Below are positions 1-64,000 of a stretch of 64,000 bases of DNA, piece after piece. Location: positions 3,406,001 through 3,470,000 of the forward strand of contig NZ_CP121662.1 of assembly GCF_029714285.1 (NCBI RefSeq). The letters are read 5' to 3'. Within the stretch, counting starts at the first letter, position 1; the number at the start of each line of letters is the position of its first letter. The DNA comes from Rhizobium sp. CB3090. Lineage in GTDB: Bacteria > Pseudomonadota > Alphaproteobacteria > Rhizobiales > Rhizobiaceae. Under the pieces are notes generated by a model. It did no database searches. It was given only the letters and a program-made list of their open reading frames with translations, and was not told where the DNA came from. A program made the position numbers and the translations under genes.

Positions 1-853
1 CCGCCGTCATTTCGGCTACGTCTTTCAGGAAGCGCGGCTGTTTCCGCATCTTTCCGTGCGGCAGAACCTGAACTACGGCCGCTGGTTCGCGCCGAAAGAC
101 GGCCATGGCGAAAGCTTTGATGGGGTCGTTGATCTCCTCGGCATCGCAGCGCTTCTCGATCGAAGGCCCGCAAAACTCTCCGGCGGCGAGAAACAGCGTG
201 TCGCCATTGGCCGCGCCCTGCTGTCGTCACCGCGGCTGCTGCTGATGGACGAACCATTGGCGGCGCTCGATGAGGCCCGCAAAGCCGAGATCCTGCCCTA
301 TCTCGAACGGCTCCGCGACGAAACGAAGGTGCCGATCATCTATGTCAGCCATTCCATCGCCGAGGTGGCGCGGCTGGCCAACCGGGTCGTCGTGATGCGC
401 GACGGCAAGGTGGAGGCAACGGGAGCAGCGGTCGACATCTTCAGCCAGCTTTCCGGCCCGCAGGCAATGGACCGTCGCGAAGCCGGCGTTCTGCTGGAAG
501 GCCGTGTGGAGCAAATCGACCGCGGGCACCGCCTGACCGTCGTGGCACTGAAAGCGGCCAAACTCTTCGTGCCCGGCGAAGCGGCTGCAATCGGCAAAGC
601 CGTCCGTGTCCACATCCCTGCGCGCGATGTCATGCTGGCGACGGCCCGACCTGAAGGTCTGAGCGCCCTCAATATCCTCGAAGGCCGGGTGCTTGCCATC
701 GGCACGGCCGCCGACGGTACCGTGGACGTAAAGGTGGATTGCGGCGGCGACAGCGTGCTTGCCCGCATCACGCAGTTTTCGTCTGAACGGCTAGGTTTGC
801 GGATTGGACTGCCCATCCACGCGATCGTCAAGACCGTAGCGCTCGAATCGTAA
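1..853 (+). CDS. modC: Molybdate ABC transporter ATP-binding protein ModC (5' end outside window)
   Basis: ATPase subunit of the ModABC molybdate importer, on the cytoplasmic face of the inner membrane. The frame is open from base 2, so the Walker A region lies upstream of the window. Visible in order are the Q-loop region ([15 protein letters not shown]), the ABC signature ([16 protein letters not shown]), Walker B ([12 protein letters not shown]) and the H-loop (IIYVSHS). About 130 C-terminal residues then fit the TOBE/Mop molybdate-binding domain that separates ModC from other importer ATPases. The gene ends 6 bp from the stop of a ModE-like regulator on the other strand, which supports the molybdate assignment. 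modA and modB would be expected just upstream but cannot be seen. Confidence 0.9.
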
Positions 854-859
854 GAGCGA

Positions 860-1240
860 TCAGGACTTCGCGGCGGCCTCGTCGGAATTGCGATTGGCTT
901 CCAGCCATTCCAGATCGCCGGCAATGGCTGCCCGCACGGTGTTCTCCATGCCGCGAAACCGCCGCAGCAATTCCTCGCCGAAGGGCGTCAATGCCGCGCC
1001 GCCGCCATTCTGACCGCCACGCTGGGATTCGACGACCGGCCCCTGGAACATATGGTTCAATTCGCTGATCAGCAGCCAGGCCCGGCGATAGGACATGTCC
1101 ATGGCCCGGCCGGCGGCCGAGATCGAACCGGTTTCGCGAATATGTTCAAGCAGTTCCATCTTGCCGCGTCCAAGCCGCTCCTCCCCCGGAAAACTGATGC
1201 GGAGGATGGGCTTCAGGGACTGTTGCGGAGCTTTGGTCAT
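860..1240 (-). CDS. ModE-like single-domain winged-helix regulator
   Basis: A 126-residue protein matching the N-terminal LysR-type winged helix of ModE: LLEHIRETGSISAAGRAMDMSYRRAW contains the helix-turn-helix, followed by VVESQRGGQNGGGAALTPFGEELL in the wing. E. coli ModE carries two C-terminal Mop domains that bind molybdate; they are absent here, so the protein cannot sense molybdate the way E. coli ModE does. Short ModE-type regulators of this kind are common in alphaproteobacteria. It is convergent with modC, stop to stop within 6 bp. Molybdate-related regulation is inferred from family and neighbour; direct targets cannot be read from the sequence. Confidence 0.8.
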   Translation of the reverse strand: MTKAPQQSLKPILRISFPGEERLGRGKMELLEHIRETGSISAAGRAMDMSYRRAWLLISELNHMFQGPVVESQRGGQNGGGAALTPFGEELLRRFRGMENTVRAAIAGDLEWLEANRNSDEAAAKS

Positions 1241-1370
1241 GGCATCGGAGCGTTTCGATCTGCTCTTGTGTATACGCGTCCTTGGCTCGCCTGTACATGG
1301 GAGGCGGGGACGGTGGCGACCCCCGCAGGGTTTTGCATCACCTTACGTTAGCTGATGATCCCAATGAGGA

Positions 1371-1391
1371 TTCGCCCATATATGGTGCGAA
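1371..1391. promoter_or_regulatory. Inverted repeat upstream of the ModE-like gene and rsfS
   Basis: TTCGC-CCATATATGG-T-GCGAA is an imperfect palindrome with one unpaired base on the right arm. It sits in the 245-bp divergent region between the ModE-like gene (starting at 1240) and rsfS. It could be an operator for either gene. It does not resemble the E. coli ModE box, so no regulator is assigned. I saw no other feature in 1241-1485. Confidence 0.3.
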
Positions 1392-1485
1392 AGAGCCTAG
1401 AAATACCACAAAAGCTTGTCCTTACCTCCAATAGATGACAACCAGCGTCTTGAAACCTTAATGCTTTGGTGCCTATCTTTAAGAT

Positions 1486-1950
1486 GTGATCGACTCAGAT
1501 CATGTGCCTGTTCTGTTACTCAAGGAAGGAAGAGCACTGACAACAGTACACGCCAAGGGAAGAACGCCTGTCGTTGTCCCGAAGAGCCCGGAACGTGGCG
1601 TCGATGCCGCTGCCCGCGCCCTGCAAGCCGTCCTCGTAAGCCTCGAGGACTCCAAGGCCGAAAATATCGTCACCATCAACATTGCTGGCAAGTCCGCGCT
1701 TGGAGACTACATGGTCGTCGTCTCCGGACGCTCGAACCGGCATGTCCTGGCGATTGCCGACCATCTGATCACCGACCTCAAGGACGAAGGCCTGGGCACC
1801 GCCCGCGTCGAAGGCCTGGAAGGCGGCGACTGGGTGCTGATCGACACGGGTGACATCATCATTCACGTGTTCCGTCCTGAGATTCGCGAGTTCTACAACA
1901 TCGAAAAGATGTGGGCCGCACCCGATCTTGAGGAAGGCACGCTGCACTAA
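1486..1950 (+). CDS. rsfS: Ribosome silencing factor RsfS
   Basis: RsfS (Iojap/YbeB family) binds ribosomal protein L14 on the 50S subunit and blocks joining with 30S when nutrients are short. The conserved core is visible: a DIVTINIAGKSALGDY-like stretch (read here as NIVTINIAGKS..GDYMVVVSGRSNRHV), then WVLIDTGDIIIHVFRPEIREFY near the C terminus. The first standard start is the GTG at 1486, giving 154 aa, but no good Shine-Dalgarno precedes it. A near-perfect one (AAGGAAGGA, 1522-1530) lies 6 nt before an in-frame CTG at 1537, which would give a 137-aa protein starting MTTVHAKG. The true start may therefore be that CTG. rlmH follows about 115 bp downstream, a common pairing. Confidence 0.92.
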   Translation: MIDSDHVPVLLLKEGRALTTVHAKGRTPVVVPKSPERGVDAAARALQAVLVSLEDSKAENIVTINIAGKSALGDYMVVVSGRSNRHVLAIADHLITDLKDEGLGTARVEGLEGGDWVLIDTGDIIIHVFRPEIREFYNIEKMWAAPDLEEGTLH

Positions 1951-2065
1951 CCTGTTCCGGACATTATTCCCGGTCCCGGTTAGTGGTATCGAATCGCCGG
2001 ACATGTTTGTCCGGCAACGATCTATGTCTGTGTCGCCATGATGGCGGATATGCTTGGGAGCGGGA

Positions 2066-2548
2066 ATGCGGATAGGTCTTTTTGCGGTGGGACGGTTGAA
2101 AACCGGCCCTGAAAAGGATCTTGCGGCCCGTTATCTCGACCGTTTCGCCAAGGCTGGTCCGGCAATCGGCCTTGAATTGGCGCGCATGACCGAAGTCGCC
2201 GAAAGCCGCGCATCCAACGGCGAGACGCGCAAGCGCGAAGAGGCGGTCCTGCTGCAGAAGGCGCATCCGGACGGCGGCGTTCTCGTTCTGCTCGACGAGC
2301 GCGGCAAGGCGCTGGACAGCGAAGCCTTTGCTGCTCTGCTCGGCACATTCCGCGACCAGGGCAAGCGCGACCTCACGATCGCCATCGGCGGTGCCGATGG
2401 CCTTGATCCCTCGCTTTACGACAAGGCCGACGCGACCCTCTGCCTGGGCAAAATGACCTGGCCGCACCAGCTTGTGCGCATTCTCATCGCCGAACAGCTC
2501 TACCGCGCCGTCACGATCCTGTCCGGGCATCCCTATCATCGGGTTTGA
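2066..2548 (+). CDS. rlmH: 23S rRNA (pseudouridine1915-N3)-methyltransferase RlmH
   Basis: Small SPOUT-fold methyltransferase that uses SAM to methylate pseudouridine 1915 in helix 69 of 23S rRNA on the assembled 70S ribosome. The protein starts MRIGLFAVGRLKTG and has the family features LLDERGKALDSEAFA and IAIGGADGLDPSLYDKAD (SAM-binding knot). It ends in LVRILIAEQLYRAVTILSGHPYHR, matching the conserved C-terminal HPYH that is needed for activity. The ATG at 2066 is chosen over an in-frame TTG at 2054 because of the family N terminus and the GGGAGCGGGA stretch just before it. At 160 aa it is the usual family length. It lies downstream of rsfS in the same direction. Confidence 0.95.
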   Translation: MRIGLFAVGRLKTGPEKDLAARYLDRFAKAGPAIGLELARMTEVAESRASNGETRKREEAVLLQKAHPDGGVLVLLDERGKALDSEAFAALLGTFRDQGKRDLTIAIGGADGLDPSLYDKADATLCLGKMTWPHQLVRILIAEQLYRAVTILSGHPYHRV

Positions 2549-2728
2549 ATGCCTACTGCCGGAAGCGAAATGCTCGAAAACAGTTTGGCTTTCCGATATT
2601 TTGCGTTAACGGAACGCTCACACAGGCGTGTTTTGATTCCCGCCGCAAAATTGATGATGCTTTCTGGATAATCGCGGCAAACCGGTTTAATTTCACGCGA
2701 TCTGAAGGGGCTGAGCCCAAACGACTGG

Positions 2729-4210
2729 ATGAGAAAAACCCCGCCCACGCTTTTCCGCTTGCTGCTGCCCTCCCTGGCAGCGTGCTTTGGCGTCGGCGTC
2801 TATCTTGAAAGTCCGTTTCAGTTTCGGGATATAGCCCTGGCGCAGGAAGATGGCGGCGCTACACCTGCGCAGACCCCCGCGCAGACTAAAGACGATCACC
2901 CGGTCGTCACGTCGCCTGCACCATCGGCGCAACAGCCGGAACAGGCGCCGGATCCCGCCGCCGACCTTGCCCGGAAGCGCGATCAGACCCGCGCCGAGCT
3001 GGAAGAATTGTCGAAGACGATCAGCCTTTCCTCCGACAAGACGAAAGCGCTGGAAGACAGCATCGCCTCGCTCGACAAGAGCACCGCCAGCCTGCGCCAA
3101 GCGCTGATCGACAGCGCCGCCCGCCGGAGGGATATGGACCGCAAGATACAGCAGAGCGAAAGGACGCTGACCGATCTCGCGGTCAAGGAAGACAAGATCC
3201 GCAAATCGTTGCACGAGCGCCGGGCGCTGCTGGCCGAAGTTCTGGGCGCGCTGGAGCGCATGGGCCGCAACCCGCCACCGGCGCTGCTGGTAACGCCCGA
3301 CGATGCGCTTGCTTCAGTGCGCAGCGCCATCCTGCTCGGCGCCGTCGTTCCCGGCATGCGCAAGGAGACGGACAAGCTCATCGCCGACCTTACCGATCTC
3401 ACCAAGCTGCGTGCCGCCACAGCGGCGGAAAAGGCCGACCTTACCGCCACCATGACCAACAGTCTGGAGGAGGAACGGCGCATGGATATGCTGATCGCCG
3501 AAAACGACAAGCACAGCCATGAGAATGCTGCCGAACTGGACGCGGAGCGCAAGCGTTCCGAAGAACTGGCGGGCCAGGCGACCAGTCTCGAGGGCCTCGT
3601 CGCGTCGCTGGAAAGCCAGATCGGCTCGGTGCGCGATGCCGCCGCCGCAGCCCGGGCGGAAGAGGCCCGCCGGGAGCAAATGACCGATCAGCAGCGGGAA
3701 CAGGCAAGGGCACTGGCCGAAAGCGGCGTGCCCGATAAAAACCGTATTGCGCCCGCATATCCGTTTTCCGACCTCAAACGGAAATTGGAGCTGCCTGTGG
3801 CGGGTGATATTCTCCGCCAGTTCGGCGACGACGATGGTACGGGACATACGGCGATGGGCGTGACCGTCGCAACCGGCCCCGACGCGCTCGTCACCGCTCC
3901 CGCCGATGGGACCGTCGTTTACGCCGGCGCATTTCGCAGCTATGGCCAGATGGTTATTCTGGATACCGGCGACGGCTATCATATGGTGCTGTCGGGAATG
4001 GACGCGATCAAGACGCGTCTGGGCAAGTTTGTCTTCGCTGGCGAGCCGCTCGCTACGATGGGCCAGAAAAGAGTCGCAAGCGCGACTGCATTGGCGCTGG
4101 AAACGGATCGCCCAACGCTCTACATTGAATTTCGAAAAGATGGGAAGCCGGTCGATTCTCGGCCTTGGTGGACCTCCAAAGACACTGGAAAGGCACGCAA
4201 TGATACGTAG
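2729..4210 (+). CDS. EnvC-like murein hydrolase activator with degenerate LytM (M23) domain
   Basis: 493 aa. An N-terminal hydrophobic segment (about residues 8-25) suggests periplasmic export. A Pro/Ala-rich linker follows, then a long coiled coil (about residues 75-290, rich in Leu, Glu, Lys and Arg heptads), then a C-terminal LytM/M23 fold (about 350-485: APADGTVVYAGAFRSYGQMVILDTGDGYHM). The zinc-binding pattern HxGxD of active M23 peptidases appears as TAMGVTV, and the usual C-terminal HxH is also lost. As in E. coli EnvC, it probably activates amidases at the division site and does not cut peptidoglycan itself. Its stop overlaps the ctpA start by 11 bp, so the two genes are translationally coupled. 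Confidence 0.85.
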   Translation: MRKTPPTLFRLLLPSLAACFGVGVYLESPFQFRDIALAQEDGGATPAQTPAQTKDDHPVVTSPAPSAQQPEQAPDPAADLARKRDQTRAELEELSKTISLSSDKTKALEDSIASLDKSTASLRQALIDSAARRRDMDRKIQQSERTLTDLAVKEDKIRKSLHERRALLAEVLGALERMGRNPPPALLVTPDDALASVRSAILLGAVVPGMRKETDKLIADLTDLTKLRAATAAEKADLTATMTNSLEEERRMDMLIAENDKHSHENAAELDAERKRSEELAGQATSLEGLVASLESQIGSVRDAAAAARAEEARREQMTDQQREQARALAESGVPDKNRIAPAYPFSDLKRKLELPVAGDILRQFGDDDGTGHTAMGVTVATGPDALVTAPADGTVVYAGAFRSYGQMVILDTGDGYHMVLSGMDAIKTRLGKFVFAGEPLATMGQKRVASATALALETDRPTLYIEFRKDGKPVDSRPWWTSKDTGKARNDT

Positions 4211-5528
4211 GGCTTCTCTTGTTCTCGTTGGCGCATTGATGGGTGCGACCGCGATGAGCGTTATCTACACGGCGGTAGCGCCGGCGGAAGCCGCAGGCGC
4301 TTCCACGTACAAGGAATTGTCGATTTTCGGCGATGTCTTTGAACGTGTGCGCGCACAATACGTAACGCCGCCCCAGGAAGACAAGCTCATTGAAGCCGCC
4401 ATCAACGGCATGCTGTCCTCGCTGGATCCGCATTCAAGCTACATGAATGCCAAGGACGCCGACGATATGCGCACCCAGACCAAGGGTGAATTCGGCGGTC
4501 TCGGCATCGAAGTGACCATGGATAACGACCTCGTCAAGGTCATCACCCCGATCGACGACACACCCGCCGCCAAGGCCGGTGTTCTCGCCGGCGACTATAT
4601 CACCGCCATCGACGGCCAGTCGGTCCGCGGCCTCAAGCTGGAAGACGCCGTCGAGAAGATGCGCGGCGCCGTCAAGACGCCGATCAAGCTGACGCTGTTG
4701 CGCAAGGGCGCCGACAAGCCGATCGAACTCACCATCATCCGTGACGTGATCGCCGTTGCCGCCGTCAAGTCGCGCGAAGAAGGCGGCGATGTCGGTTATC
4801 TCCGCATCATCTCCTTCACCGAAAAAACCACGCCGGACCTGGAAGCCGCGATCGCCAAGATCAAGAAGGATATCCCGGCCGACAAGCTGAAGGGCTATGT
4901 CCTCGACCTGCGCCTCAATCCGGGCGGCCTGCTCGACCAGGCGATCAACGTCGCCGACGATGTGCTGGAGCGCGGCGAAGTCGTCTCGACCCGCGGCCGC
5001 AATCCGGACGAAACCCGCCGCTTCAACGCCGGCCCGGGCGATCTGACCGACGGCAAGCCGATCATCGTGCTCATCAACGGCGGTTCGGCATCGGCATCGG
5101 AAATCGTTGCCGGCGCCCTGCAGGATCTGCGCCGCGCCACCGTTCTCGGCACCCAGTCCTTCGGCAAGGGTTCCGTGCAGACGATCATCCCGTTGGGCGA
5201 TGGCAACGGCGCGCTGCGCCTGACGACGGCGCTTTATTACACCCCGTCGGGCCGCTCGATCCAGGGCACCGGTATTACGCCTGACATCAAGGTCGACGAG
5301 CCGTTGCCGGACGACCTGAAGGGCAAGCTGGTGACGGAAGGCGAATCCAGCCTGCCGGGCCACATCAAGGGCCAGAGCGAAACCGACCAGGGCTCCGGCT
5401 CGGCCGCTTACGTGCCGCCGGATCCCAAGGACGACGTCCAGCTCAACTACGCACTCGACCTGCTGCGCGGCGCCAAGACCGATCCGGCCTTCCCGCCGAA
5501 CCCGGAAAAGGCGGTTTCCGCCAAGTAA
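4200..5528 (+). CDS. ctpA: C-terminal processing protease CtpA (peptidase S41)
   Basis: 442-aa periplasmic serine protease of family S41A. The N terminus (MIRRASLVLVGALMGATAMS) looks like a signal sequence or anchor. A PDZ domain follows (about residues 95-170, GGLGIEVTMDNDLVKV, AGDYITAIDG), then the tail-specific protease domain with the catalytic Ser in GGSASASEIVAGAL and the Lys in SFGKGSVQ. Such proteases trim or degrade cell-wall enzymes and lipoproteins. The EnvC-like gene immediately upstream, sharing 11 bp, suggests a joint role in controlling peptidoglycan hydrolysis. The start ATG at 4200 lies inside the end of the upstream gene, as is typical for this gene pair in rhizobia. Confidence 0.93.
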   Translation: MIRRASLVLVGALMGATAMSVIYTAVAPAEAAGASTYKELSIFGDVFERVRAQYVTPPQEDKLIEAAINGMLSSLDPHSSYMNAKDADDMRTQTKGEFGGLGIEVTMDNDLVKVITPIDDTPAAKAGVLAGDYITAIDGQSVRGLKLEDAVEKMRGAVKTPIKLTLLRKGADKPIELTIIRDVIAVAAVKSREEGGDVGYLRIISFTEKTTPDLEAAIAKIKKDIPADKLKGYVLDLRLNPGGLLDQAINVADDVLERGEVVSTRGRNPDETRRFNAGPGDLTDGKPIIVLINGGSASASEIVAGALQDLRRATVLGTQSFGKGSVQTIIPLGDGNGALRLTTALYYTPSGRSIQGTGITPDIKVDEPLPDDLKGKLVTEGESSLPGHIKGQSETDQGSGSAAYVPPDPKDDVQLNYALDLLRGAKTDPAFPPNPEKAVSAK

Positions 5529-5534
5529 GGAAAC

Positions 5535-5566
5535 AGCGCCGGGCTGGAAACAGACCCGGCGCTTTC
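5535..5566 (+). terminator. Rho-independent terminator after ctpA
   Basis: AGCGCCGGG and CCCGGCGCT form a 9-bp perfect stem with an 11-nt loop, 6 bp after the ctpA stop, followed by a short TTT run. Confidence 0.75.
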
Positions 5567-5684
5567 ATATCCGGAGCGAGGTGATATCTCATCGCGCTCC
5601 AAAATCCATTTTGGATCATGCTTGGGTGTTTTGAATCTGGAGCATCTCGCTGCTTTAATGGCGACATGAAAGCGGAATGCTCTG

Positions 5685-5787
5685 GAGCAATTCCAGGAAA
5701 AGTGCGAAGCGGTTTTCCGTTCGGAATTGCCTAACAACAAAGGGATAGAGCGGGAAAGCGATTCCGTGAAGCGCTGAACCGCTCTGG
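5685..5787. repeat. RIME1-type intergenic mosaic element, copy 1
   Basis: About 103 bp opening GAGCAATTCCAGGAAAAGTG and closing with GAACCGCTCTGG. It is very similar to a second copy at 34443-34543. Internal inverted repeats include GCGAAGCGGTTTTCCG near the left end. The order and length match the RIME1 element known from Rhizobium chromosomes. The flanking DNA (5567-5684) holds a further small perfect palindrome (TCCAAAAT-CC-ATTTTGGA, 5598-5615) and no gene. Confidence 0.75.
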
Positions 5788-5822
5788 GGCAGATAGTGTC
5801 CCGCTTGGGGTGGATACGGACT

Positions 5823-7013
5823 TTGGGAACGGATTTGCATGCACCGCTGGGCCAGAACCGCGGCTCTGGCCGCAAACGGCGGCGGCCGCCCTTTGGGCGC
5901 ATTCTCGCTGGCTTCTGCCTGATCGCGATCGCCAGTTTTTCCCTCTATTCGGCACTGCTGCGCGACAATCTGCAGAAAACGCCTCCCGTCGAGACCGCAG
6001 AGAAGACCTCGCCACCACCAACACCCGCCAATGACAATCCGGCCACCGCCGATCAAACGACGGGCCTGAAGCAGGTCGATCCGCAGTCCGGTGCCGATAC
6101 GCATCGCATCGTCACCAGCGACGGTTCCGTCGTGACCATGTTCAGCCCGAACACCCGCGACGGCGACGGCCCGGTGCTGATCAATGCCAATCGGGTCGGC
6201 CAGGATCCGCGCATGGCGGCGACGCCGAACGACAGCCTGCTGGAGGATTCGCCTTTCGGCAAGCTGCCGATCATCGCGCCCGGCGGATTGAGACCGATGG
6301 ACCAATATGCGCGGCCATGGTCCGGCGCCCGCGGCACGCGTATCGCCATCGTCGTCAGCGGCCTCGGCCTCAGCCAGACCGGCACGCAGCGCGCCATCGA
6401 GAAGCTGCCCGAGGAGATCACGCTCGCCTTTGCCGCCAGCGGCAACAGCCTGCAGCGCTGGATGCAGGAGGCGCGGCGTGGCGGCCATGAAATCCTGATC
6501 CAGGTGCCTTTCGAGCCGTTCGATTATCCCAGCAACAATCCCGGACCGGATACGCTTCTGACCTCGCAGCCGGCGGCCAAGAATATCGAAGACCTGCACA
6601 AGGCCATGGCCGAAATCACCAATTACACCGGCGTGATGAACTATCTCGGCGGGCGGTTCCTGTCGAATGCCGACGCCACGGAACCTGTCATGCGCGATAT
6701 CGGCAAGCGCGGCCTGCTGTTCCTCGACGACGGCTCCTCGGCGCAGTCCAAATCCGGCACCATCGCGAAGGCGCTGGAGGTGCCGCATGCCTTTGCGGAT
6801 CTGCAGCTCGACGGAGAATTGCAGCAGGATGCGATCTTGAAGAAGCTCGACGAGCTGGAGCGGATCGCGCGACGCAATGGCTCGGCCATCGGCGTTGCGT
6901 CCGCTTTCGACGAGAGCGTCGACGCCATCAGCAAGTGGAGCGAGGAGGCAGCCATGCGCGGCATCGAGATCGTCGCCGTCTCGGCCCTCGCCGACGATCC
7001 CAAACATCCCTGA
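5823..7013 (+). CDS. Divergent polysaccharide deacetylase family protein
   Basis: Secreted or membrane-anchored protein of the divergent polysaccharide deacetylase family (DUF610/YibQ type). There is a basic N terminus, one membrane segment (about residues 28-50, ILAGFCLIAIASFSLYSALL), a Pro/Thr-rich linker, and a deacetylase-like barrel from about residue 170 (RIAIVVSGLGLSQTGTQRAI, EITLAFAASGNSLQRW, GGHEILIQVPFEPFDYP, LLFLDDGSSAQSK). The TTG at 5823 is chosen, giving MGTDLHAPLGQN, with GGGGTGGA just before it. An upstream GTG at 5796 would add nine residues. It follows envC and ctpA, as is usual in rhizobia, and rppH comes next. Catalytic activity is unproven in this family. Confidence 0.85.
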   Translation: MGTDLHAPLGQNRGSGRKRRRPPFGRILAGFCLIAIASFSLYSALLRDNLQKTPPVETAEKTSPPPTPANDNPATADQTTGLKQVDPQSGADTHRIVTSDGSVVTMFSPNTRDGDGPVLINANRVGQDPRMAATPNDSLLEDSPFGKLPIIAPGGLRPMDQYARPWSGARGTRIAIVVSGLGLSQTGTQRAIEKLPEEITLAFAASGNSLQRWMQEARRGGHEILIQVPFEPFDYPSNNPGPDTLLTSQPAAKNIEDLHKAMAEITNYTGVMNYLGGRFLSNADATEPVMRDIGKRGLLFLDDGSSAQSKSGTIAKALEVPHAFADLQLDGELQQDAILKKLDELERIARRNGSAIGVASAFDESVDAISKWSEEAAMRGIEIVAVSALADDPKHP

Positions 7014-7029
7014 TCGTTAGAGGACAATC

Positions 7030-7569
7030 ATGAGCAAGAGCCATCAACCCGTCAGAGCTGAAGACCTGCCCTACCGCCCCTGTGTGGGCGTCATGGTGCT
7101 CAACCGCGAAGGGTTGGTCTGGGCAGGCAGACGCATTCCAGACGGCAATTCCGAATATGACGGCTCGCCGCAGCTCTGGCAGATGCCGCAGGGTGGCATC
7201 GATGAGGGCGAAGATCCGCTGGAGGCAGCCTATCGCGAGCTCCACGAAGAAACCGGAATGAAAACAGTAACGCTGCTCGCCGAAGCAAAGGACTGGATCA
7301 ATTACGATCTGCCGCCGCAGTTGATCGGCATCGGCCTCAAGGGCAAATTCCGTGGCCAGACCCAGCGCTGGTTTGCCTTCCGCTTCGACGGCGATGAAAG
7401 CGAAATCGCCATCAACCCGCCGCCGGGCGGCCATGAGCCGGAATTCGATGCCTGGGATTGGAGGCCGATGGCCGACCTTCCCCGCCTGATCGTCGCCTTC
7501 AAACGGTCGGTCTACGAACAAGTCGTCGCCGAATTCCGGCATTTGGCCGGTCTGAAGGCGGAAGATTGA
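7030..7569 (+). CDS. rppH: RNA pyrophosphohydrolase RppH (Nudix hydrolase)
   Basis: Removes pyrophosphate from 5'-triphosphate RNA ends, which starts RNA degradation. It may also act on dinucleoside polyphosphates, as the rhizobial and Bartonella IalA proteins do. The protein opens with [23 protein letters not shown] and carries a clear Nudix box, [23 protein letters not shown] (GX5EX7REUXEEXGU), at about residues 57-79. 179 aa is the normal length. A GAGGACAAT Shine-Dalgarno region lies before the ATG. It is 16 bp downstream of the deacetylase gene and ends at a strong hairpin. Confidence 0.93.
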
Positions 7570-7571
7570 GA

Positions 7572-7602
7572 AAAGTCCGGCCGTCCAAAACGGCCGGACT
7601 TT
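7572..7602. terminator. Bidirectional terminator between rppH and bfr
   Basis: A 13-bp perfect stem, AAAGTCCGGCCGT / ACGGCCGGACTTT, with a 5-nt loop, between the convergent stops of rppH and bfr. The A/T ends allow termination in both directions. Confidence 0.85.
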
Positions 7603-7612
7603 AAAATGCGAA

Positions 7613-8098
7613 TTATTCGGCCGAGTCGGCTGAATCGGCGTTGAGCTGGCCGTATTTGGCTTCGCCGATCTTTTCGAGCAGGTCGATCTGGGTTTCCAGG
7701 AAGTCGATATGACTTTCCTCGTCCGCCAGCAGCTCCTCGAACAACTTCATCGAGACATAGTCGCCGGCATCGTGACAGATATCGCGCGACTTCTTGTAGG
7801 CGGTGCGGGCATCATATTCGCCGGCGAGATCGGCCTCCAACACTTCCTTGACATTCTGGCCGATGCGCAGCGGCGCCAGCGTCTGCAGGTTCGGATGTCC
7901 CTCGAGGAAGATGATCCGAGCGACGAGGCGATCGGCGTGATGCATCTCTTCGATGGATTCGGCACGCTCCTTCTTGGCAAGCTTGGTATAGCCCCAATCT
8001 TCCAAAAGCCGGTAATGAACCCAATATTGATTGACTGCACCGAGTTCGAGAAATAGGGCCTCGTTAAGCCGCTCGATGACTTTTTTGTCGCCTTTCAA
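7613..8098 (-). CDS. bfr: Bacterioferritin
   Basis: Iron-storage protein forming a 24-subunit haem-containing shell. From the TTG at 8098 the protein reads [25 protein letters not shown], matching the E. coli N terminus MKGDTKVI. That TTG has the Shine-Dalgarno AGGAGAG just upstream, so it is preferred to the ATG at 8122. Ferroxidase ligands are present (E in [10 protein letters not shown] and H in [10 protein letters not shown] and H in [10 protein letters not shown]). The haem-ligating Met is kept in EEMHHADR. 161 aa is the usual length. bfr overlaps the end of bfd by 35 bp, suggesting coupled translation. Confidence 0.93.
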
Positions 8099-8375
8099 TG
8101 TCCGCTCTCCTGTTATCTTCATGAAATTTTTTCAAGCGGGACATGAAATCAAATATTTCCGCCTCCGTCGAGTGGCGGCGGGCATGATAGTCCTCGGTCG
8201 TCTTTATGATGATGTCGACGACATTCGGGAAGCAGCCACAGCAGCGGCCGCGCTTCGACATGGCGTGATAGACCTTGGCGGGAACGATGAGCTGCCAACA
8301 ATCCTGATCGAGGAGCTCGATGATGGTCTCCCGGATTTCCTTGTCGGTGATGTAATTACAACTGCAAACCAGCAT
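8064..8375 (-). CDS. bfd: Bacterioferritin-associated ferredoxin (BFD-like [2Fe-2S] protein)
   Basis: Small [2Fe-2S] protein that reduces and releases iron stored in bacterioferritin. The four Cys ligands are visible: [10 protein letters not shown] at residues 4 and 6, and [13 protein letters not shown], where the CCGC group supplies the C-X2-C pair. At 103 aa it is longer than E. coli Bfd (64 aa). The extra charged C-terminal part ([19 protein letters not shown]) is partly encoded in DNA that also holds the bfr start. It lies directly upstream of bfr on the same strand, which supports a joint role in iron storage. Confidence 0.88.
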
Positions 8376-8415
8376 TCTTCGCTCAGCCCGTCAAACATGA
8401 CATCTGCTGTCTTGT

Positions 8416-8444
8416 TATCTGCGAAAGAAGACGCTCTTTGTCAA
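8416..8444 (-). promoter_or_regulatory. Possible promoter of bfd-bfr
   Basis: On the minus strand TTGACA (8444-8439) is followed after 17 nt by CAGATA (8421-8416), about 40 nt before the bfd start. The -35 is perfect and the -10 is weak. No convincing Irr or RirA box was recognised. Confidence 0.3.
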
Positions 8445-8515
8445 GAAAAATCGATTCATTTTCATCGGGTGAGCCGGACAAGCTCACGTCGGCGTGAGAC
8501 CTAACCTCCTGCGCA

Positions 8516-11500
8516 TCAATGGAAGTTACGGCCTCGCGGCATGACGCTTGCCGTCTCGGCGACAGAGCTGCGGCCATCCGCCGCTATCTCGGCAGCCTGC
8601 TCACGCACCGCCCGGCCTGTTTCGGCAAGCCGCGTCTTTTGCCGGTGATCCATGGTCGGACGCAGGGCCTCGTCCGCCCGATCGCTGACCCCGAACCGCT
8701 TGGCCTCGCGTTGCAGGATCCCCAGTGCCGGGGTCATATCCTCGATATAATCGACCACCACATGGATGACGCCGCTTTCGCTCTGCAGGCGGCCGCGGAT
8801 CTTGACCAGCCGGGCGCCCATGACGATAGCCCGATACTTGTCGAACATCTTCGGCCAGACAATCGCATTGGAGACGCCAGTCTCATCCTCCAGCGTCATG
8901 AAGATCACGCCCTTGGCCGAGCCAGGCCGCTGTCGCACCAGCACCAGCCCGGCAATCGTCACCATCCGTCCATTAGGAACATTGGGCAGATCCCGGTTCT
9001 GCACGATGCCCATTTGGGAGAAATCCGCACGCAGGAAGGACATCGGATGCGCCTTCAGCGATAGCGACAGATAGCGATAATCCTCGATCACCTGCTCGCC
9101 AGGCAACATTTCCGGCAGAAAAACCGCGGGCTCGACTTGCAGGTCGGTGCGGTCGGCAAGATCGAAGAGGGGAAGCTTTTCGGCAGCACTGCCGACATCG
9201 AGCGCCCTGACAGCCCAAAGCGCCTCGCGACGGCTGAGGCCGATCGAGCGAAAGGCATCGGCATCGGCCAGGCGCTCGATAGCGGATTTGGCAAGGCCGG
9301 ATCGTAGCCAGAGATCGCGTACGGAACGATAGCCATCGCCACGGCGCTCGACGAGCTGCTTCATCTCATTCTCGGACAGACCTTTGACCTGCCGGAAACC
9401 GAGGCGGACGGCGCATTGCGTCTTGATCAGCTCGCGCATCGACGCATGACGCGGCTCGACTGCGTCCTGATCGAAACGCGCCTTCTCCAGCAGGCAATCC
9501 CAGCTCGAATGATTGACATCAACTGGCCGCAGCTCGACGCCATGTTCACGCGCATCGCGCACGAGCTGCGCCGGCGCATAGAAGCCCATAGGCTGGGCAT
9601 TCAGGATCGCCGCACAGAAGACATCGGGATAATAGGCCTTGAGCCAGGAAGAAGCGTAGACGAGAAGAGCAAAGGAAGCCGCATGGCTTTCGGGAAAGCC
9701 ATATTCGCCGAAACCTTCAATCTGGCTGAAGCAGCGTTCGGCAAAGTCTTGAGGGTAGCCGTTCGCGACCATGCCCGAAACCAGGTCTTTCTTGAATTCA
9801 TCGACCTTTCCCGTCCGCTTGAACGTCGCCATGGACCGGCGCAGCCTATCGGCCTTGGCCGCCGAAAATCCAGCCGCAGTAATGGCAATCTGCATCGCCT
9901 GTTCTTGAAACAGGGGAACTCCTAGCGTCCTTTCCAAAACTGCCTTCAATTCCGGACGATGGTATTCGATCGGTCGATTATGAAGTTCGTCATCCCGCCG
10001 CTTGAGATAAGGGTGAACCATGTTGCCCTGGATGGGACCTGGCCGGACGATCGCCACCTCGATGACCAGATCATAGAATTTGCGAGGACGGAGACGCGGC
10101 AACATGCTCATCTGCGCCCGGCTTTCAATCTGGAAGACGCCCACCGTGTCGGCCCGGCAGATCATATCATAGACCGGTATGCGGTCGGGATACTCGCCGC
10201 TGCCAAGATCGGCGAGCTCCTTCTTCACATCGTAATGCAGCAGCAACAGGTCAAAAGCTTTGGCAAGGCAGGTCAGCATGCCGAGCGCAAGCACGTCGAT
10301 CTTCAGTATGTTGAGATTGTCGAGATCGTCCTTGTTCCACTCGATCATGTAACGATCGTCCATCGCCGTGTGCATGATCGGCACCACCTCGTCCAATCGA
10401 TCCCGGGTGATGACGAAACCGCCGACATGCTGGGTCAGATGCCGCGGAAAACCCATCAGCGTCGAGGCGTAGGAGAGGACGTTCCGTGTCGTCTTGTCCT
10501 TGAGATCGAGACCGGCAATCTTCGCCTCACGCTCGGAAAGCTCTTCCGTCGACCAGCCCCAAACACCGCTTGCAAGAGCCGACTGCACATCCTCCGACAG
10601 GCCGAAGGCTTTCGCCACTTCGCGACCGGCCGAGCGCGCCCGATAGCTGGTGACCGCCGCCGTCAGTCCGGCATGCTCCTTTTTGTAATGCTTGTAGATA
10701 AACTGGATGACCTCCTCACGCTTCTCGTGCTCGAAATCGACATCGATATCAGGCGGCTCTTCACGTTCCGTCGAGATGAAACGCTCGAAGAGCAAGCTTG
10801 TTATTTCCGGATTGACCTCGGTAATCCGGAGACAATAGCAGACCGTCGAATTGGCCGCCGACCCTCTTCCCTGACAAAGGATATTCTCGCTGCGGGCAAA
10901 TTCCATGATCCGATGCACCGTCAGGAAATAGGGCTCATATTGCCGCTCACGAATGAGCTTGAGCTCATGCTCGATCTGCATCGAGACCTTTTCGGGAATC
11001 TTTTCGGGGAAGCGCCATCTGGCCCCCTCCCACGTCAGCCGCTTCAGCGTCTCCGCAACGGTCTCGCCATCAATGCTTTCGTCGGGATAGTTATGCTTCA
11101 ACTCGTCCAGCGAAAAAGACAGCCGGCTAAAAAACTTCTGCGTATTGGCGACTGTCTTCGGATGATCCCGGAACAGGCGCGCCATCTCGACAGCATCCTT
11201 CATGTAGCGCTCGGCATTGGCCGCCAGTTTGAAGCCGGCCTCGGCGATCGGCACATGCTCGCGGATCGAAACGACGATATCGGCAAGCGGCTTTCGTTCG
11301 GTCGCGTGATAAAGCGGCTGGTTGCTGGCGATCAGCCGCACGCCGTTGCGCAATGCGATGATGGAAAGCGTGGCAAAGACCATCCGATCCCGCCCGTCAT
11401 AGGCAGGAGACAGGACCATATGGAACTTTCGGCCAAAGCGCATCCATAACCGCTTCAGGTACTCCTCAAGCTTTGCCAGCCTCTCCGGCGTCTCGATGCT

Positions 11501-11992
11501 ATCAGGATCGGGAACAAGGGCCAGCATCATCTCGTCGCCCCATTCCACGAGATCGCTTTCATTGAGGATACAGACGCCTTTCTCGCCGCGCAGATTGCCA
11601 GCGCTCAACAGTCGGCAGAGATGCGCCCAACCCTTGCGGTTTTGCGGATAGGCAAGAATATCGGGCGTACCGTCCGAAAACACCAGGCGAGCGCCAGGCT
11701 GGAAGGGAACCGGCTTCAGGAGAGGCTTTTCCGGCTCCCCATTGGCTCGAAGCACCATGTTGTTCTTAGCGGTCTCCTCATATTTTTCTCGGAGAACTTT
11801 GGTGTGCGCATGCGCCTTGACGACGCCTGCAACCGAATTGCGGTCGGCAATTCCAAACCCCGAAAGTTTCAGGATAGCGGCTTGCGCCACCATTTCTTCC
11901 GGATCCGAGGCACCTTCGAGAAAAGAGAAATTCGTTCTCACCCCGATCTCGAAGAAGGATCCGGGTTCGTGAAAGCTCGGGCGCGCGTTCAT
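8516..11992 (-). CDS. dnaE2: Error-prone DNA polymerase DnaE2
   Basis: C-family DNA polymerase that extends past lesions in SOS mutagenesis together with ImuA and ImuB. An N-terminal PHP domain ([19 protein letters not shown], about residues 12-30) is followed by the palm with the catalytic pattern [15 protein letters not shown]. The sequence FGFSEDV... regions are replaced by family-typical [14 protein letters not shown] and [13 protein letters not shown]. An OB-fold ([29 protein letters not shown]) lies near the C terminus. 1158 aa from the ATG at 11992 ([11 protein letters not shown]), which overlaps the imuB stop as ATGA. An earlier in-frame start at 12016 lies within imuB and is less likely. 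It is the last gene of an SOS-regulated operon. Confidence 0.95.
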
Positions 11993-13617
11993 GCGAAGAC
12001 CCCGTGCATATACCAATCCGGTCCCGTTTCGCCTCGGCCGTAGAGACCCTTGCGGAACAGCCAGAAACGATGGCCTTCTTCATCCTCGACCTGGAAATAA
12101 TCGCGGACAGGCCCTTCCTTTTCCTCGACCCACCATTCCGCCGAAAGCCGCTCCGGCCCTTCGGCTCGGCTGACTCGATGCATGACACGCCGCCAGCGGA
12201 ACTGCCGGGGAGGGCCATCGGGTACTTCGGCGGCAATGGTTTCGATCGGCTCCGGCATGCGAAACAGCCGCAGCGGCCGCTCGCCGCGGAAGAAGCCAAA
12301 CCCAGCATCTTCCTTACCTATCCGCCGCCGGGAAGCGAGAAGCCCCATGGCCGAGATCGGTCGCACGGCCCGCTCGGGAATATGGCTTTCCTGCAGCTCG
12401 AAGCCCTGCAGGCAATCCGGCCCCAGCCGCGCGGCTACCCGGTCGACAAAAGCAGCGAGCGACCCGTCCTGGCGGCCTTCTCCGACAAAGTCATCCTGCG
12501 TCGAATCGAAAGGCGCATGTTCCAGGACATTGAGGCGGACGATTTCGAAGCCATATCCCGCATCGAGATCATCATGAACGGCGGTAAAGCGCTCCGTAAA
12601 CAGACCGGCGATCCGCCTCGGCTCCCGCAGCGGCTGCGATGCCCCGGCGGCAATACGGAACACCGCGCCGTCGACCCGGAACAGCAGAAGCTCGAACGAA
12701 CGGCCACCGACGCCCCTGCCTTCCAGCCCCGGTTTCAAGGTTTCGGCAAGCTGGTGGGCCAATTGCAGAATATCGGCCTCCGCCTGTACCGGTTCGGCAA
12801 GCCGCCGCTCGGCCGACAACTGCGCGACCGGCCGGCGCGGCGAGATCGGCTCCTCGTTCAAGCCGACAGCCTGGTCGAGCCGCAAAAGCAGTTGCGCGCC
12901 GAAACGGCGGGTCAGCGGCGCCCGCGGCGCGGCCAGGAGATCGCCCACCTGCTTCAATCCCAGCTTCTGCAATGCGGCGATGGTTTCCTCGCCAAGCCTG
13001 AGCGAGGCGACCGGCAGCGGCGCCAGCGCCTCTTCCATGGCCTCCGGAGGAACGACGCGGCTGTCGTCGAAGCGAGCAACCGCCCAGGACAGGCCCGGCG
13101 CGGAGGAAATGGCGCCGCGGACATCGAGTCCAAGCCGGGAAATCCGGATCAGAATATCCTCGAGCAGCGCCTCTTCGCCCCCGAAGAGATGGGCGCAGCC
13201 GGTAATATCAAGGAAAAGCCCGTCCTTGCCGTCGATCGCCACCAGCGGCGTATAGCGGTCGCACCAATCGGCGATCGCCTCCAGCAGTTTGCGGTCTGCA
13301 CCTGGATCCTCTTCGACGACGTCAAGGGCAGGACAGATCGCCTTCGCTTCGGCAACGCCCTGCGTAAGCTTCAGGCCGATCGTCTCGGCCCTTTCATTGA
13401 GCGCGGTAAGCCGCATGGCATTGTTCAGTTTGCCGGCACAAGCGAGCGGCGGTGCCTCAAGCCGACCGGTCGAACGCCAGGACAGACCCCATCGCTTGCG
13501 CGCGATCCGGTCGGTCGGCAGATGCGGAAAGGTCAGCGCCAGAATGCGCTGCGTATTCGCCGGGAAAGGCAGGGTGCTGAGCGTCGAGGACAGGGGCAAA
13601 CTGGCGGTCATGGGCAT
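11989..13617 (-). CDS. imuB: ImuB, Y-family polymerase-like mutasome protein
   Basis: 542-aa Y-family-like protein lacking the usual catalytic acidic pattern. Where active DinB or UmuC proteins have DxDxF, this reads [20 protein letters not shown]. It therefore acts as an adaptor bringing DnaE2 to the sliding clamp, as shown for ImuB in Caulobacter and mycobacteria. Finger, palm and little-finger regions can be followed: [47 protein letters not shown]. The C-terminal tail contains [25 protein letters not shown], typical of ImuB. The start overlaps the imuA end by 161 bp, and the stop shares an ATGA with dnaE2. Confidence 0.92.
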
Positions 13618-14425
13618 TCCACTCCAGGGTTATGGAAAAGGGCGCCGGGTTGCGGCTTTTTTCCAGGGTGAGACGAAAGGCCGGATGACCGATGCTGCCG
13701 CCAAGCAGCGATCCATCCGGCAGAGGCCGCGCCAGGGCCGGCGCGGGTTCGACGGAGAGGCGGAAGAGAGCGCTGCTCGCCTCCTCCTCGCCCGCTTGAC
13801 GCAACAGAAACAAAGGCCGCCCCGCCGCTTTGGCCCGTAGCGCCAGCCGCCGGCTCTCGGTCAACCCGAAGCGAGCCGGATTGCCGCGCACCTCCAGAAT
13901 GACAACCGCAAAGGCCGCACTGGCAAGCGCCGTCTCCGCCAGCCATAGCGCCTCTTCCAGCTTGCGCGGCGACGCCTGCAGAAAGCCGGCCGGCTCCAAT
14001 CCAAAATCCCGAAGCCCGATCGCATAGGGCAGGCCCGCCTCCATCGCCGCGACCGTATCGCCGATCCATAAAACCGGCGATACGGCCGTGGTTTTGCCGG
14101 CGGCTTGCGCCCCACGCCGCCCGGCAAACACTCTGAGCCGAGCAGCGAGAGCGAGGGTGAAACCGCTCGCCGCTCCGGCATCACGCAAAGCGAGCGAACG
14201 GATCTCCGTCAGCGTATCGAGCGGCACGCCGCCCTGCATCGCCTCGTCGAGATCGGCAACTCCTGTCGCAAGCGGCTGGACAGCATCGGCCGAACCGGCG
14301 TTCGGCTCCGCCGCCCGTGCCTCATGCGCCACCGCTGCCAGCGCCGGTATCGGCCTGCCTTCCAGTCGGGCAATGGTTTCACGCAGGGCAAAAAGCGTCT
14401 CCCGCGCCACGGCGGCCTCGGCCAT
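13457..14425 (-). CDS. imuA: ImuA, RecA/SulA-like mutasome protein
   Basis: 322-aa first protein of the damage-inducible imuA-imuB-dnaE2 cassette. It has the family plan of a RecA-like fold with a weak nucleotide-binding region: GVPLDTLTEIRSLALRDAGAASGFTLALAAR, SPVLWIGDTVAAMEAGLPYAIGLRDFGL, and an ILEVRGNPARFGLTESRRLAL segment after it. It binds ImuB and RecA in Caulobacter. The last 53 or so residues are read from DNA that also encodes the ImuB N terminus in another frame, an unusually long overlap. A LexA box lies 24 nt before the start codon. Confidence 0.88.
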   Translation of the reverse strand: MAEAAVARETLFALRETIARLEGRPIPALAAVAHEARAAEPNAGSADAVQPLATGVADLDEAMQGGVPLDTLTEIRSLALRDAGAASGFTLALAARLRVFAGRRGAQAAGKTTAVSPVLWIGDTVAAMEAGLPYAIGLRDFGLEPAGFLQASPRKLEEALWLAETALASAAFAVVILEVRGNPARFGLTESRRLALRAKAAGRPLFLLRQAGEEEASSALFRLSVEPAPALARPLPDGSLLGGSIGHPAFRLTLEKSRNPAPFSITLEWNAHDRQFAPVLDAQHPAFPGEYAAHSGADLSASADRPDRAQAMGSVLAFDRSA

Positions 14426-14448
14426 GACGTTAGCTCCAGATCAATTAT

Positions 14449-14463
14449 GTTCCTGTTATGTTC
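14449..14463 (-). promoter_or_regulatory. LexA (SOS) box of imuA-imuB-dnaE2
   Basis: On the plus strand GTTC-CTGTTAT-GTTC (GAAC-N7-GAAC on the other strand) is an exact match to the alphaproteobacterial direct-repeat LexA box GTTC-N7-GTTC. It sits 24 nt upstream of the imuA start, where it would block transcription. The divergent metallopeptidase gene begins 125 bp on the other side. Confidence 0.88.
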
Positions 14464-14587
14464 TTATGGATTCCAGAGGTCGGCAGAAGAGTCAACATCA
14501 TTTTATGAGAAAATATTCCTCTGCCTGAATCCTCTCTCGAAAAATCGAAACAAAGGCTCTATATGACAGCTAAGGAAGGAAGCATTC

Positions 14588-15025
14588 ATGGCCCGCATTG
14601 ACCAGAGCGAGGATTGGCGGGACCGCCATGCCCCCTCGATCAGCACATTCGAATCCTTGGCCGCGGAGGCTTACGGCCACCTGCCGGACGAATTCCGTTC
14701 GCTCACCGGCGATCTCATCATCCTCATCGAAGATTTCCCCGACGATGATGTGTTCGAGGACATGGCGCTGGAAACGCCCTTCGACCTTCTCGGCCTGTTC
14801 GAAGGCCGTGGCATATCGGAGCGTTTCACCGCCCAGACCGGGGAAATGCCGAACAAGATCCGTCTCTATCGCCGGCCGATCATCGACTATTGGGCGGAAA
14901 ACGACGAAACCCTCGGCGACATCATCACCCATGTCCTGATCCACGAAATCGGCCACCATTTCGGCCTGAGCGACGAGGATATGGAGCGCATCGAGGCGAG
15001 CGCCGAGGAAGCGACGGACCGCTGA
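14588..15025 (+). CDS. Minimal zincin-fold metallopeptidase family protein (DUF1025 type)
   Basis: 145-aa protein of the short zincin-like family (PF06262). The zinc-binding HExxH is in LIHEIGHHFGLSDEDM, with the conserved family features PDEFRSL, IIVIEDFP-like (LIILIEDFPDDD), LGLFEGRGISER and NKIRLYRRPIID before it. The GAAGGAAGC just upstream of ATG 14588 is a strong Shine-Dalgarno. The physiological substrate of this widespread family is not known. It stands alone, divergent from the SOS mutasome operon. Confidence 0.88.
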   Translation: MARIDQSEDWRDRHAPSISTFESLAAEAYGHLPDEFRSLTGDLIILIEDFPDDDVFEDMALETPFDLLGLFEGRGISERFTAQTGEMPNKIRLYRRPIIDYWAENDETLGDIITHVLIHEIGHHFGLSDEDMERIEASAEEATDR

Positions 15026-15044
15026 GGAAGCGATCCTGTTACGC

Positions 15045-15251
15045 TTACTGCTCGGAAAGCTTCATTTCCGGATCGTAATCCTTGCCCGCGACTTCTTTGA
15101 CGACCGCCTGACCGCACTGCATCAGGCCGGTCGCCGCATTGAAGGCATAGGTCGGCGAGCCCGAGAGTTCCCAGCCCTTGTTGAGGGCAGCGGTTACCTT
15201 GTGACAAAAGGAGGAATCGTCCGGTCCGCTGAGGAAGCGATAAAGTTTCAT
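15045..15251 (-). CDS. DUF1737 domain-containing small protein
   Basis: 68-aa protein MKLYRFLSGPDDSSFCHKVTAALNKGW..., a match to DUF1737: an N-terminal YRFLSGPDD followed by FCHKVTAALNKGWELSGSPTYAFN. The ATG at 15251 is chosen because the preceding codon is TTG and a weak GAAAGGCGA lies upstream. The function of this family is unknown. It is a single gene convergent with the metallopeptidase gene. Confidence 0.85.
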   Translation of the reverse strand: MKLYRFLSGPDDSSFCHKVTAALNKGWELSGSPTYAFNAATGLMQCGQAVVKEVAGKDYDPEMKLSEQ

Positions 15252-15274
15252 CAAATCGCCTTTCGTAGCATGCT

Positions 15275-15307
15275 GCCCCTCATCCTGAGCTTGTCGAAGG
15301 ACGAAGG
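15275..15307. repeat. Palindromic intergenic repeat (CTCATCCTGAGCTTGTCGAAGG type), copy 1
   Basis: CCTCATCCTGAGCTTGTCGAA followed by GGACGAAGG. Related copies lie at 19652-19681, 22889-22925 and 36064-36101. This copy supplies the last residues and the stop codon of the CitE-like gene. Confidence 0.7.
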
Positions 15308-16212
15308 CGCTCTGAAATCAGGCGAGCTTTATGGACCAGTCTCTCCGCCTGGACAAGATGCAGCCGCTCGACCATGCGCCCGCCGAGGTTCACGACGTTG
15401 AGGCCGGCCGCCGCCGGATCGGCGAAAGCGGCGATGATGGCTTCCGCTTCGGCAAGAGCGGCCTCATGTGGCCCGAAATGCCGGTTGGCGGCCTCGATCT
15501 GGTTTGGATGAATCAGCATCTTGCCGGCAAAACCCATGGCCCGGCCTTTGGCACATTCGGCGTCGAAGGTTTCCACATCCTTGAAATCGTTGAAAACGCT
15601 GTCGATGGCGTCGAGCCCGTAGGCGCTGACGGCCAGGATCACCTGCATGAGCCAGGGCACGAGATAGGCGCGGCCCGGCTGCGGCAACACACCGGTTTCC
15701 TTGCGCAGATCGTTGAGACCGACGGTCAAACAATCGAGCCGGCTTCCCGGTGTGCGGCCGGCCTCGGCGATTGCTGCGGCATTCAAGACGCCGCGCGGCG
15801 TCTCGATCATCCCCCAGATGCGCAGGCTCTCCGGCGCATCCGCCTCGCCGAGCCTGTCGCTGACAACAGTCACATCCTGCGGCTCGTCGACCTTCGGCAG
15901 AAGAACCGCATCGGGCTGGAGCGCCAGCACCAGCTCCAGGTCTTCGGCACCGAAGCCGGAGGACAGCGTATTGATGCGGATGATGCGCTCCTTGCCGGCC
16001 TCTTCTTTGCTAGTTGGTAGGCTGGAGAAGAAGGCGCGCAAATTCTCCCGCGCTTCCGCCTTTTTCTCGGGCGCGACGGAATCCTCGAGATCGAAGATGA
16101 CCGCGTCGCAATCGAGATCGGCTATCTTGTGAAGTGCACGGCGGTTGATCGCGGGGACGCTCAGCACCGAGCGGCGCAGACGGACGGAACGGGGAGGGGC
16201 GGGACGGCTCAT
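15280..16212 (-). CDS. CitE-like CoA ester lyase (HpcH/HpaI aldolase family)
   Basis: 310-aa TIM-barrel lyase of the CitE / malyl-CoA lyase / beta-methylmalyl-CoA lyase group. It has RRSVLSVPAINRRALHKI at the N terminus, CDAVIFDLEDSVAPEKKAEAR (metal-binding Glu and Asp), IIRINTLSSGFGAEDLE (substrate Arg), WGMIETPRGVLNA and CLTVGLNDLRKETG, with MGFAGKMLIHPNQIEAAN near the end. Stand-alone members without citrate lyase alpha and gamma subunits cleave or form acyl-CoA esters such as malyl-CoA; the substrate cannot be read from the sequence. The last residues, LRPSTSSG, come from an intergenic repeat, so the ancestral C terminus was probably slightly different. Confidence 0.85.
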   Translation of the reverse strand: MSRPAPPRSVRLRRSVLSVPAINRRALHKIADLDCDAVIFDLEDSVAPEKKAEARENLRAFFSSLPTSKEEAGKERIIRINTLSSGFGAEDLELVLALQPDAVLLPKVDEPQDVTVVSDRLGEADAPESLRIWGMIETPRGVLNAAAIAEAGRTPGSRLDCLTVGLNDLRKETGVLPQPGRAYLVPWLMQVILAVSAYGLDAIDSVFNDFKDVETFDAECAKGRAMGFAGKMLIHPNQIEAANRHFGPHEAALAEAEAIIAAFADPAAAGLNVVNLGGRMVERLHLVQAERLVHKARLISERLRPSTSSG

Positions 16213-16323
16213 GACGCAGTTTTGCCGCGCTTTGCCCCGTCAGGCAAGACAACAAAAAGCCATGCTCCTCTTGCAGAGAGAAGGAGAGAGGACCACATTG
16301 CCGTGAGTAGAGAGGTCTCGACC

Positions 16324-16554
16324 ATGCAGAATATCCGTTCCTTGTTCATCGCGCTTGCCGGCATCACCGTGTTTGCAGCTTTGGCGCTGTTTACCGTTTC
16401 GCTCACGCTCGCTGTCGGCGGCATCCTCACCGTGCTTATGGTGGGCCGCGCGATTTCGTTGCGGATGAAACCTGCTCCGGTGCGCGCCAAGGCGAATGCT
16501 CAGCGCGAAATGCGCGTTTGGAACGACGGCCGCGGCACGATCATCGATCTCTAA
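16324..16554 (+). CDS. Small membrane protein, function unknown
   Basis: 76-aa protein (MQNIRSLFIALAGITVFAAL...). Two adjacent hydrophobic stretches (about residues 6-40) could form one or two membrane segments, followed by a basic cytoplasmic part (SLRMKPAPVRAKANAQREMR). The ATG at 16324 is preceded by AGAGAGG. An in-frame GTG at 16303 would add seven residues (MSREVST). No family is recognised. Codon use resembles its neighbours, which supports a real gene. Confidence 0.6.
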   Translation: MQNIRSLFIALAGITVFAALALFTVSLTLAVGGILTVLMVGRAISLRMKPAPVRAKANAQREMRVWNDGRGTIIDL

Positions 16555-16744
16555 GCCAAGATCAGGGCAGAGCGGCCACCCGCCGCTCTCCAATGCGCTC
16601 ATGTCAGCGCAATTCCTGAATTGAGGAACTGCGGCCAAGGCGCCCGGTTTCAGAGCATTCCCAAGATTCCCCTTCATTTTTGCAGGGATTTGCTCTATTG
16701 GCAGGATAATTCGTGCATAGACGAAAATTGAAGGCAGGACCCCC

Positions 16745-17353
16745 ATGGACAAGTTCGTGAAGTTGACCGGTGTCGCAGCACCCCTCCCGGTCGTGAATGT
16801 CGATACCGACATGATCATCCCGAAGGACTATCTGAAGACCATCAAGCGCACCGGTCTTGGCACGGGATTGTTCGCTGAAGCCCGCTACAATGAGGATGGC
16901 TCGCCGAATCCGGATTTCGTGCTGAACAAGCCGGCCTATCAGAATGCCAAGATTCTCGTCGCCGGCGACAATTTCGGCTGCGGCTCCTCGCGCGAGCATG
17001 CCCCGTGGGCGCTGCTCGACTTCGGCATCCGCTGCGTCATTTCGACCAGCTTCGCCGACATCTTCTATAACAACTGCTTCAAGAACGGCATCCTGCCGAT
17101 CAAGGTCAGCCAGGAAAATCTCGACAAGCTGATGGACGACGCCTCGCGCGGCTCCAACGCCATCCTGACGATCGATCTGGAAAACCTCGAGATCACCGGC
17201 CCGGACGGCGGCTCGATCAAGTTCGACCTCGACGAATTCAAGCGCCATTGCCTGCTGAACGGCCTCGACGATATCGGCCTGACGCTGGAAAAGGCCAAGG
17301 CGATCGACAGCTTCGAAAAGACGAACGCCGCATCCCGCCCCTGGGCTGCCTGA
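16745..17353 (+). CDS. leuD: 3-isopropylmalate dehydratase small subunit LeuD
   Basis: Small subunit of isopropylmalate isomerase, which with LeuC converts 2- to 3-isopropylmalate in leucine synthesis. The swivel domain hallmarks are present: [50 protein letters not shown] and [17 protein letters not shown]. 202 aa is the normal length, and GAAGGCAGGA lies a few bases before the start. leuC is not in the window. leuB, the next enzyme, lies 2.7 kb downstream, with an epimerase-like gene and the IS110 element between. Confidence 0.96.
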
Positions 17354-17381
17354 TCGATTTCATCATCACATTTGCGTGTCG

Positions 17382-17412
17382 AAGCCGGGCTGAAAAGTCC
17401 GGCTTTTTCTTT
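17382..17412 (+). terminator. Terminator after leuD
   Basis: AAGCCGG / CCGGCTT stem, 10-nt loop, followed by TTTTTCTTTT. It lies 29 bp after the leuD stop. Confidence 0.85.
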
Positions 17413-17542
17413 TGATGCCATGGCAAGCTCACGACTTTGCCGGCTGTAATATGCCCGACAAAAAGGGGGATCATATAACCTCTGCGGAGCCCTTCAGGCC
17501 GCTCCCGCTCCCTCCATTTCCTCCTCCCAATCGGAGCATTTC

Positions 17543-18361
17543 ATGACCTCCCTTCCTATTGTCGGCGCCGCCATGACTCTTGCCGACGTCGAAACCCATC
17601 GCAATTGGCTGCTTGAAAAGCCGCGCGATCTGGAACTGCAGAGCTTCGTCGAAGCCGATGTCCTGAATGGCGACTGGTCGCCGCTTGCCGAGCGCGCCAG
17701 AAAACTGCTCGACGGCCATCAGGGCCGCCTCGGCATCCATGGCCCGTTCTGGGGCTTCATCATCGCCTCGCACGACCCGGAGATCCGCGCCGTCGTCACA
17801 AAGCGCCTGCTGCAGGCGCTCGACGTCTGCGCCAATATCGGCGCGACGCAGATGGTCATCCATAGCCCCTATACGTCGTGGTCCTACAACAATCTCGACA
17901 ACAACAAGAGCGAACGCGAGAAGATCATCCAATACACGCATCTGACGCTGAAGGACGCCGTGAAGCGCGCTGAAGACATCGGGCTCACCATGGTCATCGA
18001 GAACATCGAGGATAAGGATCCCCATATCCGCGTCGGCCTCGCCGACAGCTTCAATTCGCCCGCCGTCGCCGTTTCGATCGACACCGGCCATGCCCATTAC
18101 GCTCACGGCTACACCGGCGCACCGCCGGTCGACTATTATGTCAACGCCGCCGGCAACCGCCTGCAGCATGTCCATCTGCAGGACGCAGATGGCTATGCCG
18201 ACCGCCACTGGAGTCTCGGCGAAGGCAATATCCGCTGGCATTCTGTCTTTGCCGCCCTTGCCAAGCTCGACAGCAACCCGCGCCTGATCATCGAGATCAA
18301 GGACAAGTCCAAGATCCCGGCATCGGCCGCCTATCTCGCTTCGCTTGGATTGGCTGAGTAA
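17543..18361 (+). CDS. Sugar phosphate isomerase/epimerase (xylose isomerase-like TIM barrel)
   Basis: 272-aa member of the AP endonuclease 2 / xylose isomerase-like barrel superfamily. Metal-binding positions are visible in GRLGIHGPFW, MVIHSPYTSW, TMVIENIED, VSIDTGHAHYAHG, LQHVHLQDADGYADRHWSLGEGNI and LIIEIKD. This His/Glu/Asp set is typical of sugar isomerases or epimerases that use a divalent metal. The sugar is unknown. It lies between leuD and leuB but shares no overlap with either, so I do not assign it to leucine synthesis. Confidence 0.85.
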   Translation: MTSLPIVGAAMTLADVETHRNWLLEKPRDLELQSFVEADVLNGDWSPLAERARKLLDGHQGRLGIHGPFWGFIIASHDPEIRAVVTKRLLQALDVCANIGATQMVIHSPYTSWSYNNLDNNKSEREKIIQYTHLTLKDAVKRAEDIGLTMVIENIEDKDPHIRVGLADSFNSPAVAVSIDTGHAHYAHGYTGAPPVDYYVNAAGNRLQHVHLQDADGYADRHWSLGEGNIRWHSVFAALAKLDSNPRLIIEIKDKSKIPASAAYLASLGLAE

Positions 18362-18383
18362 GAATAAAGCAACGCAAACCACC

Positions 18384-18428
18384 CGCCCTCGTGGTTCGAG
18401 ACGGCCCTGCGGGCCTCCTCACCATGAG
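18384..18428. repeat. Palindromic repeat (CTCATGGTGAGGAGGCCCGC type), copy interrupted by IS110
   Basis: On the minus strand this reads CTCATGGTGAGGAGGCCCGC followed by AGGGCCGTCTCGAACCACGAGGGCGG. The other end of the repeat (GATTAGCC before the CT) is found on the far side of the IS110 element at 19617-19624. Intact or variant copies lie at 19741-19795, 19861-19913, 22991-23039 and 35996-36048. Confidence 0.82.
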
Positions 18429-18439
18429 CAACCATTAGA

Positions 18440-19405
18440 TCAAGCAGTCCAAGGGATATTTCTGGCAAGAACGGTGTTGACGTAGATCACGAGTTTTCTA
18501 GCGCAAGCGACAAGGGCGCATTTGTGCTTCTTGCCTTTTGCGATGAGACGGTTGTAGAGGGCGACGAGCTGCGGGTTCCATTTGAAGGCGGCTGGCAGTG
18601 CTGCGGCATAGAGGGCCTTGCGGGGCCTTGCGCGTCCGCCGGCGATATGGCGCAGGCCGCGCTGATTGCCGCTGTCGTGATCGAAAGGTGCCAGGCCGAT
18701 GAGGGCGGCGGCTTGTTCGCGCGACACATGGCCCAGTTCCGGCATATCGATGACCATCGACAGCGCGGTGGGCTTGCCGATGCCGGGAACGGAGCTTGCC
18801 AGATCAAGGCGTCGAGCGAGATCGGGATGGACACGGACTTCTTTTTCGAGTTGGCGGCGTTCACTGGCGATCCGTCTATTCAAGGCAGCGATGTCGTCTT
18901 TGATTTCCGCAATTAGACGCGGATCGCGGCGATGCTCGAGGCGTGTCTTCAGGCGGGCGACGTCTTCGACCATGTCGTCGATGTGGACGAGATGGTCGTG
19001 CAAGGCCTGCAGGACGGCGTTTTGCGTGACGTCGGCGATCTTAGGCCGCGGCTCGGTGATCGCCGTGAAGGCGGCGATGATCGAGGCATCAAGCCGGTCG
19101 TTCTTGGCCCGGCGCAGCTTTAGGCGCGCGTATAGGCGCACCTGAAGCGGTTGATGCACGAGAACTTGCAACCCGGCCCGGTGCAGTGCCGCGACCGCCT
19201 CGCGCTCGTAGCCACCCGTCGCCTCGATGCCGACCCGTTCGACACCCGCCGTCGAAAGCCGCTCGACAACCTCGGTGAAGCCCGCCGCCGTATTGAGCGC
19301 CCGGAAGGACGCCTGTTCCACCCCTGTCGCCGCGTCGAGGATCGCCACGTCGAGAAATGCCTTGCCGGTATCTATCCCGGCAACTGTCGTGATAAGCTGC
19401 TTCAT
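18440..19405 (-). CDS. IS110-family transposase (RuvC-like plus Transposase_20 domains)
   Basis: 321-aa recombinase. The N-terminal RuvC-like DEDD domain shows D12 (VAGIDTGKAFLDVA), E61 (VGIEATGGYERE), and D103 and D106 (KNDRLDASII). The C-terminal Transposase_20 domain shows a helix-hairpin-helix-like SVPGIGKPTALS and the nucleophile Ser at position 245 in FDHDSGNQRGLRHI. These are within one to four positions of the IS621 residues D11, E60, D102, D105 and S241. The ATG at 19405 (MKQLITTVAG) is chosen because the region just upstream is the structured bridge-RNA segment. An earlier in-frame start at 19453 would overlap it. IS110 proteins use an RNA encoded in the element to pair donor and target DNA. 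Confidence 0.93.
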   Translation of the reverse strand: MKQLITTVAGIDTGKAFLDVAILDAATGVEQASFRALNTAAGFTEVVERLSTAGVERVGIEATGGYEREAVAALHRAGLQVLVHQPLQVRLYARLKLRRAKNDRLDASIIAAFTAITEPRPKIADVTQNAVLQALHDHLVHIDDMVEDVARLKTRLEHRRDPRLIAEIKDDIAALNRRIASERRQLEKEVRVHPDLARRLDLASSVPGIGKPTALSMVIDMPELGHVSREQAAALIGLAPFDHDSGNQRGLRHIAGGRARPRKALYAAALPAAFKWNPQLVALYNRLIAKGKKHKCALVACARKLVIYVNTVLARNIPWTA

Positions 19406-19412
19406 CTTCGTC

Positions 19413-19592
19413 GACCCATCCTTGCTATGCGAACCCATGGTTCCTGCAACCATCCGGGTCCGATGAAGAAACGGAGACGATCTTGCTCATGGACAGCCAA
19501 AGGCTTCGCCAAGGCTAAGGGCTGAACGATCCATCCCCGTCGCCGGGACCTGGACCGTCATCCAGATCCCGGCATCCGTAAGGATGCACCAC
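19413..19592 (-). ncRNA. Candidate IS110 bridge RNA
   Basis: Minus-strand RNA of about 180 nt from the left end. Structure by eye, 5' to 3': hairpin GCATCC-TTAC-GGATGC (19587-19572). Next is a long hairpin, CCGGGA..CTGGA with TCCAG..TCCCGG (19572-19543). The target loop (19538-19473) has outer stem GGGGA/GATC with GATC/UCUCC, inner hairpin AGCC/GGCU, and loop strands containing UCAGCCCU and CCAUGAG. The donor loop (19460-19413) has outer stem GACCC/GGGUC, inner hairpin GAACC-AUG-GGUUC, and loop strands with AUGGUUGC and GCAUAGCAAG. Both target strands match the interrupted repeat around CT. AUGGUUGC matches the element's right end. It ends 8 nt before the transposase ATG. Size and order match the published IS621 bridge RNA. 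Confidence 0.75.
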
Positions 19593-19651
19593 TAAAACAC
19601 AGCCGCCTAATACAAGGGCTAATCTTCTCGTCCAGCTTAAAGCTCACTTCG

Positions 19652-19681
19652 CCCTCAATCCTGCGCTTGTCGAAGGATGAG
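19652..19681. repeat. Palindromic intergenic repeat (CTCATCCTGAGCTTGTCGAAGG type), copy 2
   Basis: CCCTCAATCCTGCGCTTGTC then GAAGGATGAG, with two changes from copy 1. It lies in the 409-bp gene-free stretch 19617-20025 between the IS110 element and leuB. That stretch consists mostly of repeat copies and I saw no gene in it. Confidence 0.6.
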
Positions 19682-19740
19682 CTTATCGAGAGATGAACTG
19701 GGCAAGGGATCTGGATGTGCCCCGTGATGACGCACTCCCT

Positions 19741-19795
19741 CCGCCCTAATGGTGAGGTGCGAAGCCCAGAGCGCAGCCTCGAACCACGAGGGTCG
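19741..19795. repeat. Palindromic repeat (CTCATGGTGAGG type), divergent copy
   Basis: CCGCCCTAATGGTGAGGTGC followed by a changed centre and CTCGAACCACGAGGG at the right end. The left arm (CCCTAATGG) differs from the CCCTCATGG of other copies. Confidence 0.65.
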
Positions 19796-19860
19796 GCCCC
19801 AAAATCCCGGTTATTTTCGCGCAGGTCCATGCCGAAGCAGCCTTTGGTTAAGCGCAACAG

Positions 19861-19913
19861 ATCAGCCCTCATGGTGAGGAGGCCCGCAGGGCCGTCTCGA
19901 ACCACGAGGGCGG
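19861..19913. repeat. Palindromic repeat (CTCATGGTGAGG type), intact copy
   Basis: ATCAGCCCTCATGGTGAGGA, then GGCCCGCAGGGCCGTCTCGA and ACCACGAGGGCGG. The 13-mer TCAGCC-CT-CATGG (19862-19874) agrees fully with both target strands of the candidate bridge RNA. This copy therefore shows what the interrupted site looked like, and it is itself a predicted target. Confidence 0.8.
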
Positions 19914-20025
19914 TGGTTGCTCTCAAAAGCCCCAAAACCGTACCGCTTCACCGCCTTCCTCGCTTGAAAAGCCGCATTTGCAGGTCTAAGAACCCGCAAC
20001 CTATTTTTTTGCGGAGGCTTTTCCC

Positions 20026-21138
20026 ATGACAGTGCGCAATCTCTTCCTCCTGCCGGGCGACGGCATTGGTCCTGAAGCCATGGGCGAAGTCCGCAAGATT
20101 ATCGCTTATATGAATGAGGCGAAGAATGCCGGTTTCGTCACCGACGAGGGTCTTGTCGGCGGCAGTGCCTATGATGCGCATGGCGCCGCCATCTCCGAAG
20201 AGGATATGCAGAAGGCGCTGGCGGCCGATGCCGTGCTCTTCGGCGCCGTCGGCGGCCCGAAGTGGGATAGCGTGCCTTATGAAGTACGCCCGGAAGCCGG
20301 CCTGCTGCGCCTGCGCAAGGATCTCCAGCTCTTCGCCAATCTGCGTCCCGCCATCTGCTATCCGGCGCTGGCATCGGCCTCCTCGCTGAAGCCTGAGCTG
20401 GTCGACGGCCTCGATATCCTCATCATCCGCGAGCTCACCGGCGGCGTCTATTTCGGCGAGCCGAAGGAAATCATCGACCTCGGCAACGGCCAAAAGCGCG
20501 GTATCGACACCCAAGTCTATGACACCTACGAGATCGAGCGCATTGCCGGCGTCGCCTTCGAACTGGCGCGCACCCGCAACAACCGCGTCTGCTCGATGGA
20601 AAAGCGCAACGTCATGAAGTCCGGCGTGCTCTGGAACCAGGTCGTCACCGCGACGCACAAGGAAAAATATGCCGACGTTCAGCTCGAGCATATGCTCGCC
20701 GATGCCGGCGGCATGCAGCTCGTGCGCCAGCCGAAGCAGTTCGACGTCATCGTCACCGACAACCTCTTCGGCGACATGCTCTCCGACGTCGCCGCCATGC
20801 TGACCGGTTCGCTCGGCATGCTGCCGTCAGCCTCGCTCGGCGCTCCGGATGCCAAGACCGGCAAGCGCAAGGCGCTCTACGAGCCCGTGCATGGCTCGGC
20901 ACCCGATATCGCCGGCAAGGGCATCGCCAACCCGATCGCCATGATCGCCTCCTTCGCCATGTGCCTGCGCTACTCCTTCGGCCTGGTGGCCGATGCCGAT
21001 GCGCTGGAAAAGGCGATCGCCAACGTGCTCGACAGCGGCATCCGCACCCGCGACATCATGTCGGCTGGCAGCCGCCAGGTCGGCACCGCCGAAATGGGCG
21101 ATGCCATCCTCGCCGAATTCAAGGCTCTGTCGGCATAA
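20026..21138 (+). CDS. leuB: 3-isopropylmalate dehydrogenase LeuB
   Basis: NAD-dependent enzyme that oxidises and decarboxylates 3-isopropylmalate to 2-oxoisocaproate in leucine synthesis. It opens with [19 protein letters not shown], then [20 protein letters not shown] (substrate loop), the Arg pairs in [16 protein letters not shown], the Tyr/Lys in [44 protein letters not shown] (metal Asp residues), and [18 protein letters not shown] (NAD adenine). 370 aa is the usual length. GGAGG lies 9 nt upstream of the ATG. A parS-like site and a terminator follow it. Confidence 0.96.
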
Positions 21139-21149
21139 TCGTCACCTGA

Positions 21150-21165
21150 TATTTCACGTGAAACA
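21150..21165. promoter_or_regulatory. parS-like site between leuB and its terminator
   Basis: TATTTCACGTGAAACA, 15 of 16 identical to TGTTTCACGTGAAACA. It lies about 31 kb from parAB on the oriC-distal side. Confidence 0.65.
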
Positions 21166-21170
21166 TCAAA

Positions 21171-21207
21171 GGCCCTCGCTCTCAGCTTGCAGAGCGAGGG
21201 CTTTTTG
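21171..21207 (+). terminator. Terminator after leuB
   Basis: CCCTCGCTCT / AGAGCGAGGG 10-bp perfect stem, followed by CTTTTTG. Confidence 0.9.
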
Positions 21208-21243
21208 TTGAACTCGTCGCGGCATACTCCTATTTCCCGTTGC

Positions 21244-22026
21244 ATGAGAACGGAAACGACACCGCCGCCAGTAAGCACAATCCAGAGGCAATTACGACTT
21301 TGGCAAAGGCTGGCGCGGCGCTATGACCTTCGCCGCAACCGTCATGGCCGCCTTCCTTGGCTCGGCTATGCGCTGACAACAGTCAATATCGTCATTCTCG
21401 CCTTCCTCGTCTTCGATACACCGCTTGGGCAGGCTGCAAAAAACCTCTCGCCGCAACTGATCGCGGTCGCAGGCGACATCACCGATATTGGCAGGCTTGC
21501 CTGGATCCTCGCCGCGATCGCCGTCGTGTTTGCCGTCGGCCTTTTCATCGCTCGGCGCTCGCCGACGCGTGGCCGTTACCGGGCCGCCCTTTTCATCCGG
21601 ATGGTCGCCTATGTCGGCCTGTCCGTTCTGACGACCAGCATTGTCGTGAATCTTCTGAAATACGCGATTGGCCGCGCCCGGCCCCTCCTCTATGATCAAT
21701 ACGGCATTCTCGGCTTCGAGCCGTTTCACGGGGGCTTCCTGTTTCAGAGCTTTCCCTCGGCGCATTCGGCCAATGTCGGCGCGCTCTTTGCCGCGCTGGC
21801 TCTGCTTTTCCCGCGATTCCGGCTGCTGTTCATTGGCATCGGCATCTGGCTTGGCGCTTCGCGCATCATCATTGGCGTCCATTATCCAAGCGATGTCGCC
21901 GCCGGTTTGGCACTCGGCGCTTGGATCGCCTTCGCCGTTGCGATCCTCTTTTCCCGTTTCGGCCTGGTCTTCTCGACAGGACAAGATGGTTGGCCGCGGC
22001 TCCGGCTGAACCATGGACTTCGCTGA
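21244..22026 (+). CDS. PAP2-family phosphatase, membrane protein (first of a tandem pair)
   Basis: 260-aa integral membrane phosphatase of the PAP2 / phosphatidate phosphatase family. The three signature motifs are LLKYAIGRARP (KX6RP), FQSFPSAHSANVG (the PSGH motif, here PSAH) and ASRIIIGVHYPSD (SRX5HX3D). About five or six membrane segments are visible (for example LTTVNIVILAFLVFD, RLAWILAAIAVVFAVGLFI). The ATG at 21244 is chosen because an upstream in-frame TTG at 21187 lies inside the leuB terminator. Substrates in this family are lipid or polyprenyl phosphates. The gene next to it is a second member of the same family. Confidence 0.88.
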   Translation: MRTETTPPPVSTIQRQLRLWQRLARRYDLRRNRHGRLPWLGYALTTVNIVILAFLVFDTPLGQAAKNLSPQLIAVAGDITDIGRLAWILAAIAVVFAVGLFIARRSPTRGRYRAALFIRMVAYVGLSVLTTSIVVNLLKYAIGRARPLLYDQYGILGFEPFHGGFLFQSFPSAHSANVGALFAALALLFPRFRLLFIGIGIWLGASRIIIGVHYPSDVAAGLALGAWIAFAVAILFSRFGLVFSTGQDGWPRLRLNHGLR

Positions 22027-22122
22027 ACTGTCGACCGTCATGGATCCGTAAAAAAACTGTTGCAGGAGCCTGTTACGGGTTACTGTCGATTTAGCGGGAG
22101 TATCGACGACAGGCGGGTGTAT

Positions 22123-22866
22123 ATGCAGGCAATCTTGGCGTCCCTGGAGAGGCGGTGGCGGCGAAACAAAAACGGTTTCGCACCGTCGCATTGGAAGATC
22201 TGTCTGTTCCTGACCGCCAATGTCGTCTTGCTCGCGGCCTTGCTGTTCGATTGGCCGGTCGGCGCGAACATCAAGAATATCGCACCACCCATTCATTTTT
22301 TCGGCAAGCTGCTCACCAATTTCGGCGAATCCGGCTGGATCATCCTGGTCAGCGCTTTCCTATTCTTCGAAGGCTGGGCCGGTAGCCGGCTACTGCAATT
22401 GCCGCGCTGTCGCTGTCAAGCCCTGCGCATTTGTCAGATCGGCGGCTATCTGCTGACGACCATCGCGCTTTCGGGCATCATCGCCAATCTCCTGAAACGT
22501 GCCATCGGCCGTGCCCGCCCCATGCATTTCGAGGATTGGGGCCCTTTCGGTTTTTCGCCCTTCAACGGCCATGCCGGCTTCGAAAGCTTCCCGTCCGGTC
22601 ATGCGACCACCATCGGCGCTTTTTTCGTGGCGCTTGCCTTTCTCTTCCCGCGCTATCGTTACATCTTCATCGTCTGCGCCCTTTGGCTGGCGACGACGCG
22701 AGTGATGGTCGGCGCCCACTATCCGAGCGACGTTATCGCCGGCCTCGCCCTCGGCGGCTGGTTTTCCTTCATGGTAGCGATCGTCTATTCCCGCTACGGC
22801 CTGCTCTTCCGCATTGGCGAGAGCGGCTGGCCGGTGCCGAGATGGCCGGTGCTGAAAGGGAAGTAA
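22123..22866 (+). CDS. PAP2-family phosphatase, membrane protein (second of a tandem pair)
   Basis: 247-aa PAP2-type membrane phosphatase with the signature motifs LLKRAIGRARPM (KX6RP), FESFPSGHATTIGAF (PSGH) and TTRVMVGAHYPSDVIAG (SRX5HX3D). Similar length and layout suggest an old duplication of the gene 97 bp upstream; identity is only moderate by eye. Start: ATG 22123, with AGGCGGG nearby; an in-frame TTG at 22060 would add 21 residues. Possible roles are recycling of undecaprenyl pyrophosphate or dephosphorylation of lipid A or phosphatidate; these cannot be told apart from sequence alone. Confidence 0.86.
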   Translation: MQAILASLERRWRRNKNGFAPSHWKICLFLTANVVLLAALLFDWPVGANIKNIAPPIHFFGKLLTNFGESGWIILVSAFLFFEGWAGSRLLQLPRCRCQALRICQIGGYLLTTIALSGIIANLLKRAIGRARPMHFEDWGPFGFSPFNGHAGFESFPSGHATTIGAFFVALAFLFPRYRYIFIVCALWLATTRVMVGAHYPSDVIAGLALGGWFSFMVAIVYSRYGLLFRIGESGWPVPRWPVLKGK

Positions 22867-22888
22867 CCTCTTTGTCGTGGCCTTCGGG

Positions 22889-22925
22889 CCACCCTCGTCC
22901 TTCGACAAGCTTAGGATGAGGGTGG
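22889..22925. repeat. Palindromic intergenic repeat (CTCATCCTGAGCTTGTCGAAGG type), copy 3
   Basis: CCACCCTCGTCCTTCGACAA then GCTTAGGATGAGGGTGG. It forms an inverted repeat with CCACCCTC at one end and GAGGGTGG at the other. Confidence 0.75.
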
Positions 22926-22990
22926 AGCGCATACCGCACCCAGCCGCCGGGCATAAGTCCTTCACTCCGAGGAGCGGGAGCCAAAGGAGG

Positions 22991-23039
22991 TTAGCCCTCA
23001 TGGTGAGGCGGCGCGCAGCGCCCTCGAACAAGGAGGGCG
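22991..23039. repeat. Palindromic repeat (CTCATGGTGAGG type), copy with changed centre
   Basis: TTAGCCCTCATGGTGAGGCG then a shortened centre and AACAAGGAGGGCG. The left end GGTTAGCC-CT-CATGG is nearly the same as the site interrupted by IS110 (GATTAGCC-CT-CATGG). Confidence 0.75.
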
Positions 23040-23184
23040 AATGAGGGAAAAGAAAATTTCCTTCATCAATATGCCATGCAACGCACCATCACACCCCGAA
23101 TGGTTGCCAAGCATTCGCTGCATTCATATATCTGAAGCGGCGAATTTGCGGGGAAACCAATCCCGTTCGAGTGTGGCGAAGACG

Positions 23185-23478
23185 ATGACCGATGCAGGAC
23201 AGACGCGACTGAGCGAAAGGCAACTCGGGTTGATTTCCCGGGCGCTTGCCGAGCCGCGCCGTGTGCAGATCCTGAAGGAAATCGGCGGTCGCGCCGAACC
23301 CATGCCTTGCAGCATCCTGACGCAGTGCCATGCTGTCAGCGCCGCGACGATATCGCACCACATCAAGGAACTCGAAAACGCTGGCCTTATCGAGATCGTG
23401 CGGGAAGGCAAGTTTGCAAACCTGCTGCTTCGGCGCGATGTCCTGAATGCCTACATGGCGGAACTTGCCACCATCTGA
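23185..23478 (+). CDS. ArsR-family transcriptional regulator
   Basis: 97-aa winged-helix repressor of the ArsR/SmtB type. [17 protein letters not shown] starts the fold, and the recognition helix lies in [35 protein letters not shown]. Cys residues in [10 protein letters not shown] could bind a metal, or may not be functional. The ATG at 23185 ([15 protein letters not shown]) fits the family length; an in-frame ATG at 23041 would add 48 residues with no recognisable domain and would start in a repeat. The SDR gene 160 bp downstream is the likely target, given the repeated ATTATCTAA sites between. Confidence 0.82.
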
Positions 23479-23519
23479 CAATTCTTTCTCTCCGCGCCGC
23501 AATGGTGCCCTTGTATCAG

Positions 23520-23614
23520 TTAGATGATTATCTAAATATCAAATGGGCGGGATGAAGGCCAACAATGTAGGGCCTCGTCTGCGCCATCAATTCGATAGTT
23601 ATAAAATTATCTAA
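23520..23614. promoter_or_regulatory. Probable operator region of the SDR gene (TTAGAT-N4-ATCTAA)
   Basis: A palindrome TTAGAT-GATT-ATCTAA (23520-23535) and a second copy of its right half, ATTATCTAA (23606-23614), lie 79 bp apart upstream of the SDR gene. The second ends just before the GATAGGAGATA Shine-Dalgarno region. This A/T-rich palindrome is typical of ArsR-family operators. Binding by the ArsR protein encoded at 23185-23478 is an inference. Confidence 0.55.
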
Positions 23615-23637
23615 CAACCTTCTCGATAGGAGATAAC

Positions 23638-24387
23638 ATGAGCAAGCTGGCAGGCAAGGTCGCGATCGTGACCGGAGCATCGAAAGGTATCGGCGCGGGC
23701 ATCGCCAAAGCATTGGGCGAGGCGGGGGCTGCCGTCGTGGTCAATTATGCGTCGAGCCGCGAAGGCGCCGACAAGGTCGTGGCCGAAATCACCGCCAAGG
23801 GCGGCAAGGCGATCGCAGCGCACGGCGACGTTTCGAAAGCCGCCGACGTGAAGCGGCTTTTTGCCGAAACCAAGGAAGCCTTCGGCGGCCTCGATATCCT
23901 CGTCAACAATGCCGGCGTCTATCAATTCCAGGCGCTGGAAGAGATCACCGAAGAAGAATTCCATCGCGAATTCAACATCAATGTTCTCGGCACGCTGCTG
24001 ACGACGCAGGAGGCGGTAAAGCATTTCGGCCCTGAAGGCGGCAATGTCATCAACATCGCCTCGACCGCAGTCACCATGAACCTGCCGACCGCCGCGGTCT
24101 ATACGGCGACCAAGGCCGCCGTCACCTCGATCACCCAGATCCTCGCCAAGGAACTCGGCCCCCGCAATATCCGCGTCAACACTATTTCGCCGGGCGGCGT
24201 CGAAACCGAAGGCGTTATCGCGGCAGGCATCATCGGCAGCGATTTCGAGAAGCATATGGTCTCGCAGACGCCGCTTGGCCGCCTCGGCCAGCCGACCGAT
24301 ATCGCCCCGATCGCCGTTTTCCTCGCTTCGAAGGATTCCGGCTGGCTGACCGGCGAAACCCTTTATGCCGGCGGTGGTCTGAAATAA
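23638..24387 (+). CDS. Short-chain dehydrogenase/reductase (SDR), 3-oxoacyl reductase-like
   Basis: 249-aa classical SDR. The NAD(P)-binding TGASKGIG (residues 13-20), the structural NNAG (about 90), the catalytic Ser in INIASTAVTMN, and YTATKAA (YxxxK) are all present. RVNTISPGGVETEG follows. NAD(P)-dependent oxidation or reduction of an alcohol or carbonyl is certain by family, but the substrate is not known; homologues are often labelled glucose 1-dehydrogenase or FabG-like. The position just after an ArsR-type regulator and its putative operator suggests induction by a small molecule or by stress. AGGAGATAAC precedes the ATG. Confidence 0.88.
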   Translation: MSKLAGKVAIVTGASKGIGAGIAKALGEAGAAVVVNYASSREGADKVVAEITAKGGKAIAAHGDVSKAADVKRLFAETKEAFGGLDILVNNAGVYQFQALEEITEEEFHREFNINVLGTLLTTQEAVKHFGPEGGNVINIASTAVTMNLPTAAVYTATKAAVTSITQILAKELGPRNIRVNTISPGGVETEGVIAAGIIGSDFEKHMVSQTPLGRLGQPTDIAPIAVFLASKDSGWLTGETLYAGGGLK

Positions 24388-24402
24388 CCGCTTATCCGCA
24401 GA

Positions 24403-24437
24403 GCCGCTTTCCTCCCGACGAGGGAAGCGGCCTTCCT
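24403..24437 (+). terminator. Probable terminator after the SDR gene
   Basis: GCCGCTT / AAGCGGC stem with CC/GG extension, followed by CTTCCTC; the T-run is weak. The rest of 24388-24688 holds no gene and no clear promoter for dps that I could recognise. Confidence 0.5.
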
Positions 24438-24688
24438 CATGCCACGGTTCCGATCCGGTCAGTCGCCTCCGGCGACAATTGCCAAAACGCCCCCGTCTTC
24501 ATACTATGATTGCCGTTCGGGTTTTTACGTAGACCCGCGGCCGGTTTTGCTGCAAGCGACATCTTGACCGCGAAAACTTTCAAGACAGATCCTATCTGCA
24601 ATGCGATCCCTGGCGGGCCAACGCCGTGAATTCCCATGAAAGTCTCTGAGAGATCGCTGTTGCGACCAACGAAACGGAGCACGTCATC

Positions 24689-25198
24689 ATGAATACCGCC
24701 AATACCAAGTCGAAACTGGGCACCCGCACCAATCTCAGCGAAGAAGCGACACGCGATATTTCCGCAGCACTGAATTCGCTGCTGGCCGACGTCTTTTCCC
24801 TTTATCTCAAGACCAAAAATTTCCATTGGCATATGAGCGGGCCGCATTTTCGCGATTACCACCTGTTGTTGGACGAGCAGGGCGAGCAGATCTTCGCCAT
24901 GACGGACCCGATGGCCGAACGCGCCCGAAAGATCGGCGGCACCACGCTGCGTTCGATCGGCCACATCGCCAAGCTGCAGCGTATCGCCGATAATGACGCC
25001 GAATATGTCGATGCTCAGGACATGCTCGCCGAGCTGGCCGACGACAACCTCAGGCTTTCCGCCGAAATCCGCGCCGCTCACGATGTCTGCGATGAATATG
25101 GCGATGTCGCCACCGCCAGTCTCCTTGAAGTCTGGCTGGACGAGACGGAACGCCGCACCTGGTTCCTATTCGAATCCACCCGCAACACCAACCGCTGA
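24689..25198 (+). CDS. dps: Dps family DNA-binding, iron-storing stress protein
   Basis: 169-aa ferritin-like mini-ferritin that forms a 12-subunit shell, oxidises Fe(II) with peroxide and, in many bacteria, coats DNA in stationary phase. The ferroxidase residues sit at the expected spacing: H46 and H58 in KTKNFHWHMSGPHFRDYH, D62, D73 and E77 (TDPMAERARKIG). The N-terminal tail (MNTANTKSKLGTRTN) has several Lys and Arg residues and could bind DNA. Single gene. The upstream region is long, consistent with stress regulation, but no OxyR or other site was recognised. Confidence 0.92.
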   Translation: MNTANTKSKLGTRTNLSEEATRDISAALNSLLADVFSLYLKTKNFHWHMSGPHFRDYHLLLDEQGEQIFAMTDPMAERARKIGGTTLRSIGHIAKLQRIADNDAEYVDAQDMLAELADDNLRLSAEIRAAHDVCDEYGDVATASLLEVWLDETERRTWFLFESTRNTNR

Positions 25199-25216
25199 AG
25201 GCCGAAGCCGATTTCC

Positions 25217-25240
25217 GCGTTCCCGCCTCGGCGGGAACGC
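25217..25240. other. Perfect hairpin after dps
   Basis: GCGTTCCCGC-CTCG-GCGGGAACGC. It lies 18 bp after the dps stop but lacks a T-run; it may stop transcription together with Rho, or be a repeat. Confidence 0.5.
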
Positions 25241-25299
25241 AAAATCCTTGACTCCTGTGGAAAACCCCGTAGAACCGGCGGCGGAAAAGGAAGACCTCC

Positions 25300-25416
25300 A
25301 TGGTTCGCTTCGAACAAATCGATAATTTCGGTCACCTGGCAGAATTTGCCGGGCAGGAGTTCCGTTTTCCGGTTTCTTCCAAAACCAAGGCCAAAACGAC
25401 GACGAAAACCGTCTGA
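25300..25416 (+). CDS. Possible small protein, 38 aa
   Basis: ATG at 25300 preceded by AAAGGAAGACCTCC, reading MVRFEQIDNFGHLAEFAGQE followed by a basic end KTKAKTTTKTV. It lies in the 329-bp gap between dps and asd. No family is recognised and the good Shine-Dalgarno could be chance. It might also be the start of an older gene that has decayed. Confidence 0.25.
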   Translation: MVRFEQIDNFGHLAEFAGQEFRFPVSSKTKAKTTTKTV

Positions 25417-25527
25417 CGTCTCTGGCCTGCCGCTCTCTCCCCGGCTCGGCCGGGGACAGGAACCGGTCTTCATTGGCCGTGGTTCCCCCCTCGCCGAAGA
25501 GGAGAGAAGAGAAAGAGAGCTTGAGAA

Positions 25528-26562
25528 ATGGGTTTCAAAGTTGCAGTTGCGGGCGCGACCGGGAATGTCGGCCGTGAAATGCTCAATATCCTATCCGAAC
25601 GCGGTTTTCCGGCTGACGAGGTCGTAGCGCTCGCATCGGCCCGCTCGCAGGGCACCGAAGTTTCCTTCGGCGATCGGACATTGAAGGTTTCGAACCTGGA
25701 GAATTACGATTTCTCCGACACCGACATCTGTCTGATGTCGGCCGGCGGCGATGTCTCGAAGAAGTTCTCGCCGAAGATCGGCGCCCAGGGCTGCGTCGTC
25801 ATCGATAACTCCTCGGCCTGGCGCTATGACGCCGACGTGCCGCTGATCGTGCCGGAAGTGAACCCTGATGCCGTCACCCAGTTCACCAAGCGCAACATCA
25901 TCGCCAACCCGAATTGCTCGACCGCGCAGCTCGTCGTGGCGCTGAAGCCGCTGCATGACTTCGCCAAGATCAAGCGCGTCGTCGTCTCCACCTATCAGTC
26001 CGTCTCCGGCGCCGGCAAGGACGGCATGGACGAGCTCTTCAACCAGACCCGCGCCGTCTTCGTCGCCGATCCGATCGAGTCGAAGAAGTTCACCAAGCGC
26101 ATTGCCTTCAACGTCATCCCGCACATCGATGTCTTCATGGAAGACGGCTACACCAAGGAAGAATGGAAGGTGCTGGCCGAAACCAAGAAGATGCTCGATC
26201 CGAAGATCAAGGTCACCTGCACCGCCGTACGCGTGCCGGTCTTCATCGGCCATTCGGAATCGGTCAACATCGAGTTCGAAAACGAGATCACCGCCGATCA
26301 GGCTCGCGATATCCTGCGCGAAGCACCGGGCTGCCTCGTCATCGACAAGCGCGAAAACGGTGGCTACATCACGCCTTACGAGTCCGCTGGTGAGGACGCG
26401 ACCTATATCTCGCGCATCCGCGAGGATGCGACGGTTGAAAACGGTCTCAACATCTGGGTCGTCTCGGACAATCTGCGCAAGGGCGCGGCGCTGAACGCCA
26501 TCCAGATCGCCGAACTCCTGATCAACCGCGGCCTTGTCAAGCCACGTAAGCAGGCGGCATAA
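25528..26562 (+). CDS. asd: Aspartate-semialdehyde dehydrogenase
   Basis: Reduces aspartyl phosphate to aspartate semialdehyde with NADPH, the branch point to lysine/diaminopimelate, methionine and threonine. The N terminus MGFKVAVAGATGNVGREML binds NADP. The catalytic Cys is C130 in ANPNCSTAQLV. The substrate residues lie in TYQSVSGAGKDG, and VPVFIGHSESVNIEFE is near the C-terminal part. 344 aa is the normal length. GAGAGAAAGAGAGC lies upstream of the start. A strong terminator follows, so it is transcribed alone. Confidence 0.96.
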   Translation: MGFKVAVAGATGNVGREMLNILSERGFPADEVVALASARSQGTEVSFGDRTLKVSNLENYDFSDTDICLMSAGGDVSKKFSPKIGAQGCVVIDNSSAWRYDADVPLIVPEVNPDAVTQFTKRNIIANPNCSTAQLVVALKPLHDFAKIKRVVVSTYQSVSGAGKDGMDELFNQTRAVFVADPIESKKFTKRIAFNVIPHIDVFMEDGYTKEEWKVLAETKKMLDPKIKVTCTAVRVPVFIGHSESVNIEFENEITADQARDILREAPGCLVIDKRENGGYITPYESAGEDATYISRIREDATVENGLNIWVVSDNLRKGAALNAIQIAELLINRGLVKPRKQAA

Positions 26563-26619
26563 ACGGTTTATAAACCATTTACGGTTTTTCAACCTTTGCT
26601 GGTTAAGCAGGATCAAAAG

Positions 26620-26657
26620 AAAAGCCTCGTCATTTCGGATCGAAAGACGAGGCTTTT
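26620..26657 (+). terminator. Terminator after asd
   Basis: AAAAGCCTCGTC / GACGAGGCTTTT 12-bp perfect stem with a 14-nt loop, ending in a T-run. Confidence 0.9.
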
Positions 26658-26678
26658 GCGAAGCTGCGTTAGGTACGA

Positions 26679-26694
26679 TGTTTCACGTGAAGCG
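26679..26694. promoter_or_regulatory. parS-like site between asd and the MltB-like gene
   Basis: TGTTTCACGTGAAGCG, 14 of 16 identical to TGTTTCACGTGAAACA with an intact TTTCACGTGAA centre. It is intergenic. Confidence 0.5.
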
Positions 26695-26851
26695 AAAATA
26701 TTGATCGCGGAACCGTGATAATGACAGAATTGCCGGATACTGGCATGGTCCGGTCACAGTAGGACCGCGCATAGGCCTGGAAAATTGGAAGGCTTATGCG
26801 CCATCAAAAACCGTTACCGCGTCTCGCGCGGTAAGAATTCGGGGACTCTGA

Positions 26852-27673
26852 ATGCGCATGACAAAGTCTGGAATGGCAACTCTCGTGGCAGGCGGATTGC
26901 TGTTGGTGACGCCGTTTGCGGCGAATGCGGCAGCTTGCGGCAACTCATCGGCTGGTTTTGAGAATTGGGTGCAGGAATTCAAGCAGGAAGCCCAAGCCCA
27001 GGGCGTCAGCGCCTCCGTTCTCGACCGAGCCTTTGCCAATGTTCACTACAATCAACCGACCATCCGCGCCGATCGCGGCCAGAAAAGCTTCAAGCTCTCC
27101 TTCGAAGATTTCATGAGGAAGCGCGGCGGCCAGACGATCATCAGCCGCGGCAAGAGCATGAAGCAGGCCAATGCCGCATTGTTCTCGAGAATCGAAAAGC
27201 GCTATGGCGTGCCGGCCGGCCCGATCATTGCCATCTGGGGCATGGAAACCGGTTTCGGCGGCTTTATGGGCGACCAGCATACGCTTTCCGCCGTGTCGAC
27301 GCTCGCTTATGACTGCCGTCGCTCGGATTATTTCACCGATCAGCTCTATGCCGCCCTCAAGCTCGTCGGCGAAGGCTATCTCAGCCCGACTGCCCACGGC
27401 GCAGCCCATGGCGAAATCGGCCAGACCCAGTTCATGCCGAAGAACGTCGTCAATTTCGGTGTCGATGGCGATGGCGACGGCAAAGTCGATCTGGTCGGCT
27501 CCCGCGCCGACGCGCTGGCCTCGACCGCAAACTTCCTGAAGGGCCATGGCTGGCAGCCGGGTCTAGGCTATCAGCCCGGCGAGCCGAATTTTGCGGCGAT
27601 CGGCGGTTGGAACGATGCAGCCGTCTACCAGCAGGCAATCGCCTATATCGGCAAGCAGATCGACGGCCAATAA
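26852..27673 (+). CDS. Lytic murein transglycosylase, MltB-like
   Basis: 273 aa with an N-terminal signal peptide (MRMTKSGMATLVAGGLLLVT..FAANA, cleavage near AAACG). It cuts the glycan strand of peptidoglycan and forms 1,6-anhydro ends. The catalytic Glu lies in IIAIWGMETGFGGF. GEIGQTQFMPKNVVNFGVDGDGDGKVDL is the typical MltB/SltB family segment. It has no lipobox, so it is probably free in the periplasm. It ends at a terminator shared with the convergent carbonic anhydrase. Confidence 0.9.
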   Translation: MRMTKSGMATLVAGGLLLVTPFAANAAACGNSSAGFENWVQEFKQEAQAQGVSASVLDRAFANVHYNQPTIRADRGQKSFKLSFEDFMRKRGGQTIISRGKSMKQANAALFSRIEKRYGVPAGPIIAIWGMETGFGGFMGDQHTLSAVSTLAYDCRRSDYFTDQLYAALKLVGEGYLSPTAHGAAHGEIGQTQFMPKNVVNFGVDGDGDGKVDLVGSRADALASTANFLKGHGWQPGLGYQPGEPNFAAIGGWNDAAVYQQAIAYIGKQIDGQ

Positions 27674-27693
27674 TCACCGCGATAAATCAAAAG

Positions 27694-27726
27694 AAGGCGC
27701 TCGGCCGAATAGCCCGGGCGCCTTTT
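27694..27726. terminator. Terminator between the MltB-like gene and carbonic anhydrase
   Basis: AAGGCGC / GCGCCTT with a 17-nt loop containing a further small stem (CGG/CCG), ending in TTTTT on the plus strand. Confidence 0.75.
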
Positions 27727-27747
27727 TCGTTTGCGCCTATCGAACTC

Positions 27748-28389
27748 TCAGATTTCAGGCCGGATAAAATCGCGCGTCTCCGGATCCATCACCCAAAGCT
27801 CGCCCGTCGAGATATCGAACCATGCGCCATGCAGGTTCAATTTCCCTTCCTCTTCCAGCGCCTTGATGTCGGGAAAGCTACGCAAATTGTTGAGCGAATT
27901 ACGGATGGAGATGCGCTCCAGCGCCGTCTGCCGCTCGGCAGGCGTCATGACGTCATTGCTCTGGATCTGCTCGGCGGCCGGCTTTACGAGGCCCATCCAG
28001 CGGCCGATGAAATCGCCCGGCGACAGCGGCTCGGCATTCGGGTCCAACGCCGCACGGATACCGCCGCAACGACCGTGCCCCATAACGACGATATCCGAGA
28101 CCTTCAGCGACTGCACCGCGAATTCCAGAGCTGCGGACGTCGAGTGAAAATGACCATCCGGCTCGTAGGGCGGCACCATATTGGCGACGTTGCGAATGAC
28201 GAAAAGCTCTCCGGGCCCGGCATCGAAAATGGTCTCCGGTGCCGAGCGGCTATCGGAACAGGCGATCACGAGGGTTGCAGGCTTCTGCCCTTCCTCAGCG
28301 AGATTGCGATAGCGATCGCGTTCATCGACGTAACGCCCGCTCATGAAGTTGCGATAGCCGTTCAGAAGAGAGTTAGGAAAGGTCAGCAT
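27748..28389 (-). CDS. Beta-class carbonic anhydrase
   Basis: Interconverts CO2 and bicarbonate. Zinc ligands and active-site residues are visible: C44 and D46/R48 in VIACSDSRSAPE, and H105 and C108 in VMGHGRCGGI. 213 aa is typical. The N terminus MLTFPNSLLNGYRNFMSGRY has no signal peptide, so it is cytoplasmic. It would supply bicarbonate for carboxylases such as those of fatty-acid and purine synthesis. Confidence 0.94.
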   Translation of the reverse strand: MLTFPNSLLNGYRNFMSGRYVDERDRYRNLAEEGQKPATLVIACSDSRSAPETIFDAGPGELFVIRNVANMVPPYEPDGHFHSTSAALEFAVQSLKVSDIVVMGHGRCGGIRAALDPNAEPLSPGDFIGRWMGLVKPAAEQIQSNDVMTPAERQTALERISIRNSLNNLRSFPDIKALEEEGKLNLHGAWFDISTGELWVMDPETRDFIRPEI

Positions 28390-28461
28390 GATATTGAATT
28401 ACAGCGCACTGCGGCCGATGGCAACTATTGCGCTTCAAAAACCTATCGCCGGAGCCGATCG

Positions 28462-29337
28462 CTATTTCTTCCGCCGTTGCGCCGGGTGCAGCAGGCGCCG
28501 CATCTGCACCATAGCCATGGGTGTCGACAGGCTGGAAGCATCGGCGGCGAGCGTCAATTCGTCGCTACCGCGCTTGACCGCCCGCGCCAGTACTTCATAG
28601 ACGCTGGCGGTCGTCAATTGCAAAGCTCGCTCCTCATCCATCCCCGACAGCAGCCGTGACAGAAACACGGCCGAGAGCAGGTCGCCGAGCCCATTCGGTG
28701 CCTTGTCGATGCTGCGATGTTCGGCAAACAACGCGTTACGTCCGCTGAGATAGAGATTGCCGGTGCCGCCGGTCATCATCGGCACGGCCGATGTTACCAG
28801 CATGCGGGACGGCCCCAACGCCAGGGCAGCCTCCATGACGGCATTGTTGTCCTCGAGCGGCGCGCCGGCGAGCCAGGCAAGCTCGTGGCGGTTCGGCGTC
28901 GCCAGCGATGCGAGCGGAATGAGGTGGTTGCGGATCGCTTCCGCCGTTGCTTCGGGCACGTAAAGCCCCCCGGAATCGCCGATGACGGGATCGCAGGCAT
29001 AAAAGAGATCGGGGTTCTTTTCCTTGAGCGCCGTTACCAGCCGCGCAACGGAACGTGCCTGCGCGGCATTGCCGAAATAACCCGACAGTACCGCCTTCAC
29101 CTCCGTGAGCCAAGGCGCGGCGATGAGATCGTTGATCGCATGATCGAAATCCGCCTCGGCAAAGGTCAGCCGCGTCGAGCGGCCGTGACCGGGGTGCCAA
29201 GGCAAGACGATAGTCGGCAGCGCCCAAACGGGGTGACCGAGGGTTTCCAGCGCGAAGACGGCGGCGCGATTGCCGACGGAGCCTCTGACGACATGGCTGG
29301 AGATGACGATAACGGCGCCTGCCGCAGTGTCCGACAT
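28462..29337 (-). CDS. pdxY: Pyridoxal kinase PdxY
   Basis: Ribokinase-family kinase that phosphorylates pyridoxal in the B6 salvage pathway. Near the N terminus ISSHVVRGSVGNRAAVFALETLGHPVWALPTI is the typical PdxK/PdxY segment. CDPVIGDSGGLYVP lies in the middle and KAPNGLGDLLSAVFLSRLL carries the anion-hole GLGD with the catalytic Asp. 291 aa is the normal length. It has the same orientation as carbonic anhydrase, 72 bp upstream of it. Confidence 0.92.
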   Translation of the reverse strand: MSDTAAGAVIVISSHVVRGSVGNRAAVFALETLGHPVWALPTIVLPWHPGHGRSTRLTFAEADFDHAINDLIAAPWLTEVKAVLSGYFGNAAQARSVARLVTALKEKNPDLFYACDPVIGDSGGLYVPEATAEAIRNHLIPLASLATPNRHELAWLAGAPLEDNNAVMEAALALGPSRMLVTSAVPMMTGGTGNLYLSGRNALFAEHRSIDKAPNGLGDLLSAVFLSRLLSGMDEERALQLTTASVYEVLARAVKRGSDELTLAADASSLSTPMAMVQMRRLLHPAQRRKK

Positions 29338-29633
29338 GATGCTTGCTTCCAGTTCCGATCTTCGGGCCTCGATGGCGCCGGTGATGATCTGTTTAGCGTC
29401 ATTCTGTCAACCACGCTTCACAGAGTCATGAAAACCTCTGTTGAGGACACGATATCGCCAATTCTGCGCCAATTTTCACACGGTTTGCATCAAAGATCAC
29501 CAAAACCAGCATGGTTTTTCAAAATTTGAGACCAAATCGGTCGAAAAGCGATGAAATCCGCATTCATTTTGCCAGTTTTTTCGATAAACCTTCTGATAAG
29601 GTCACCAAAACTCGGAAATAGGGGAGGAATTTC
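29338..29633. other. Intergenic region between pdxY and NAD-glutamate dehydrogenase
   Basis: 296 bp, divergent promoters expected. It is A/T-richer than its neighbours (for example TTTTTCAAAATTTGAGACC near 29514). I saw no named operator, repeat or small gene in it. Confidence 0.5.
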
Positions 29634-32600
29634 ATGGCACCCAGGACCAATCCGAAACGGGAAAAACAGATCGAAGCAGCGCGCAAGATCGCCGCCGCCA
29701 CCGGCGAGGCGCATCTCGATCCGGAAATCCTGTTCGGCCGGGCGAGCAATGACGATTTGGAGCGCTACAGCCCGGAAATGCTTGCTCTCGCCGCCGTGCA
29801 TGCGGCGGGTGAGCTGGCGGCCTGGAGCGGCACGTCTCCTCGCGTCACCATCGCGCAGGTTGCAAACATCGACCCCGAAGGCGCGCCCGTCTCGATCCTA
29901 TCGATAACAGACCATAACATGCCCTTCCTCTACGAATCGGCCATGGGCGAGGTGACGAGCAGCTACCGCGACCTTTATATGGCGGTACATCCGATCCTCG
30001 TCATCGAAGACGGCAAGCAGCCCACGCTTTATTCCGCCGATCATCCAAGCAATCCCGCCGATCGCGTCAGCCATATTCAACTGCATCTATCGCCGCTGAG
30101 CGCAGCACAGGCAGCAGACCTGATCAAACGCGTGCAAACCGTGCTCGACCAGACACATCTGACCGTTTCCGACTGGAAGCCGATGCTGACGCGGCTCGAT
30201 ACGGTGATAGCGGAGCTTTCCACCTACGAGGCCACCGGCCGCCGCAAGGCGGATCGCGACGAGGCGCTGGCCTTCCTCGCTTGGCTGCGCGACGGCAATT
30301 TCACTTTCCTCGGCATGCGCGAATATGTCTATTCCGGCAAGGGTGCAAACGCCAAGGTTGAGCGCGACCGCGGCGCCGGTCTCGGCATCCTCTCCAATCC
30401 CGACGTCCTCGTCCTGCGCCAGGGAAAAGACGCCGTCACCACGACGCCGGAAATCCTGGCCTTCCTCGATGGACCGGATTTCCTGATCGTCACCAAGGCC
30501 AATGTGAAGTCGGTCGTCCACCGCCGTGCCTATATGGACTATGTCGGCGTCAAGCGTTTCGATGCCGACGGCAACGTCACCGGCGAATTGCGCATCGTCG
30601 GCCTTTATACGTCCACCGCCTACACCAGCGCCGCCGCGGAGGTGCCGCTGTTGCGGTCCAAGGTCCAGAAAGTCAAGGACCATTTCGGCTTCGACCCGGC
30701 CAGCCATTCCGGGCGCATGCTGGATAACACGCTGGAATCCTATCCGCGCGACGATCTTTTTCAGATCGACACGACATTGCTCGCAAGCTTTGCCGAACAG
30801 ATCAACGACCTTGCCGACCGGCCGCGCGTACGCGCACTACCGCGCATCGACCATTTCGACCGTTTCGTCTCGGTCATCGTCTACGTTCCGCGCGAAGAAT
30901 ATGATTCCGTCGTCCGGGAGAGGATCGGCAATCATCTGAAGACCGTCTATGACGGCCGCGTCTCCGCCTATTACCCAGCTTTCCCGGAAGGCGGCGTAGC
31001 ACGCGTGCATTTCATCATCGGCCGCAGCGGCGGCAAGACCCCGCACATTCCGCAGGCGAAGCTTGAAGCGGCGATCCGCGCCATCACCGCCCGCTGGGAC
31101 GACCGCTTCGAAATGCTGGCCGGACCCAAGGCGCCGCATATCTCCGTTAGCCAGGCCTTTCAGGAAGCCTTTTCGCCGGAAGATGCCGTTGCCGACCTGC
31201 CCAATATCACGGCCATTGCCGGTGCCGGCCAGATCCGCATCGCCTTTTACGTCCGCAAGGACGAAGGGGGGGATATCCTGTCGCTGAAGATCTTCCACGG
31301 TGAAGGCAATCTGGCGCTGTCGCGCCGCGTGCCACTGCTCGAAAATCTCGGCTTCAATGTGCTGAGCGAGCGGACCTTCGACATATACGTCGCGACCAAG
31401 GACAGTAAGAACGGCCATGTCGTTCTCCATGATATGGAGCTGGAAGCCCGCGGCGGCGCGATCGATCTCGCTCGCCACGGTGCGGCGCTGGAAGAAGCCT
31501 TTCTCGCAGCCTTCGCGGGCACGATCGATAATGACGGCTTCAACCGGCTGATTATCTCCGCCGGCCTTTCCGCCCGCGAAACCAATGTGCTGCGCGCCTA
31601 TGCCCGTTATCTCCGCCAGGCCGGTATCGCCTATTCGCAGGATTATATTGCCGCGACGCTGGACAAATATCCGCGCATCGCAGGCTCGATTTTCCGGCTG
31701 TTCCACGATACGCTCGACCCGAAGCTCAGCGAGAAAAACCGCACGAAGAAACTCAGCGAATTGCATGCGACGATCGAGATGGAACTCGCCGATGTTCCAA
31801 GCCTCGACGACGACCGCATTCTCCGCCGCTATGTCAACGCCGTCGATGCGACGCTGCGTACCAACTATTTCCAGAGAAACCCGGAAGGCACGCCAAAGGC
31901 CATGCTTGCCTTCAAGCTCGATCCGAAACTCTTGGATGGCCTGCCGGAACCGCGGCCTTTCCGCGAGATCTTCGTCTATGGCGTCGAGGTGGAAGGCGTG
32001 CACCTGCGCTTCGGCAAGGTCGCCCGCGGTGGTCTGCGCTGGTCGGATCGCGCTGAGGACTACCGCACGGAAGTTCTGGGCCTTGTAAAGGCGCAGCAGG
32101 TGAAGAACGCCGTCATCGTGCCCGTCGGCGCCAAGGGTGGCTTCTATCCGAAGAAACTTCCGGTCGGCGGCAGTCGCGACGAGATATTCAACGCCGGCCG
32201 CGAGGCCTATAAGACCTATATCCGCACCCTGCTGTCGATCACCGACAATATCTCCGGTACCGATATCGTGCCGCCGCCGGACACGGTGCGGCAGGATGGG
32301 GACGACCCTTATTTCGTCGTCGCCGCCGACAAGGGCACCGCTACTTTCTCCGACACCGCCAATGCCCTGGCGCAGGAAGCCGGTTTCTGGCTGGACGACG
32401 CTTTCGCCTCGGGGGGCTCGGCAGGCTACGACCACAAGAAGATGGGCATCACGGCGCGCGGCGCCTGGGAGACTGTCAAGCGGCATTTCCGTGAAATGGA
32501 TATCGATATCCAGACGACGCCCTTCACCGTCGCCGGCGTCGGCGACATGTCCGGCGACGTCTTCGGCAACGGCATGCTGCTGTCGCCGAAAATCCGCCTG

Positions 32601-34421
32601 CTCGCCGCCTTCGATCATCGCGACATCTTCATCGATCCCGATCCGGACATGGCAAAGACGCTCGCCGAGCGCCAGCGACTCTTCAATCTCGCCCGTTCGA
32701 GCTGGCAGGATTTCGACAAAAGCGTCCTGTCAAAGGGCGCGATGATCATCTCGCGTTCGGCGAAATCGGTAACGCTGACGCCTGAAGCCGCGGCCGCTAT
32801 CGGCATCGACAAGACCGTGGCGACACCCTTCGAGATCATGACGGCGATCCTGAAGAGCCCGGTGGATCTGCTGTGGTTCGGCGGCATCGGCACCTATGTC
32901 AAGGCGCCGGCCGAAACGGATTCGGAAGTTGGCGATCGCGCCAACGATCCGATCCGCATCACCGCGGAAGAGGTTCGCGCCAGGGTGATCGGCGAAGGCG
33001 CCAATCTCGGCGTCACCCAGAAGGGCCGCATCGCCTATGGCCTTAAGGGTGGGCGCTGCAATTCCGACGCCATCGACAATTCGGCGGGCGTCAACACCTC
33101 GGACGTCGAGGTCAATATCAAGATCGCGCTGGCATCCGCCATGTTCGATGGCCGCCTGACGCGCGCCAAGCGCGATACGCTGCTCGCCTCGATGACCGAC
33201 GAAGTGGCGGCGCTGGTGCTGCGCAACAACTATCTGCAGTCGCTGGCGATCTCGCTGACGGAACGCAAGGGCACCGGCAACGGTCTGGAGCTCAGCCGCT
33301 TCATGAGCGTTCTCGAAGGCACAAAGCAGCTCAACCGCAAGGTCGAGACACTGCCGGACGACCAGACCTTTGCCGAGCGCTACGCCAATGGCCGGCCGCT
33401 CAGCCGCGCCGAAATCGGCGTCCTGCTCTCCTATGCCAAGATCGTCCTGTTCGATGCCCTGGCGGCGAGCGATCTGCCGGACGACCCTTATTTTGCCGCG
33501 ACGCTCAGCCGATATTTCCCGGCGAAGATGCAACGCGTCCATGCCGCCGATATCGCCGGCCATCGGCTGCGCCGCGAAATCATCGCAACGGCATTGGCAA
33601 ACGAAGCGATCAACCGCGGCGGACCGGGCTTTGCCGTCAGCATGATGGATGCGACCGCCGCCTCGGCCGCCGAAGTGGTCAAGGCCGCCGTGCTCGCCCG
33701 CGACGGCTTCGACCTCGACAGGTTGTGGAACGAGACGGATGCGCTTGATGGCAAAGTCGGCGGCCAGGTGCAGAACCGCGTCTATGGCGAAATCACCGAA
33801 GTCTATACGGTGTTGACCCGCCTGCTGCTGAAAACCGGAGCGGCCAAAGGCGACATAACGGAAACCGTTAGCCGGCTTCAGGGAGCATTGAAGCGGCTGC
33901 GGCCGGTCTTCCTCAGCCAGATCCCGGCGGATTTTGCAGCCGAGATCGCGACCCGGCAGGCGGATTATCAGGCCGCCGGCTTACCCGAAAGGCTCGCTTC
34001 CGAGATCGCGACGATCTACGCGCTCGTCCTCGTGCCGGAGATCATGCAGATCGCCGAGCGCACGGGCGATACGCTCAACCGCGCCGCCGAAAGCTACTTC
34101 ACCGTGTCGCAGACCTTCCGGGTCGGCCGTCTGCTGCTCGCCGGCAGCCGGATTATCACCGGCGATCATTATGAAAGCCTGGCGCTGGCCCGCAGCCTCG
34201 ACCAGATTGCCGGCGCCCGCCGCGATATCGTCATCTCGGCGCTCAGCAATCATCCGAAGGACAAGCAACCGATCCTCGCCTGGCACGCCGAAGACCGCAT
34301 CCGCATCAACCGCATTGCCGAAGAGCTTGCGGGCCTCAGCGAAAGCGGCGATCCGAACCTGGCCCGGATCACCGTTGCTGCTGGCCTCCTGACCGACCTT
34401 GCGCATGACCGGGCGAGATGA
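29634..34421 (+). CDS. NAD-specific glutamate dehydrogenase, large (about 180 kDa) type
   Basis: 1595-aa L-GDH of the GDH-180 class that oxidises glutamate to 2-oxoglutarate and ammonia, chiefly catabolic. A long N-terminal regulatory part with ACT-like regions (for example IFYVRKDEGG-like FYVRKDEGGDILSLKIFHG) is followed by the catalytic core. The core includes GGLRWSDRAEDYRTEVLGLVKAQQVKN (substrate-binding Lys), VPVGAKGGFYPKKLP, GVGDMSGDVFGNGMLLSP (NAD-binding) and EGANLGVTQKGRIAY. A C-terminal helical domain follows. AGGGGAGGAATTTC gives a very strong Shine-Dalgarno before ATG 29634. It stands alone. Confidence 0.95.
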   Translation: MAPRTNPKREKQIEAARKIAAATGEAHLDPEILFGRASNDDLERYSPEMLALAAVHAAGELAAWSGTSPRVTIAQVANIDPEGAPVSILSITDHNMPFLYESAMGEVTSSYRDLYMAVHPILVIEDGKQPTLYSADHPSNPADRVSHIQLHLSPLSAAQAADLIKRVQTVLDQTHLTVSDWKPMLTRLDTVIAELSTYEATGRRKADRDEALAFLAWLRDGNFTFLGMREYVYSGKGANAKVERDRGAGLGILSNPDVLVLRQGKDAVTTTPEILAFLDGPDFLIVTKANVKSVVHRRAYMDYVGVKRFDADGNVTGELRIVGLYTSTAYTSAAAEVPLLRSKVQKVKDHFGFDPASHSGRMLDNTLESYPRDDLFQIDTTLLASFAEQINDLADRPRVRALPRIDHFDRFVSVIVYVPREEYDSVVRERIGNHLKTVYDGRVSAYYPAFPEGGVARVHFIIGRSGGKTPHIPQAKLEAAIRAITARWDDRFEMLAGPKAPHISVSQAFQEAFSPEDAVADLPNITAIAGAGQIRIAFYVRKDEGGDILSLKIFHGEGNLALSRRVPLLENLGFNVLSERTFDIYVATKDSKNGHVVLHDMELEARGGAIDLARHGAALEEAFLAAFAGTIDNDGFNRLIISAGLSARETNVLRAYARYLRQAGIAYSQDYIAATLDKYPRIAGSIFRLFHDTLDPKLSEKNRTKKLSELHATIEMELADVPSLDDDRILRRYVNAVDATLRTNYFQRNPEGTPKAMLAFKLDPKLLDGLPEPRPFREIFVYGVEVEGVHLRFGKVARGGLRWSDRAEDYRTEVLGLVKAQQVKNAVIVPVGAKGGFYPKKLPVGGSRDEIFNAGREAYKTYIRTLLSITDNISGTDIVPPPDTVRQDGDDPYFVVAADKGTATFSDTANALAQEAGFWLDDAFASGGSAGYDHKKMGITARGAWETVKRHFREMDIDIQTTPFTVAGVGDMSGDVFGNGMLLSPKIRLLAAFDHRDIFIDPDPDMAKTLAERQRLFNLARSSWQDFDKSVLSKGAMIISRSAKSVTLTPEAAAAIGIDKTVATPFEIMTAILKSPVDLLWFGGIGTYVKAPAETDSEVGDRANDPIRITAEEVRARVIGEGANLGVTQKGRIAYGLKGGRCNSDAIDNSAGVNTSDVEVNIKIALASAMFDGRLTRAKRDTLLASMTDEVAALVLRNNYLQSLAISLTERKGTGNGLELSRFMSVLEGTKQLNRKVETLPDDQTFAERYANGRPLSRAEIGVLLSYAKIVLFDALAASDLPDDPYFAATLSRYFPAKMQRVHAADIAGHRLRREIIATALANEAINRGGPGFAVSMMDATAASAAEVVKAAVLARDGFDLDRLWNETDALDGKVGGQVQNRVYGEITEVYTVLTRLLLKTGAAKGDITETVSRLQGALKRLRPVFLSQIPADFAAEIATRQADYQAAGLPERLASEIATIYALVLVPEIMQIAERTGDTLNRAAESYFTVSQTFRVGRLLLAGSRIITGDHYESLALARSLDQIAGARRDIVISALSNHPKDKQPILAWHAEDRIRINRIAEELAGLSESGDPNLARITVAAGLLTDLAHDRAR

Positions 34422-34442
34422 CACAGTCCGCCCGGCGCGATT

Positions 34443-34543
34443 GAGCAATTCCAGGAAAAGTGCGAAGCGGTTTTCCGTCCGGAATGCGTAAAAACAAAGG
34501 ACAGAGCGGCGAAGCGATTCTGTGAAACGCTGAGCCGCTCTGG
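34443..34543. repeat. RIME1-type intergenic mosaic element, copy 2
   Basis: About 101 bp from GAGCAATTCCAGGAAAAGTG to GAGCCGCTCTGG. It is close to copy 1 at 5685-5787 apart from scattered base changes and small indels. It begins 21 bp after the glutamate dehydrogenase stop. Confidence 0.78.
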
Positions 34544-34570
34544 ACGCGCTATGGAATCAGGGGCAGGCAT

Positions 34571-35974
34571 TTGGTGGCTACAGAAATAAGGGACGATGCG
34601 CCGGCAAAGGTGCCGGCGCGGGGCATCTGGGGGTGGATGTTCTTCGACTGGGCGGCACAGCCGTTCTTCACCGTCGTCACCACCTTCATCTTCGGTCCCT
34701 ATTTCGTCGCGCGGCTGACGGCGGATCCGGTGGCTGCGCAGACGACGTGGAGCAATATGGCGACGATCTCCTCGGTGATCATCGCGGTGTTGTCGCCGGT
34801 ACTCGGCTCCATTGCCGACCAGTCCGGCGCACGCAAACCCTGGATCGCCTTCTTTGCCGTCATCAAGATCGCCAGCCTCTTCTGCCTCTGGGGAGCCGCA
34901 CCCGGTTCGCCGGTGATCTATCCCATCATCTTCATGATTCTCGCTTCCATTTCGGCCGAGTTCTCGATCGTTTTCAACGATTCGATGATGCCGCGGCTCG
35001 TCAGCAAGGAAGATATCGGCCGGTTGTCGAATGCCGCCTGGGGGCTCGGCTATCTCGGCGGCATGATCGTGCTCATCGCCGTCGTGGCGCTTTTGGCCGG
35101 CAATCCGCAAACCGGCAAGACCATCCTCGGCCTGACACCGCTCTTCGGCCTCGACGCCACACTCGGCGAAGATGCCCGCATCACCGGACCGATTTCCGCT
35201 GTCTGGTATTTTCTCTTCATTCTTCCGATGTTTTTCTTCACGCCGGATGCCGCCCGTGGCTTGCCGTTAGAAACCGCGGTTCGCTCCGGCCTGCATGAGC
35301 TCAGAATGACCCTCGGCGAACTGAAGCGCCGCCAGGGTATCAGCCTTTTCCTGATCGCGCGCATGGTCTACCAGGACGGCGTCAACGGCCTGCTGATTCT
35401 CGGCGGCACTTTCGCCGCAGGTATGTTTGGCTGGGCGACCATCGAGATCGGCATTTACGGCATTATCCTCAACGTCGTCGCGATTTTCGGCTGCTTTATT
35501 GCCGGCTATGTCGACCGCTGGCTGGGTTCTAAGAAAACGGTCGTGATCAGCCTGACCATGCTGCTCCTGGCTGCGCTCGGCATCATTTCCACCGGGCCGG
35601 GCTTTACCCTCTTCGGCCTCGTGCCGCTCTCGACCGTCGATTCCGGAGGCTTGTTCGGCACTGCGGCGGAGAAGGCCTATATTGCCTATGGCCTGCTGGT
35701 CGGTCTCGCCTTCGGCCCTGTGCAGGCCTCATCGCGCTCCTATCTTGCCCGCAGCGTCAGCCTGAGCGAGGCAGGCCGCTATTTCGGCATCTACGCACTC
35801 TCCGGCCGCGCAACCAGCTTCATGGCGACGCTATTCTTCTCGCTGATGACCTATTGGAGCGGCTCTGCGCGCCTCGGCATGGCAACGCTGATTATCTTTC
35901 TCGCGGGAGGGCTGCTGCTCTTGCTGCCGACACCCTATCCGGCTGATAAGGGAAATAAAATATCCCTCTTTTGA
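34571..35974 (+). CDS. UMF1-type MFS transporter (Atg22-like)
   Basis: 467-aa membrane protein with about 12 hydrophobic segments. WGWMFFDWAAQPFFTVVTTFIFGPYFV is the typical N terminus of the UMF1 (unknown major facilitator 1, PF11700) family. IADQSGARKPWIAFFAVIKI contains the conserved loop 2-3 motif. A second MFS half follows (YGIILNVVAIFGCFIAGYVDRWLGSKKTVV). Substrates of bacterial UMF1 proteins are not known; the yeast relative exports amino acids from the vacuole. Start: TTG 34571, or the next codon GTG 34574, with AGGGGCAGG upstream. The 3' end lies in a hairpin. Confidence 0.85.
   Translation: MVATEIRDDAPAKVPARGIWGWMFFDWAAQPFFTVVTTFIFGPYFVARLTADPVAAQTTWSNMATISSVIIAVLSPVLGSIADQSGARKPWIAFFAVIKIASLFCLWGAAPGSPVIYPIIFMILASISAEFSIVFNDSMMPRLVSKEDIGRLSNAAWGLGYLGGMIVLIAVVALLAGNPQTGKTILGLTPLFGLDATLGEDARITGPISAVWYFLFILPMFFFTPDAARGLPLETAVRSGLHELRMTLGELKRRQGISLFLIARMVYQDGVNGLLILGGTFAAGMFGWATIEIGIYGIILNVVAIFGCFIAGYVDRWLGSKKTVVISLTMLLLAALGIISTGPGFTLFGLVPLSTVDSGGLFGTAAEKAYIAYGLLVGLAFGPVQASSRSYLARSVSLSEAGRYFGIYALSGRATSFMATLFFSLMTYWSGSARLGMATLIIFLAGGLLLLLPTPYPADKGNKISLF
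35949..35972 (+). terminator. Possible terminator overlapping the end of the UMF1 gene
   Basis: AGGGA-AATAAAATA-TCCCT then CTTTT. It begins inside the last codons (DKGNKISLF). Confidence 0.45.
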
Positions 35975-35995
35975 TAAGGGATATACCAGCGAGAT

Positions 35996-36048
35996 GATCA
36001 GCCCATGGTGAGGAGGCCCGCAGGGCCGTCTCGAACCACGAGGGCGGG
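35996..36048. repeat. Palindromic repeat (CTCATGGTGAGG type), copy lacking the CT core
   Basis: GATCAGCCCATGGTGAGGAG, then GCCCGCAGGGCCGTCTCGAA and CCACGAGGGCGGG. Against the intact copy the left end lacks two bases (AGCC-CATGG in place of AGCC-CT-CATGG). Confidence 0.78.
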
Positions 36049-36063
36049 TACCCAACTATGGGG

Positions 36064-36101
36064 TCACCCTCGTCCTTCGACGAGCTCAGGATGAGGGTGG
36101 A
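36064..36101. repeat. Palindromic intergenic repeat (CTCATCCTGAGCTTGTCGAAGG type), copy 4
   Basis: TCACCCTCGTCCTTCGACGA then GCTCAGGATGAGGGTGGA. It is an inverted repeat next to copy 35996-36048, in the 141-bp gap between the UMF1 and purH genes. Confidence 0.75.
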
Positions 36102-36115
36102 GTAGCTGCAGGATA

Positions 36116-37732
36116 TTAGTGACGGAAATGGCGTACGCCGGTAAAGACCATCGCGACATTGTGCTCGTCAGCGGCATCGATGACTTCCTGGTCACGCATC
36201 GAGCCACCCGGCTGGATGACGGCCGTAGCGCCCGCCGCAATCGCCGAGAGCAGGCCGTCGGCAAACGGCAGGAAGGCTTCGGATGCGACGGCTGAGCCGC
36301 GCGTCAGCGGCTCGGCAAGCCCCATGGCCTTGGCAGCTTCCTCCGCCTTGATAGCAGCGATGCGGGCCGAATCGACGCGGCTCATCTGGCCGGCGCCGAT
36401 ACCGGCCGTCTGACCATCCTTGGCGTAAACGACGGCATTCGATTTCACGTGCTTGGCAACGCGGAAGGCAAACTTCATGTCTTCCAGCTCCTGCGCCGTC
36501 GGCGCCCGCCTGGTCACGACCTTCAGCTCCATGTCTTCGACCAGTGCATTGTCGCGGTTCTGCACGAGCAGGCCACCGGACACGGTCTTGGCTGTCAGGC
36601 CGGATGCCCGCGGATCGGGCAGGGCGCCAACCGAAAGCAGGCGGAGGTTTGGCTTGCGAGCGATGATCGCCTTGGCTTCTTCGCTGACCTCTGGCGCGAT
36701 GATGACCTCGGTGAAGAGCTTGACGATCTCTTCGGCCGTTTCCGCATCGAGCAGGCTGTTCAGCGCGATGATGCCGCCGAAGGCGGAGACGGAATCGCAG
36801 GCAAGCGCCCGCTTATAGGCCTCGACGAGGCTGGGGCCGGTAGCAACGCCGCAAGGATTGGCATGCTTGATGATCGCGCAGGCCGGACCCTTTTCCGGCA
36901 GGAACTCGGCAACGAGTTCATAGGCGGCGTCGGTATCATTGATGTTGTTGTAGGAAAGCTGCTTGCCCTGGATGAGCGTTGCCGTCGAAACGCCGGGGCG
37001 GTTCTCGCCGGTAACGTAGAACGCCGCCTTCTGATGCGGGTTTTCGCCGTAGCGCATCTCCTCACGCAACATGCCGCCGATGACGCGGTGGCGTGGCGTG
37101 GCAATATCCAGCGCTTCGGCAAACCAGTTGGAGATCATTGCATCATAAGCAGCGGTGCGGGCGAAAGCCTTGGCGGCCATGCGCTGACGGAAGGCATAGG
37201 CGGTCTGACCCGCATCGGCCGAAAGCTGCTTCAGCAGCTCGGGATAATCGGCCGGATCGGTCAGGATCGTCACATAGGCATGGTTCTTGGCCGAAGCACG
37301 GATCATCGCGGGGCCGCCGATGTCAATATTCTCGACTGTCGTCGGATAATCGCCGCCGGCCTTGCGGACATCCTCGAAGGGATAGAGATTGATGACGACG
37401 AGGTCGATGCCCTCGATGCCGTGCTCCTTCATCGCCGCCTGATGCTCAGCATCATCACGGATAGCGAGCAGGCCGCCATGCACCTTCGGGTGCAGCGTCT
37501 TGACGCGGCCGTCCATGATCTCCGGAAAACCCGTCACGTCGGACACATCGGTAACGGCGAGGCCCGCGGCCGCAATGGTTTTGTGCGTGCCGCCGGTCGA
37601 CAACAGCCGCACGCCCTTTGCGCTGAGTGACCGGGCAAGCTCGACGATGCCGGTCTTGTCCGAGACGGACAGAAGCGCGGTCTTTACCTTCACTTTGTCG
37701 GGGGCTGGGATTTTTTTGGAAACGACGGCCAT
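36116..37732 (-). CDS. purH: Bifunctional AICAR formyltransferase / IMP cyclohydrolase PurH
   Basis: Last two steps of purine synthesis: AICAR to FAICAR using 10-formyltetrahydrofolate, then ring closure to IMP. The N-terminal IMPCH domain ([51 protein letters not shown]) and the C-terminal AICAR transformylase domain ([26 protein letters not shown] with the catalytic Lys-His, [35 protein letters not shown]) are both complete. 538 aa is the family length. It is convergent with the UMF1 gene and followed on the same strand by repeats. Confidence 0.97.
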
Positions 37733-37821
37733 GGCTTTCTCCAGTCTAGCATGAGGAGATGTCCGGCAAGAACGGTGCGGGACAATATGCCCGCCCCGTT
37801 AACACAGCTTAAGCACTTAGC

Positions 37822-39504
37822 CTATGGCCGATGGGATAAAAACCAGCGGATTTCCGGCTTTTCGGCGATAGGGAAAACGATCTCGAGCTGGTCGGAGGAG
37901 CGCATGCCGGAAGCGTCGGCAAAAAAGATATCCTCAGCCACCAGCACCTCGTTGCCCGGCGAGGAGAACACCCAGGTCTCGCCATCCGGCGCAATCAGCA
38001 ATGCGGCGTCGGTTTCGGTCTGCAGCAGGCTGATGGAAGGATGGATGTGAAAACGTGCGGAGGCCAGACCATCGCCCTTCAGCAGCGATTTCTTGCCTTC
38101 CGGCACGAAAAAGCGGTCGCGACCGGCGAGAATGGTGCCGCTGGCATTCAGGCTCAGCTCACGCTCATGGGCATAGCCATAGCTTGAGAGATAGCCGTCA
38201 TGCACTGCCCGGACATAATCGCGGCCATCTTCAGTTTCGGCGCGCTCGACGATGACCTTCTTCACGCCGCTGACCATCACCGGGCCGAGCGTTTTCGACC
38301 TGGAAAACAGGCTCGACGACGTATCGTCGAGTGTCACGGTGGAATGCGCCGCCGTGGCGCGTGCCGCCTGGATATAGCGGTCGCCGGCAAAATTCGGCGA
38401 GCCGGAATTGACGATGAAACGGTATTTGCCGGAAGACATTTCGAAGGACAGGCAGCCGGCATGCGCCGTACGGCTGAGGTCGGCGGAAGCAGGGGCCCCG
38501 GTATCGATGATGACCACGGCCTGCCCGGCCGCCAGCCGATGATATTTCGTATGCGGCAGCGCCTTGAACACCTGGCCGGCAGTTTCGTCATAGCGTAGCA
38601 CCGACATCAGCTCGTTGGCGAGCGTCGAGGTCGCGCCGTTGAACAGTGCGAGGTCGCCATCCTGATGCCGGAAGAAGCGCAGGGCTGGATACATGCGGTC
38701 GATGCCGGGGATCAACCGCGCCGGCGCATCATGACCGAGATTGACGTAGGTCTGGCGCAGCGGCAACAAATCAAGCAGCAGCTCCAACGCCACGCGCGGA
38801 TTGCGGGAGATATGTCCGCCATCGGGGAGAATCTGCCGGTCGATTTCGCGGTCGAGCGCCTGGCCGGCGCGCTTCAGCGTCGAGGCACCGTTCGGCATGG
38901 CGACCGAGGACATGGCGAGCGCTATCCGCACCCGGAACCGCGTCTCGCCATCCCGTGTCGTTGCCGCCACGCGGCGGAGATACCGGACATGGAAGACCAG
39001 CATACGCATGAAACGGCGATAAAAGCCGCCATCCGTGCCCTGCAGCACCACGGGCGAATGCGACAGCCAGGCGATCAGCCGCTGGGCGGCGATATCGGGT
39101 CCCCACGCTAATCCCTGCAGCCGACGGCCGTGAACTACCATCCAGTCGTTGAGAATGGAGCGCGCCAAGGCCGAGGCCCGATCGCTTTTTTCCGCCCGCA
39201 AATGCCGTAGCCAGCGGAAACTATGCAGGCGGGCGGCGAAGGCCTGCGACGGCAGCTCCAAGGCGAAGGGAGATTTCCCCTCCGTTTCCAGCACGCGGCC
39301 GGCCAACAGGATGCGGCCATTCAAAAGCTCTTCGACAAAAAACGGATCAACGCTCCGCAGATCCGTCGGAGCCACGATCAACCGTTCCGGCACACGCATC
39401 GTGTGGCGGGTGAGACGCAATCGCGTCAACGCCGCGCGGCGCGACATTCGCCGCCATGCTTCCCGCATGTTTAAACTCACCGAACCCTGCCGGAAAAACT
39501 GCAT
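37822..39504 (-). CDS. Heparinase II/III-like family protein
   Basis: 560-aa protein with an N-terminal alpha-helical toroid (for example FRWLRHLRAEKSDRASALARSIL, RLIAWLSHSPVVL) and a C-terminal beta-sandwich domain of the heparinase II/III type (CLSFEMSSGKYRFIVNSGSPN, AHSTVTLDDTSSS). Members of this group in rhizobia lie next to rsmB and purH, and are thought to act on surface or wall polysaccharide, but no substrate is shown. Start at 39504 gives MQFFRQGSVSL; MREAWRRM at 39468 is also possible. No signal peptide is obvious. purH lies 89 bp downstream on the same strand. Confidence 0.85.
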   Translation of the reverse strand: MQFFRQGSVSLNMREAWRRMSRRAALTRLRLTRHTMRVPERLIVAPTDLRSVDPFFVEELLNGRILLAGRVLETEGKSPFALELPSQAFAARLHSFRWLRHLRAEKSDRASALARSILNDWMVVHGRRLQGLAWGPDIAAQRLIAWLSHSPVVLQGTDGGFYRRFMRMLVFHVRYLRRVAATTRDGETRFRVRIALAMSSVAMPNGASTLKRAGQALDREIDRQILPDGGHISRNPRVALELLLDLLPLRQTYVNLGHDAPARLIPGIDRMYPALRFFRHQDGDLALFNGATSTLANELMSVLRYDETAGQVFKALPHTKYHRLAAGQAVVIIDTGAPASADLSRTAHAGCLSFEMSSGKYRFIVNSGSPNFAGDRYIQAARATAAHSTVTLDDTSSSLFSRSKTLGPVMVSGVKKVIVERAETEDGRDYVRAVHDGYLSSYGYAHERELSLNASGTILAGRDRFFVPEGKKSLLKGDGLASARFHIHPSISLLQTETDAALLIAPDGETWVFSSPGNEVLVAEDIFFADASGMRSSDQLEIVFPIAEKPEIRWFLSHRP

Positions 39505-39716
39505 ATTTGCTTATGCTTACTCTCTATATCGGTGGTTAAGAAGAGGTTAGGAATATGCCAAATAAGGACATTGTGCCGTCCTTTTGGTCAATCCGAACGT
39601 AAGCGCTCCAAAGCATGTCGCGCCAAAGGGTGCAGCGGTTCTGCGATAACGATATGCGCAAAATCAAAAGCGCAGGGTGCGACTCCGGGAGATCGCGATG
39701 CCCTTTAGCCTCGCCA

Positions 39717-41111
39717 CTATCGCGTGCGGCGGAGCACCACGGCGAAGAAACCGTCCAGCCCGGAAGCAAAACCGCCGGCAAGCGGCAGCATGTCGGGTGT
39801 GGTGCGGAAAGCGCCGAGAGGCGAGATCGCGGCTTCGAGACCGGGCCAATCCTCAGGCTTGATCGGCACCCGCTCAGCCGTGCCCGTGTCAGCCAGAACG
39901 CGCGCGACGAGATCCTCGCCCTCTTCCGGATCGAGCGAACAGTTGGAGAACACCACCAGCCCGCCAGGCTTGACCAGGGTCAGCGCGTGACGAAGCAGGC
40001 GCTCCTGCAGGGCGGCAAGCTTGGCGATGTCCTCGGGACCCTTGGTCCAGAGCACGTCGGGATGCCGGCGCGTCGTGCCCGTCGACGAACAGGGCGCATC
40101 GAGAAGAGCGGCATCGAAGAGATCATCGGGCTGAAACTTGGCCATGTCGGCAACGACGGTTTCCGCTCCCAGCCCGAGCCTTGCCAGATTGGCGGAAAGC
40201 CGCTTGAGGCGATTGGCGGATTGGTCGAGTGCGGTCACTTTGCCGCCGGCGAGAATGAGCTGCGCCGTCTTGCCGCCCGGCGCGGCACAGAGATCCACGA
40301 CGTTGAGCCCGGAAAGCGAACCGAACAGTTTTGCCGGAATGCTGGCGGCAGCATCCTGGACCCACCATTCGCCTTCCGAAAAGCCGTCGAGCGAGGGAAT
40401 GGAGCCTTCGAAGGCGGCGAGTCGCACCCCGCCGGTCGGCAAAACAACGCCATTCAAGCGCTTCGCCCAGCCTTCGGTATCGGATTTCACGGTAATGTCG
40501 ATCGCCGCCGGCTCCAGTTGCGTGTCCGAAATCCTGGACGCGGCTTCAGCGCCATAAGCCGCTTCGAGACGCGCCAGGAACCAGGCCGGCATGGCCGGCA
40601 CATCGGCAACCCGGGTCAGAATCTCCTGCTTCTCCCGCCCGATTCGCCTGAGAATGGCGTTGACCAGCTTGGCAAAGCGGCGATTGCGCGGATCCTGGTT
40701 GGCCTGCTCGACGGCGATATCGACGGCGGAATGATCCGGCACGTCGAGATAGAGCATCTGTGCGGCCCCGACCACCAACACATGATGCAGGGCGCGGGCG
40801 CCTTCCGGCAGCGGCGAATCCAGCAACGAGGCGATCGCGGCCTCGATGCGTGGCAAATGCCGTAGCGCCGAATTCAAAATGGCACGCACCAGCGCCCGGT
40901 CGCTTTCGCCAAGCGCCCTATAGGCAGGATTGCCGCCTTCGGCATCCAACATGCCATCGAGCGGCGTCCTGCGGTCGATGACGGCGGCGAGAATCTTCGT
41001 CGCGGCAGCGCGCGCCGCAAATCCCGGTTTGGCCGGACCCGAATCATGCGGCCGGCGATTGCCGGATGGTCTTCTGTCTTTGTTGAAAGGCTTCTTATTG
41101 TTGGAATTCAA
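39717..41111 (-). CDS. rsmB: RsmB-type 16S rRNA (cytosine-C5)-methyltransferase
   Basis: 464-aa SAM-dependent methyltransferase of the RsmB/NOP family (m5C in 16S rRNA, position 967 in E. coli). An N-terminal NusB-like helical domain ([20 protein letters not shown], ..[16 protein letters not shown]) is followed by a Rossmann methyltransferase: [15 protein letters not shown] (SAM), [20 protein letters not shown] (motif IV Cys) and [15 protein letters not shown] (motif VI catalytic Cys). The Asn/Lys-rich N terminus ([18 protein letters not shown]) is not conserved. ATGA overlap with the htpX stop. The 211 bp between its end and the heparinase start show no gene. Confidence 0.93.
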
Positions 41112-42094
41112 GACCAGGGTCCCTTCGGCGGTTGCGAACCACCGCGACCCGTATTCGGTACGGAGCGCGATTTGCGCACCGGATTAGCAGTGAAGACCGG
41201 TCCCGTCGAGCCAAAGCCGGGCTGCATGTCGGCGGCATGGCCGCCGCCACCGCCGTAGCGCGCCATCTCATGGAGCGCGGCGATGCGGTTTTCCGTATCC
41301 GGATGCGTGGAGAATAGATTGTCCATGCGCGCACCGGAAAGCGGATTGATGATGAACATATGCGCCGTCGCCGGATGACCTTCGGCCTCTTCATTGGGGA
41401 TATGCTCCGCTCCACGGGCGATTTTACCGAGCGCCGAGGCGAGCCAGAGGGGATTGCCACAGATTTCCGCGCCGCGGCGGTCTGCCGAATATTCGCGCGT
41501 GCGGCTGATCGCCATTTGCACCAGCATGGCGGCCAGCGGAGCGACGATCATCGCGACCAGCACGCCGACGATTCCAAGGGGATTGTTGTTGTCGCGGCGC
41601 CCGCCGAAGAAGAAGGCGAAATTGCCGAGCATGGAGATGGCACCGGCGAGCGTCGCGGTGATCGTCATCGTCAGCGTATCGCGGTTCTGCACATGCGCCA
41701 GTTCATGCGCCATCACGCCTGCGACTTCCTCCGGTGTCAGCGCATTGAGCAGGCCGGTCGAGGCGGCGACGGCAGCATTTTCGGGATTGCGGCCGGTGGC
41801 AAAGGCGTTCGGTTGCGGGCTGTCAAAGAGATAGACTTTCGGCATCGGCAGACCAGCATTGCGCGCCAGGTCGCGGATGATGCGGTAAAATTCCGGCGCG
41901 CTGCGCTCGTCCACCTCCTGGGCATTATAGGTGGAAAGCACCATGCGATCGGAATTCCAGTAGGAAAAGAAATTCATGCCCGCAGCGACGACAAGCGCGA
42001 TCATCATGCCGGCTTGGCCGCCGATCAAATAGCCGACGCCCATGAACAGGGCAGTCATGAAGGCAAGCAGCATGGCGGTACGCATAAGGTTCAT
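41108..42094 (-). CDS. htpX: Membrane metalloprotease HtpX
   Basis: 328-aa M48 zinc protease in the inner membrane that removes misfolded membrane proteins, alongside FtsH. Two N-terminal membrane helices ([36 protein letters not shown]) precede the zinc motif H130-E-L-A-H134 ([13 protein letters not shown]). Two further hydrophobic segments ([41 protein letters not shown]) and [14 protein letters not shown], with the third zinc ligand Glu, follow. The C-terminal tail ([19 protein letters not shown]) is longer than in E. coli. It overlaps the rsmB start by 4 bp, so the two are read from one mRNA. Confidence 0.95.
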
Positions 42095-42202
42095 CTGATG
42101 TCTCCATCACATCGTCAGTCCGAACCTTTCTCTTTGCGGCCGGACGCACTATGATTTGGCTATTCACCAGCCTATTTCAACGGTTCCGGGCCGCATCACG
42201 CC

Positions 42203-42421
42203 ATGCAGACTGCAGATAACGATAATAAAAACGATGTCGACGCCCACACGGCGCCTCGCAAACCACTCTCGCCAGCCGCCAAACGAGCGCTCGCGGAAGC
42301 CGAGGAGCGCCGCAAGGCCCAAACGCAACCCGATCTTCCCCCCGAAACCGGCGGCCGCGGCGGCGCCGAGCCCTCCCGCTTTGGTGACTGGGAGATCAAT
42401 GGGCGCGCAATCGATTTTTGA
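42203..42421 (+). CDS. DUF1674 / SDHAF4-like succinate dehydrogenase assembly factor
   Basis: 72-aa protein with the conserved family C terminus GGRGGAEPSRFGDWEINGRAIDF. In mitochondria the same domain (SDHAF4) protects the flavinylated SdhA subunit before it joins the complex. The N-terminal half (TADNDNKNDVDAHTAPRKPLSPAAKRALAEAEERR) is charged and variable. The gene is divergent from htpX. Confidence 0.88.
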   Translation: MQTADNDNKNDVDAHTAPRKPLSPAAKRALAEAEERRKAQTQPDLPPETGGRGGAEPSRFGDWEINGRAIDF

Positions 42422-42494
42422 AAGTGGCTTTAAAAGCCGCTCGGCATGAGCCGTCCTCACGCCGATAATCGGGGTGCCGCTGTAAAGGAACGCA

Positions 42495-43502
42495 ATGCCC
42501 GTAGGCTTTCGTCAGGGTCTCTCTTTCGATGCGAATCGAACGAACTGGGATGGCACCGGTCCGCGTCCACTCGCTTGGTCCGCCTGGTATCCTGCGGTCG
42601 ATGAGGCTATCGAGGTTCCATCATCCACGCCCTCTTGGTTCAAACACCAAACAGTAGCGCTCGGCGCGCCAATCAAACTATCTCCCAATCCGCGACCTCT
42701 GGTGCTCTTGTCTCATGGCTCTGGTGGTGTCGCTGCCGGATTGGAATGGCTCGGCCATCGGTTGGCGCAATCCGGCTTCGTAGCTCTGGGCGTCAACCAT
42801 CATGGTCATACCGGCAGTGAGCCATATAGACCCGAAGGTTTCCTATGTCTTTGGGAGCGGGCGTCCGACCTCAGCGCCTTGCTCGATACTGATGATTGGA
42901 AAGAGGCCTTAGGCGGGACATTCGAGAACCATGTCTATGTCGCGGGCTTCTCCGCCGGCGCTTACACCGCCATGCTGGTCTCGGGTGCCCGCGTTGCCTA
43001 CTCACAGTTCGAGCCGGATAATCCGCAAAAGAGTCCCATACGGGGCCCCAGAGAATTCCCTGATCTGGCCGATCATATTCCTTCGCTGCTTCAGAACGGA
43101 ACTTTTCTGGAATCATGGAACCGGCGAAGGAACAGCTTCAAGGATGACAGATTCAAGACTGCTTTGGTGATCGCGCCAGGTCGTTCGGTCTTCGGCTTTA
43201 CCGAAGAAAGTCTCGAGCAGATAAAGATACCTGTTCACATCATCGGAGGCGACGCGGACACCATCGCGCCCGCCACCGAATGCTGTTCTTGGCTCCACAA
43301 CAAGACGCGGTCGAGTTCCCTGGATATCATGCAGGGAGGAGTGGGCCACTACACTTTTTTGCCAGAACCCACGCTTGAAAGCATGGAAGCAGAGCCGGAA
43401 ATCTTCCGGGACGCCGCCGGCTTGGGGCGAAAGAGCGTGCATGATCAGCTTGCCCGCAAAGCGGTCGCCTTTTTCAACGCTTGCAGGCGAAACCAAGATT
43501 AG
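42495..43502 (+). CDS. Alpha/beta hydrolase, PAF-acetylhydrolase-like
   Basis: 335-aa alpha/beta hydrolase. PLVLLSHGSGGVAAGLEWLG contains the oxyanion region and VYVAGFSAGAYTAMLV the nucleophile elbow (GxSxG, Ser in GFSAG). The Asp is probably in IIGGDADTIAPA and the His in GGVGHYTFLPE. The opening WDGTGPRPLAWSAWYPA resembles predicted dienelactone-hydrolase / PAF-acetylhydrolase-type proteins. Substrate unknown. It follows the SDHAF4-like gene by 73 bp, but I see no functional link. It is convergent with acs. Confidence 0.82.
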   Translation: MPVGFRQGLSFDANRTNWDGTGPRPLAWSAWYPAVDEAIEVPSSTPSWFKHQTVALGAPIKLSPNPRPLVLLSHGSGGVAAGLEWLGHRLAQSGFVALGVNHHGHTGSEPYRPEGFLCLWERASDLSALLDTDDWKEALGGTFENHVYVAGFSAGAYTAMLVSGARVAYSQFEPDNPQKSPIRGPREFPDLADHIPSLLQNGTFLESWNRRRNSFKDDRFKTALVIAPGRSVFGFTEESLEQIKIPVHIIGGDADTIAPATECCSWLHNKTRSSSLDIMQGGVGHYTFLPEPTLESMEAEPEIFRDAAGLGRKSVHDQLARKAVAFFNACRRNQD

Positions 43503-43525
43503 GCGAGAGATAAACGCTCGCCTAA
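43499..43525. terminator. Bidirectional terminator between the hydrolase gene and acs
   Basis: TTAGGCGAG / CTCGCCTAA 9-bp perfect stem with a 9-nt loop, starting in the hydrolase stop codon. There are no long T-runs. Confidence 0.6.
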
Positions 43526-43570
43526 TCCTGAGAAATCGCTATCCCGCCACCATGGAGCGAGATAACCGGC

Positions 43571-45529
43571 TCAAGCCGCATCCGCCTTGTTCTGCCTGTT
43601 GGCAATCAGATCATCGACAACAGCCGGATCGGCCAGCGTCGACGTATCGCCGAGCGCGCCGAAATCGTCTTCGGCGATCTTGCGCAGGATGCGGCGCATG
43701 ATCTTGCCGGAACGGGTTTTCGGCAGGCCGGGGGCGAACTGGATCTTGTCGGGCGAGGCGATCGGCCCGATTTCGGTGCGTACATGTTTCACCAGCTCCT
43801 GCCGCAGCGCATCCGAACCTTCCTGGCCCGCCATCAGCGTCACATAGCAATAGATGCCCTGACCCTTGATCGCATGCGGATAGCCGACAACGGCGGCTTC
43901 CGAGACATGGTGGTGCGAGACGAGCGCCGATTCGACCTCCGCCGTGCCCAGACGGTGGCCGGAGACGTTCAGCACGTCATCGACGCGACCGGTGATCCAG
44001 TAATAGCCGTCCTTATCGCGCCGGCAGCCGTCTCCGGTGAAATACTTGCCTTTATAGGTCGAGAAGTATGTCTGGATGAAACGCTCGTGATCGCCATAGA
44101 CCGTACGCATCTGGCCCGGCCAACTGTCGGCTATGACCAGATTGCCGTCAGCCGCCCCTTCCAGCAGATTGCCCTCATTGTCCACCAATTGCGGCTGGAT
44201 GCCGAAGAAAGGCAGGGTCGCGGAACCCGGCTTCAGATCGGTGGCGCCCGGCAGCGGCGTGATCATGTGGCCGCCGGTCTCCGTCTGCCACCATGTATCG
44301 ACGATCGGGCAGCGGCCGTCGCCGACGACATTGTAATACCACTCCCAGACATCCGGATTGATCGGCTCGCCGACCGTGCCGAGCAGGCGCAGGCTGGAGC
44401 GCGAGGAGCGCTTGACGAAGTGGTCGCCAGCCCCCATCAGCGAGCGGATAGCCGTCGGCGCCGTATAGAAAATATTGACCTTGTGCTTGTCGATGACTTC
44501 CCAAAAGCGGCCCTGATCCGGGAAATTCGGCACGCCCTCGAACATCAGCGACGTCGCGCCGTTCGCCAGCGGTCCGTAGACGATATAGGAATGACCGGTG
44601 ACCCATCCCACATCGGCCGTGCACCAATAGATATCGCCGGGATGATAATCGAAGACATATTCATGCGTCATCGCCACATAGACGAGATAGCCGCCTGTCG
44701 TGTGCAGCACGCCCTTCGGCTTGCCGGTAGAGCCTGACGTATAAAGGATGAACAGCGGGTCTTCCGCCTTCATCTTCGCGGGCGGACAATCCGCCTTCAC
44801 CGTCGCTACTTCCTGGTGGTACCAGAGGTCGCGGCCCGCCGCCCAGCCGGTCTTGCCGCCAGTGCGGCGAACGACCAGAACCTTCTCGACATTGACATAG
44901 TGCCGGCCAGCAATGTGGATCGCCGTGTCGGTATTGTCCTTGAGCGGCACCGGCTTGCCGCCGCGCAGGCCCTCGTCGCAGGTAATGACGAAGGTCGACT
45001 GGCAATCGATGATGCGGCCGGCCAGCGCCTCCGGCGAGAAGCCGCCGAAGACCACGGAATGCACCGCGCCGATACGGGCGCAGGCGAGCATTGCGTAAGC
45101 GGCCTCGGGGATCATCGGCATGTAGATGGTGACGCGATCACCCTTCTTGACGCCATGCTTCTTCAGGACATTCGCCAGTCGGCAGACATGCTCGTAGAGC
45201 TCGTTATAGGTGATCTTCTTGTCGATATAGGGATTGTCGCCTTCCCAGATGAAGGCCACATCATCGCCGTGCTTCTTCAGGTGACGGTCTATGCAGTTGT
45301 AGGAAACATTGGTTAGCCCGTCTTCGAACCATTTGATCGAGACTTTCCCGGTGAAGGACGTATTCTTGACCTTGGTATAGGGTTTGAACCAGTCGATCCG
45401 CTGGCCGTGTTTGCCCCAGAAAGTGTCGGGATCCTCGACGCTCTGCCTGTACCATTTCTGATATTTTGCCGCATCGATCAAGGCGCGTGCTTTAACCGGC
45501 TTTGTGACCGGATGAATCTTTTCCGACAT
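43571..45529 (-). CDS. acs: Acetyl-CoA synthetase
   Basis: 652-aa AMP-forming ligase that makes acetyl-CoA from acetate in two steps. [15 protein letters not shown] at the N terminus, [23 protein letters not shown] (AMP-binding P-loop), [20 protein letters not shown] (acetate and AMP site), [24 protein letters not shown], and [17 protein letters not shown] at the C terminus, with the Lys that is acetylated by Pat-type enzymes, are all present. Length is normal. The gene is divergent from trcR. No binding site for its regulator was recognised in the 222-bp shared upstream region. Confidence 0.96.
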
Positions 45530-45751
45530 GGTTTCCTCCTCAACCTTGGCACCCTCTGTCGAGATCGCGGGTGCTCATCCCATGCAATCAATAGCAGCTC
45601 AAGTTACGACAGCAATTAGACAAAGCGCATTTCATCGGCAAAGAATTGCAATTCCGCAACACTGCGGTTATATAGGGCCATATTTCCCGGACAATGTGGT
45701 GTTACACCCCGGACCGCGACACCGGCGCGGACTGACAGAAGGACTATATCC

Positions 45752-46459
45752 ATGGCTCAACAATTGCTCATGCCAAAGGCAACAGCCATCTGGCTTGTCG
45801 ACAATACGGCCTTGTCGTTCGACCAGATTGCACAGTTCTGCAAGCTGCACCCGCTCGAAGTCAAGGCGATTGCCGATGGCGAGGCCGCCCAGGGCATCAA
45901 GGGCCTCGACCCGATTGCAACCGGTCAGCTCTCCCGCGACGAAATCGCGCGCGCCGAAGCCAATCCGAACTACAAGCTGAAGATCTCCGAACCGAAAGTT
46001 CGCGTGCCTGAATCCAAGCGCCGCGGCCCACGCTACACGCCGGTCTCCAAGCGCCAGGATCGGCCGAACGCCATTCTCTGGCTGGTGCGCAATCATCCAG
46101 AGCTGAAGGACGCACAGATTTCCCGCCTCGTCGGTACCACCAAGTCGACCATCGAGCAGATTCGCGACCGCACGCACTGGAACTCGACGAACCTGACGCC
46201 GATGGATCCGGTGACCCTCGGCCTCTGCAGCCAAATCGACCTCGACATGGAAGTGGAAAAGGCCGCCAAGGGTCGTCCGCTGCCGACCGCCGCCGAACTC
46301 GGCGCGACGCTGCAGCCGGCCCAGGAAACCGAGAAGCTCGGCTTCAGCTATGACCGCGACGAAGAGAAGGAAAAGGAAATCGACGCCGACGCTGTCTTCG
46401 CCAAGCTGAAGTCGCTGAAATCCTCCACGCCCGACGATGATGACGACGACCGCTACTGA
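45752..46459 (+). CDS. trcR: Cell cycle transcriptional regulator TrcR (DUF1013)
   Basis: 235-aa alphaproteobacterial protein of the DUF1013/TrcR family, predicted to regulate transcription in the cell cycle. ATAIWLVDNTALSFDQIAQFCKLHPLEVKAIADGE is an N-terminal helix-turn-helix-like repeat. A second similar unit is NAILWLVRNHPELKDAQISRLVGTTKSTIEQIRD, again with a helix-turn-helix look. The tail is very acidic (EEKEKEIDADAV..DDDDDDRY). GAAGGACTATATCC precedes the ATG. In related bacteria the gene is essential or near-essential; the targets are not evident here. Confidence 0.9.
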   Translation: MAQQLLMPKATAIWLVDNTALSFDQIAQFCKLHPLEVKAIADGEAAQGIKGLDPIATGQLSRDEIARAEANPNYKLKISEPKVRVPESKRRGPRYTPVSKRQDRPNAILWLVRNHPELKDAQISRLVGTTKSTIEQIRDRTHWNSTNLTPMDPVTLGLCSQIDLDMEVEKAAKGRPLPTAAELGATLQPAQETEKLGFSYDRDEEKEKEIDADAVFAKLKSLKSSTPDDDDDDRY

Positions 46460-46485
46460 GAGACGATCGATCCTATGATTCGAAG

Positions 46486-46508
46486 CCCCGGTGAGAGCCG
46501 GGGTTTTT
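46486..46508 (+). terminator. Terminator after trcR
   Basis: CCCCGG-TGAGAG-CCGGGG followed by TTTTT, 27 bp after the trcR stop. Confidence 0.92.
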
Positions 46509-46623
46509 CATATCGGATTATGGCAATGCTTCTGATCCATCTTGCTGCGTCCTTATGCAGCGAGGACAACCTATGAGGCATTGTATATGCTCTCGCTACA
46601 CAACCACGCGAGATGAACCTGCA

Positions 46624-47040
46624 ATGTCGATCTTGGCCATCGGATATTACAACTACGCGTCCGGTTTGCTGGCCGCCATGGTGGCCGCATTGCTGACAAG
46701 ACGGAAGGTCCTGCAAGGGCGTTTTGGAAAATTCGCCATATTCGAGCACATCATACTGCCGGCCATCTTTATTATGGCTGGTGTCATCATCGGCTCGCTT
46801 GTCGAAATCGACAAGGTTGCCGTAACCGGCATCATTTTCACATTATCGGTTTATATATTGGCCATGCTGATGTTCTTCGGGCCATACCTGTTCCTAGCGG
46901 GTGCATTTCTCGCCTATGCTTTCATCACCTCCTGGGAACAGATAGCACAGATTGCCGCCGCCTCCTTCGTCGGCGTAACGATAGGAAACATGATTGGCTT
47001 TGGATTGGGATTCCGGGCTCGGACGGCGGCGGCACGATAG
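46624..47040 (+). CDS. Membrane protein of unknown function
   Basis: 138 aa with four hydrophobic segments (about residues 8-26 YYNYASGLLAAMVAALLT, 41-60 FEHIILPAIFIMAGVIIGS, 69-97 AVTGIIFTLSVYILAMLMFFGP, 105-132). No family recognised. The N terminus MSILAIGYYNYASG at ATG 46624 is chosen because the longer reading frame from 46555 has a polar, Cys-rich and unlikely start. GATGAACCTGCA precedes the ATG and is a poor Shine-Dalgarno. The base composition is somewhat more A/T-rich than its neighbours, so it may be a recent arrival. Confidence 0.55.
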   Translation: MSILAIGYYNYASGLLAAMVAALLTRRKVLQGRFGKFAIFEHIILPAIFIMAGVIIGSLVEIDKVAVTGIIFTLSVYILAMLMFFGPYLFLAGAFLAYAFITSWEQIAQIAAASFVGVTIGNMIGFGLGFRARTAAAR

Positions 47041-47079
47041 CGGAACCCCATTCCGACATTTTTGGCTTTAACAGCGGAT

Positions 47080-47739
47080 CTACCGCGCCCCGAAAATCGC
47101 GGAACCGACGCGAACGCTTGTTGCGCCAAAGGCAACGGCAATTTCGTAGTCGCTCGACATGCCCATCGAAAGCTTTTCGACGCCAGCCTTGGCCGCGAGT
47201 TTGGCGAGCAATGCGAAATGCGGCCCCGGATTCTCATCCGCAGGCGGAATGCACATAAGCCCCTCGATCGAGAGTCCAAGCTCCTTCCGGCAGAAATCGA
47301 CGAAAGCAAACGTGTCGTCAGGTGCAATCCCGGCCTTTTGCGGCTCCAGGCCGGTGTTGACCTGCACATAAAGCCTCAGCACCTTGCCCTGACGTTTCAT
47401 CTCATCGGCCAGGGCGCGGGCGATCTTTTCCCGGTCGACCGTTTCGATGACGTCGAACAGCGCCACCGCGTCCGCCGCCTTGTTCGATTGCAGCGGCCCG
47501 ATCAGGTGCAGCTCGATGCCCGGTGTTTCAGCCTTCAATTCAGGCCACTTGCCTTGACTCTCCTGCACACGGTTTTCGCCAAACACCCGCTGGCCGGCCA
47601 AAATCGCGGGACGGATCGCTTCGGCATCGAAGGTCTTGGAAACCGCGACGAGCTGCACGGCACCCGCCGGCCGGCCGGCCTGACGCTCCGCCGCCGAGAT
47701 ATGGCCATGAACCGCGTTCAATCGCTCTTGAAGTTCCAT
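47080..47739 (-). CDS. YggS/PLPBP-family pyridoxal phosphate homeostasis protein
   Basis: 219-aa PLP-binding TIM-barrel protein similar to alanine racemase N-terminal domains; it keeps the free PLP level in balance and shows no known catalytic activity. The PLP Lys lies in VQLVAVSKTFDAEAIRPAI. VFGENRVQESQGKWPEL and HLIGPLQSNKAADAV are the next family landmarks, followed by YVQVNTGLEPQKAGI and LSMGMSSDYEIAVAFGATSVRVGSAIFG near the end. The ATG at 47739 (MELQERLNAV) is chosen; the longer frame would add 34 residues of no family character. It is divergent from leuS, with 200 bp between. Confidence 0.92.
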   Translation of the reverse strand: MELQERLNAVHGHISAAERQAGRPAGAVQLVAVSKTFDAEAIRPAILAGQRVFGENRVQESQGKWPELKAETPGIELHLIGPLQSNKAADAVALFDVIETVDREKIARALADEMKRQGKVLRLYVQVNTGLEPQKAGIAPDDTFAFVDFCRKELGLSIEGLMCIPPADENPGPHFALLAKLAAKAGVEKLSMGMSSDYEIAVAFGATSVRVGSAIFGAR

Positions 47740-47939
47740 CTTTTCGCCTCGATATTTGCGACTGTTCCTGACACTTTGCAGTAATGAGGCAGTCGGCCTT
47801 TGCCAAGGCCCGATGCCACGGAATCCGGCTTTGCTTTGCAAGATAAGGCACTTGCCGCCCCCACTAAACTTGACGCTTGGTTGGTTTCGTGATGAAGGTC
47901 ACGGCCAACTCCCCATGATTTTCCGGAATACAAGATCAG

Positions 47940-50570
47940 ATGGCTACCGAACGTTATAATCCGCGCGATGCCGAGCCTCGCTGGCAGCAGAAATGGAACG
48001 AGGAAAACGTCTTCCTCACCGACAACGCCGATCCGCGCGAGAAATATTACGTCCTCGAGATGTTCCCGTACCCGTCGGGCCGCATCCATATGGGCCATGT
48101 GCGCAATTACGCCATGGGCGACGTCGTTGCCCGCTACAAGCGCGCCCGCGGCTATAATGTCTTGCATCCGATGGGCTGGGACGCCTTCGGCATGCCGGCG
48201 GAAAACGCCGCCCGCGACAATAAGGTGCATCCAAAGGAATGGACCTACCAGAACATTGCCTCGATGAAAGCACAGTTGAAGGCCATGGGCCTGTCGCTGG
48301 ACTGGAGCCGCGAATTCGCCACCTGCGATGTCGACTATTACCATCGCCAGCAGATGCTCTTCATCGACATGATGAAGAAGGGCCTGGTCTACCGCAAGAA
48401 GTCCAAGGTCAACTGGGACCCGGTCGACAACACCGTGCTTGCCAACGAGCAGGTCATCGACGGCCGCGGCTGGCGCTCCGGCGCTTTGGTCGAACAGCGT
48501 GAGCTGACGCAATGGTTCTTCAAGATCACCGAATTCAGCCAGGAACTGCTGGACGCGCTGGATACGCTCGACCATTGGCCGGAAAAAGTACGGCTGATGC
48601 AGAAGAACTGGATCGGTCGTTCCGAGGGCCTGACGATCCGTTGGGAGATCGTGCCGGAGACCTCGCCGAATTCCGACCGTGAAATCACCGTCTATACGAC
48701 TCGTCCGGATACGCTCTTCGGCGCCTCCTTCCTGGCGATTTCGGCCGATCACCCGCTGGCGAAGGAAGCCGCGGCAGTGAATCCGGCTATCGATGCCTTC
48801 TGCGAAGAATGCCGCCGCGCCGGCACCTCGCTTGCCGCGCTGGAGACCGCCGAGAAGAAAGGCATGGACACGGGTATCCGCGTCCGCCATCCGCTCGACC
48901 CGTCGTGGGAGCTGCCCGTCTATATCGCCAATTTCGTGCTGATGGACTATGGCACGGGCGCCATCTTCGGCTGCCCCTCCGGCGACCAGCGCGACCTGGA
49001 TTTCGCCCGCAAATACGGCCTGCCGGTCGTGCCCGTCGTCATGCCCAGGGATGGTGACGCAGCCAGCTTCACCATCGGCGATATCGCCTATGATGGCGAC
49101 GGCATCATGATCAATTCCCGTTTCCTCGACGGCATGAGCATCGAAGAAGCTTTTGAGACTGTGGCAGCAAGATTGTCGGCGACAAGCCTCGGTAATGCAC
49201 CGCAGGCCGAACGCAAGGTGAATTTCCGCCTGCGCGACTGGGGCATTTCGCGCCAGCGCTATTGGGGCTGCCCGATCCCGGTGATCCACTGCGACGATTG
49301 CGGCGTGCTGCCGGTGCCGAAGCAGGATCTGCCCGTCAAGCTGCCTGATGATGTCACCTTCGACCAGCCGGGCAATCCGCTCGACCGCCATCCGACATGG
49401 CGGCATGTCGCCTGCCCGCAATGCGGAAAGGATGCCCGCCGCGAAACCGACACCATGGATACCTTCGTCGATTCGAGCTGGTATTACACGCGCTTTACCG
49501 CGCCATGGGAAAACGAACCGACCGACAAGGCCGCGGCCGATCGCTGGCTGCCCGTCGATCAATATATCGGCGGCATCGAGCATGCGATCCTGCATCTGCT
49601 CTATTCCCGCTTCTTCACCCGAGCCATGCGCGAGACCGGCCATGTCGAGGCGAAGGAACCCTTCAAAGGCCTGTTCACGCAAGGCATGGTGGTTCACGAG
49701 ACCTATAGCCGCGGCAATGGCTTGACGCGCGAATGGGTATCACCGGCCGACATCCGCATTGAGGAAACCGATGGTCAGCGGCGCGCAACTCTGCTGTCGA
49801 CCGGCGAAGAGATTGCCATCGGGGCCATCGAGAAGATGTCGAAGTCGAAGAAGAATGTCGTCGACCCCGACGATATCATCGCTTCTTACGGCGCCGATAC
49901 GGCTCGGTTCTTCGTGCTGTCCGATTCGCCGCCCGATCGCGACGTGATCTGGTCTGAAGCAGGCGTTGAAGGCGCGCATCGTTTCACGCAGCGCACATGG
50001 CGCCTGGTGTCGGAAGCAGCGGACGCGCTGAAAACTGTCACCTCGACTCCGGCTAAGGAAGGCGAGGCGCTGGCGGTTTCGCAAGTTGCCCATCGGACGC
50101 TGAAGGCGGTTCAGGGCGATTACGACAAGCTCGCCTTCAACAAGGCCGTCGCGCGCATCTATGAATTCGTCAACGCACTGGCTGCGCCGCTGGGCAAGGT
50201 CGCTGCCGGCAACACGGATGCCGGCTATCGTTCGGCAGTGCGTGAAGCGGTCGAGATCCTCATCGCCCTGGTCGCACCGATCACGCCGCATCTGGCAGAA
50301 GAATGCTCCGCAGCGCTTGGCAACACGCATCTGGTCGCCACGAGCGCTTGGCCGAGCTACGACGAAGTGCTCGTCATCGAGAATGAGATCGTGTACCCGG
50401 TGCAGGTCAACGGCAAGAAGCGCGCCGAATTGACAATTGCGCGCGATGCAGATCAGAATGCCGTACAAGAGGCTGTACTCGCCCTGGATGCCGTCGGAAG
50501 CGCATTGAATGGTCAGGCGCCAAAGAAGATCATCGTCGTTCCACAGAGGATCGTGAACATTGTCGTCTGA
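47940..50570 (+). CDS. leuS: Leucyl-tRNA synthetase
   Basis: 876-aa class I synthetase. The HIGH-like motif is in [21 protein letters not shown] and the KMSKS loop in [15 protein letters not shown]. The editing (CP1) domain, which removes mischarged residues, contains [22 protein letters not shown]. The leucine-specific and anticodon-binding parts are complete up to the C terminus [17 protein letters not shown]. The gene start is preceded by a weak GGAATACAAG. Its last 11 bp overlap lptE, which is in turn followed by holA, the usual alphaproteobacterial order. Confidence 0.97.
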
Positions 50571-51081
50571 TAATCTCTTCAAGCTCGCTCGCGTTGCAGG
50601 CGTAGCGTCTCTGGTTGCCGTTGCCGGTCTTTTGTCCTCCTGCCAGGTGCGGCCGCTGTACGCGGAAAGCACCGGCGTAACCCAGAAACTCGCCGACGTT
50701 GCCTTTTCCGACGCCGGCACGCGCGTGGGTCAGCAGGTTCGCAATCAATTGATCTTCATCGCCGGCCGCGGTGCCGGCGAAACGAAGACGCCGAGATATA
50801 CGGTGGATCTGAGCGTCAGCTCGGGCACGGGCGGCGTTATCTACCTGCCGTCTTCCGACACCTCGGGCGCAGGCCGCACCACTGTCACGGCATCCTTCAC
50901 GCTGAAAAATGCCAGCGACGGCAAGGTTCTGAAATCCGGCAGCCGATCGGTCACGTCGCTGGTGGACTTCCCGACCCAGGAATTTGCCAAGTCCCGCGCC
51001 ATCCGCGATTCGGAAGACCGCGCCGCGCGCGAGGTTGCCGAGCTGGTGGGAGCCGACATCGCTGCCGCGCTCAGCCGCTGA
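50560..51081 (+). CDS. lptE: LPS assembly lipoprotein LptE
   Basis: 173-aa outer-membrane lipoprotein that plugs the LptD barrel and helps place lipopolysaccharide at the cell surface. A signal sequence with lipobox ends in LLSSC at about residue 28 ([19 protein letters not shown]). The [15 protein letters not shown] and VRNQLIF segments match alphaproteobacterial LptE. It starts with a TTG at 50560 inside the end of leuS, so its translation is likely coupled to leuS. holA follows by 15 bp. Confidence 0.88.
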
Positions 51082-51096
51082 TATGAGCTGCGCGGC

Positions 51097-52134
51097 ATGG
51101 CAGAAATCAAATCTCACGAGTTTGACGGATTTCTTCAAAACGCCGCGCGCAATTACCGCCTTTTTGTCATCTACGGTCCTGACCGCGGCCTTGTATCCGA
51201 GCGGGCAGGGCAGATCGCCGGCAAGACCGGCGTCGATTTGAATGATCCTTTTTCCCTGATCAAACTCGATGTGAGTGATCTTCAGAGCGATGCCTGTCGC
51301 TTGCTCGACGAAGTCAATGCTATCGGCCTGTTCGGCGGGCAAAAGCTGGTATGGATCCGCGGTGCCGCCAACGAGAAGGTTCTTGTCGATTCGCTGCAGA
51401 TCATTGCCGACAACCCGCCGGATGCCAGTTTTGTCGTCATCGAGGCCGGTGATCTGAAAAAAGGCTCCGGCCTGCGTAAGGTGGCCGAGACCTCCAAAGC
51501 CGTCGCAACCATTCCTTGCTATACCGATGACGTTCGCGCATTGAACGGCCTTATCGACACTGAACTGGCCAATGAAAATCTGCGTATCACACCTGCGGCG
51601 CGTCAACTCCTATTGGAATTTCTGGGCGGCGACCGCATCGCCTCGCGCAATGAGGTCCGCAAACTGGCGCTGTACTGCCGAGGGCAGGGGACAATCGAAG
51701 AGGATCATGTCACCGATATCATCGGCGACGCCAGCGCCATTTCGGCAGACGATGCCGTCGACGCCATTCTCAAGGGCGATTCCGAGGCGTTTCTGCATGC
51801 CATGCAGAAAATCGCTTCCTCCAAGACACCGATGTTTCTCGTTTTGCAGGGTTGCCTGAGGCAATTTCAATTGTTGGACGTGATGCGTACGGAAATGGAC
51901 GAAAAGCGCGTGTCGCCGGCACAAGTCATGCAGACACTCGGCCGGCATCTGCACTTCCGGCGCAAGCCGATCATTGAGCAGGCTCTGAAGAGCTGGACGG
52001 CTCCGGCAATTGCGCGAGAAATGAACCGATTGCAAGCCGCTATTCTTCAAACACGGCAGCGGGCCAGTCTGGAAGATACGATCGCCACACAGACACTGCT
52101 GGCGACCACGCTGCAATCAGCCCGCAAGGGCTAG
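51097..52134 (+). CDS. holA: DNA polymerase III delta subunit HolA
   Basis: 345-aa subunit of the clamp loader that opens the beta clamp and starts its loading on DNA. YRLFVIYGPDRGLVSERAG at the N terminus (a P-loop-like but non-functional site), KLVWIRGAANEKVLVDSL and PPDASFVVIEAGDLKKGSGLRK are family-typical. A C-terminal collar domain follows (MFLVLQGCLRQFQLLDVMRTEMDEKRVSP). It lies after lptE, as is common in alphaproteobacteria, and is convergent with parB. Confidence 0.93.
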   Translation: MAEIKSHEFDGFLQNAARNYRLFVIYGPDRGLVSERAGQIAGKTGVDLNDPFSLIKLDVSDLQSDACRLLDEVNAIGLFGGQKLVWIRGAANEKVLVDSLQIIADNPPDASFVVIEAGDLKKGSGLRKVAETSKAVATIPCYTDDVRALNGLIDTELANENLRITPAARQLLLEFLGGDRIASRNEVRKLALYCRGQGTIEEDHVTDIIGDASAISADDAVDAILKGDSEAFLHAMQKIASSKTPMFLVLQGCLRQFQLLDVMRTEMDEKRVSPAQVMQTLGRHLHFRRKPIIEQALKSWTAPAIAREMNRLQAAILQTRQRASLEDTIATQTLLATTLQSARKG

Positions 52135-52187
52135 AGCAGCCCGCTTTCAGGCGGCATCACCTGCAAGCGGATAAGATGCTCTAGTTC
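52133..52187. terminator. Hairpin between holA and parB
   Basis: AGAGCA at the holA stop and TGCTCT (52177-52182) enclose an inner stem, CCGCTT..CAGG with CCTG..AAGCGG. There is no long T-run; it may stop transcription from both sides. A degenerate parS-like sequence (TAGTTCACGCGAAACA, 52182-52197, 13 of 16) overlaps its right edge. Confidence 0.5.
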
Positions 52188-52199
52188 ACGCGAAACAGC

Positions 52200-53084
52200 T
52201 CAACGCCGCTCCAGCAACCGGCAAATTTCTTCGAGCTGCTCCAGGGTTTTGTATGAGATCTTAACTTGGCCACCGCTGCCGCGATGATTGATCGTGACAT
52301 CCAGCCCCAGCGTGTCGGACAAGGTTCTTTCCAACGCCAGCGTATCGGAATCCTTCTCATCCTTGCGAGCACTTGCAGGGCGAGGGTCGTTCTGGGCCTT
52401 GATATCGTTCTGCGCCAGCCGCTCGGCATCACGCACCGACATGCCCTTGGAAACGATCGTACGGGCTAGTGCGGCCGGATCAGAGGTGGAAACAAGCGCA
52501 CGTGCATGGCCCGCCGAGAGGCTGCCGCCGGCAAGCATATCGCGAACCGGCTCCGGCAGCTTCAGCAGGCGCAGCGAATTGGCGACATGGCTGCGGCTTT
52601 TGCCGATGATCTCGCCAAGATCGTTTTGCGTATAGCCATGTTCGGCAATCAACTGCTCATAGCCCAGCGCCTCTTCCAGGGGATTGAGATCGGCGCGCTG
52701 AACGTTTTCGACAATGGCGATTTCCAGGGCGGTTTTGTCATCGACATCGCGCACGATAACAGGAATTTCGACCAAGCCGGCCAGTTGCGCCGCGCGCCAG
52801 CGCCGTTCTCCGGCTATGATTTCATAGCGATCGATCGAGACGGTGCGCACGACCACCGGCTGAACGATGCCGTGCTGCCGAATGGAGCTGGCAAGATCAT
52901 GCAGCTCGGTTTCGTCGAAATAGCGACGAGGGTTCTTCGGGTTGCGACTGATGAATTCGATCGGCACCAGGCGATCCGGATTGACGCTCGGCCTGCCGGC
53001 ATCTACCGGTGTCGGCTGATCCATCTCTCCGATGAGAGCTGCCAAGCCTCGGCCAAGGCGCCGTTTCGAAAGATCATCATTCAT
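52200..53084 (-). CDS. parB: Chromosome partitioning protein ParB
   Basis: 294-aa DNA-binding CTPase that loads at parS and slides outward to form the partition complex. An N-terminal ParA-stimulating segment (RRLGRGLAALIGEMD), the CTP-binding IIAGERRWRAAQLAG (GERRxR), VENVQRADLNPLEEALGY, and the helix-turn-helix GYTQNDLGEIIGKSRSHVANSLRLL are present. A C-terminal dimerisation part follows (KTLEQLEEICRLLERR). It is just downstream of parA (31 bp), and parS-like sites are found on both sides. Confidence 0.96.
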   Translation of the reverse strand: MNDDLSKRRLGRGLAALIGEMDQPTPVDAGRPSVNPDRLVPIEFISRNPKNPRRYFDETELHDLASSIRQHGIVQPVVVRTVSIDRYEIIAGERRWRAAQLAGLVEIPVIVRDVDDKTALEIAIVENVQRADLNPLEEALGYEQLIAEHGYTQNDLGEIIGKSRSHVANSLRLLKLPEPVRDMLAGGSLSAGHARALVSTSDPAALARTIVSKGMSVRDAERLAQNDIKAQNDPRPASARKDEKDSDTLALERTLSDTLGLDVTINHRGSGGQVKISYKTLEQLEEICRLLERR

Positions 53085-53115
53085 CGCAATTACTCACTCC
53101 AGAACAAACAGTGAA

Positions 53116-53913
53116 TCAAGCCGCCGCCTTACGCTGCCGCTCGCGCTGGATCACTTCCGACGCGAGCTGCAGATAGGCTTGGCTACCGGCGCATTTCAGA
53201 TCGTAAAGGATCGCGGGCTTGCCATAGGAGGGCGCTTCTGACACGCGAACATTGCGCGGGATCAACGTATGGTAGACTTTCTCGCCCAAATGAGTCCGCA
53301 CGTCGTTGACGACCTGTTGCGCAAGATTGTTGCGCGAATCAAACATGGTTAAAACGATGCCCTGAATATCGAGCAACGGATTAACGGTGCGGCGCACTTG
53401 GTCGACCGTTTCCAGCAACTGGCTGAGACCTTCCAAAGCGAAGAATTCGCACTGCAGCGGCACCAGAACCGAATGGGCCGCCGCCATGGCATTCATGGTC
53501 AGCAGATTGAACGATGGCGGGCAATCGACCAGGATATAGGAGAAAGCGGTGGCGCCTGCACCATTCAGAGCGCGACGCAGCCGGAAGACGCGGTCGGCTT
53601 GCTGTGCGATTTCCATCTCGATGCCGAGCAAATCCATCGTCGAGGGAACGATGTAGAGATTGGGAACCGCCGTCTCCTGAACCGTATCGAGGATCGTATG
53701 GGTCCCTACCAAGAGATCATACGATGATACTTTTCGATCCCGCCGCTCGATGCCCAAACCGGTGCTGGCATTCCCTTGCGGATCGAGGTCGACGATCAGG
53801 ACACGTTCGCCGATAGCGGCCAGCGCCGTGGCCAGGTTGATCGCCGTGGTTGTCTTGCCGACACCGCCCTTTTGATTTGCGATAGTAATAATCCGGTTTC
53901 GCTCGCCGATCAT
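53116..53913 (-). CDS. parA: Chromosome partitioning ATPase ParA
   Basis: 265-aa Walker-type ATPase (MinD/ParA family) that moves ParB-parS complexes over the nucleoid. The deviant Walker A is KGGVGKTTTAINLATAL (residues 15-22 as the core), with IVDLDPQGNASTGLG (Walker A'), ILVDCPPSFNLL (Walker B) and VSEAPSYGKPA near the end. It follows rsmG by 19 bp and precedes parB by 31 bp, in the common order mnmE-mnmG-rsmG-parA-parB. Confidence 0.96.
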   Translation of the reverse strand: MIGERNRIITIANQKGGVGKTTTAINLATALAAIGERVLIVDLDPQGNASTGLGIERRDRKVSSYDLLVGTHTILDTVQETAVPNLYIVPSTMDLLGIEMEIAQQADRVFRLRRALNGAGATAFSYILVDCPPSFNLLTMNAMAAAHSVLVPLQCEFFALEGLSQLLETVDQVRRTVNPLLDIQGIVLTMFDSRNNLAQQVVNDVRTHLGEKVYHTLIPRNVRVSEAPSYGKPAILYDLKCAGSQAYLQLASEVIQRERQRKAAA

Positions 53914-53932
53914 CGCCGCATATCCATTTTGG

Positions 53933-54550
53933 TTAAATTCGACGTCGAGGGCGATTTAACTCCAAGATAACTGATTCTCGCTCGACAACGCTGTTGTGTT
54001 TTACCAGATCGAATTCCCACCGACCACGGGCTTTCTCCAGTTCGCGTTCGTAATCCCGGCCTTTATGTAGCAGCAAACATATATTTTCGTTGCGTTCCGC
54101 CCAAGGCGCTACGTAGTCCAGCAGCACGTCCAGCTCGGCGAGCGCTCTTGCCGAGATCAGGTCACAATGAGGAATGACTTTCGGTGCTTCTTCGATGCGG
54201 ATAGCATGGACAACGCCGCGGGCTTCACATTCCCTAAGGCAGACCCGCAAGAAAGCAGCCTTTTTCTGGTTACTCTCCACCAGGTCGACATGGCCATCTG
54301 CCTGTTCCGCCAGAAGAATCGCCGTGATGACGCCGGGAAATCCGCCGCCGCTTCCGAGATCGACCCATCGGGCCGGCTTCGGGTGAAGTTGAAAGATCTG
54401 CGCGCTATCGGCAATATGTCTCTGCCAGAGATCATTGATCGTGGAAGGCGCGACCAGATTGATGGTCTTTGCCCACTTCTGAAAGAGCTCAGCAAAGTGC
54501 TGCAGACGCCTTTGTGTTTCACGTGAAACACGCACACCGTTTAATTCCAT
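53933..54550 (-). CDS. rsmG: 16S rRNA (guanine527-N7)-methyltransferase RsmG
   Basis: 205-aa SAM-dependent methyltransferase (GidB). [21 protein letters not shown] binds SAM, and [23 protein letters not shown] is the family landmark before it. The N terminus [19 protein letters not shown] is partly encoded by a perfect parS sequence (TGTTTCACGTGAAACA gives V-S-R-E-T on this strand), so the same bases serve ParB binding and coding. It lies between mnmG (25 bp upstream) and parA. Confidence 0.94.
54515..54530. promoter_or_regulatory. parS site, perfect 16-mer, inside the 5' end of rsmG
   Basis: TGTTTCACGTGAAACA, a perfect palindrome equal to the alphaproteobacterial parS consensus. It is 0.6 kb upstream of parA and about 6.7 kb from the putative oriC. 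Confidence 0.85.
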
Positions 54551-54575
54551 GGCAGGACTCTCACACCTTGCAATA

Positions 54576-56456
54576 TCAAGAAACGAGCTTCTGCTCTTCC
54601 GCTCCGATCTGCTTCCGCAGATGAGCCAGCAAAAGCGATATTGCTGCCGGCGTCATCCCGTCGATCCGCGACGCCTGCGCAATATTTTTGGGTCGTGATA
54701 CCGTCAATTTCTGTTTGAGCTCATTTGACAGACCGGATAAGGCAGAGAAATCAAAGTCCGCGGGAATCTGCCGTTCTTCCTCGCGTCGTACCTGTACGAT
54801 GTCGGAGGCTTGGCGGTCCATATAGACCGCATAGGCAGCCTCGATTTCAACGGCTTCAACAACACGTCCCTCGATCGAGCGCAATTCCGGCCACAAAGCA
54901 GAAAGCGATTCGACGGACTGTCCTGGATGGGACAGGAGATCATAGGCCGATCGACGCTGGCCATCCTTATTCAGATGCAACCCGGCTTTTGCCGCTTCCG
55001 AGGGCGTGACGTTCAAACCCTTCAATTGAGCGCGCGCCCGCTCCAGCTTCTCCATATGTCGATTGAACCGCACGGCACGATTCACGCCAACGCAGCCAAT
55101 GGACATGCCAAGCGGCGTCAGGCGAACGTCGGCATTATCCGCACGCAGCGATAAGCGATACTCAGCGCGCGATGTGAACATGCGATAGGGCTCGGCCACG
55201 CCGCGAGACGTGAGATCGTCAATCATAACACCGATATAGGATTCTGTCCGGCTGAGCTGCACAGCCTCCCCACCGGATGCCAGGCGAGCAGCATTCAACC
55301 CAGCTACCAAGCCCTGCGCCCCAGCTTCTTCGTAACCGGTCGTCCCATTGATCTGTCCCGCCAAAAACAGGCCCGGAATTTTCATCACTTCAAGCGACGG
55401 CTTCAACTCACGTGGATCGACATGGTCATATTCAATGGCATAACCGCTTTGCAGAATCCGGACTCGTTCCAGGCCCGGAATGGTTCGGATAAAGGCGTCC
55501 TGCACCTCCTCGGGAAGCGAGGTCGATATTCCATTCGGATAAATGGTCGTGTCGTCCAGTCCCTCGGGTTCCAGAAAAATCTGGTGACCGTCCCGTTCGC
55601 CGAACTTAACGATCTTATCCTCGATCGACGGACAGTAACGTGGCCCGACGCCCTCGATCTGGCCTGAATACATCGCCGAACGCATGAGATTGTCAGCGAT
55701 GATCCTATGGGTTTCTGGGGTGGTCCGCGTCACCCCACATTCAATTTGCGGATTGATGACAACATCCGTCATGAATGAAAACGGCACTGGCTCATCATCG
55801 GCGCCCTGACGACCCACTGCATCCCAATCAATAGTCGTGCCATCCAGCCGCGCCGGCGTACCGGTCTTCAAACGGCCAAGCGTCAAGCCATAGCGTTGCA
55901 GTGTGGCGGACAGGCCTATCGAGGGTTCCTCGCCAACGCGGCCGGCCGGAATCTTTTTGTCGCCAATATGGATCAAGCCACGGAGAAAAGTGCCGGTCGT
56001 CAGAACGACAGCACCACATCGCAGAACACGGCCGTCCTTCAGAACAACCGCCGAAATGCGATCGTTCTCGATGCCAAGATCAAAGGCATCGCCTTCGATC
56101 ACATCCAAGTTCTCGATTGCACTGATCTCAGCCTGCATGGCGAGACGGTAAAGCTTACGATCGGCCTGGGTACGGGGGCCCCGGACAGCGGGCCCTTTCT
56201 TCCGGTTCAGCATACGGAACTGGATACCCGCCGCATCGGCGACTCGACCCATCAAGCCATCAAGCGCGTCGATCTCACGAACCAGGTGACCTTTGCCAAG
56301 ACCGCCAATCGCCGGGTTGCAGGACATTACGCCGATCGTGTCGCGCTTATGGGTAACAAGAGCTGTTAGCGCGCCCAAACGAGCCGCCGCGGCCGCAGCT
56401 TCACTGCCCGCGTGCCCACCACCCACGACTATTACGTCATATATTTTGTCGAGCAT
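54576..56456 (-). CDS. mnmG: tRNA uridine-5-carboxymethylaminomethyl modification enzyme MnmG
   Basis: 626-aa FAD-dependent subunit that with MnmE modifies U34 of certain tRNAs, using glycine and methylene-tetrahydrofolate. [23 protein letters not shown] binds [48 protein letters not shown] and [11 protein letters not shown] are family motifs. The C-terminal helical domain for MnmE and tRNA binding ends [17 protein letters not shown] ([14 protein letters not shown]). Start: ATG 56456 ([11 protein letters not shown]); the longer frame from 56495 adds 13 residues that do not fit. The 109-bp gap to mnmE contains two parS-like sites. Confidence 0.95.
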
Positions 56457-56511
56457 TGTCAAAACCTCGGTATTGCCGTCTGTTTGGCACACCAAATTCA
56501 GGAGTCAAGAA

Positions 56512-56527
56512 GGTTTCACGTGAAACG
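56512..56527. promoter_or_regulatory. parS-like site between mnmE and mnmG (1)
   Basis: GGTTTCACGTGAAACG, 14 of 16 with a perfect GTTTCACGTGAAAC centre. Confidence 0.75.
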
Positions 56528-56552
56528 TTTTTCGACGATGTTTCTGACGTTG

Positions 56553-56568
56553 TGTTTCACGTGAATCA
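56553..56568. promoter_or_regulatory. parS-like site at the end of mnmE (2)
   Basis: TGTTTCACGTGAATCA, 15 of 16. It is 41 bp (centre to centre) from the site at 56512, and its last bases enter the mnmE stop codon. Confidence 0.75.
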
Positions 56569-57885
56569 TTTGCCGATACAAAATTCCGAGAAGATGACAT
56601 CCAGCAGATCCTCGACGTCAACCCTTCCGGTGATCCGGCCCAAACTGTGCGCCGCTCGTCGCAGGAATTCTGCTCGTATATCCAACCCTGCAGAAACAGA
56701 GGTGACGGCCTGACCCAATGTTTCAAGGCTATCCGCCAACAGCCTCCGATGCCTTAACCGACTCGGCAGCGCCAGTGACAGCGCTGCGGATCGCGTTAGC
56801 AAATCATTAACCAACAATTGATGCAGCTCCGTCAGACCTGAGCCCGTTGTTGAGGAAATGCAGAGATCGTAGTTCTCATCATCGATGGGATGGATGTCCG
56901 ACTTCGTCCCAACACGAAAGACTTTCCCACAAAACCCAGGAAAGTCAGTTTGCGCGGCAATCCCTATCTCCGCGAGCGACAGGATAATATCCGCTTCCGC
57001 CGCCGTTTTCAGCGCTCGCCTAATCCCTTCTCGTTCAATGACTTCCTCGGTATTTCGCAAGCCGGCCGTATCATACAGCCGAACCGCATATCCTTCGATA
57101 TTGAGATCGATATGCAAAACATCGCGTGTCGTCCCGGCAATATCGGTCACGATCGCCACCTCGCGACGCGCCAATGCGTTCATCAGGCTCGACTTGCCGG
57201 CATTTGGCGCACCGGCAATGACCACCTTCAAGCCATCGCGGACGATCTCGCCGAAGTCGGCGCCGGCGAGGTGTGCAGACAACTCGGATTGCAGTTTCGC
57301 CATATCTGCCCAGACCAGATCGGATACTGATCCTGGAACATCGTCTTCATCGGCAAAATCCAACTCCGCCTCGATCAGGGCACGCGCACGCGTCAGACGA
57401 TCCGCCCATCCCTCATAAAGCTTGGAAAGGCCACCCGCGGCGTGTTCCACGGCCAATCGCCGCTGCATTTCCGTCTCGGCGGCAATGAGATCCGCCAGGC
57501 CCTCAATTTCGACGAGATCCATCTTGCCATTCTCAAGGGCGCGGCGCGAAAACTCGCCATGTTCCGCCATCCGGCATCCTTGAAAGGCTGCAAGCTCTTC
57601 CAGAAGCGCAGCAACAACAGCTTTACCTCCATGAAGGTGAATCTCGGCACAGTCCTCGCCGGTAAAGGAAGCCGGAACAGGGAAAACAAGAACCAGACCA
57701 CGGTCGATGATAAGACCGTTTCGAGCCCGAATCGTTTTCAGCGCCGCTTGCCGTGGCTTAGGTAAGGTCCCCACCAGAGCCTTGGTCGCAACCAGCGCCT
57801 GGGGGCCGCTAATCCGCACAACCCCGACACCAGCCGGCAGGCCGCCGCTGGAAAGCGCAAAGATCGTGTCGTTGAAATTCTGCAT
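56566..57885 (-). CDS. mnmE: tRNA modification GTPase MnmE
   Basis: 439-aa GTPase, partner of MnmG. The N-terminal folate-binding domain ([52 protein letters not shown]) is followed by a helical region and the G domain: [20 protein letters not shown] (G1), DIAGTTRDV (G2), DTAGLR (G3). The conserved C-terminal CIGK that ends the protein is present. ATG 57885 (MQNFNDTIF) is preferred; an upstream in-frame start at 57900 adds five residues. It is the first gene of the mnmE-mnmG-rsmG-parA-parB run. Confidence 0.95.
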
Positions 57886-57998
57886 TGGATTGATCCGCAT
57901 CCGAATCGATTTGGCCGAGAAGACCTTCGAAGCTTAGACTCTTGCTTACAAACAAAATCGGGCCGCATAAAGCGACCCGATAGGTTCCATTCAAATTT

Positions 57999-58016
57999 CC
58001 TCGCTCCGGAGCGAGG
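57999..58016. terminator. Perfect palindrome between rho and mnmE
   Basis: CCTCGCTCCGGAGCGAGG, 18 bp. It lies just after the rho stop on the minus strand. It has no loop bases beyond the palindrome itself but could form a short hairpin; AAATTTGAATGG follows without a long T-run. Confidence 0.45.
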
Positions 58017-58033
58017 ATGAATCCGGCTAAGGA

Positions 58034-59299
58034 TTACGTATTCATCGAGTCGAAGAAGTCCGGATTGTTCTTCGTCTGCTTCAATTTGTCGATGAGGAAT
58101 TCGATCGCATCGGTCGTACCCATCGGAGCAAGGATACGGCGAAGAACAAAGATCTTCTGCAGATCCTGGCGCGGCACGAGCAAGTCTTCCTTACGGGTGC
58201 CGGACTTGAGAATATCCATTGCCGGGAAGATACGCTTATCGGCAACCTTGCGATCGAGAACGATTTCCGAGTTGCCGGTACCCTTGAACTCTTCGAAGAT
58301 CACTTCGTCCATGCGGCTGCCGGTGTCGATCAGGGCGGTCGCGATAATCGTCAACGAGCCGCCTTCTTCGATGTTACGGGCGGCACCGAAGAAGCGCTTT
58401 GGCCGCTGCAATGCGTTGGCGTCGACACCGCCGGTCAGAACCTTACCGGAGGAGGGAACGACCGTGTTGTAGGCTCGGCCGAGGCGCGTGATCGAGTCGA
58501 GGAGGATAACGACGTCACGGCCGTGTTCGACAAGGCGCTTGGCCTTCTCGATGACCATCTCGGCGACCTGCACGTGGCGAACGGCCGGCTCGTCGAAGGT
58601 GGACGAAATGACCTCACCGCGCACGGAACGCTGCATGTCCGTCACTTCCTCAGGGCGTTCGTCGATCAACAGAACGATCAGATAGCAGTCTGGATGATTG
58701 GCAGTAATCGAATGGGCGATGTTCTGCAGCAGCACCGTCTTACCGGTGCGCGGCGGTGCAACGATCAGACCGCGCTGGCCCTTGCCGAGCGGCGCCACGA
58801 GATCGATGACGCGCGGCGACAGATCCTTGGAGGTCGGAATGTCGAGTTCCATGCGGAACCGCTCGTTCGGATAAAGCGGCGTCAGATTGTCGAAATGAAC
58901 CTTGTGACGGATCTTTTCCGGATCGTCGAAATTGATGGTGTTGACCTTCAACAGGGCGAAATAACGCTCGCCTTCCTTCGGTCCGCGGATCGGCCCCTCG
59001 ACCGTATCGCCCGTCTTCAGCGAGAAGCGGCGGATCTGCGATGGCGAGATATAGATATCGTCCGGACCGGGCAGATAATTGGCGTTGGCGGAGCGCAGAA
59101 AGCCGAATCCGTCCTGCAGAACCTCGACAACGCCTTCGCCGATAATTTCCACGTCCTGGCTGGCAAGCACCTTCAGAATGGCAAACATCAGTTCCTGTTT
59201 GCGCATCGTGCTCGCATTCTCGACCTCGAGCGATTCGGCAAAGGCCAGGAGATCGGTCGGGGACTTATTCTTAAGTTCTTGAAGCTTCATTTCAGCCAT
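58034..59299 (-). CDS. rho: Transcription termination factor Rho
   Basis: 421-aa hexameric RNA helicase. The N-terminal RNA-binding domain ([58 protein letters not shown]) is followed by the ATPase core: [21 protein letters not shown] (Walker A), [14 protein letters not shown] and [16 protein letters not shown] (Walker B), [23 protein letters not shown] (Q- and R-loops). 421 aa is the alphaproteobacterial length. It is on the minus strand after hemJ, with 201 bp between that show no gene. Confidence 0.97.
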
Positions 59300-59500
59300 G
59301 AAGGGATTTACTCTGTTTTAGAAGGGGAAAGGCAATGTTGGTCGTATTCAGAACCGCGAGGGGGGATGTTCGCGAGCGACAGAACTGAGACATGCCACGA
59401 AGAAGAGATGGCGGGAAAATAGCGATTCACTTTGTACCCCGCAAGGGGGGCTGACAAAATGAAGGAAATTTAACGTCAGCGCTAAGTTCTGCTTCTTATT

Positions 59501-60046
59501 TCATGCAAACGGCTTCACCACAACCAAAATGACGATCAGTATCATCAATACGGTCGGCGCCTCGTTCATGAACCGCCAGTAACGGGCCGAATGTTGGTTT
59601 TCATCGCGTGCAAAGGTGCGAACGGCGCGGCTGAAGACCATGTGGACGCCCGTCAGCAGCACGACAAGGCCAATCTTGGCATGCAGCCATCCGCCGTGGA
59701 AATCATAGACCGACCAGGCGAGATAGAGCCCGAAAATCCAGGTCAACATCATGGCCGGCGTCATGATCACCCGCAAAAGCCGCCGCTCCATCACCTTGAA
59801 GGTCTCCGACTGCTGCGAGCCGGGCTCGGCATCGGTGTGATAGATGAAAAGCCGCGGCATATAGAAGAGCCCGGCCATCCACGAGATCACCGCAATGATG
59901 TGGAACGCCTTGATCCAGAGATAGAGATTGTCCGGATGCCAGGCAAATAGGCCGATCGCCAACGCCGCGAATAGCAGGATCATGAAATAGGCGCGCCGGC
60001 TGGCATAGGCACCCGGACGAGGATCTATCTGCTTTTCCTCGTTCAC
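59501..60046 (-). CDS. hemJ: Protoporphyrinogen IX oxidase HemJ
   Basis: 181-aa membrane protein that oxidises protoporphyrinogen IX to protoporphyrin IX, the step before iron insertion. Four or five membrane segments are visible. WIKAFHIIAVISWMAGLFYMPRLFIYH contains the conserved His that binds haem, and GGWLHAKIGLVVLLTGVH carries a further conserved His/Lys pair. A GTG at 60046 (MNEEKQIDPRPGAY) is chosen; the longer frame lies inside hemE. It starts 5 bp after the hemE stop, so the two haem genes are co-translated. Confidence 0.92.
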   Translation of the reverse strand: MNEEKQIDPRPGAYASRRAYFMILLFAALAIGLFAWHPDNLYLWIKAFHIIAVISWMAGLFYMPRLFIYHTDAEPGSQQSETFKVMERRLLRVIMTPAMMLTWIFGLYLAWSVYDFHGGWLHAKIGLVVLLTGVHMVFSRAVRTFARDENQHSARYWRFMNEAPTVLMILIVILVVVKPFA

Positions 60047-60050
60047 CTCG

Positions 60051-61094
60051 TCACCCTTTCCATGCACGCACATGCTCGACCAGAGCAGTGACATGAGACG
60101 GATCGGCCTGCGGGGTAATGCCATGGCCAAGATTGAAGATCAGCGGGCCATGGCCCAGGTTCTGCAGGACCTCGTCGATCCCATCCCTGAGCGCCTTGCC
60201 GCCGGCGACGACACGCATCGGATCGAGATTGCCCTGCACCGGTCCTTCCCGTTGAAGCTCCCTGGCGAAGGCAAGTGGCACAGACCAGTCGAGACCAATT
60301 GCATCGGCCCCTGTCTTCCGCCGGTAGGTCTTCAGCAGATATCCGGCGCCCTTGGCAAAGGCGATGATTTTTGCTTGCGGCCTCCGAGCCTTGATGGAGG
60401 AGATTATTCTCGCAACCGGCTTGACGGCGAAAACTTCGAACTCCGTCTCGCCGAGCACACCAGCCCAGGAATCGAAAATCTGCACGGCATCGGCGCCGGC
60501 GTCGATCTGCGCCACCAGGTAATCGGCGGATATATCGGCAAGCAGCATCAACAGATGCTCGAATGCCTTTGGGTGCCGATAGGCGAAAAGCCGGGCAGGG
60601 GCCTGATCGGGGGTGCCGTGGCCTGCAATCATATAGGTCGCAACGGTCCAGGGCGCTCCACAAAATCCAAGCAGCGTTGTCTCCTCAGGCAGCTCGCTGC
60701 GCAAGCGCCGCACCGTCTCCATGACGGGAGCCAGATAATCCACTACGCCGTCGCCCTTCAGCGCCTGAATGCCGGCTTCATCGATGGGATCCATCTCCGG
60801 ACCATGCCCCTCGGTATAGCGGACATTGCGCTTCAGCGCGTCGGGGATCACCAGGATATCGGAAAACAGGATCGCCGCATCAAAGCCATAGCGCCGGATC
60901 GGCTGCATCGTCACTTCGACCGCATGCTCCGGATTGTAACAGAGGTCGAGAAAGCTCCCAGCCTTTGCCCGGGTTTCCCGATATTCCGGAAGATAGCGGC
61001 CAGCTTGGCGCATCAGCCAGAGAGGGGGAGGGGTCAGCGTTTCTCCGCTCAGCACCCTCATGATCTTCCGGCGTTCATCGCTCAATGGCGTCAT
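60051..61094 (-). CDS. hemE: Uroporphyrinogen decarboxylase HemE
   Basis: 347-aa cytoplasmic enzyme that removes four carboxyls from uroporphyrinogen III to make coproporphyrinogen III. The signature [26 protein letters not shown] (substrate-binding Arg and the first conserved block) is present, as are [11 protein letters not shown] (catalytic Asp) and [27 protein letters not shown] and [16 protein letters not shown] close the set. Its start faces the putative replication origin, as hemE does in Caulobacter and Sinorhizobium. hemJ follows on the same strand. Confidence 0.97.
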
Positions 61095-61484
61095 CCCTTA
61101 TAAAACCAAACATATATTTAAGGTTTCTATTTCTTAGAGTCGGTGACTATCAAGGATTAAAATCCATCCACGACCGATCCAAAATGTCGCGCACCCGCCA
61201 GCATCCAACAAAGAGTTCGGGCCAAGCGCTGGATATGTGGAAAAGAGAAAACTTCGCTCAATCATTTGAAGGACTTGGCTTGTATTTTATTTCAGAGTCA
61301 CTTGGGGATAAATTGGGGAGGCTTGCTGGCGAGCGCAAATTATCCACATTGCCCACAATCCCGGCAAACCGTCTTCGTCAAAATTCGAAATGTGGAAAAG
61401 TTGGCGGTTTTCCACTTGCCCCGGACGGGCTGGTTCCCGTACCTCTCTTCTCTCCCGAGATATCAACAGGTGATGGAAAGTAGC
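61095..61484. other. Putative chromosomal replication origin (oriC) between hemE and ppsR
   Basis: A 390-bp gene-free stretch with an A/T-rich part beside hemE (CCTTATAAAACCAAACATAT, then ATTTAAGG) and a DnaA-box group: TTATCCACA (61340-61348, perfect), TGTGGAAAA (61237-61245 and 61391-61399), TGGGGATAA (61303-61311) and the weaker TTTTCCACT (61408-61416). GAGTC sites for CcrM methylation occur at 61137 and 61295. hemE next to oriC is the known arrangement in Caulobacter and Sinorhizobium. The parS sites and parAB nearby support it. Confidence 0.85.
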
Positions 61485-62306
61485 GTGGAAAACCGGACAA
61501 GCTTCTTTCATCTGCATCTGATTTCTGACTCAACGGGCGAGACTCTGATTTCCGCCGGCCGCGCCGCTTCGGTGCAATTCCACACCAGCCAGCCACTCGA
61601 GCACGTCTACCCGCTGATCCGGAATCGCAAGCAGCTCCTGCCGGTTCTGGAAGCGATCGACCACAGCCCCGGTATCGTGCTTTATACGATCGTCGACCGA
61701 GAGCTTGCCGATTTCATCGACGAGCGTTGCCGCGAGATGGGCGTGCCCTGCGTCAATGTTCTCGAGCCGGTCATGAATGTCTTCCAGACCTATCTCGGTA
61801 CGGCGTCCCGCCGCCGGGTCGGCGCCCAGCATGTGATGAACGCCGATTATTTCGCGCGCATCGAAGCGCTGAACTTCACCATGGATCATGATGATGGGCA
61901 GATGCAGGATGACTATAATGATGCCGATGTTGTCATTATCGGCATCAGCCGGACATCGAAGACACCGACCAGCATCTATCTTGCCAACAGAGGCATCAAG
62001 ACGGCCAATATCCCCATCGTCCATGGCGTGCCCTTGCCCGAGAGTTTGATCCGGGCAACCAAACCGCTGATCGTCGGGCTGGTGGCGACCACCGACCGGA
62101 TATCGCAGGTTCGGGAAAATCGCATTCTGGGGGCGACGGCGGGTTTCGACCGCGGCGACTATATCGATCGAGCGACCATCTCCGAAGAGCTGAAATATGC
62201 CCGCTCGCTCTGCGCCCGGCACAATTGGCCCGTCATCGATGTCACCCGCCGCTCGATCGAAGAGACCGCGGCCGCCATTGTTGCCCTGCGCCCGAAGCTA
62301 CGCTAA
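61485..62306 (+). CDS. ppsR: Pyruvate, phosphate dikinase regulatory protein (kinase/pyrophosphorylase, DUF299)
   Basis: 273-aa bifunctional ADP-dependent kinase and phosphate-dependent pyrophosphorylase that switches PPDK (or PEP synthase) off and on by threonine phosphorylation. [20 protein letters not shown] begins the protein. [31 protein letters not shown] carries the P-loop-like [13 protein letters not shown] at 61485 ([11 protein letters not shown]) gives the usual 273 residues and has GGAAAG before it; an ATG at 61473 adds four. It faces away from oriC. A longer upstream reading frame (from 61266) runs through the DnaA boxes and is not coding. Confidence 0.92.
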
Positions 62307-62338
62307 GCGAATAGTATGATTTCCGAGGTTCGTTCGAT

Positions 62339-62938
62339 ATGACAGCGCCGCTCATCCTTGCTTCTTCCAGTCCCTTCCGACGGATGCTGATGCAAAATGC
62401 CGGCCTGCATTTCCAGGCGGTTGCGGCTGAGATCGACGAGCGTGCGATCGAAGCGCCGCTGGAGCAGGAGGGAGCCAGCCCGGATGCCGTGGCATTGGTG
62501 CTCGCCAAGGCCAAGGCGAAAGAGGTGAGCGATCGCTTCCCCGGTTCACTCGTCATCGGCTCGGATCAAACGATGTCGCTCGGCGATCAGGTCTTCCACA
62601 AGCCGAAAACGATGGCGGACGCCGAAAGCCATCTGCGAACTCTGTCCGGCAAGACCCACCGTCTGAACAGTGCCATCGCGCTGGCCCGCAACGGCGACAT
62701 CATCTGGGAACATGTGTCCCATGCTGAATTGACCATGCGCGATCTCTCCCCCGATTTTATCCATCGTCATCTGAGCCGTGTCGGTGACAAGGCGCTGTCG
62801 AGCGTCGGCGCCTATCAGCTCGAGGGCGAGGGGATACAGCTTTTCTCGAACATCGACGGCGATTATTTTACCATCGTCGGCTTGCCGATGCTGCCGCTCC
62901 TCCAGCAGCTTCGCGAACTGGGAGTGATCGATGGGTGA
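62339..62938 (+). CDS. maf: Maf family nucleotide pyrophosphatase
   Basis: 199-aa Maf/YceF-type enzyme that hydrolyses non-canonical or modified nucleoside triphosphates. [19 protein letters not shown] is the N-terminal signature; [21 protein letters not shown] and [10 protein letters not shown] (catalytic Asp) follow, with [12 protein letters not shown] and [29 protein letters not shown] near the end. The start is 32 bp after ppsR. Its end overlaps aroE by 8 bp, and a parS-like site straddles the overlap. Confidence 0.93.
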
Positions 62939-63788
62939 TTCACGTGAAACATTCGGCCCCAACGTCTTCGTTACGGGCTTTCCCGTCAAGCATTCCCGCT
63001 CGCCCCTCATTCACGGCTATTGGCTGCGCACGCTTGGTCTTGCAGGCAGCTATCGCGCCCATGAAGTCTCGCCGGATGATTTCCCAGGTTTCATTGCTTC
63101 CTTGAAGGACGGCTCTAGCGGCTTCGTCGGCGGCAACGTGACGATCCCGCACAAGGAGACGGCATTCAGGCTGGCGGATCGGCCGGATGAATTGTCCGAG
63201 GAGCTCGGTGCTTCGAACACGCTCTGGCTTCAGGACGGATTGCTGCATGCGACCAATACCGATGGCCGCGGTTTCACGGCCAATCTGGATGAGCGCCATC
63301 CCGGTTGGGATCGTAGCGGGCGAGTTGTTATCCTGGGTGCGGGCGGCGCCAGCCGCGCCATCATCCAGGCGGTGCGCAATCGTGGCATCGGGGAAATTCA
63401 CGTCGTCAACCGTACCGTCGAGCGGGCGCGGGAACTGGCGGATCGGTTCGGCGCGCGTGTCCATGCCCATCCGATGGCGGCGCTGAACGAGGTGATGCGA
63501 GATGCCGGTCTCTTCGTCAATACGACCTCACTTGGCATGGATGGCGAGGCGGCACCGCAGATCGATTTTTCGCCGTTGGCCAAAAATGCTGTCGTCACCG
63601 ATATCGTTTATGTGCCGCTGAAGACGCCGTTGTTGACCCAGGCAGAAGAACAGGGCTTCGCCATCGTCGATGGTCTTGGCATGTTGCTGCATCAGGCTGT
63701 ACCGGGCTTCGAAAAATGGTTCGGCACGCGTCCGGTGGTGGATGAGGCGCTGCGGGCGCTGATCATCGCCGATATGGAAAAACATTGA
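62931..63788 (+). CDS. aroE: Shikimate dehydrogenase AroE
   Basis: 285-aa NADPH-dependent reductase of 3-dehydroshikimate in aromatic amino-acid synthesis. [21 protein letters not shown] (shikimate-binding SRSP), [13 protein letters not shown] (catalytic Lys), [11 protein letters not shown] and [21 protein letters not shown] (NADP) are present, with [13 protein letters not shown] and [18 protein letters not shown] near the end. The N terminus [11 protein letters not shown] is coded by the parS-like site at 62936. maf overlaps its start and coaE starts in its stop codon. Confidence 0.95.
62936..62951. promoter_or_regulatory. parS-like site at the maf/aroE junction
   Basis: TGATTCACGTGAAACA, 15 of 16, coding for D-S-R-E-T in aroE. 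It is about 1.6 kb beyond the DnaA boxes, on the other side of oriC from parAB. Confidence 0.7.
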
Positions 63789-64000
63789 TGATCCGCGTCG
63801 GCCTCACCGGATCGATCGGCATGGGAAAATCGACGTCGGGAAAACTCTTCGCCGAAGCCGGCATCCCCGTGAATGATGCCGATGCAGTGGTGCATGATCT
63901 CTATAGTGGCGAAGCCGTGCCCTTGGTCGAAGCCGCGTTTCCGGGAACGACGAAGGACGGAGCTGTCGATCGCCAGGAACTTGGCCGTAAACTCGCCTCC
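63788..64000 (+). CDS. coaE: Dephospho-CoA kinase CoaE (3' end outside window)
   Basis: First 71 residues of the enzyme that makes CoA from dephospho-CoA and [23 protein letters not shown] carries the P-loop. [14 protein letters not shown] (substrate-binding Asp, D and H) follows. The ATG shares its A with the aroE stop TGA (TGATG), so the genes are coupled. In rhizobia dnaQ and secB usually follow, but they lie outside. Confidence 0.93.

Follow-up and report, generated by a model that had tools for sequence, protein, structure and literature searches.

The mechanism to which the present element relates is already published for IS621, an IS110-group insertion sequence of E. coli. In the published accounts, the bridge RNA of IS621 lies in the left end, upstream of the gene, carries its guides in the order left target, right target, left donor, right donor, and works around a CT core; catalytic roles are described for D11, E60, D102, D105 and S241 of its recombinase (PMC11208158). 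The same paper reports a discontiguous right donor pairing that includes a G161-dT12 pair; pieced together from it, the right donor reads CTTGTAT, and one of its sentences gives A as the base following the core. According to a survey, 85.7% of IS110s have a predicted bridge RNA (PMC11208160). Target choice is also RNA-guided in the IS1111 group with its seekRNA, where the non-coding RNA region is described downstream of the gene (PMC11187229). REP targets of IS110 elements were reported in 2006, among them ISRm19 of S. meliloti, found in REP sequences in four of four cases (PMC1525189).

We analysed a window of 64,000 nt (the whole stretch of DNA under study) from Rhizobium sp. CB3090 (NZ_CP121662.1), which holds a single intact IS110-group insertion sequence on its minus strand (Table 1). 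Its left end very probably encodes a bridge RNA that reads both the target repeat and the element's own ends. The left junction reads GATTAGCC, CT, TGTATTAGG, with ATTAGCC just before the core, and the right junction AATGGTTG, CT, CATGGTGAGG; the extent of the element follows from these two sequences. An earlier note on this DNA had given the same start but an end at 19624, which takes in the core and eight target bases; the CT at which it placed the insertion is present at both junctions. From left end to start codon there are 209 nt, and from stop codon to right end 11 nt; this long non-coding end upstream of the gene places the element in the IS110 group, in contrast to the downstream RNA region of IS1111-group elements. 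Five inverted pairs of at least 12 nt occur in 18300-19800, none of them connecting the two ends. DNA and protein searches of the element's own genome (6.49 Mb, 4 contigs) found no further copy.

Table 1. Features of the element and its surroundings, in window positions.
Feature	Position	Strand	Basis
leuD, upstream of the element	16745-17353		NCBIfam
Right target CATGG and remainder of the interrupted palindromic repeat	18385..18426	(-)	inverted-pair search, genus relatives
Whole IS110 element, 1,188 bp counting one CT core	18427..19614	(-)	junction sequences, uninterrupted sites in genus relatives
CT core, right junction	18427..18428	(-)	junction reading
Left donor ATGGTTG, last bases of right end	18429..18435	(-)	junction reading
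Recombinase TnpA, 321 aa	18440..19405	(-)	Pfam, NCBIfam, alignment to IS621
Bridge RNA region as aligned, 184 nt (aligned span; 5' limit set by the alignment)	19415..19598	(-)	20-element alignment
Right donor guide (RDG) AUAGCAAG	19428-19421	(-)	guide table, left-end comparison
Left donor guide (LDG) AUGGUUGC	19453-19446	(-)	direct reading, alignment
CA after RTG, handshake position by analogy with IS621	19484..19485	(-)	direct reading
Right target guide (RTG) CCAUGAG	19492-19486	(-)	guide table, flank comparison
Left target guide (LTG) UUCAGCCCU	19526-19518	(-)	guide table, flank comparison
Long 5' hairpin, 14 pairs	19542..19573	(-)	covariation, fold
Small 5' hairpin	19574..19585	(-)	fold of first 60 nt
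Right donor TGTAT, first bases of left end	19610..19614	(-)	junction reading
Left target ATTAGCC and CT core, left junction	19615..19623	(-)	junction reading, guide-flank comparison
Intact target copy nearby, GATCAGCCCTCATGGTGAGG	19860..19879	(+)	sequence reading, own-genome repeat count
leuB, downstream of the element	20026-21138		NCBIfam

The recombinase carries the Pfam domains DEDD_Tnp_IS110 and Transposase_20, both above cut-offs, and also exceeds the cut-off of NCBIfam NF033542 (IS110 RNA-guided transposase); among solved sequences, two matched at E up to 0.001, IS621 and ISCro4. It is distant from the IS621 enzyme (phmmer 81.4 bits over 312 residues). The five residues picked out beforehand, D12, E61, D103, D106 and S245, all align to the catalytic D11, E60, D102, D105 and S241 in the IS621 structure sequence, and the CT core is likewise shared. 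Upstream of its start, the tnpA frame stays open across the donor loop and reaches an ATG at 19453 (18440-19453); this position is the first base of the LDG, so that translation from there would make gene and RNA overlap.

The joined flanks of the element, searched in 100 genus genomes, gave matches in 82, many of them limited to the repeat or to the neighbouring gene. At nine of ten loci examined, the relative aligns across the junction and its site is uninterrupted, eight of these sites being identical to AGCCCTCATGG and one (L148) carrying a single change; the tenth (L149) fails to align across the junction. Because nine of the ten relative loci hold the uninterrupted site, we conclude that the element entered a pre-existing palindromic repeat. 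In the own genome, AGCCCTCATGG occurs intact ten times; allowing up to one mismatch gives 115 sites, compared with 37 for the pattern read backwards. Two more copies of the interrupted repeat lie less than 300 bp from the element (19740-19792 and 19860-19905), one of which has a full target match and is unoccupied. The ORF beside the element (17543-18361) has no NCBIfam match at E up to 1e-20.

The stretch preceding tnpA can be aligned across 20 elements, and it agrees with the earlier description as IS621-like in that the guides stand in the same order, upstream of the gene. The aligned region measures 184 nt in the window, where about 180 nt had been estimated by eye. The stretch 19410-19600 folds with a z score of -4.29 against 200 shuffles. 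Two 5' hairpins drawn by eye are recovered when the first 60 nt are folded alone, but in the minimum-energy fold of the whole region the arm of the first hairpin is paired elsewhere. Among the 20 minimum-energy folds, all contain the long 5' hairpin and 11, including that of the window, have the smaller hairpin before it; for the IS621 set, by contrast, one 5' stem-loop is described.

Two of the proposed stems covary. In the long hairpin, two-sided changes are found at 11 of 12 pairs, with every pair broken or gapped in one to four sequences. The lower stem of the target loop keeps 5/5 pairs in 20/20 sequences with seven different 3' arms, which 20 of 50,000 shuffles equalled, where the score is per sequence at the best register for each 5' arm and has a high background (cross mean 4.42/5); column pairing failed to catch this stem, owing to one-base register shifts. 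The donor-loop stems are nearly invariant among relatives, and covariation support is confined to the other stems. Since Rfam has no matching family (nothing in the window reaches gathering scores, and 18400-19700 gives no match up to E = 1), the covariance-model search that had been proposed used a model made in this analysis from 17 relatives, with the window element, Root708 and Defluv held out. This model recovers the window RNA at 19415-19545 with 81.9 bits (E 1.3e-15; next best in the window 18.7), a match that rests largely on sequence, as the RNAalifold structure behind the model differs from the expected bridge RNA structure.

The first internal loop of this RNA would recognize AGCC-CT-CATGG at the edge of the palindromic intergenic repeat. 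The RTG had been read as the complement of CTCATGG, and it does pair with all seven bases of that right flank, including 5/5 non-core bases. On the left, UCAGCCCU had been equated with the target strand; this is exact for the intact repeat at 19862-19869, but the actual left flank, ATTAGCC, agrees with the LTG at only five of seven non-core bases.

We compared guides and flanks across relatives, drawn mainly from a set of 65 loci plus plasmid records and genus genomes. Left guides match their own flanks at a mean of 5.97 of 7 non-core bases and the flanks of other groups at 3.41 (17 groups, 33 insertions); for right guides, the values are 3.60 of 5 and 2.02 (14 groups, 29 insertions). Label shuffles, which treat groups as unrelated and ignore the kinship of elements, reached the observed value in 0 of 100,000 cases on either side, with the best right-side shuffle very close to it (50.17 versus 50.33). 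A reduced set of nine left and eight right groups gave no equally good shuffle on the left and 22 per 100,000 on the right. Without Smel, genA and G442, three groups whose alignment was done by eye, the left side (14 groups, 21 insertions) stayed at 0 of 100,000 and the right side (11 groups, 17 insertions) was weaker at 639 per 100,000; on further removal of Bsacch, the counts were 0 left and 830 per 100,000 right. The alignment of homologues suggested in the earlier note thus finds loop strands that change with their flanks.

Agreement varies among groups. The left guide is perfect for all copies of PMG244, JSC-3b (4 copies), B29 (2), Kiruna, Luteim and Blablabi. The window LTG fits the flank of B12Acet better (6/7) than its own (5/7), and that of B29 equally; the bog930 left guide fits its own flank no better than those of others, and one G442 copy matches at 2/7. 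Right guides of PMG244, Luteim and Hypho show about equal agreement with their own and with foreign flanks. These tests cover 37 loci in 18 groups, leaving aside Root708 L010 (truncated, duplicated left end), L018 (contig edge), L031 and L032 (RNA region duplicated in inverted orientation), the left flank of L030 (left end truncated) and the right flanks of L013 and L016 (masked), L131 (same place as L130) and L133 (damaged flank); L033-L067, L070-L074, L078-L104 and L114-L129 stand outside the guide analysis. Element ends were set by end strings picked per group, and the core position in the genA and G442 guides was set by eye and then revised, choices that could favour the result. The same holds for Smel, whose right end was read as ATGGTTGCG (ATGGTTG in its place would lower the right match to 2/5), and for Bsacch, whose right flanks are on contigs other than that of the guide used. 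In L032, the RNA region occurs twice upstream of the gene as an inverted repeat that would form a very long hairpin.

Identical loops beside unrelated flanks, which the earlier note had named as evidence against guiding, are found in part in the copy of Rhizobium sp. Root708 (L010). Its DNA is 96% identical over 999 bp, loops included, and its left flanks match the near-identical loops at 4/7 (by eye), but this copy is 3'-truncated, and its left end is duplicated, with the first bases standing in tandem (CCTTGTAATAGGCATCTGT twice).

The recombinase itself might read the repeat, by sequence or hairpin shape, with loop matches due to ancestry or chance and the RNA serving another role. The imperfect left match of the window would suit this explanation, as would the frequency with which left flanks are hairpin arms (16/33 insertions versus 244/6,600 control positions). 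We nevertheless judge it very unlikely, as guides and flanks shift together between close relatives (ACCCGCC in JSC-3b, ATCCGCC in B29) and the left flank of the window is not a hairpin arm by the measure used (5/8). A main role of the left-end RNA in regulating tnpA expression is slightly less probable still: the RNA stops some 10 nt short of the tnpA start codon, the open frame continues into it and the ISPpu9 transposase is reported to be regulated by small RNAs (PMC8450116), but a purely regulatory role would give the internal loops no reason to change with flanks and element ends. Regulation could be an additional role beside guiding.

Guiding by the RNA would also extend to the element's own junction, ATGGTTG-CT-TGTAT, recognized by the second loop. 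As noted beforehand, the 5' strand of this loop, the LDG, matches the element's own right end running into the core, and it hardly varies among relatives. The RDG had been paired with CTTGT through a final G-T wobble, and it indeed follows the left end across relatives: it complements CTTG in all 17 groups having a left end, and the next base forms T-A in 11 groups, C-G in two, G-C in one and a G-T wobble in three (window, G442 and G064). The RDG therefore covaries with the left end, by Watson-Crick pairing in 14 of 17 groups and by wobble in the rest. The wobble of the window corresponds to the G161-dT12 pair of IS621, standing at the same place in a discontiguous guide, and the right donor of IS621, as pieced together, is the same as that of the window; two bases are described as flipped out in the IS621 guide, whereas one is skipped here, as we read it. 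By direct reading rather than statistics, the CA after the RTG complements the TG before the donor core, and the LDG ends in the core C followed by A, which parallels C130-A131 of IS621. The target of IS621 differs from that of the window element. Comparisons between sequences thus support the guide assignments, which had been offered as inference.

On the model of the homologous IS621, transcription of the RNA would take place on the excised circle, from a promoter that spans the core. A promoter scan of the linear element found none; the circle junction offers a weak sigma-70-like candidate, TTGCTT-17-TTTAGT (7/12 matches), and in 9 of 12 elements TTGCTT with spacing 17 ranked first, as a raw count. 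The recombinase would then bind the RNA, hold target and donor DNA on it and use its RuvC-like and serine active sites for strand exchange at the CT core, after which the two junctions would share only the 2-bp core. By the same analogy, the element may be active today.

The IS110 elements of S. meliloti (L130, L134-L137), which are probably ISRm19, have a recombinase about 49% identical to that of the window and the same RNA layout, with a target that lies in a rhizobial repeat and differs from that of the window. The name is suggested by two pSymB places common to both sources, where the records have no annotation. Two extra bases (CG) stand between their ATGGTTG and the CT, and it is this CT that matches their right target guide; because of the CG, their left donor guide is not aligned with the core as in other groups. 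Two related rhizobial elements (L111, L113 and L134-L136) occupy the same repeat, CCTGCCGGCACCTTCTCCCC, with matching guides and cores 4 bp apart, GGCAC-CT-TCTCCCC and GGCACCTT-CT-CCCC. The nucleotide search of 394 family genomes gave matches in 42, mostly short fragments, and phage records held no DNA similar to the element. Protein searches found relatives in 23 of 99 other genomes of the genus at 1e-40, in one of 396 of the order at E 1e-60 and in none of 384 of the class at 1e-75.

Related elements use hairpin arms ACCCGCC, ATCCGCC, GCCCACC or ACGCATC. As the left target is a hairpin arm in so many of the insertions, though not in that of the window, the guide may have been captured from the repeat itself or be tuned to it. 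We tentatively propose, as a possibility somewhat short of probable, that a mostly alphaproteobacterial IS110 lineage tracks the palindromic repeat of its host by rewriting the target loop. The series of guides following different hairpin repeats may be new; in literature from 2024 on, with subscription journals and preprints little covered, 'bridge RNA' and 'rhizobi' were not found together. The window element itself is a well-supported further example of the mechanism known from IS621, with four bridge RNA guides that could be picked out by inspection of one single-copy element and that comparison afterwards confirmed. It adds a compact recombinase with natural guide variants, and a lineage whose guides follow different host repeats would be a natural set for studying the retargeting of bridge RNAs.
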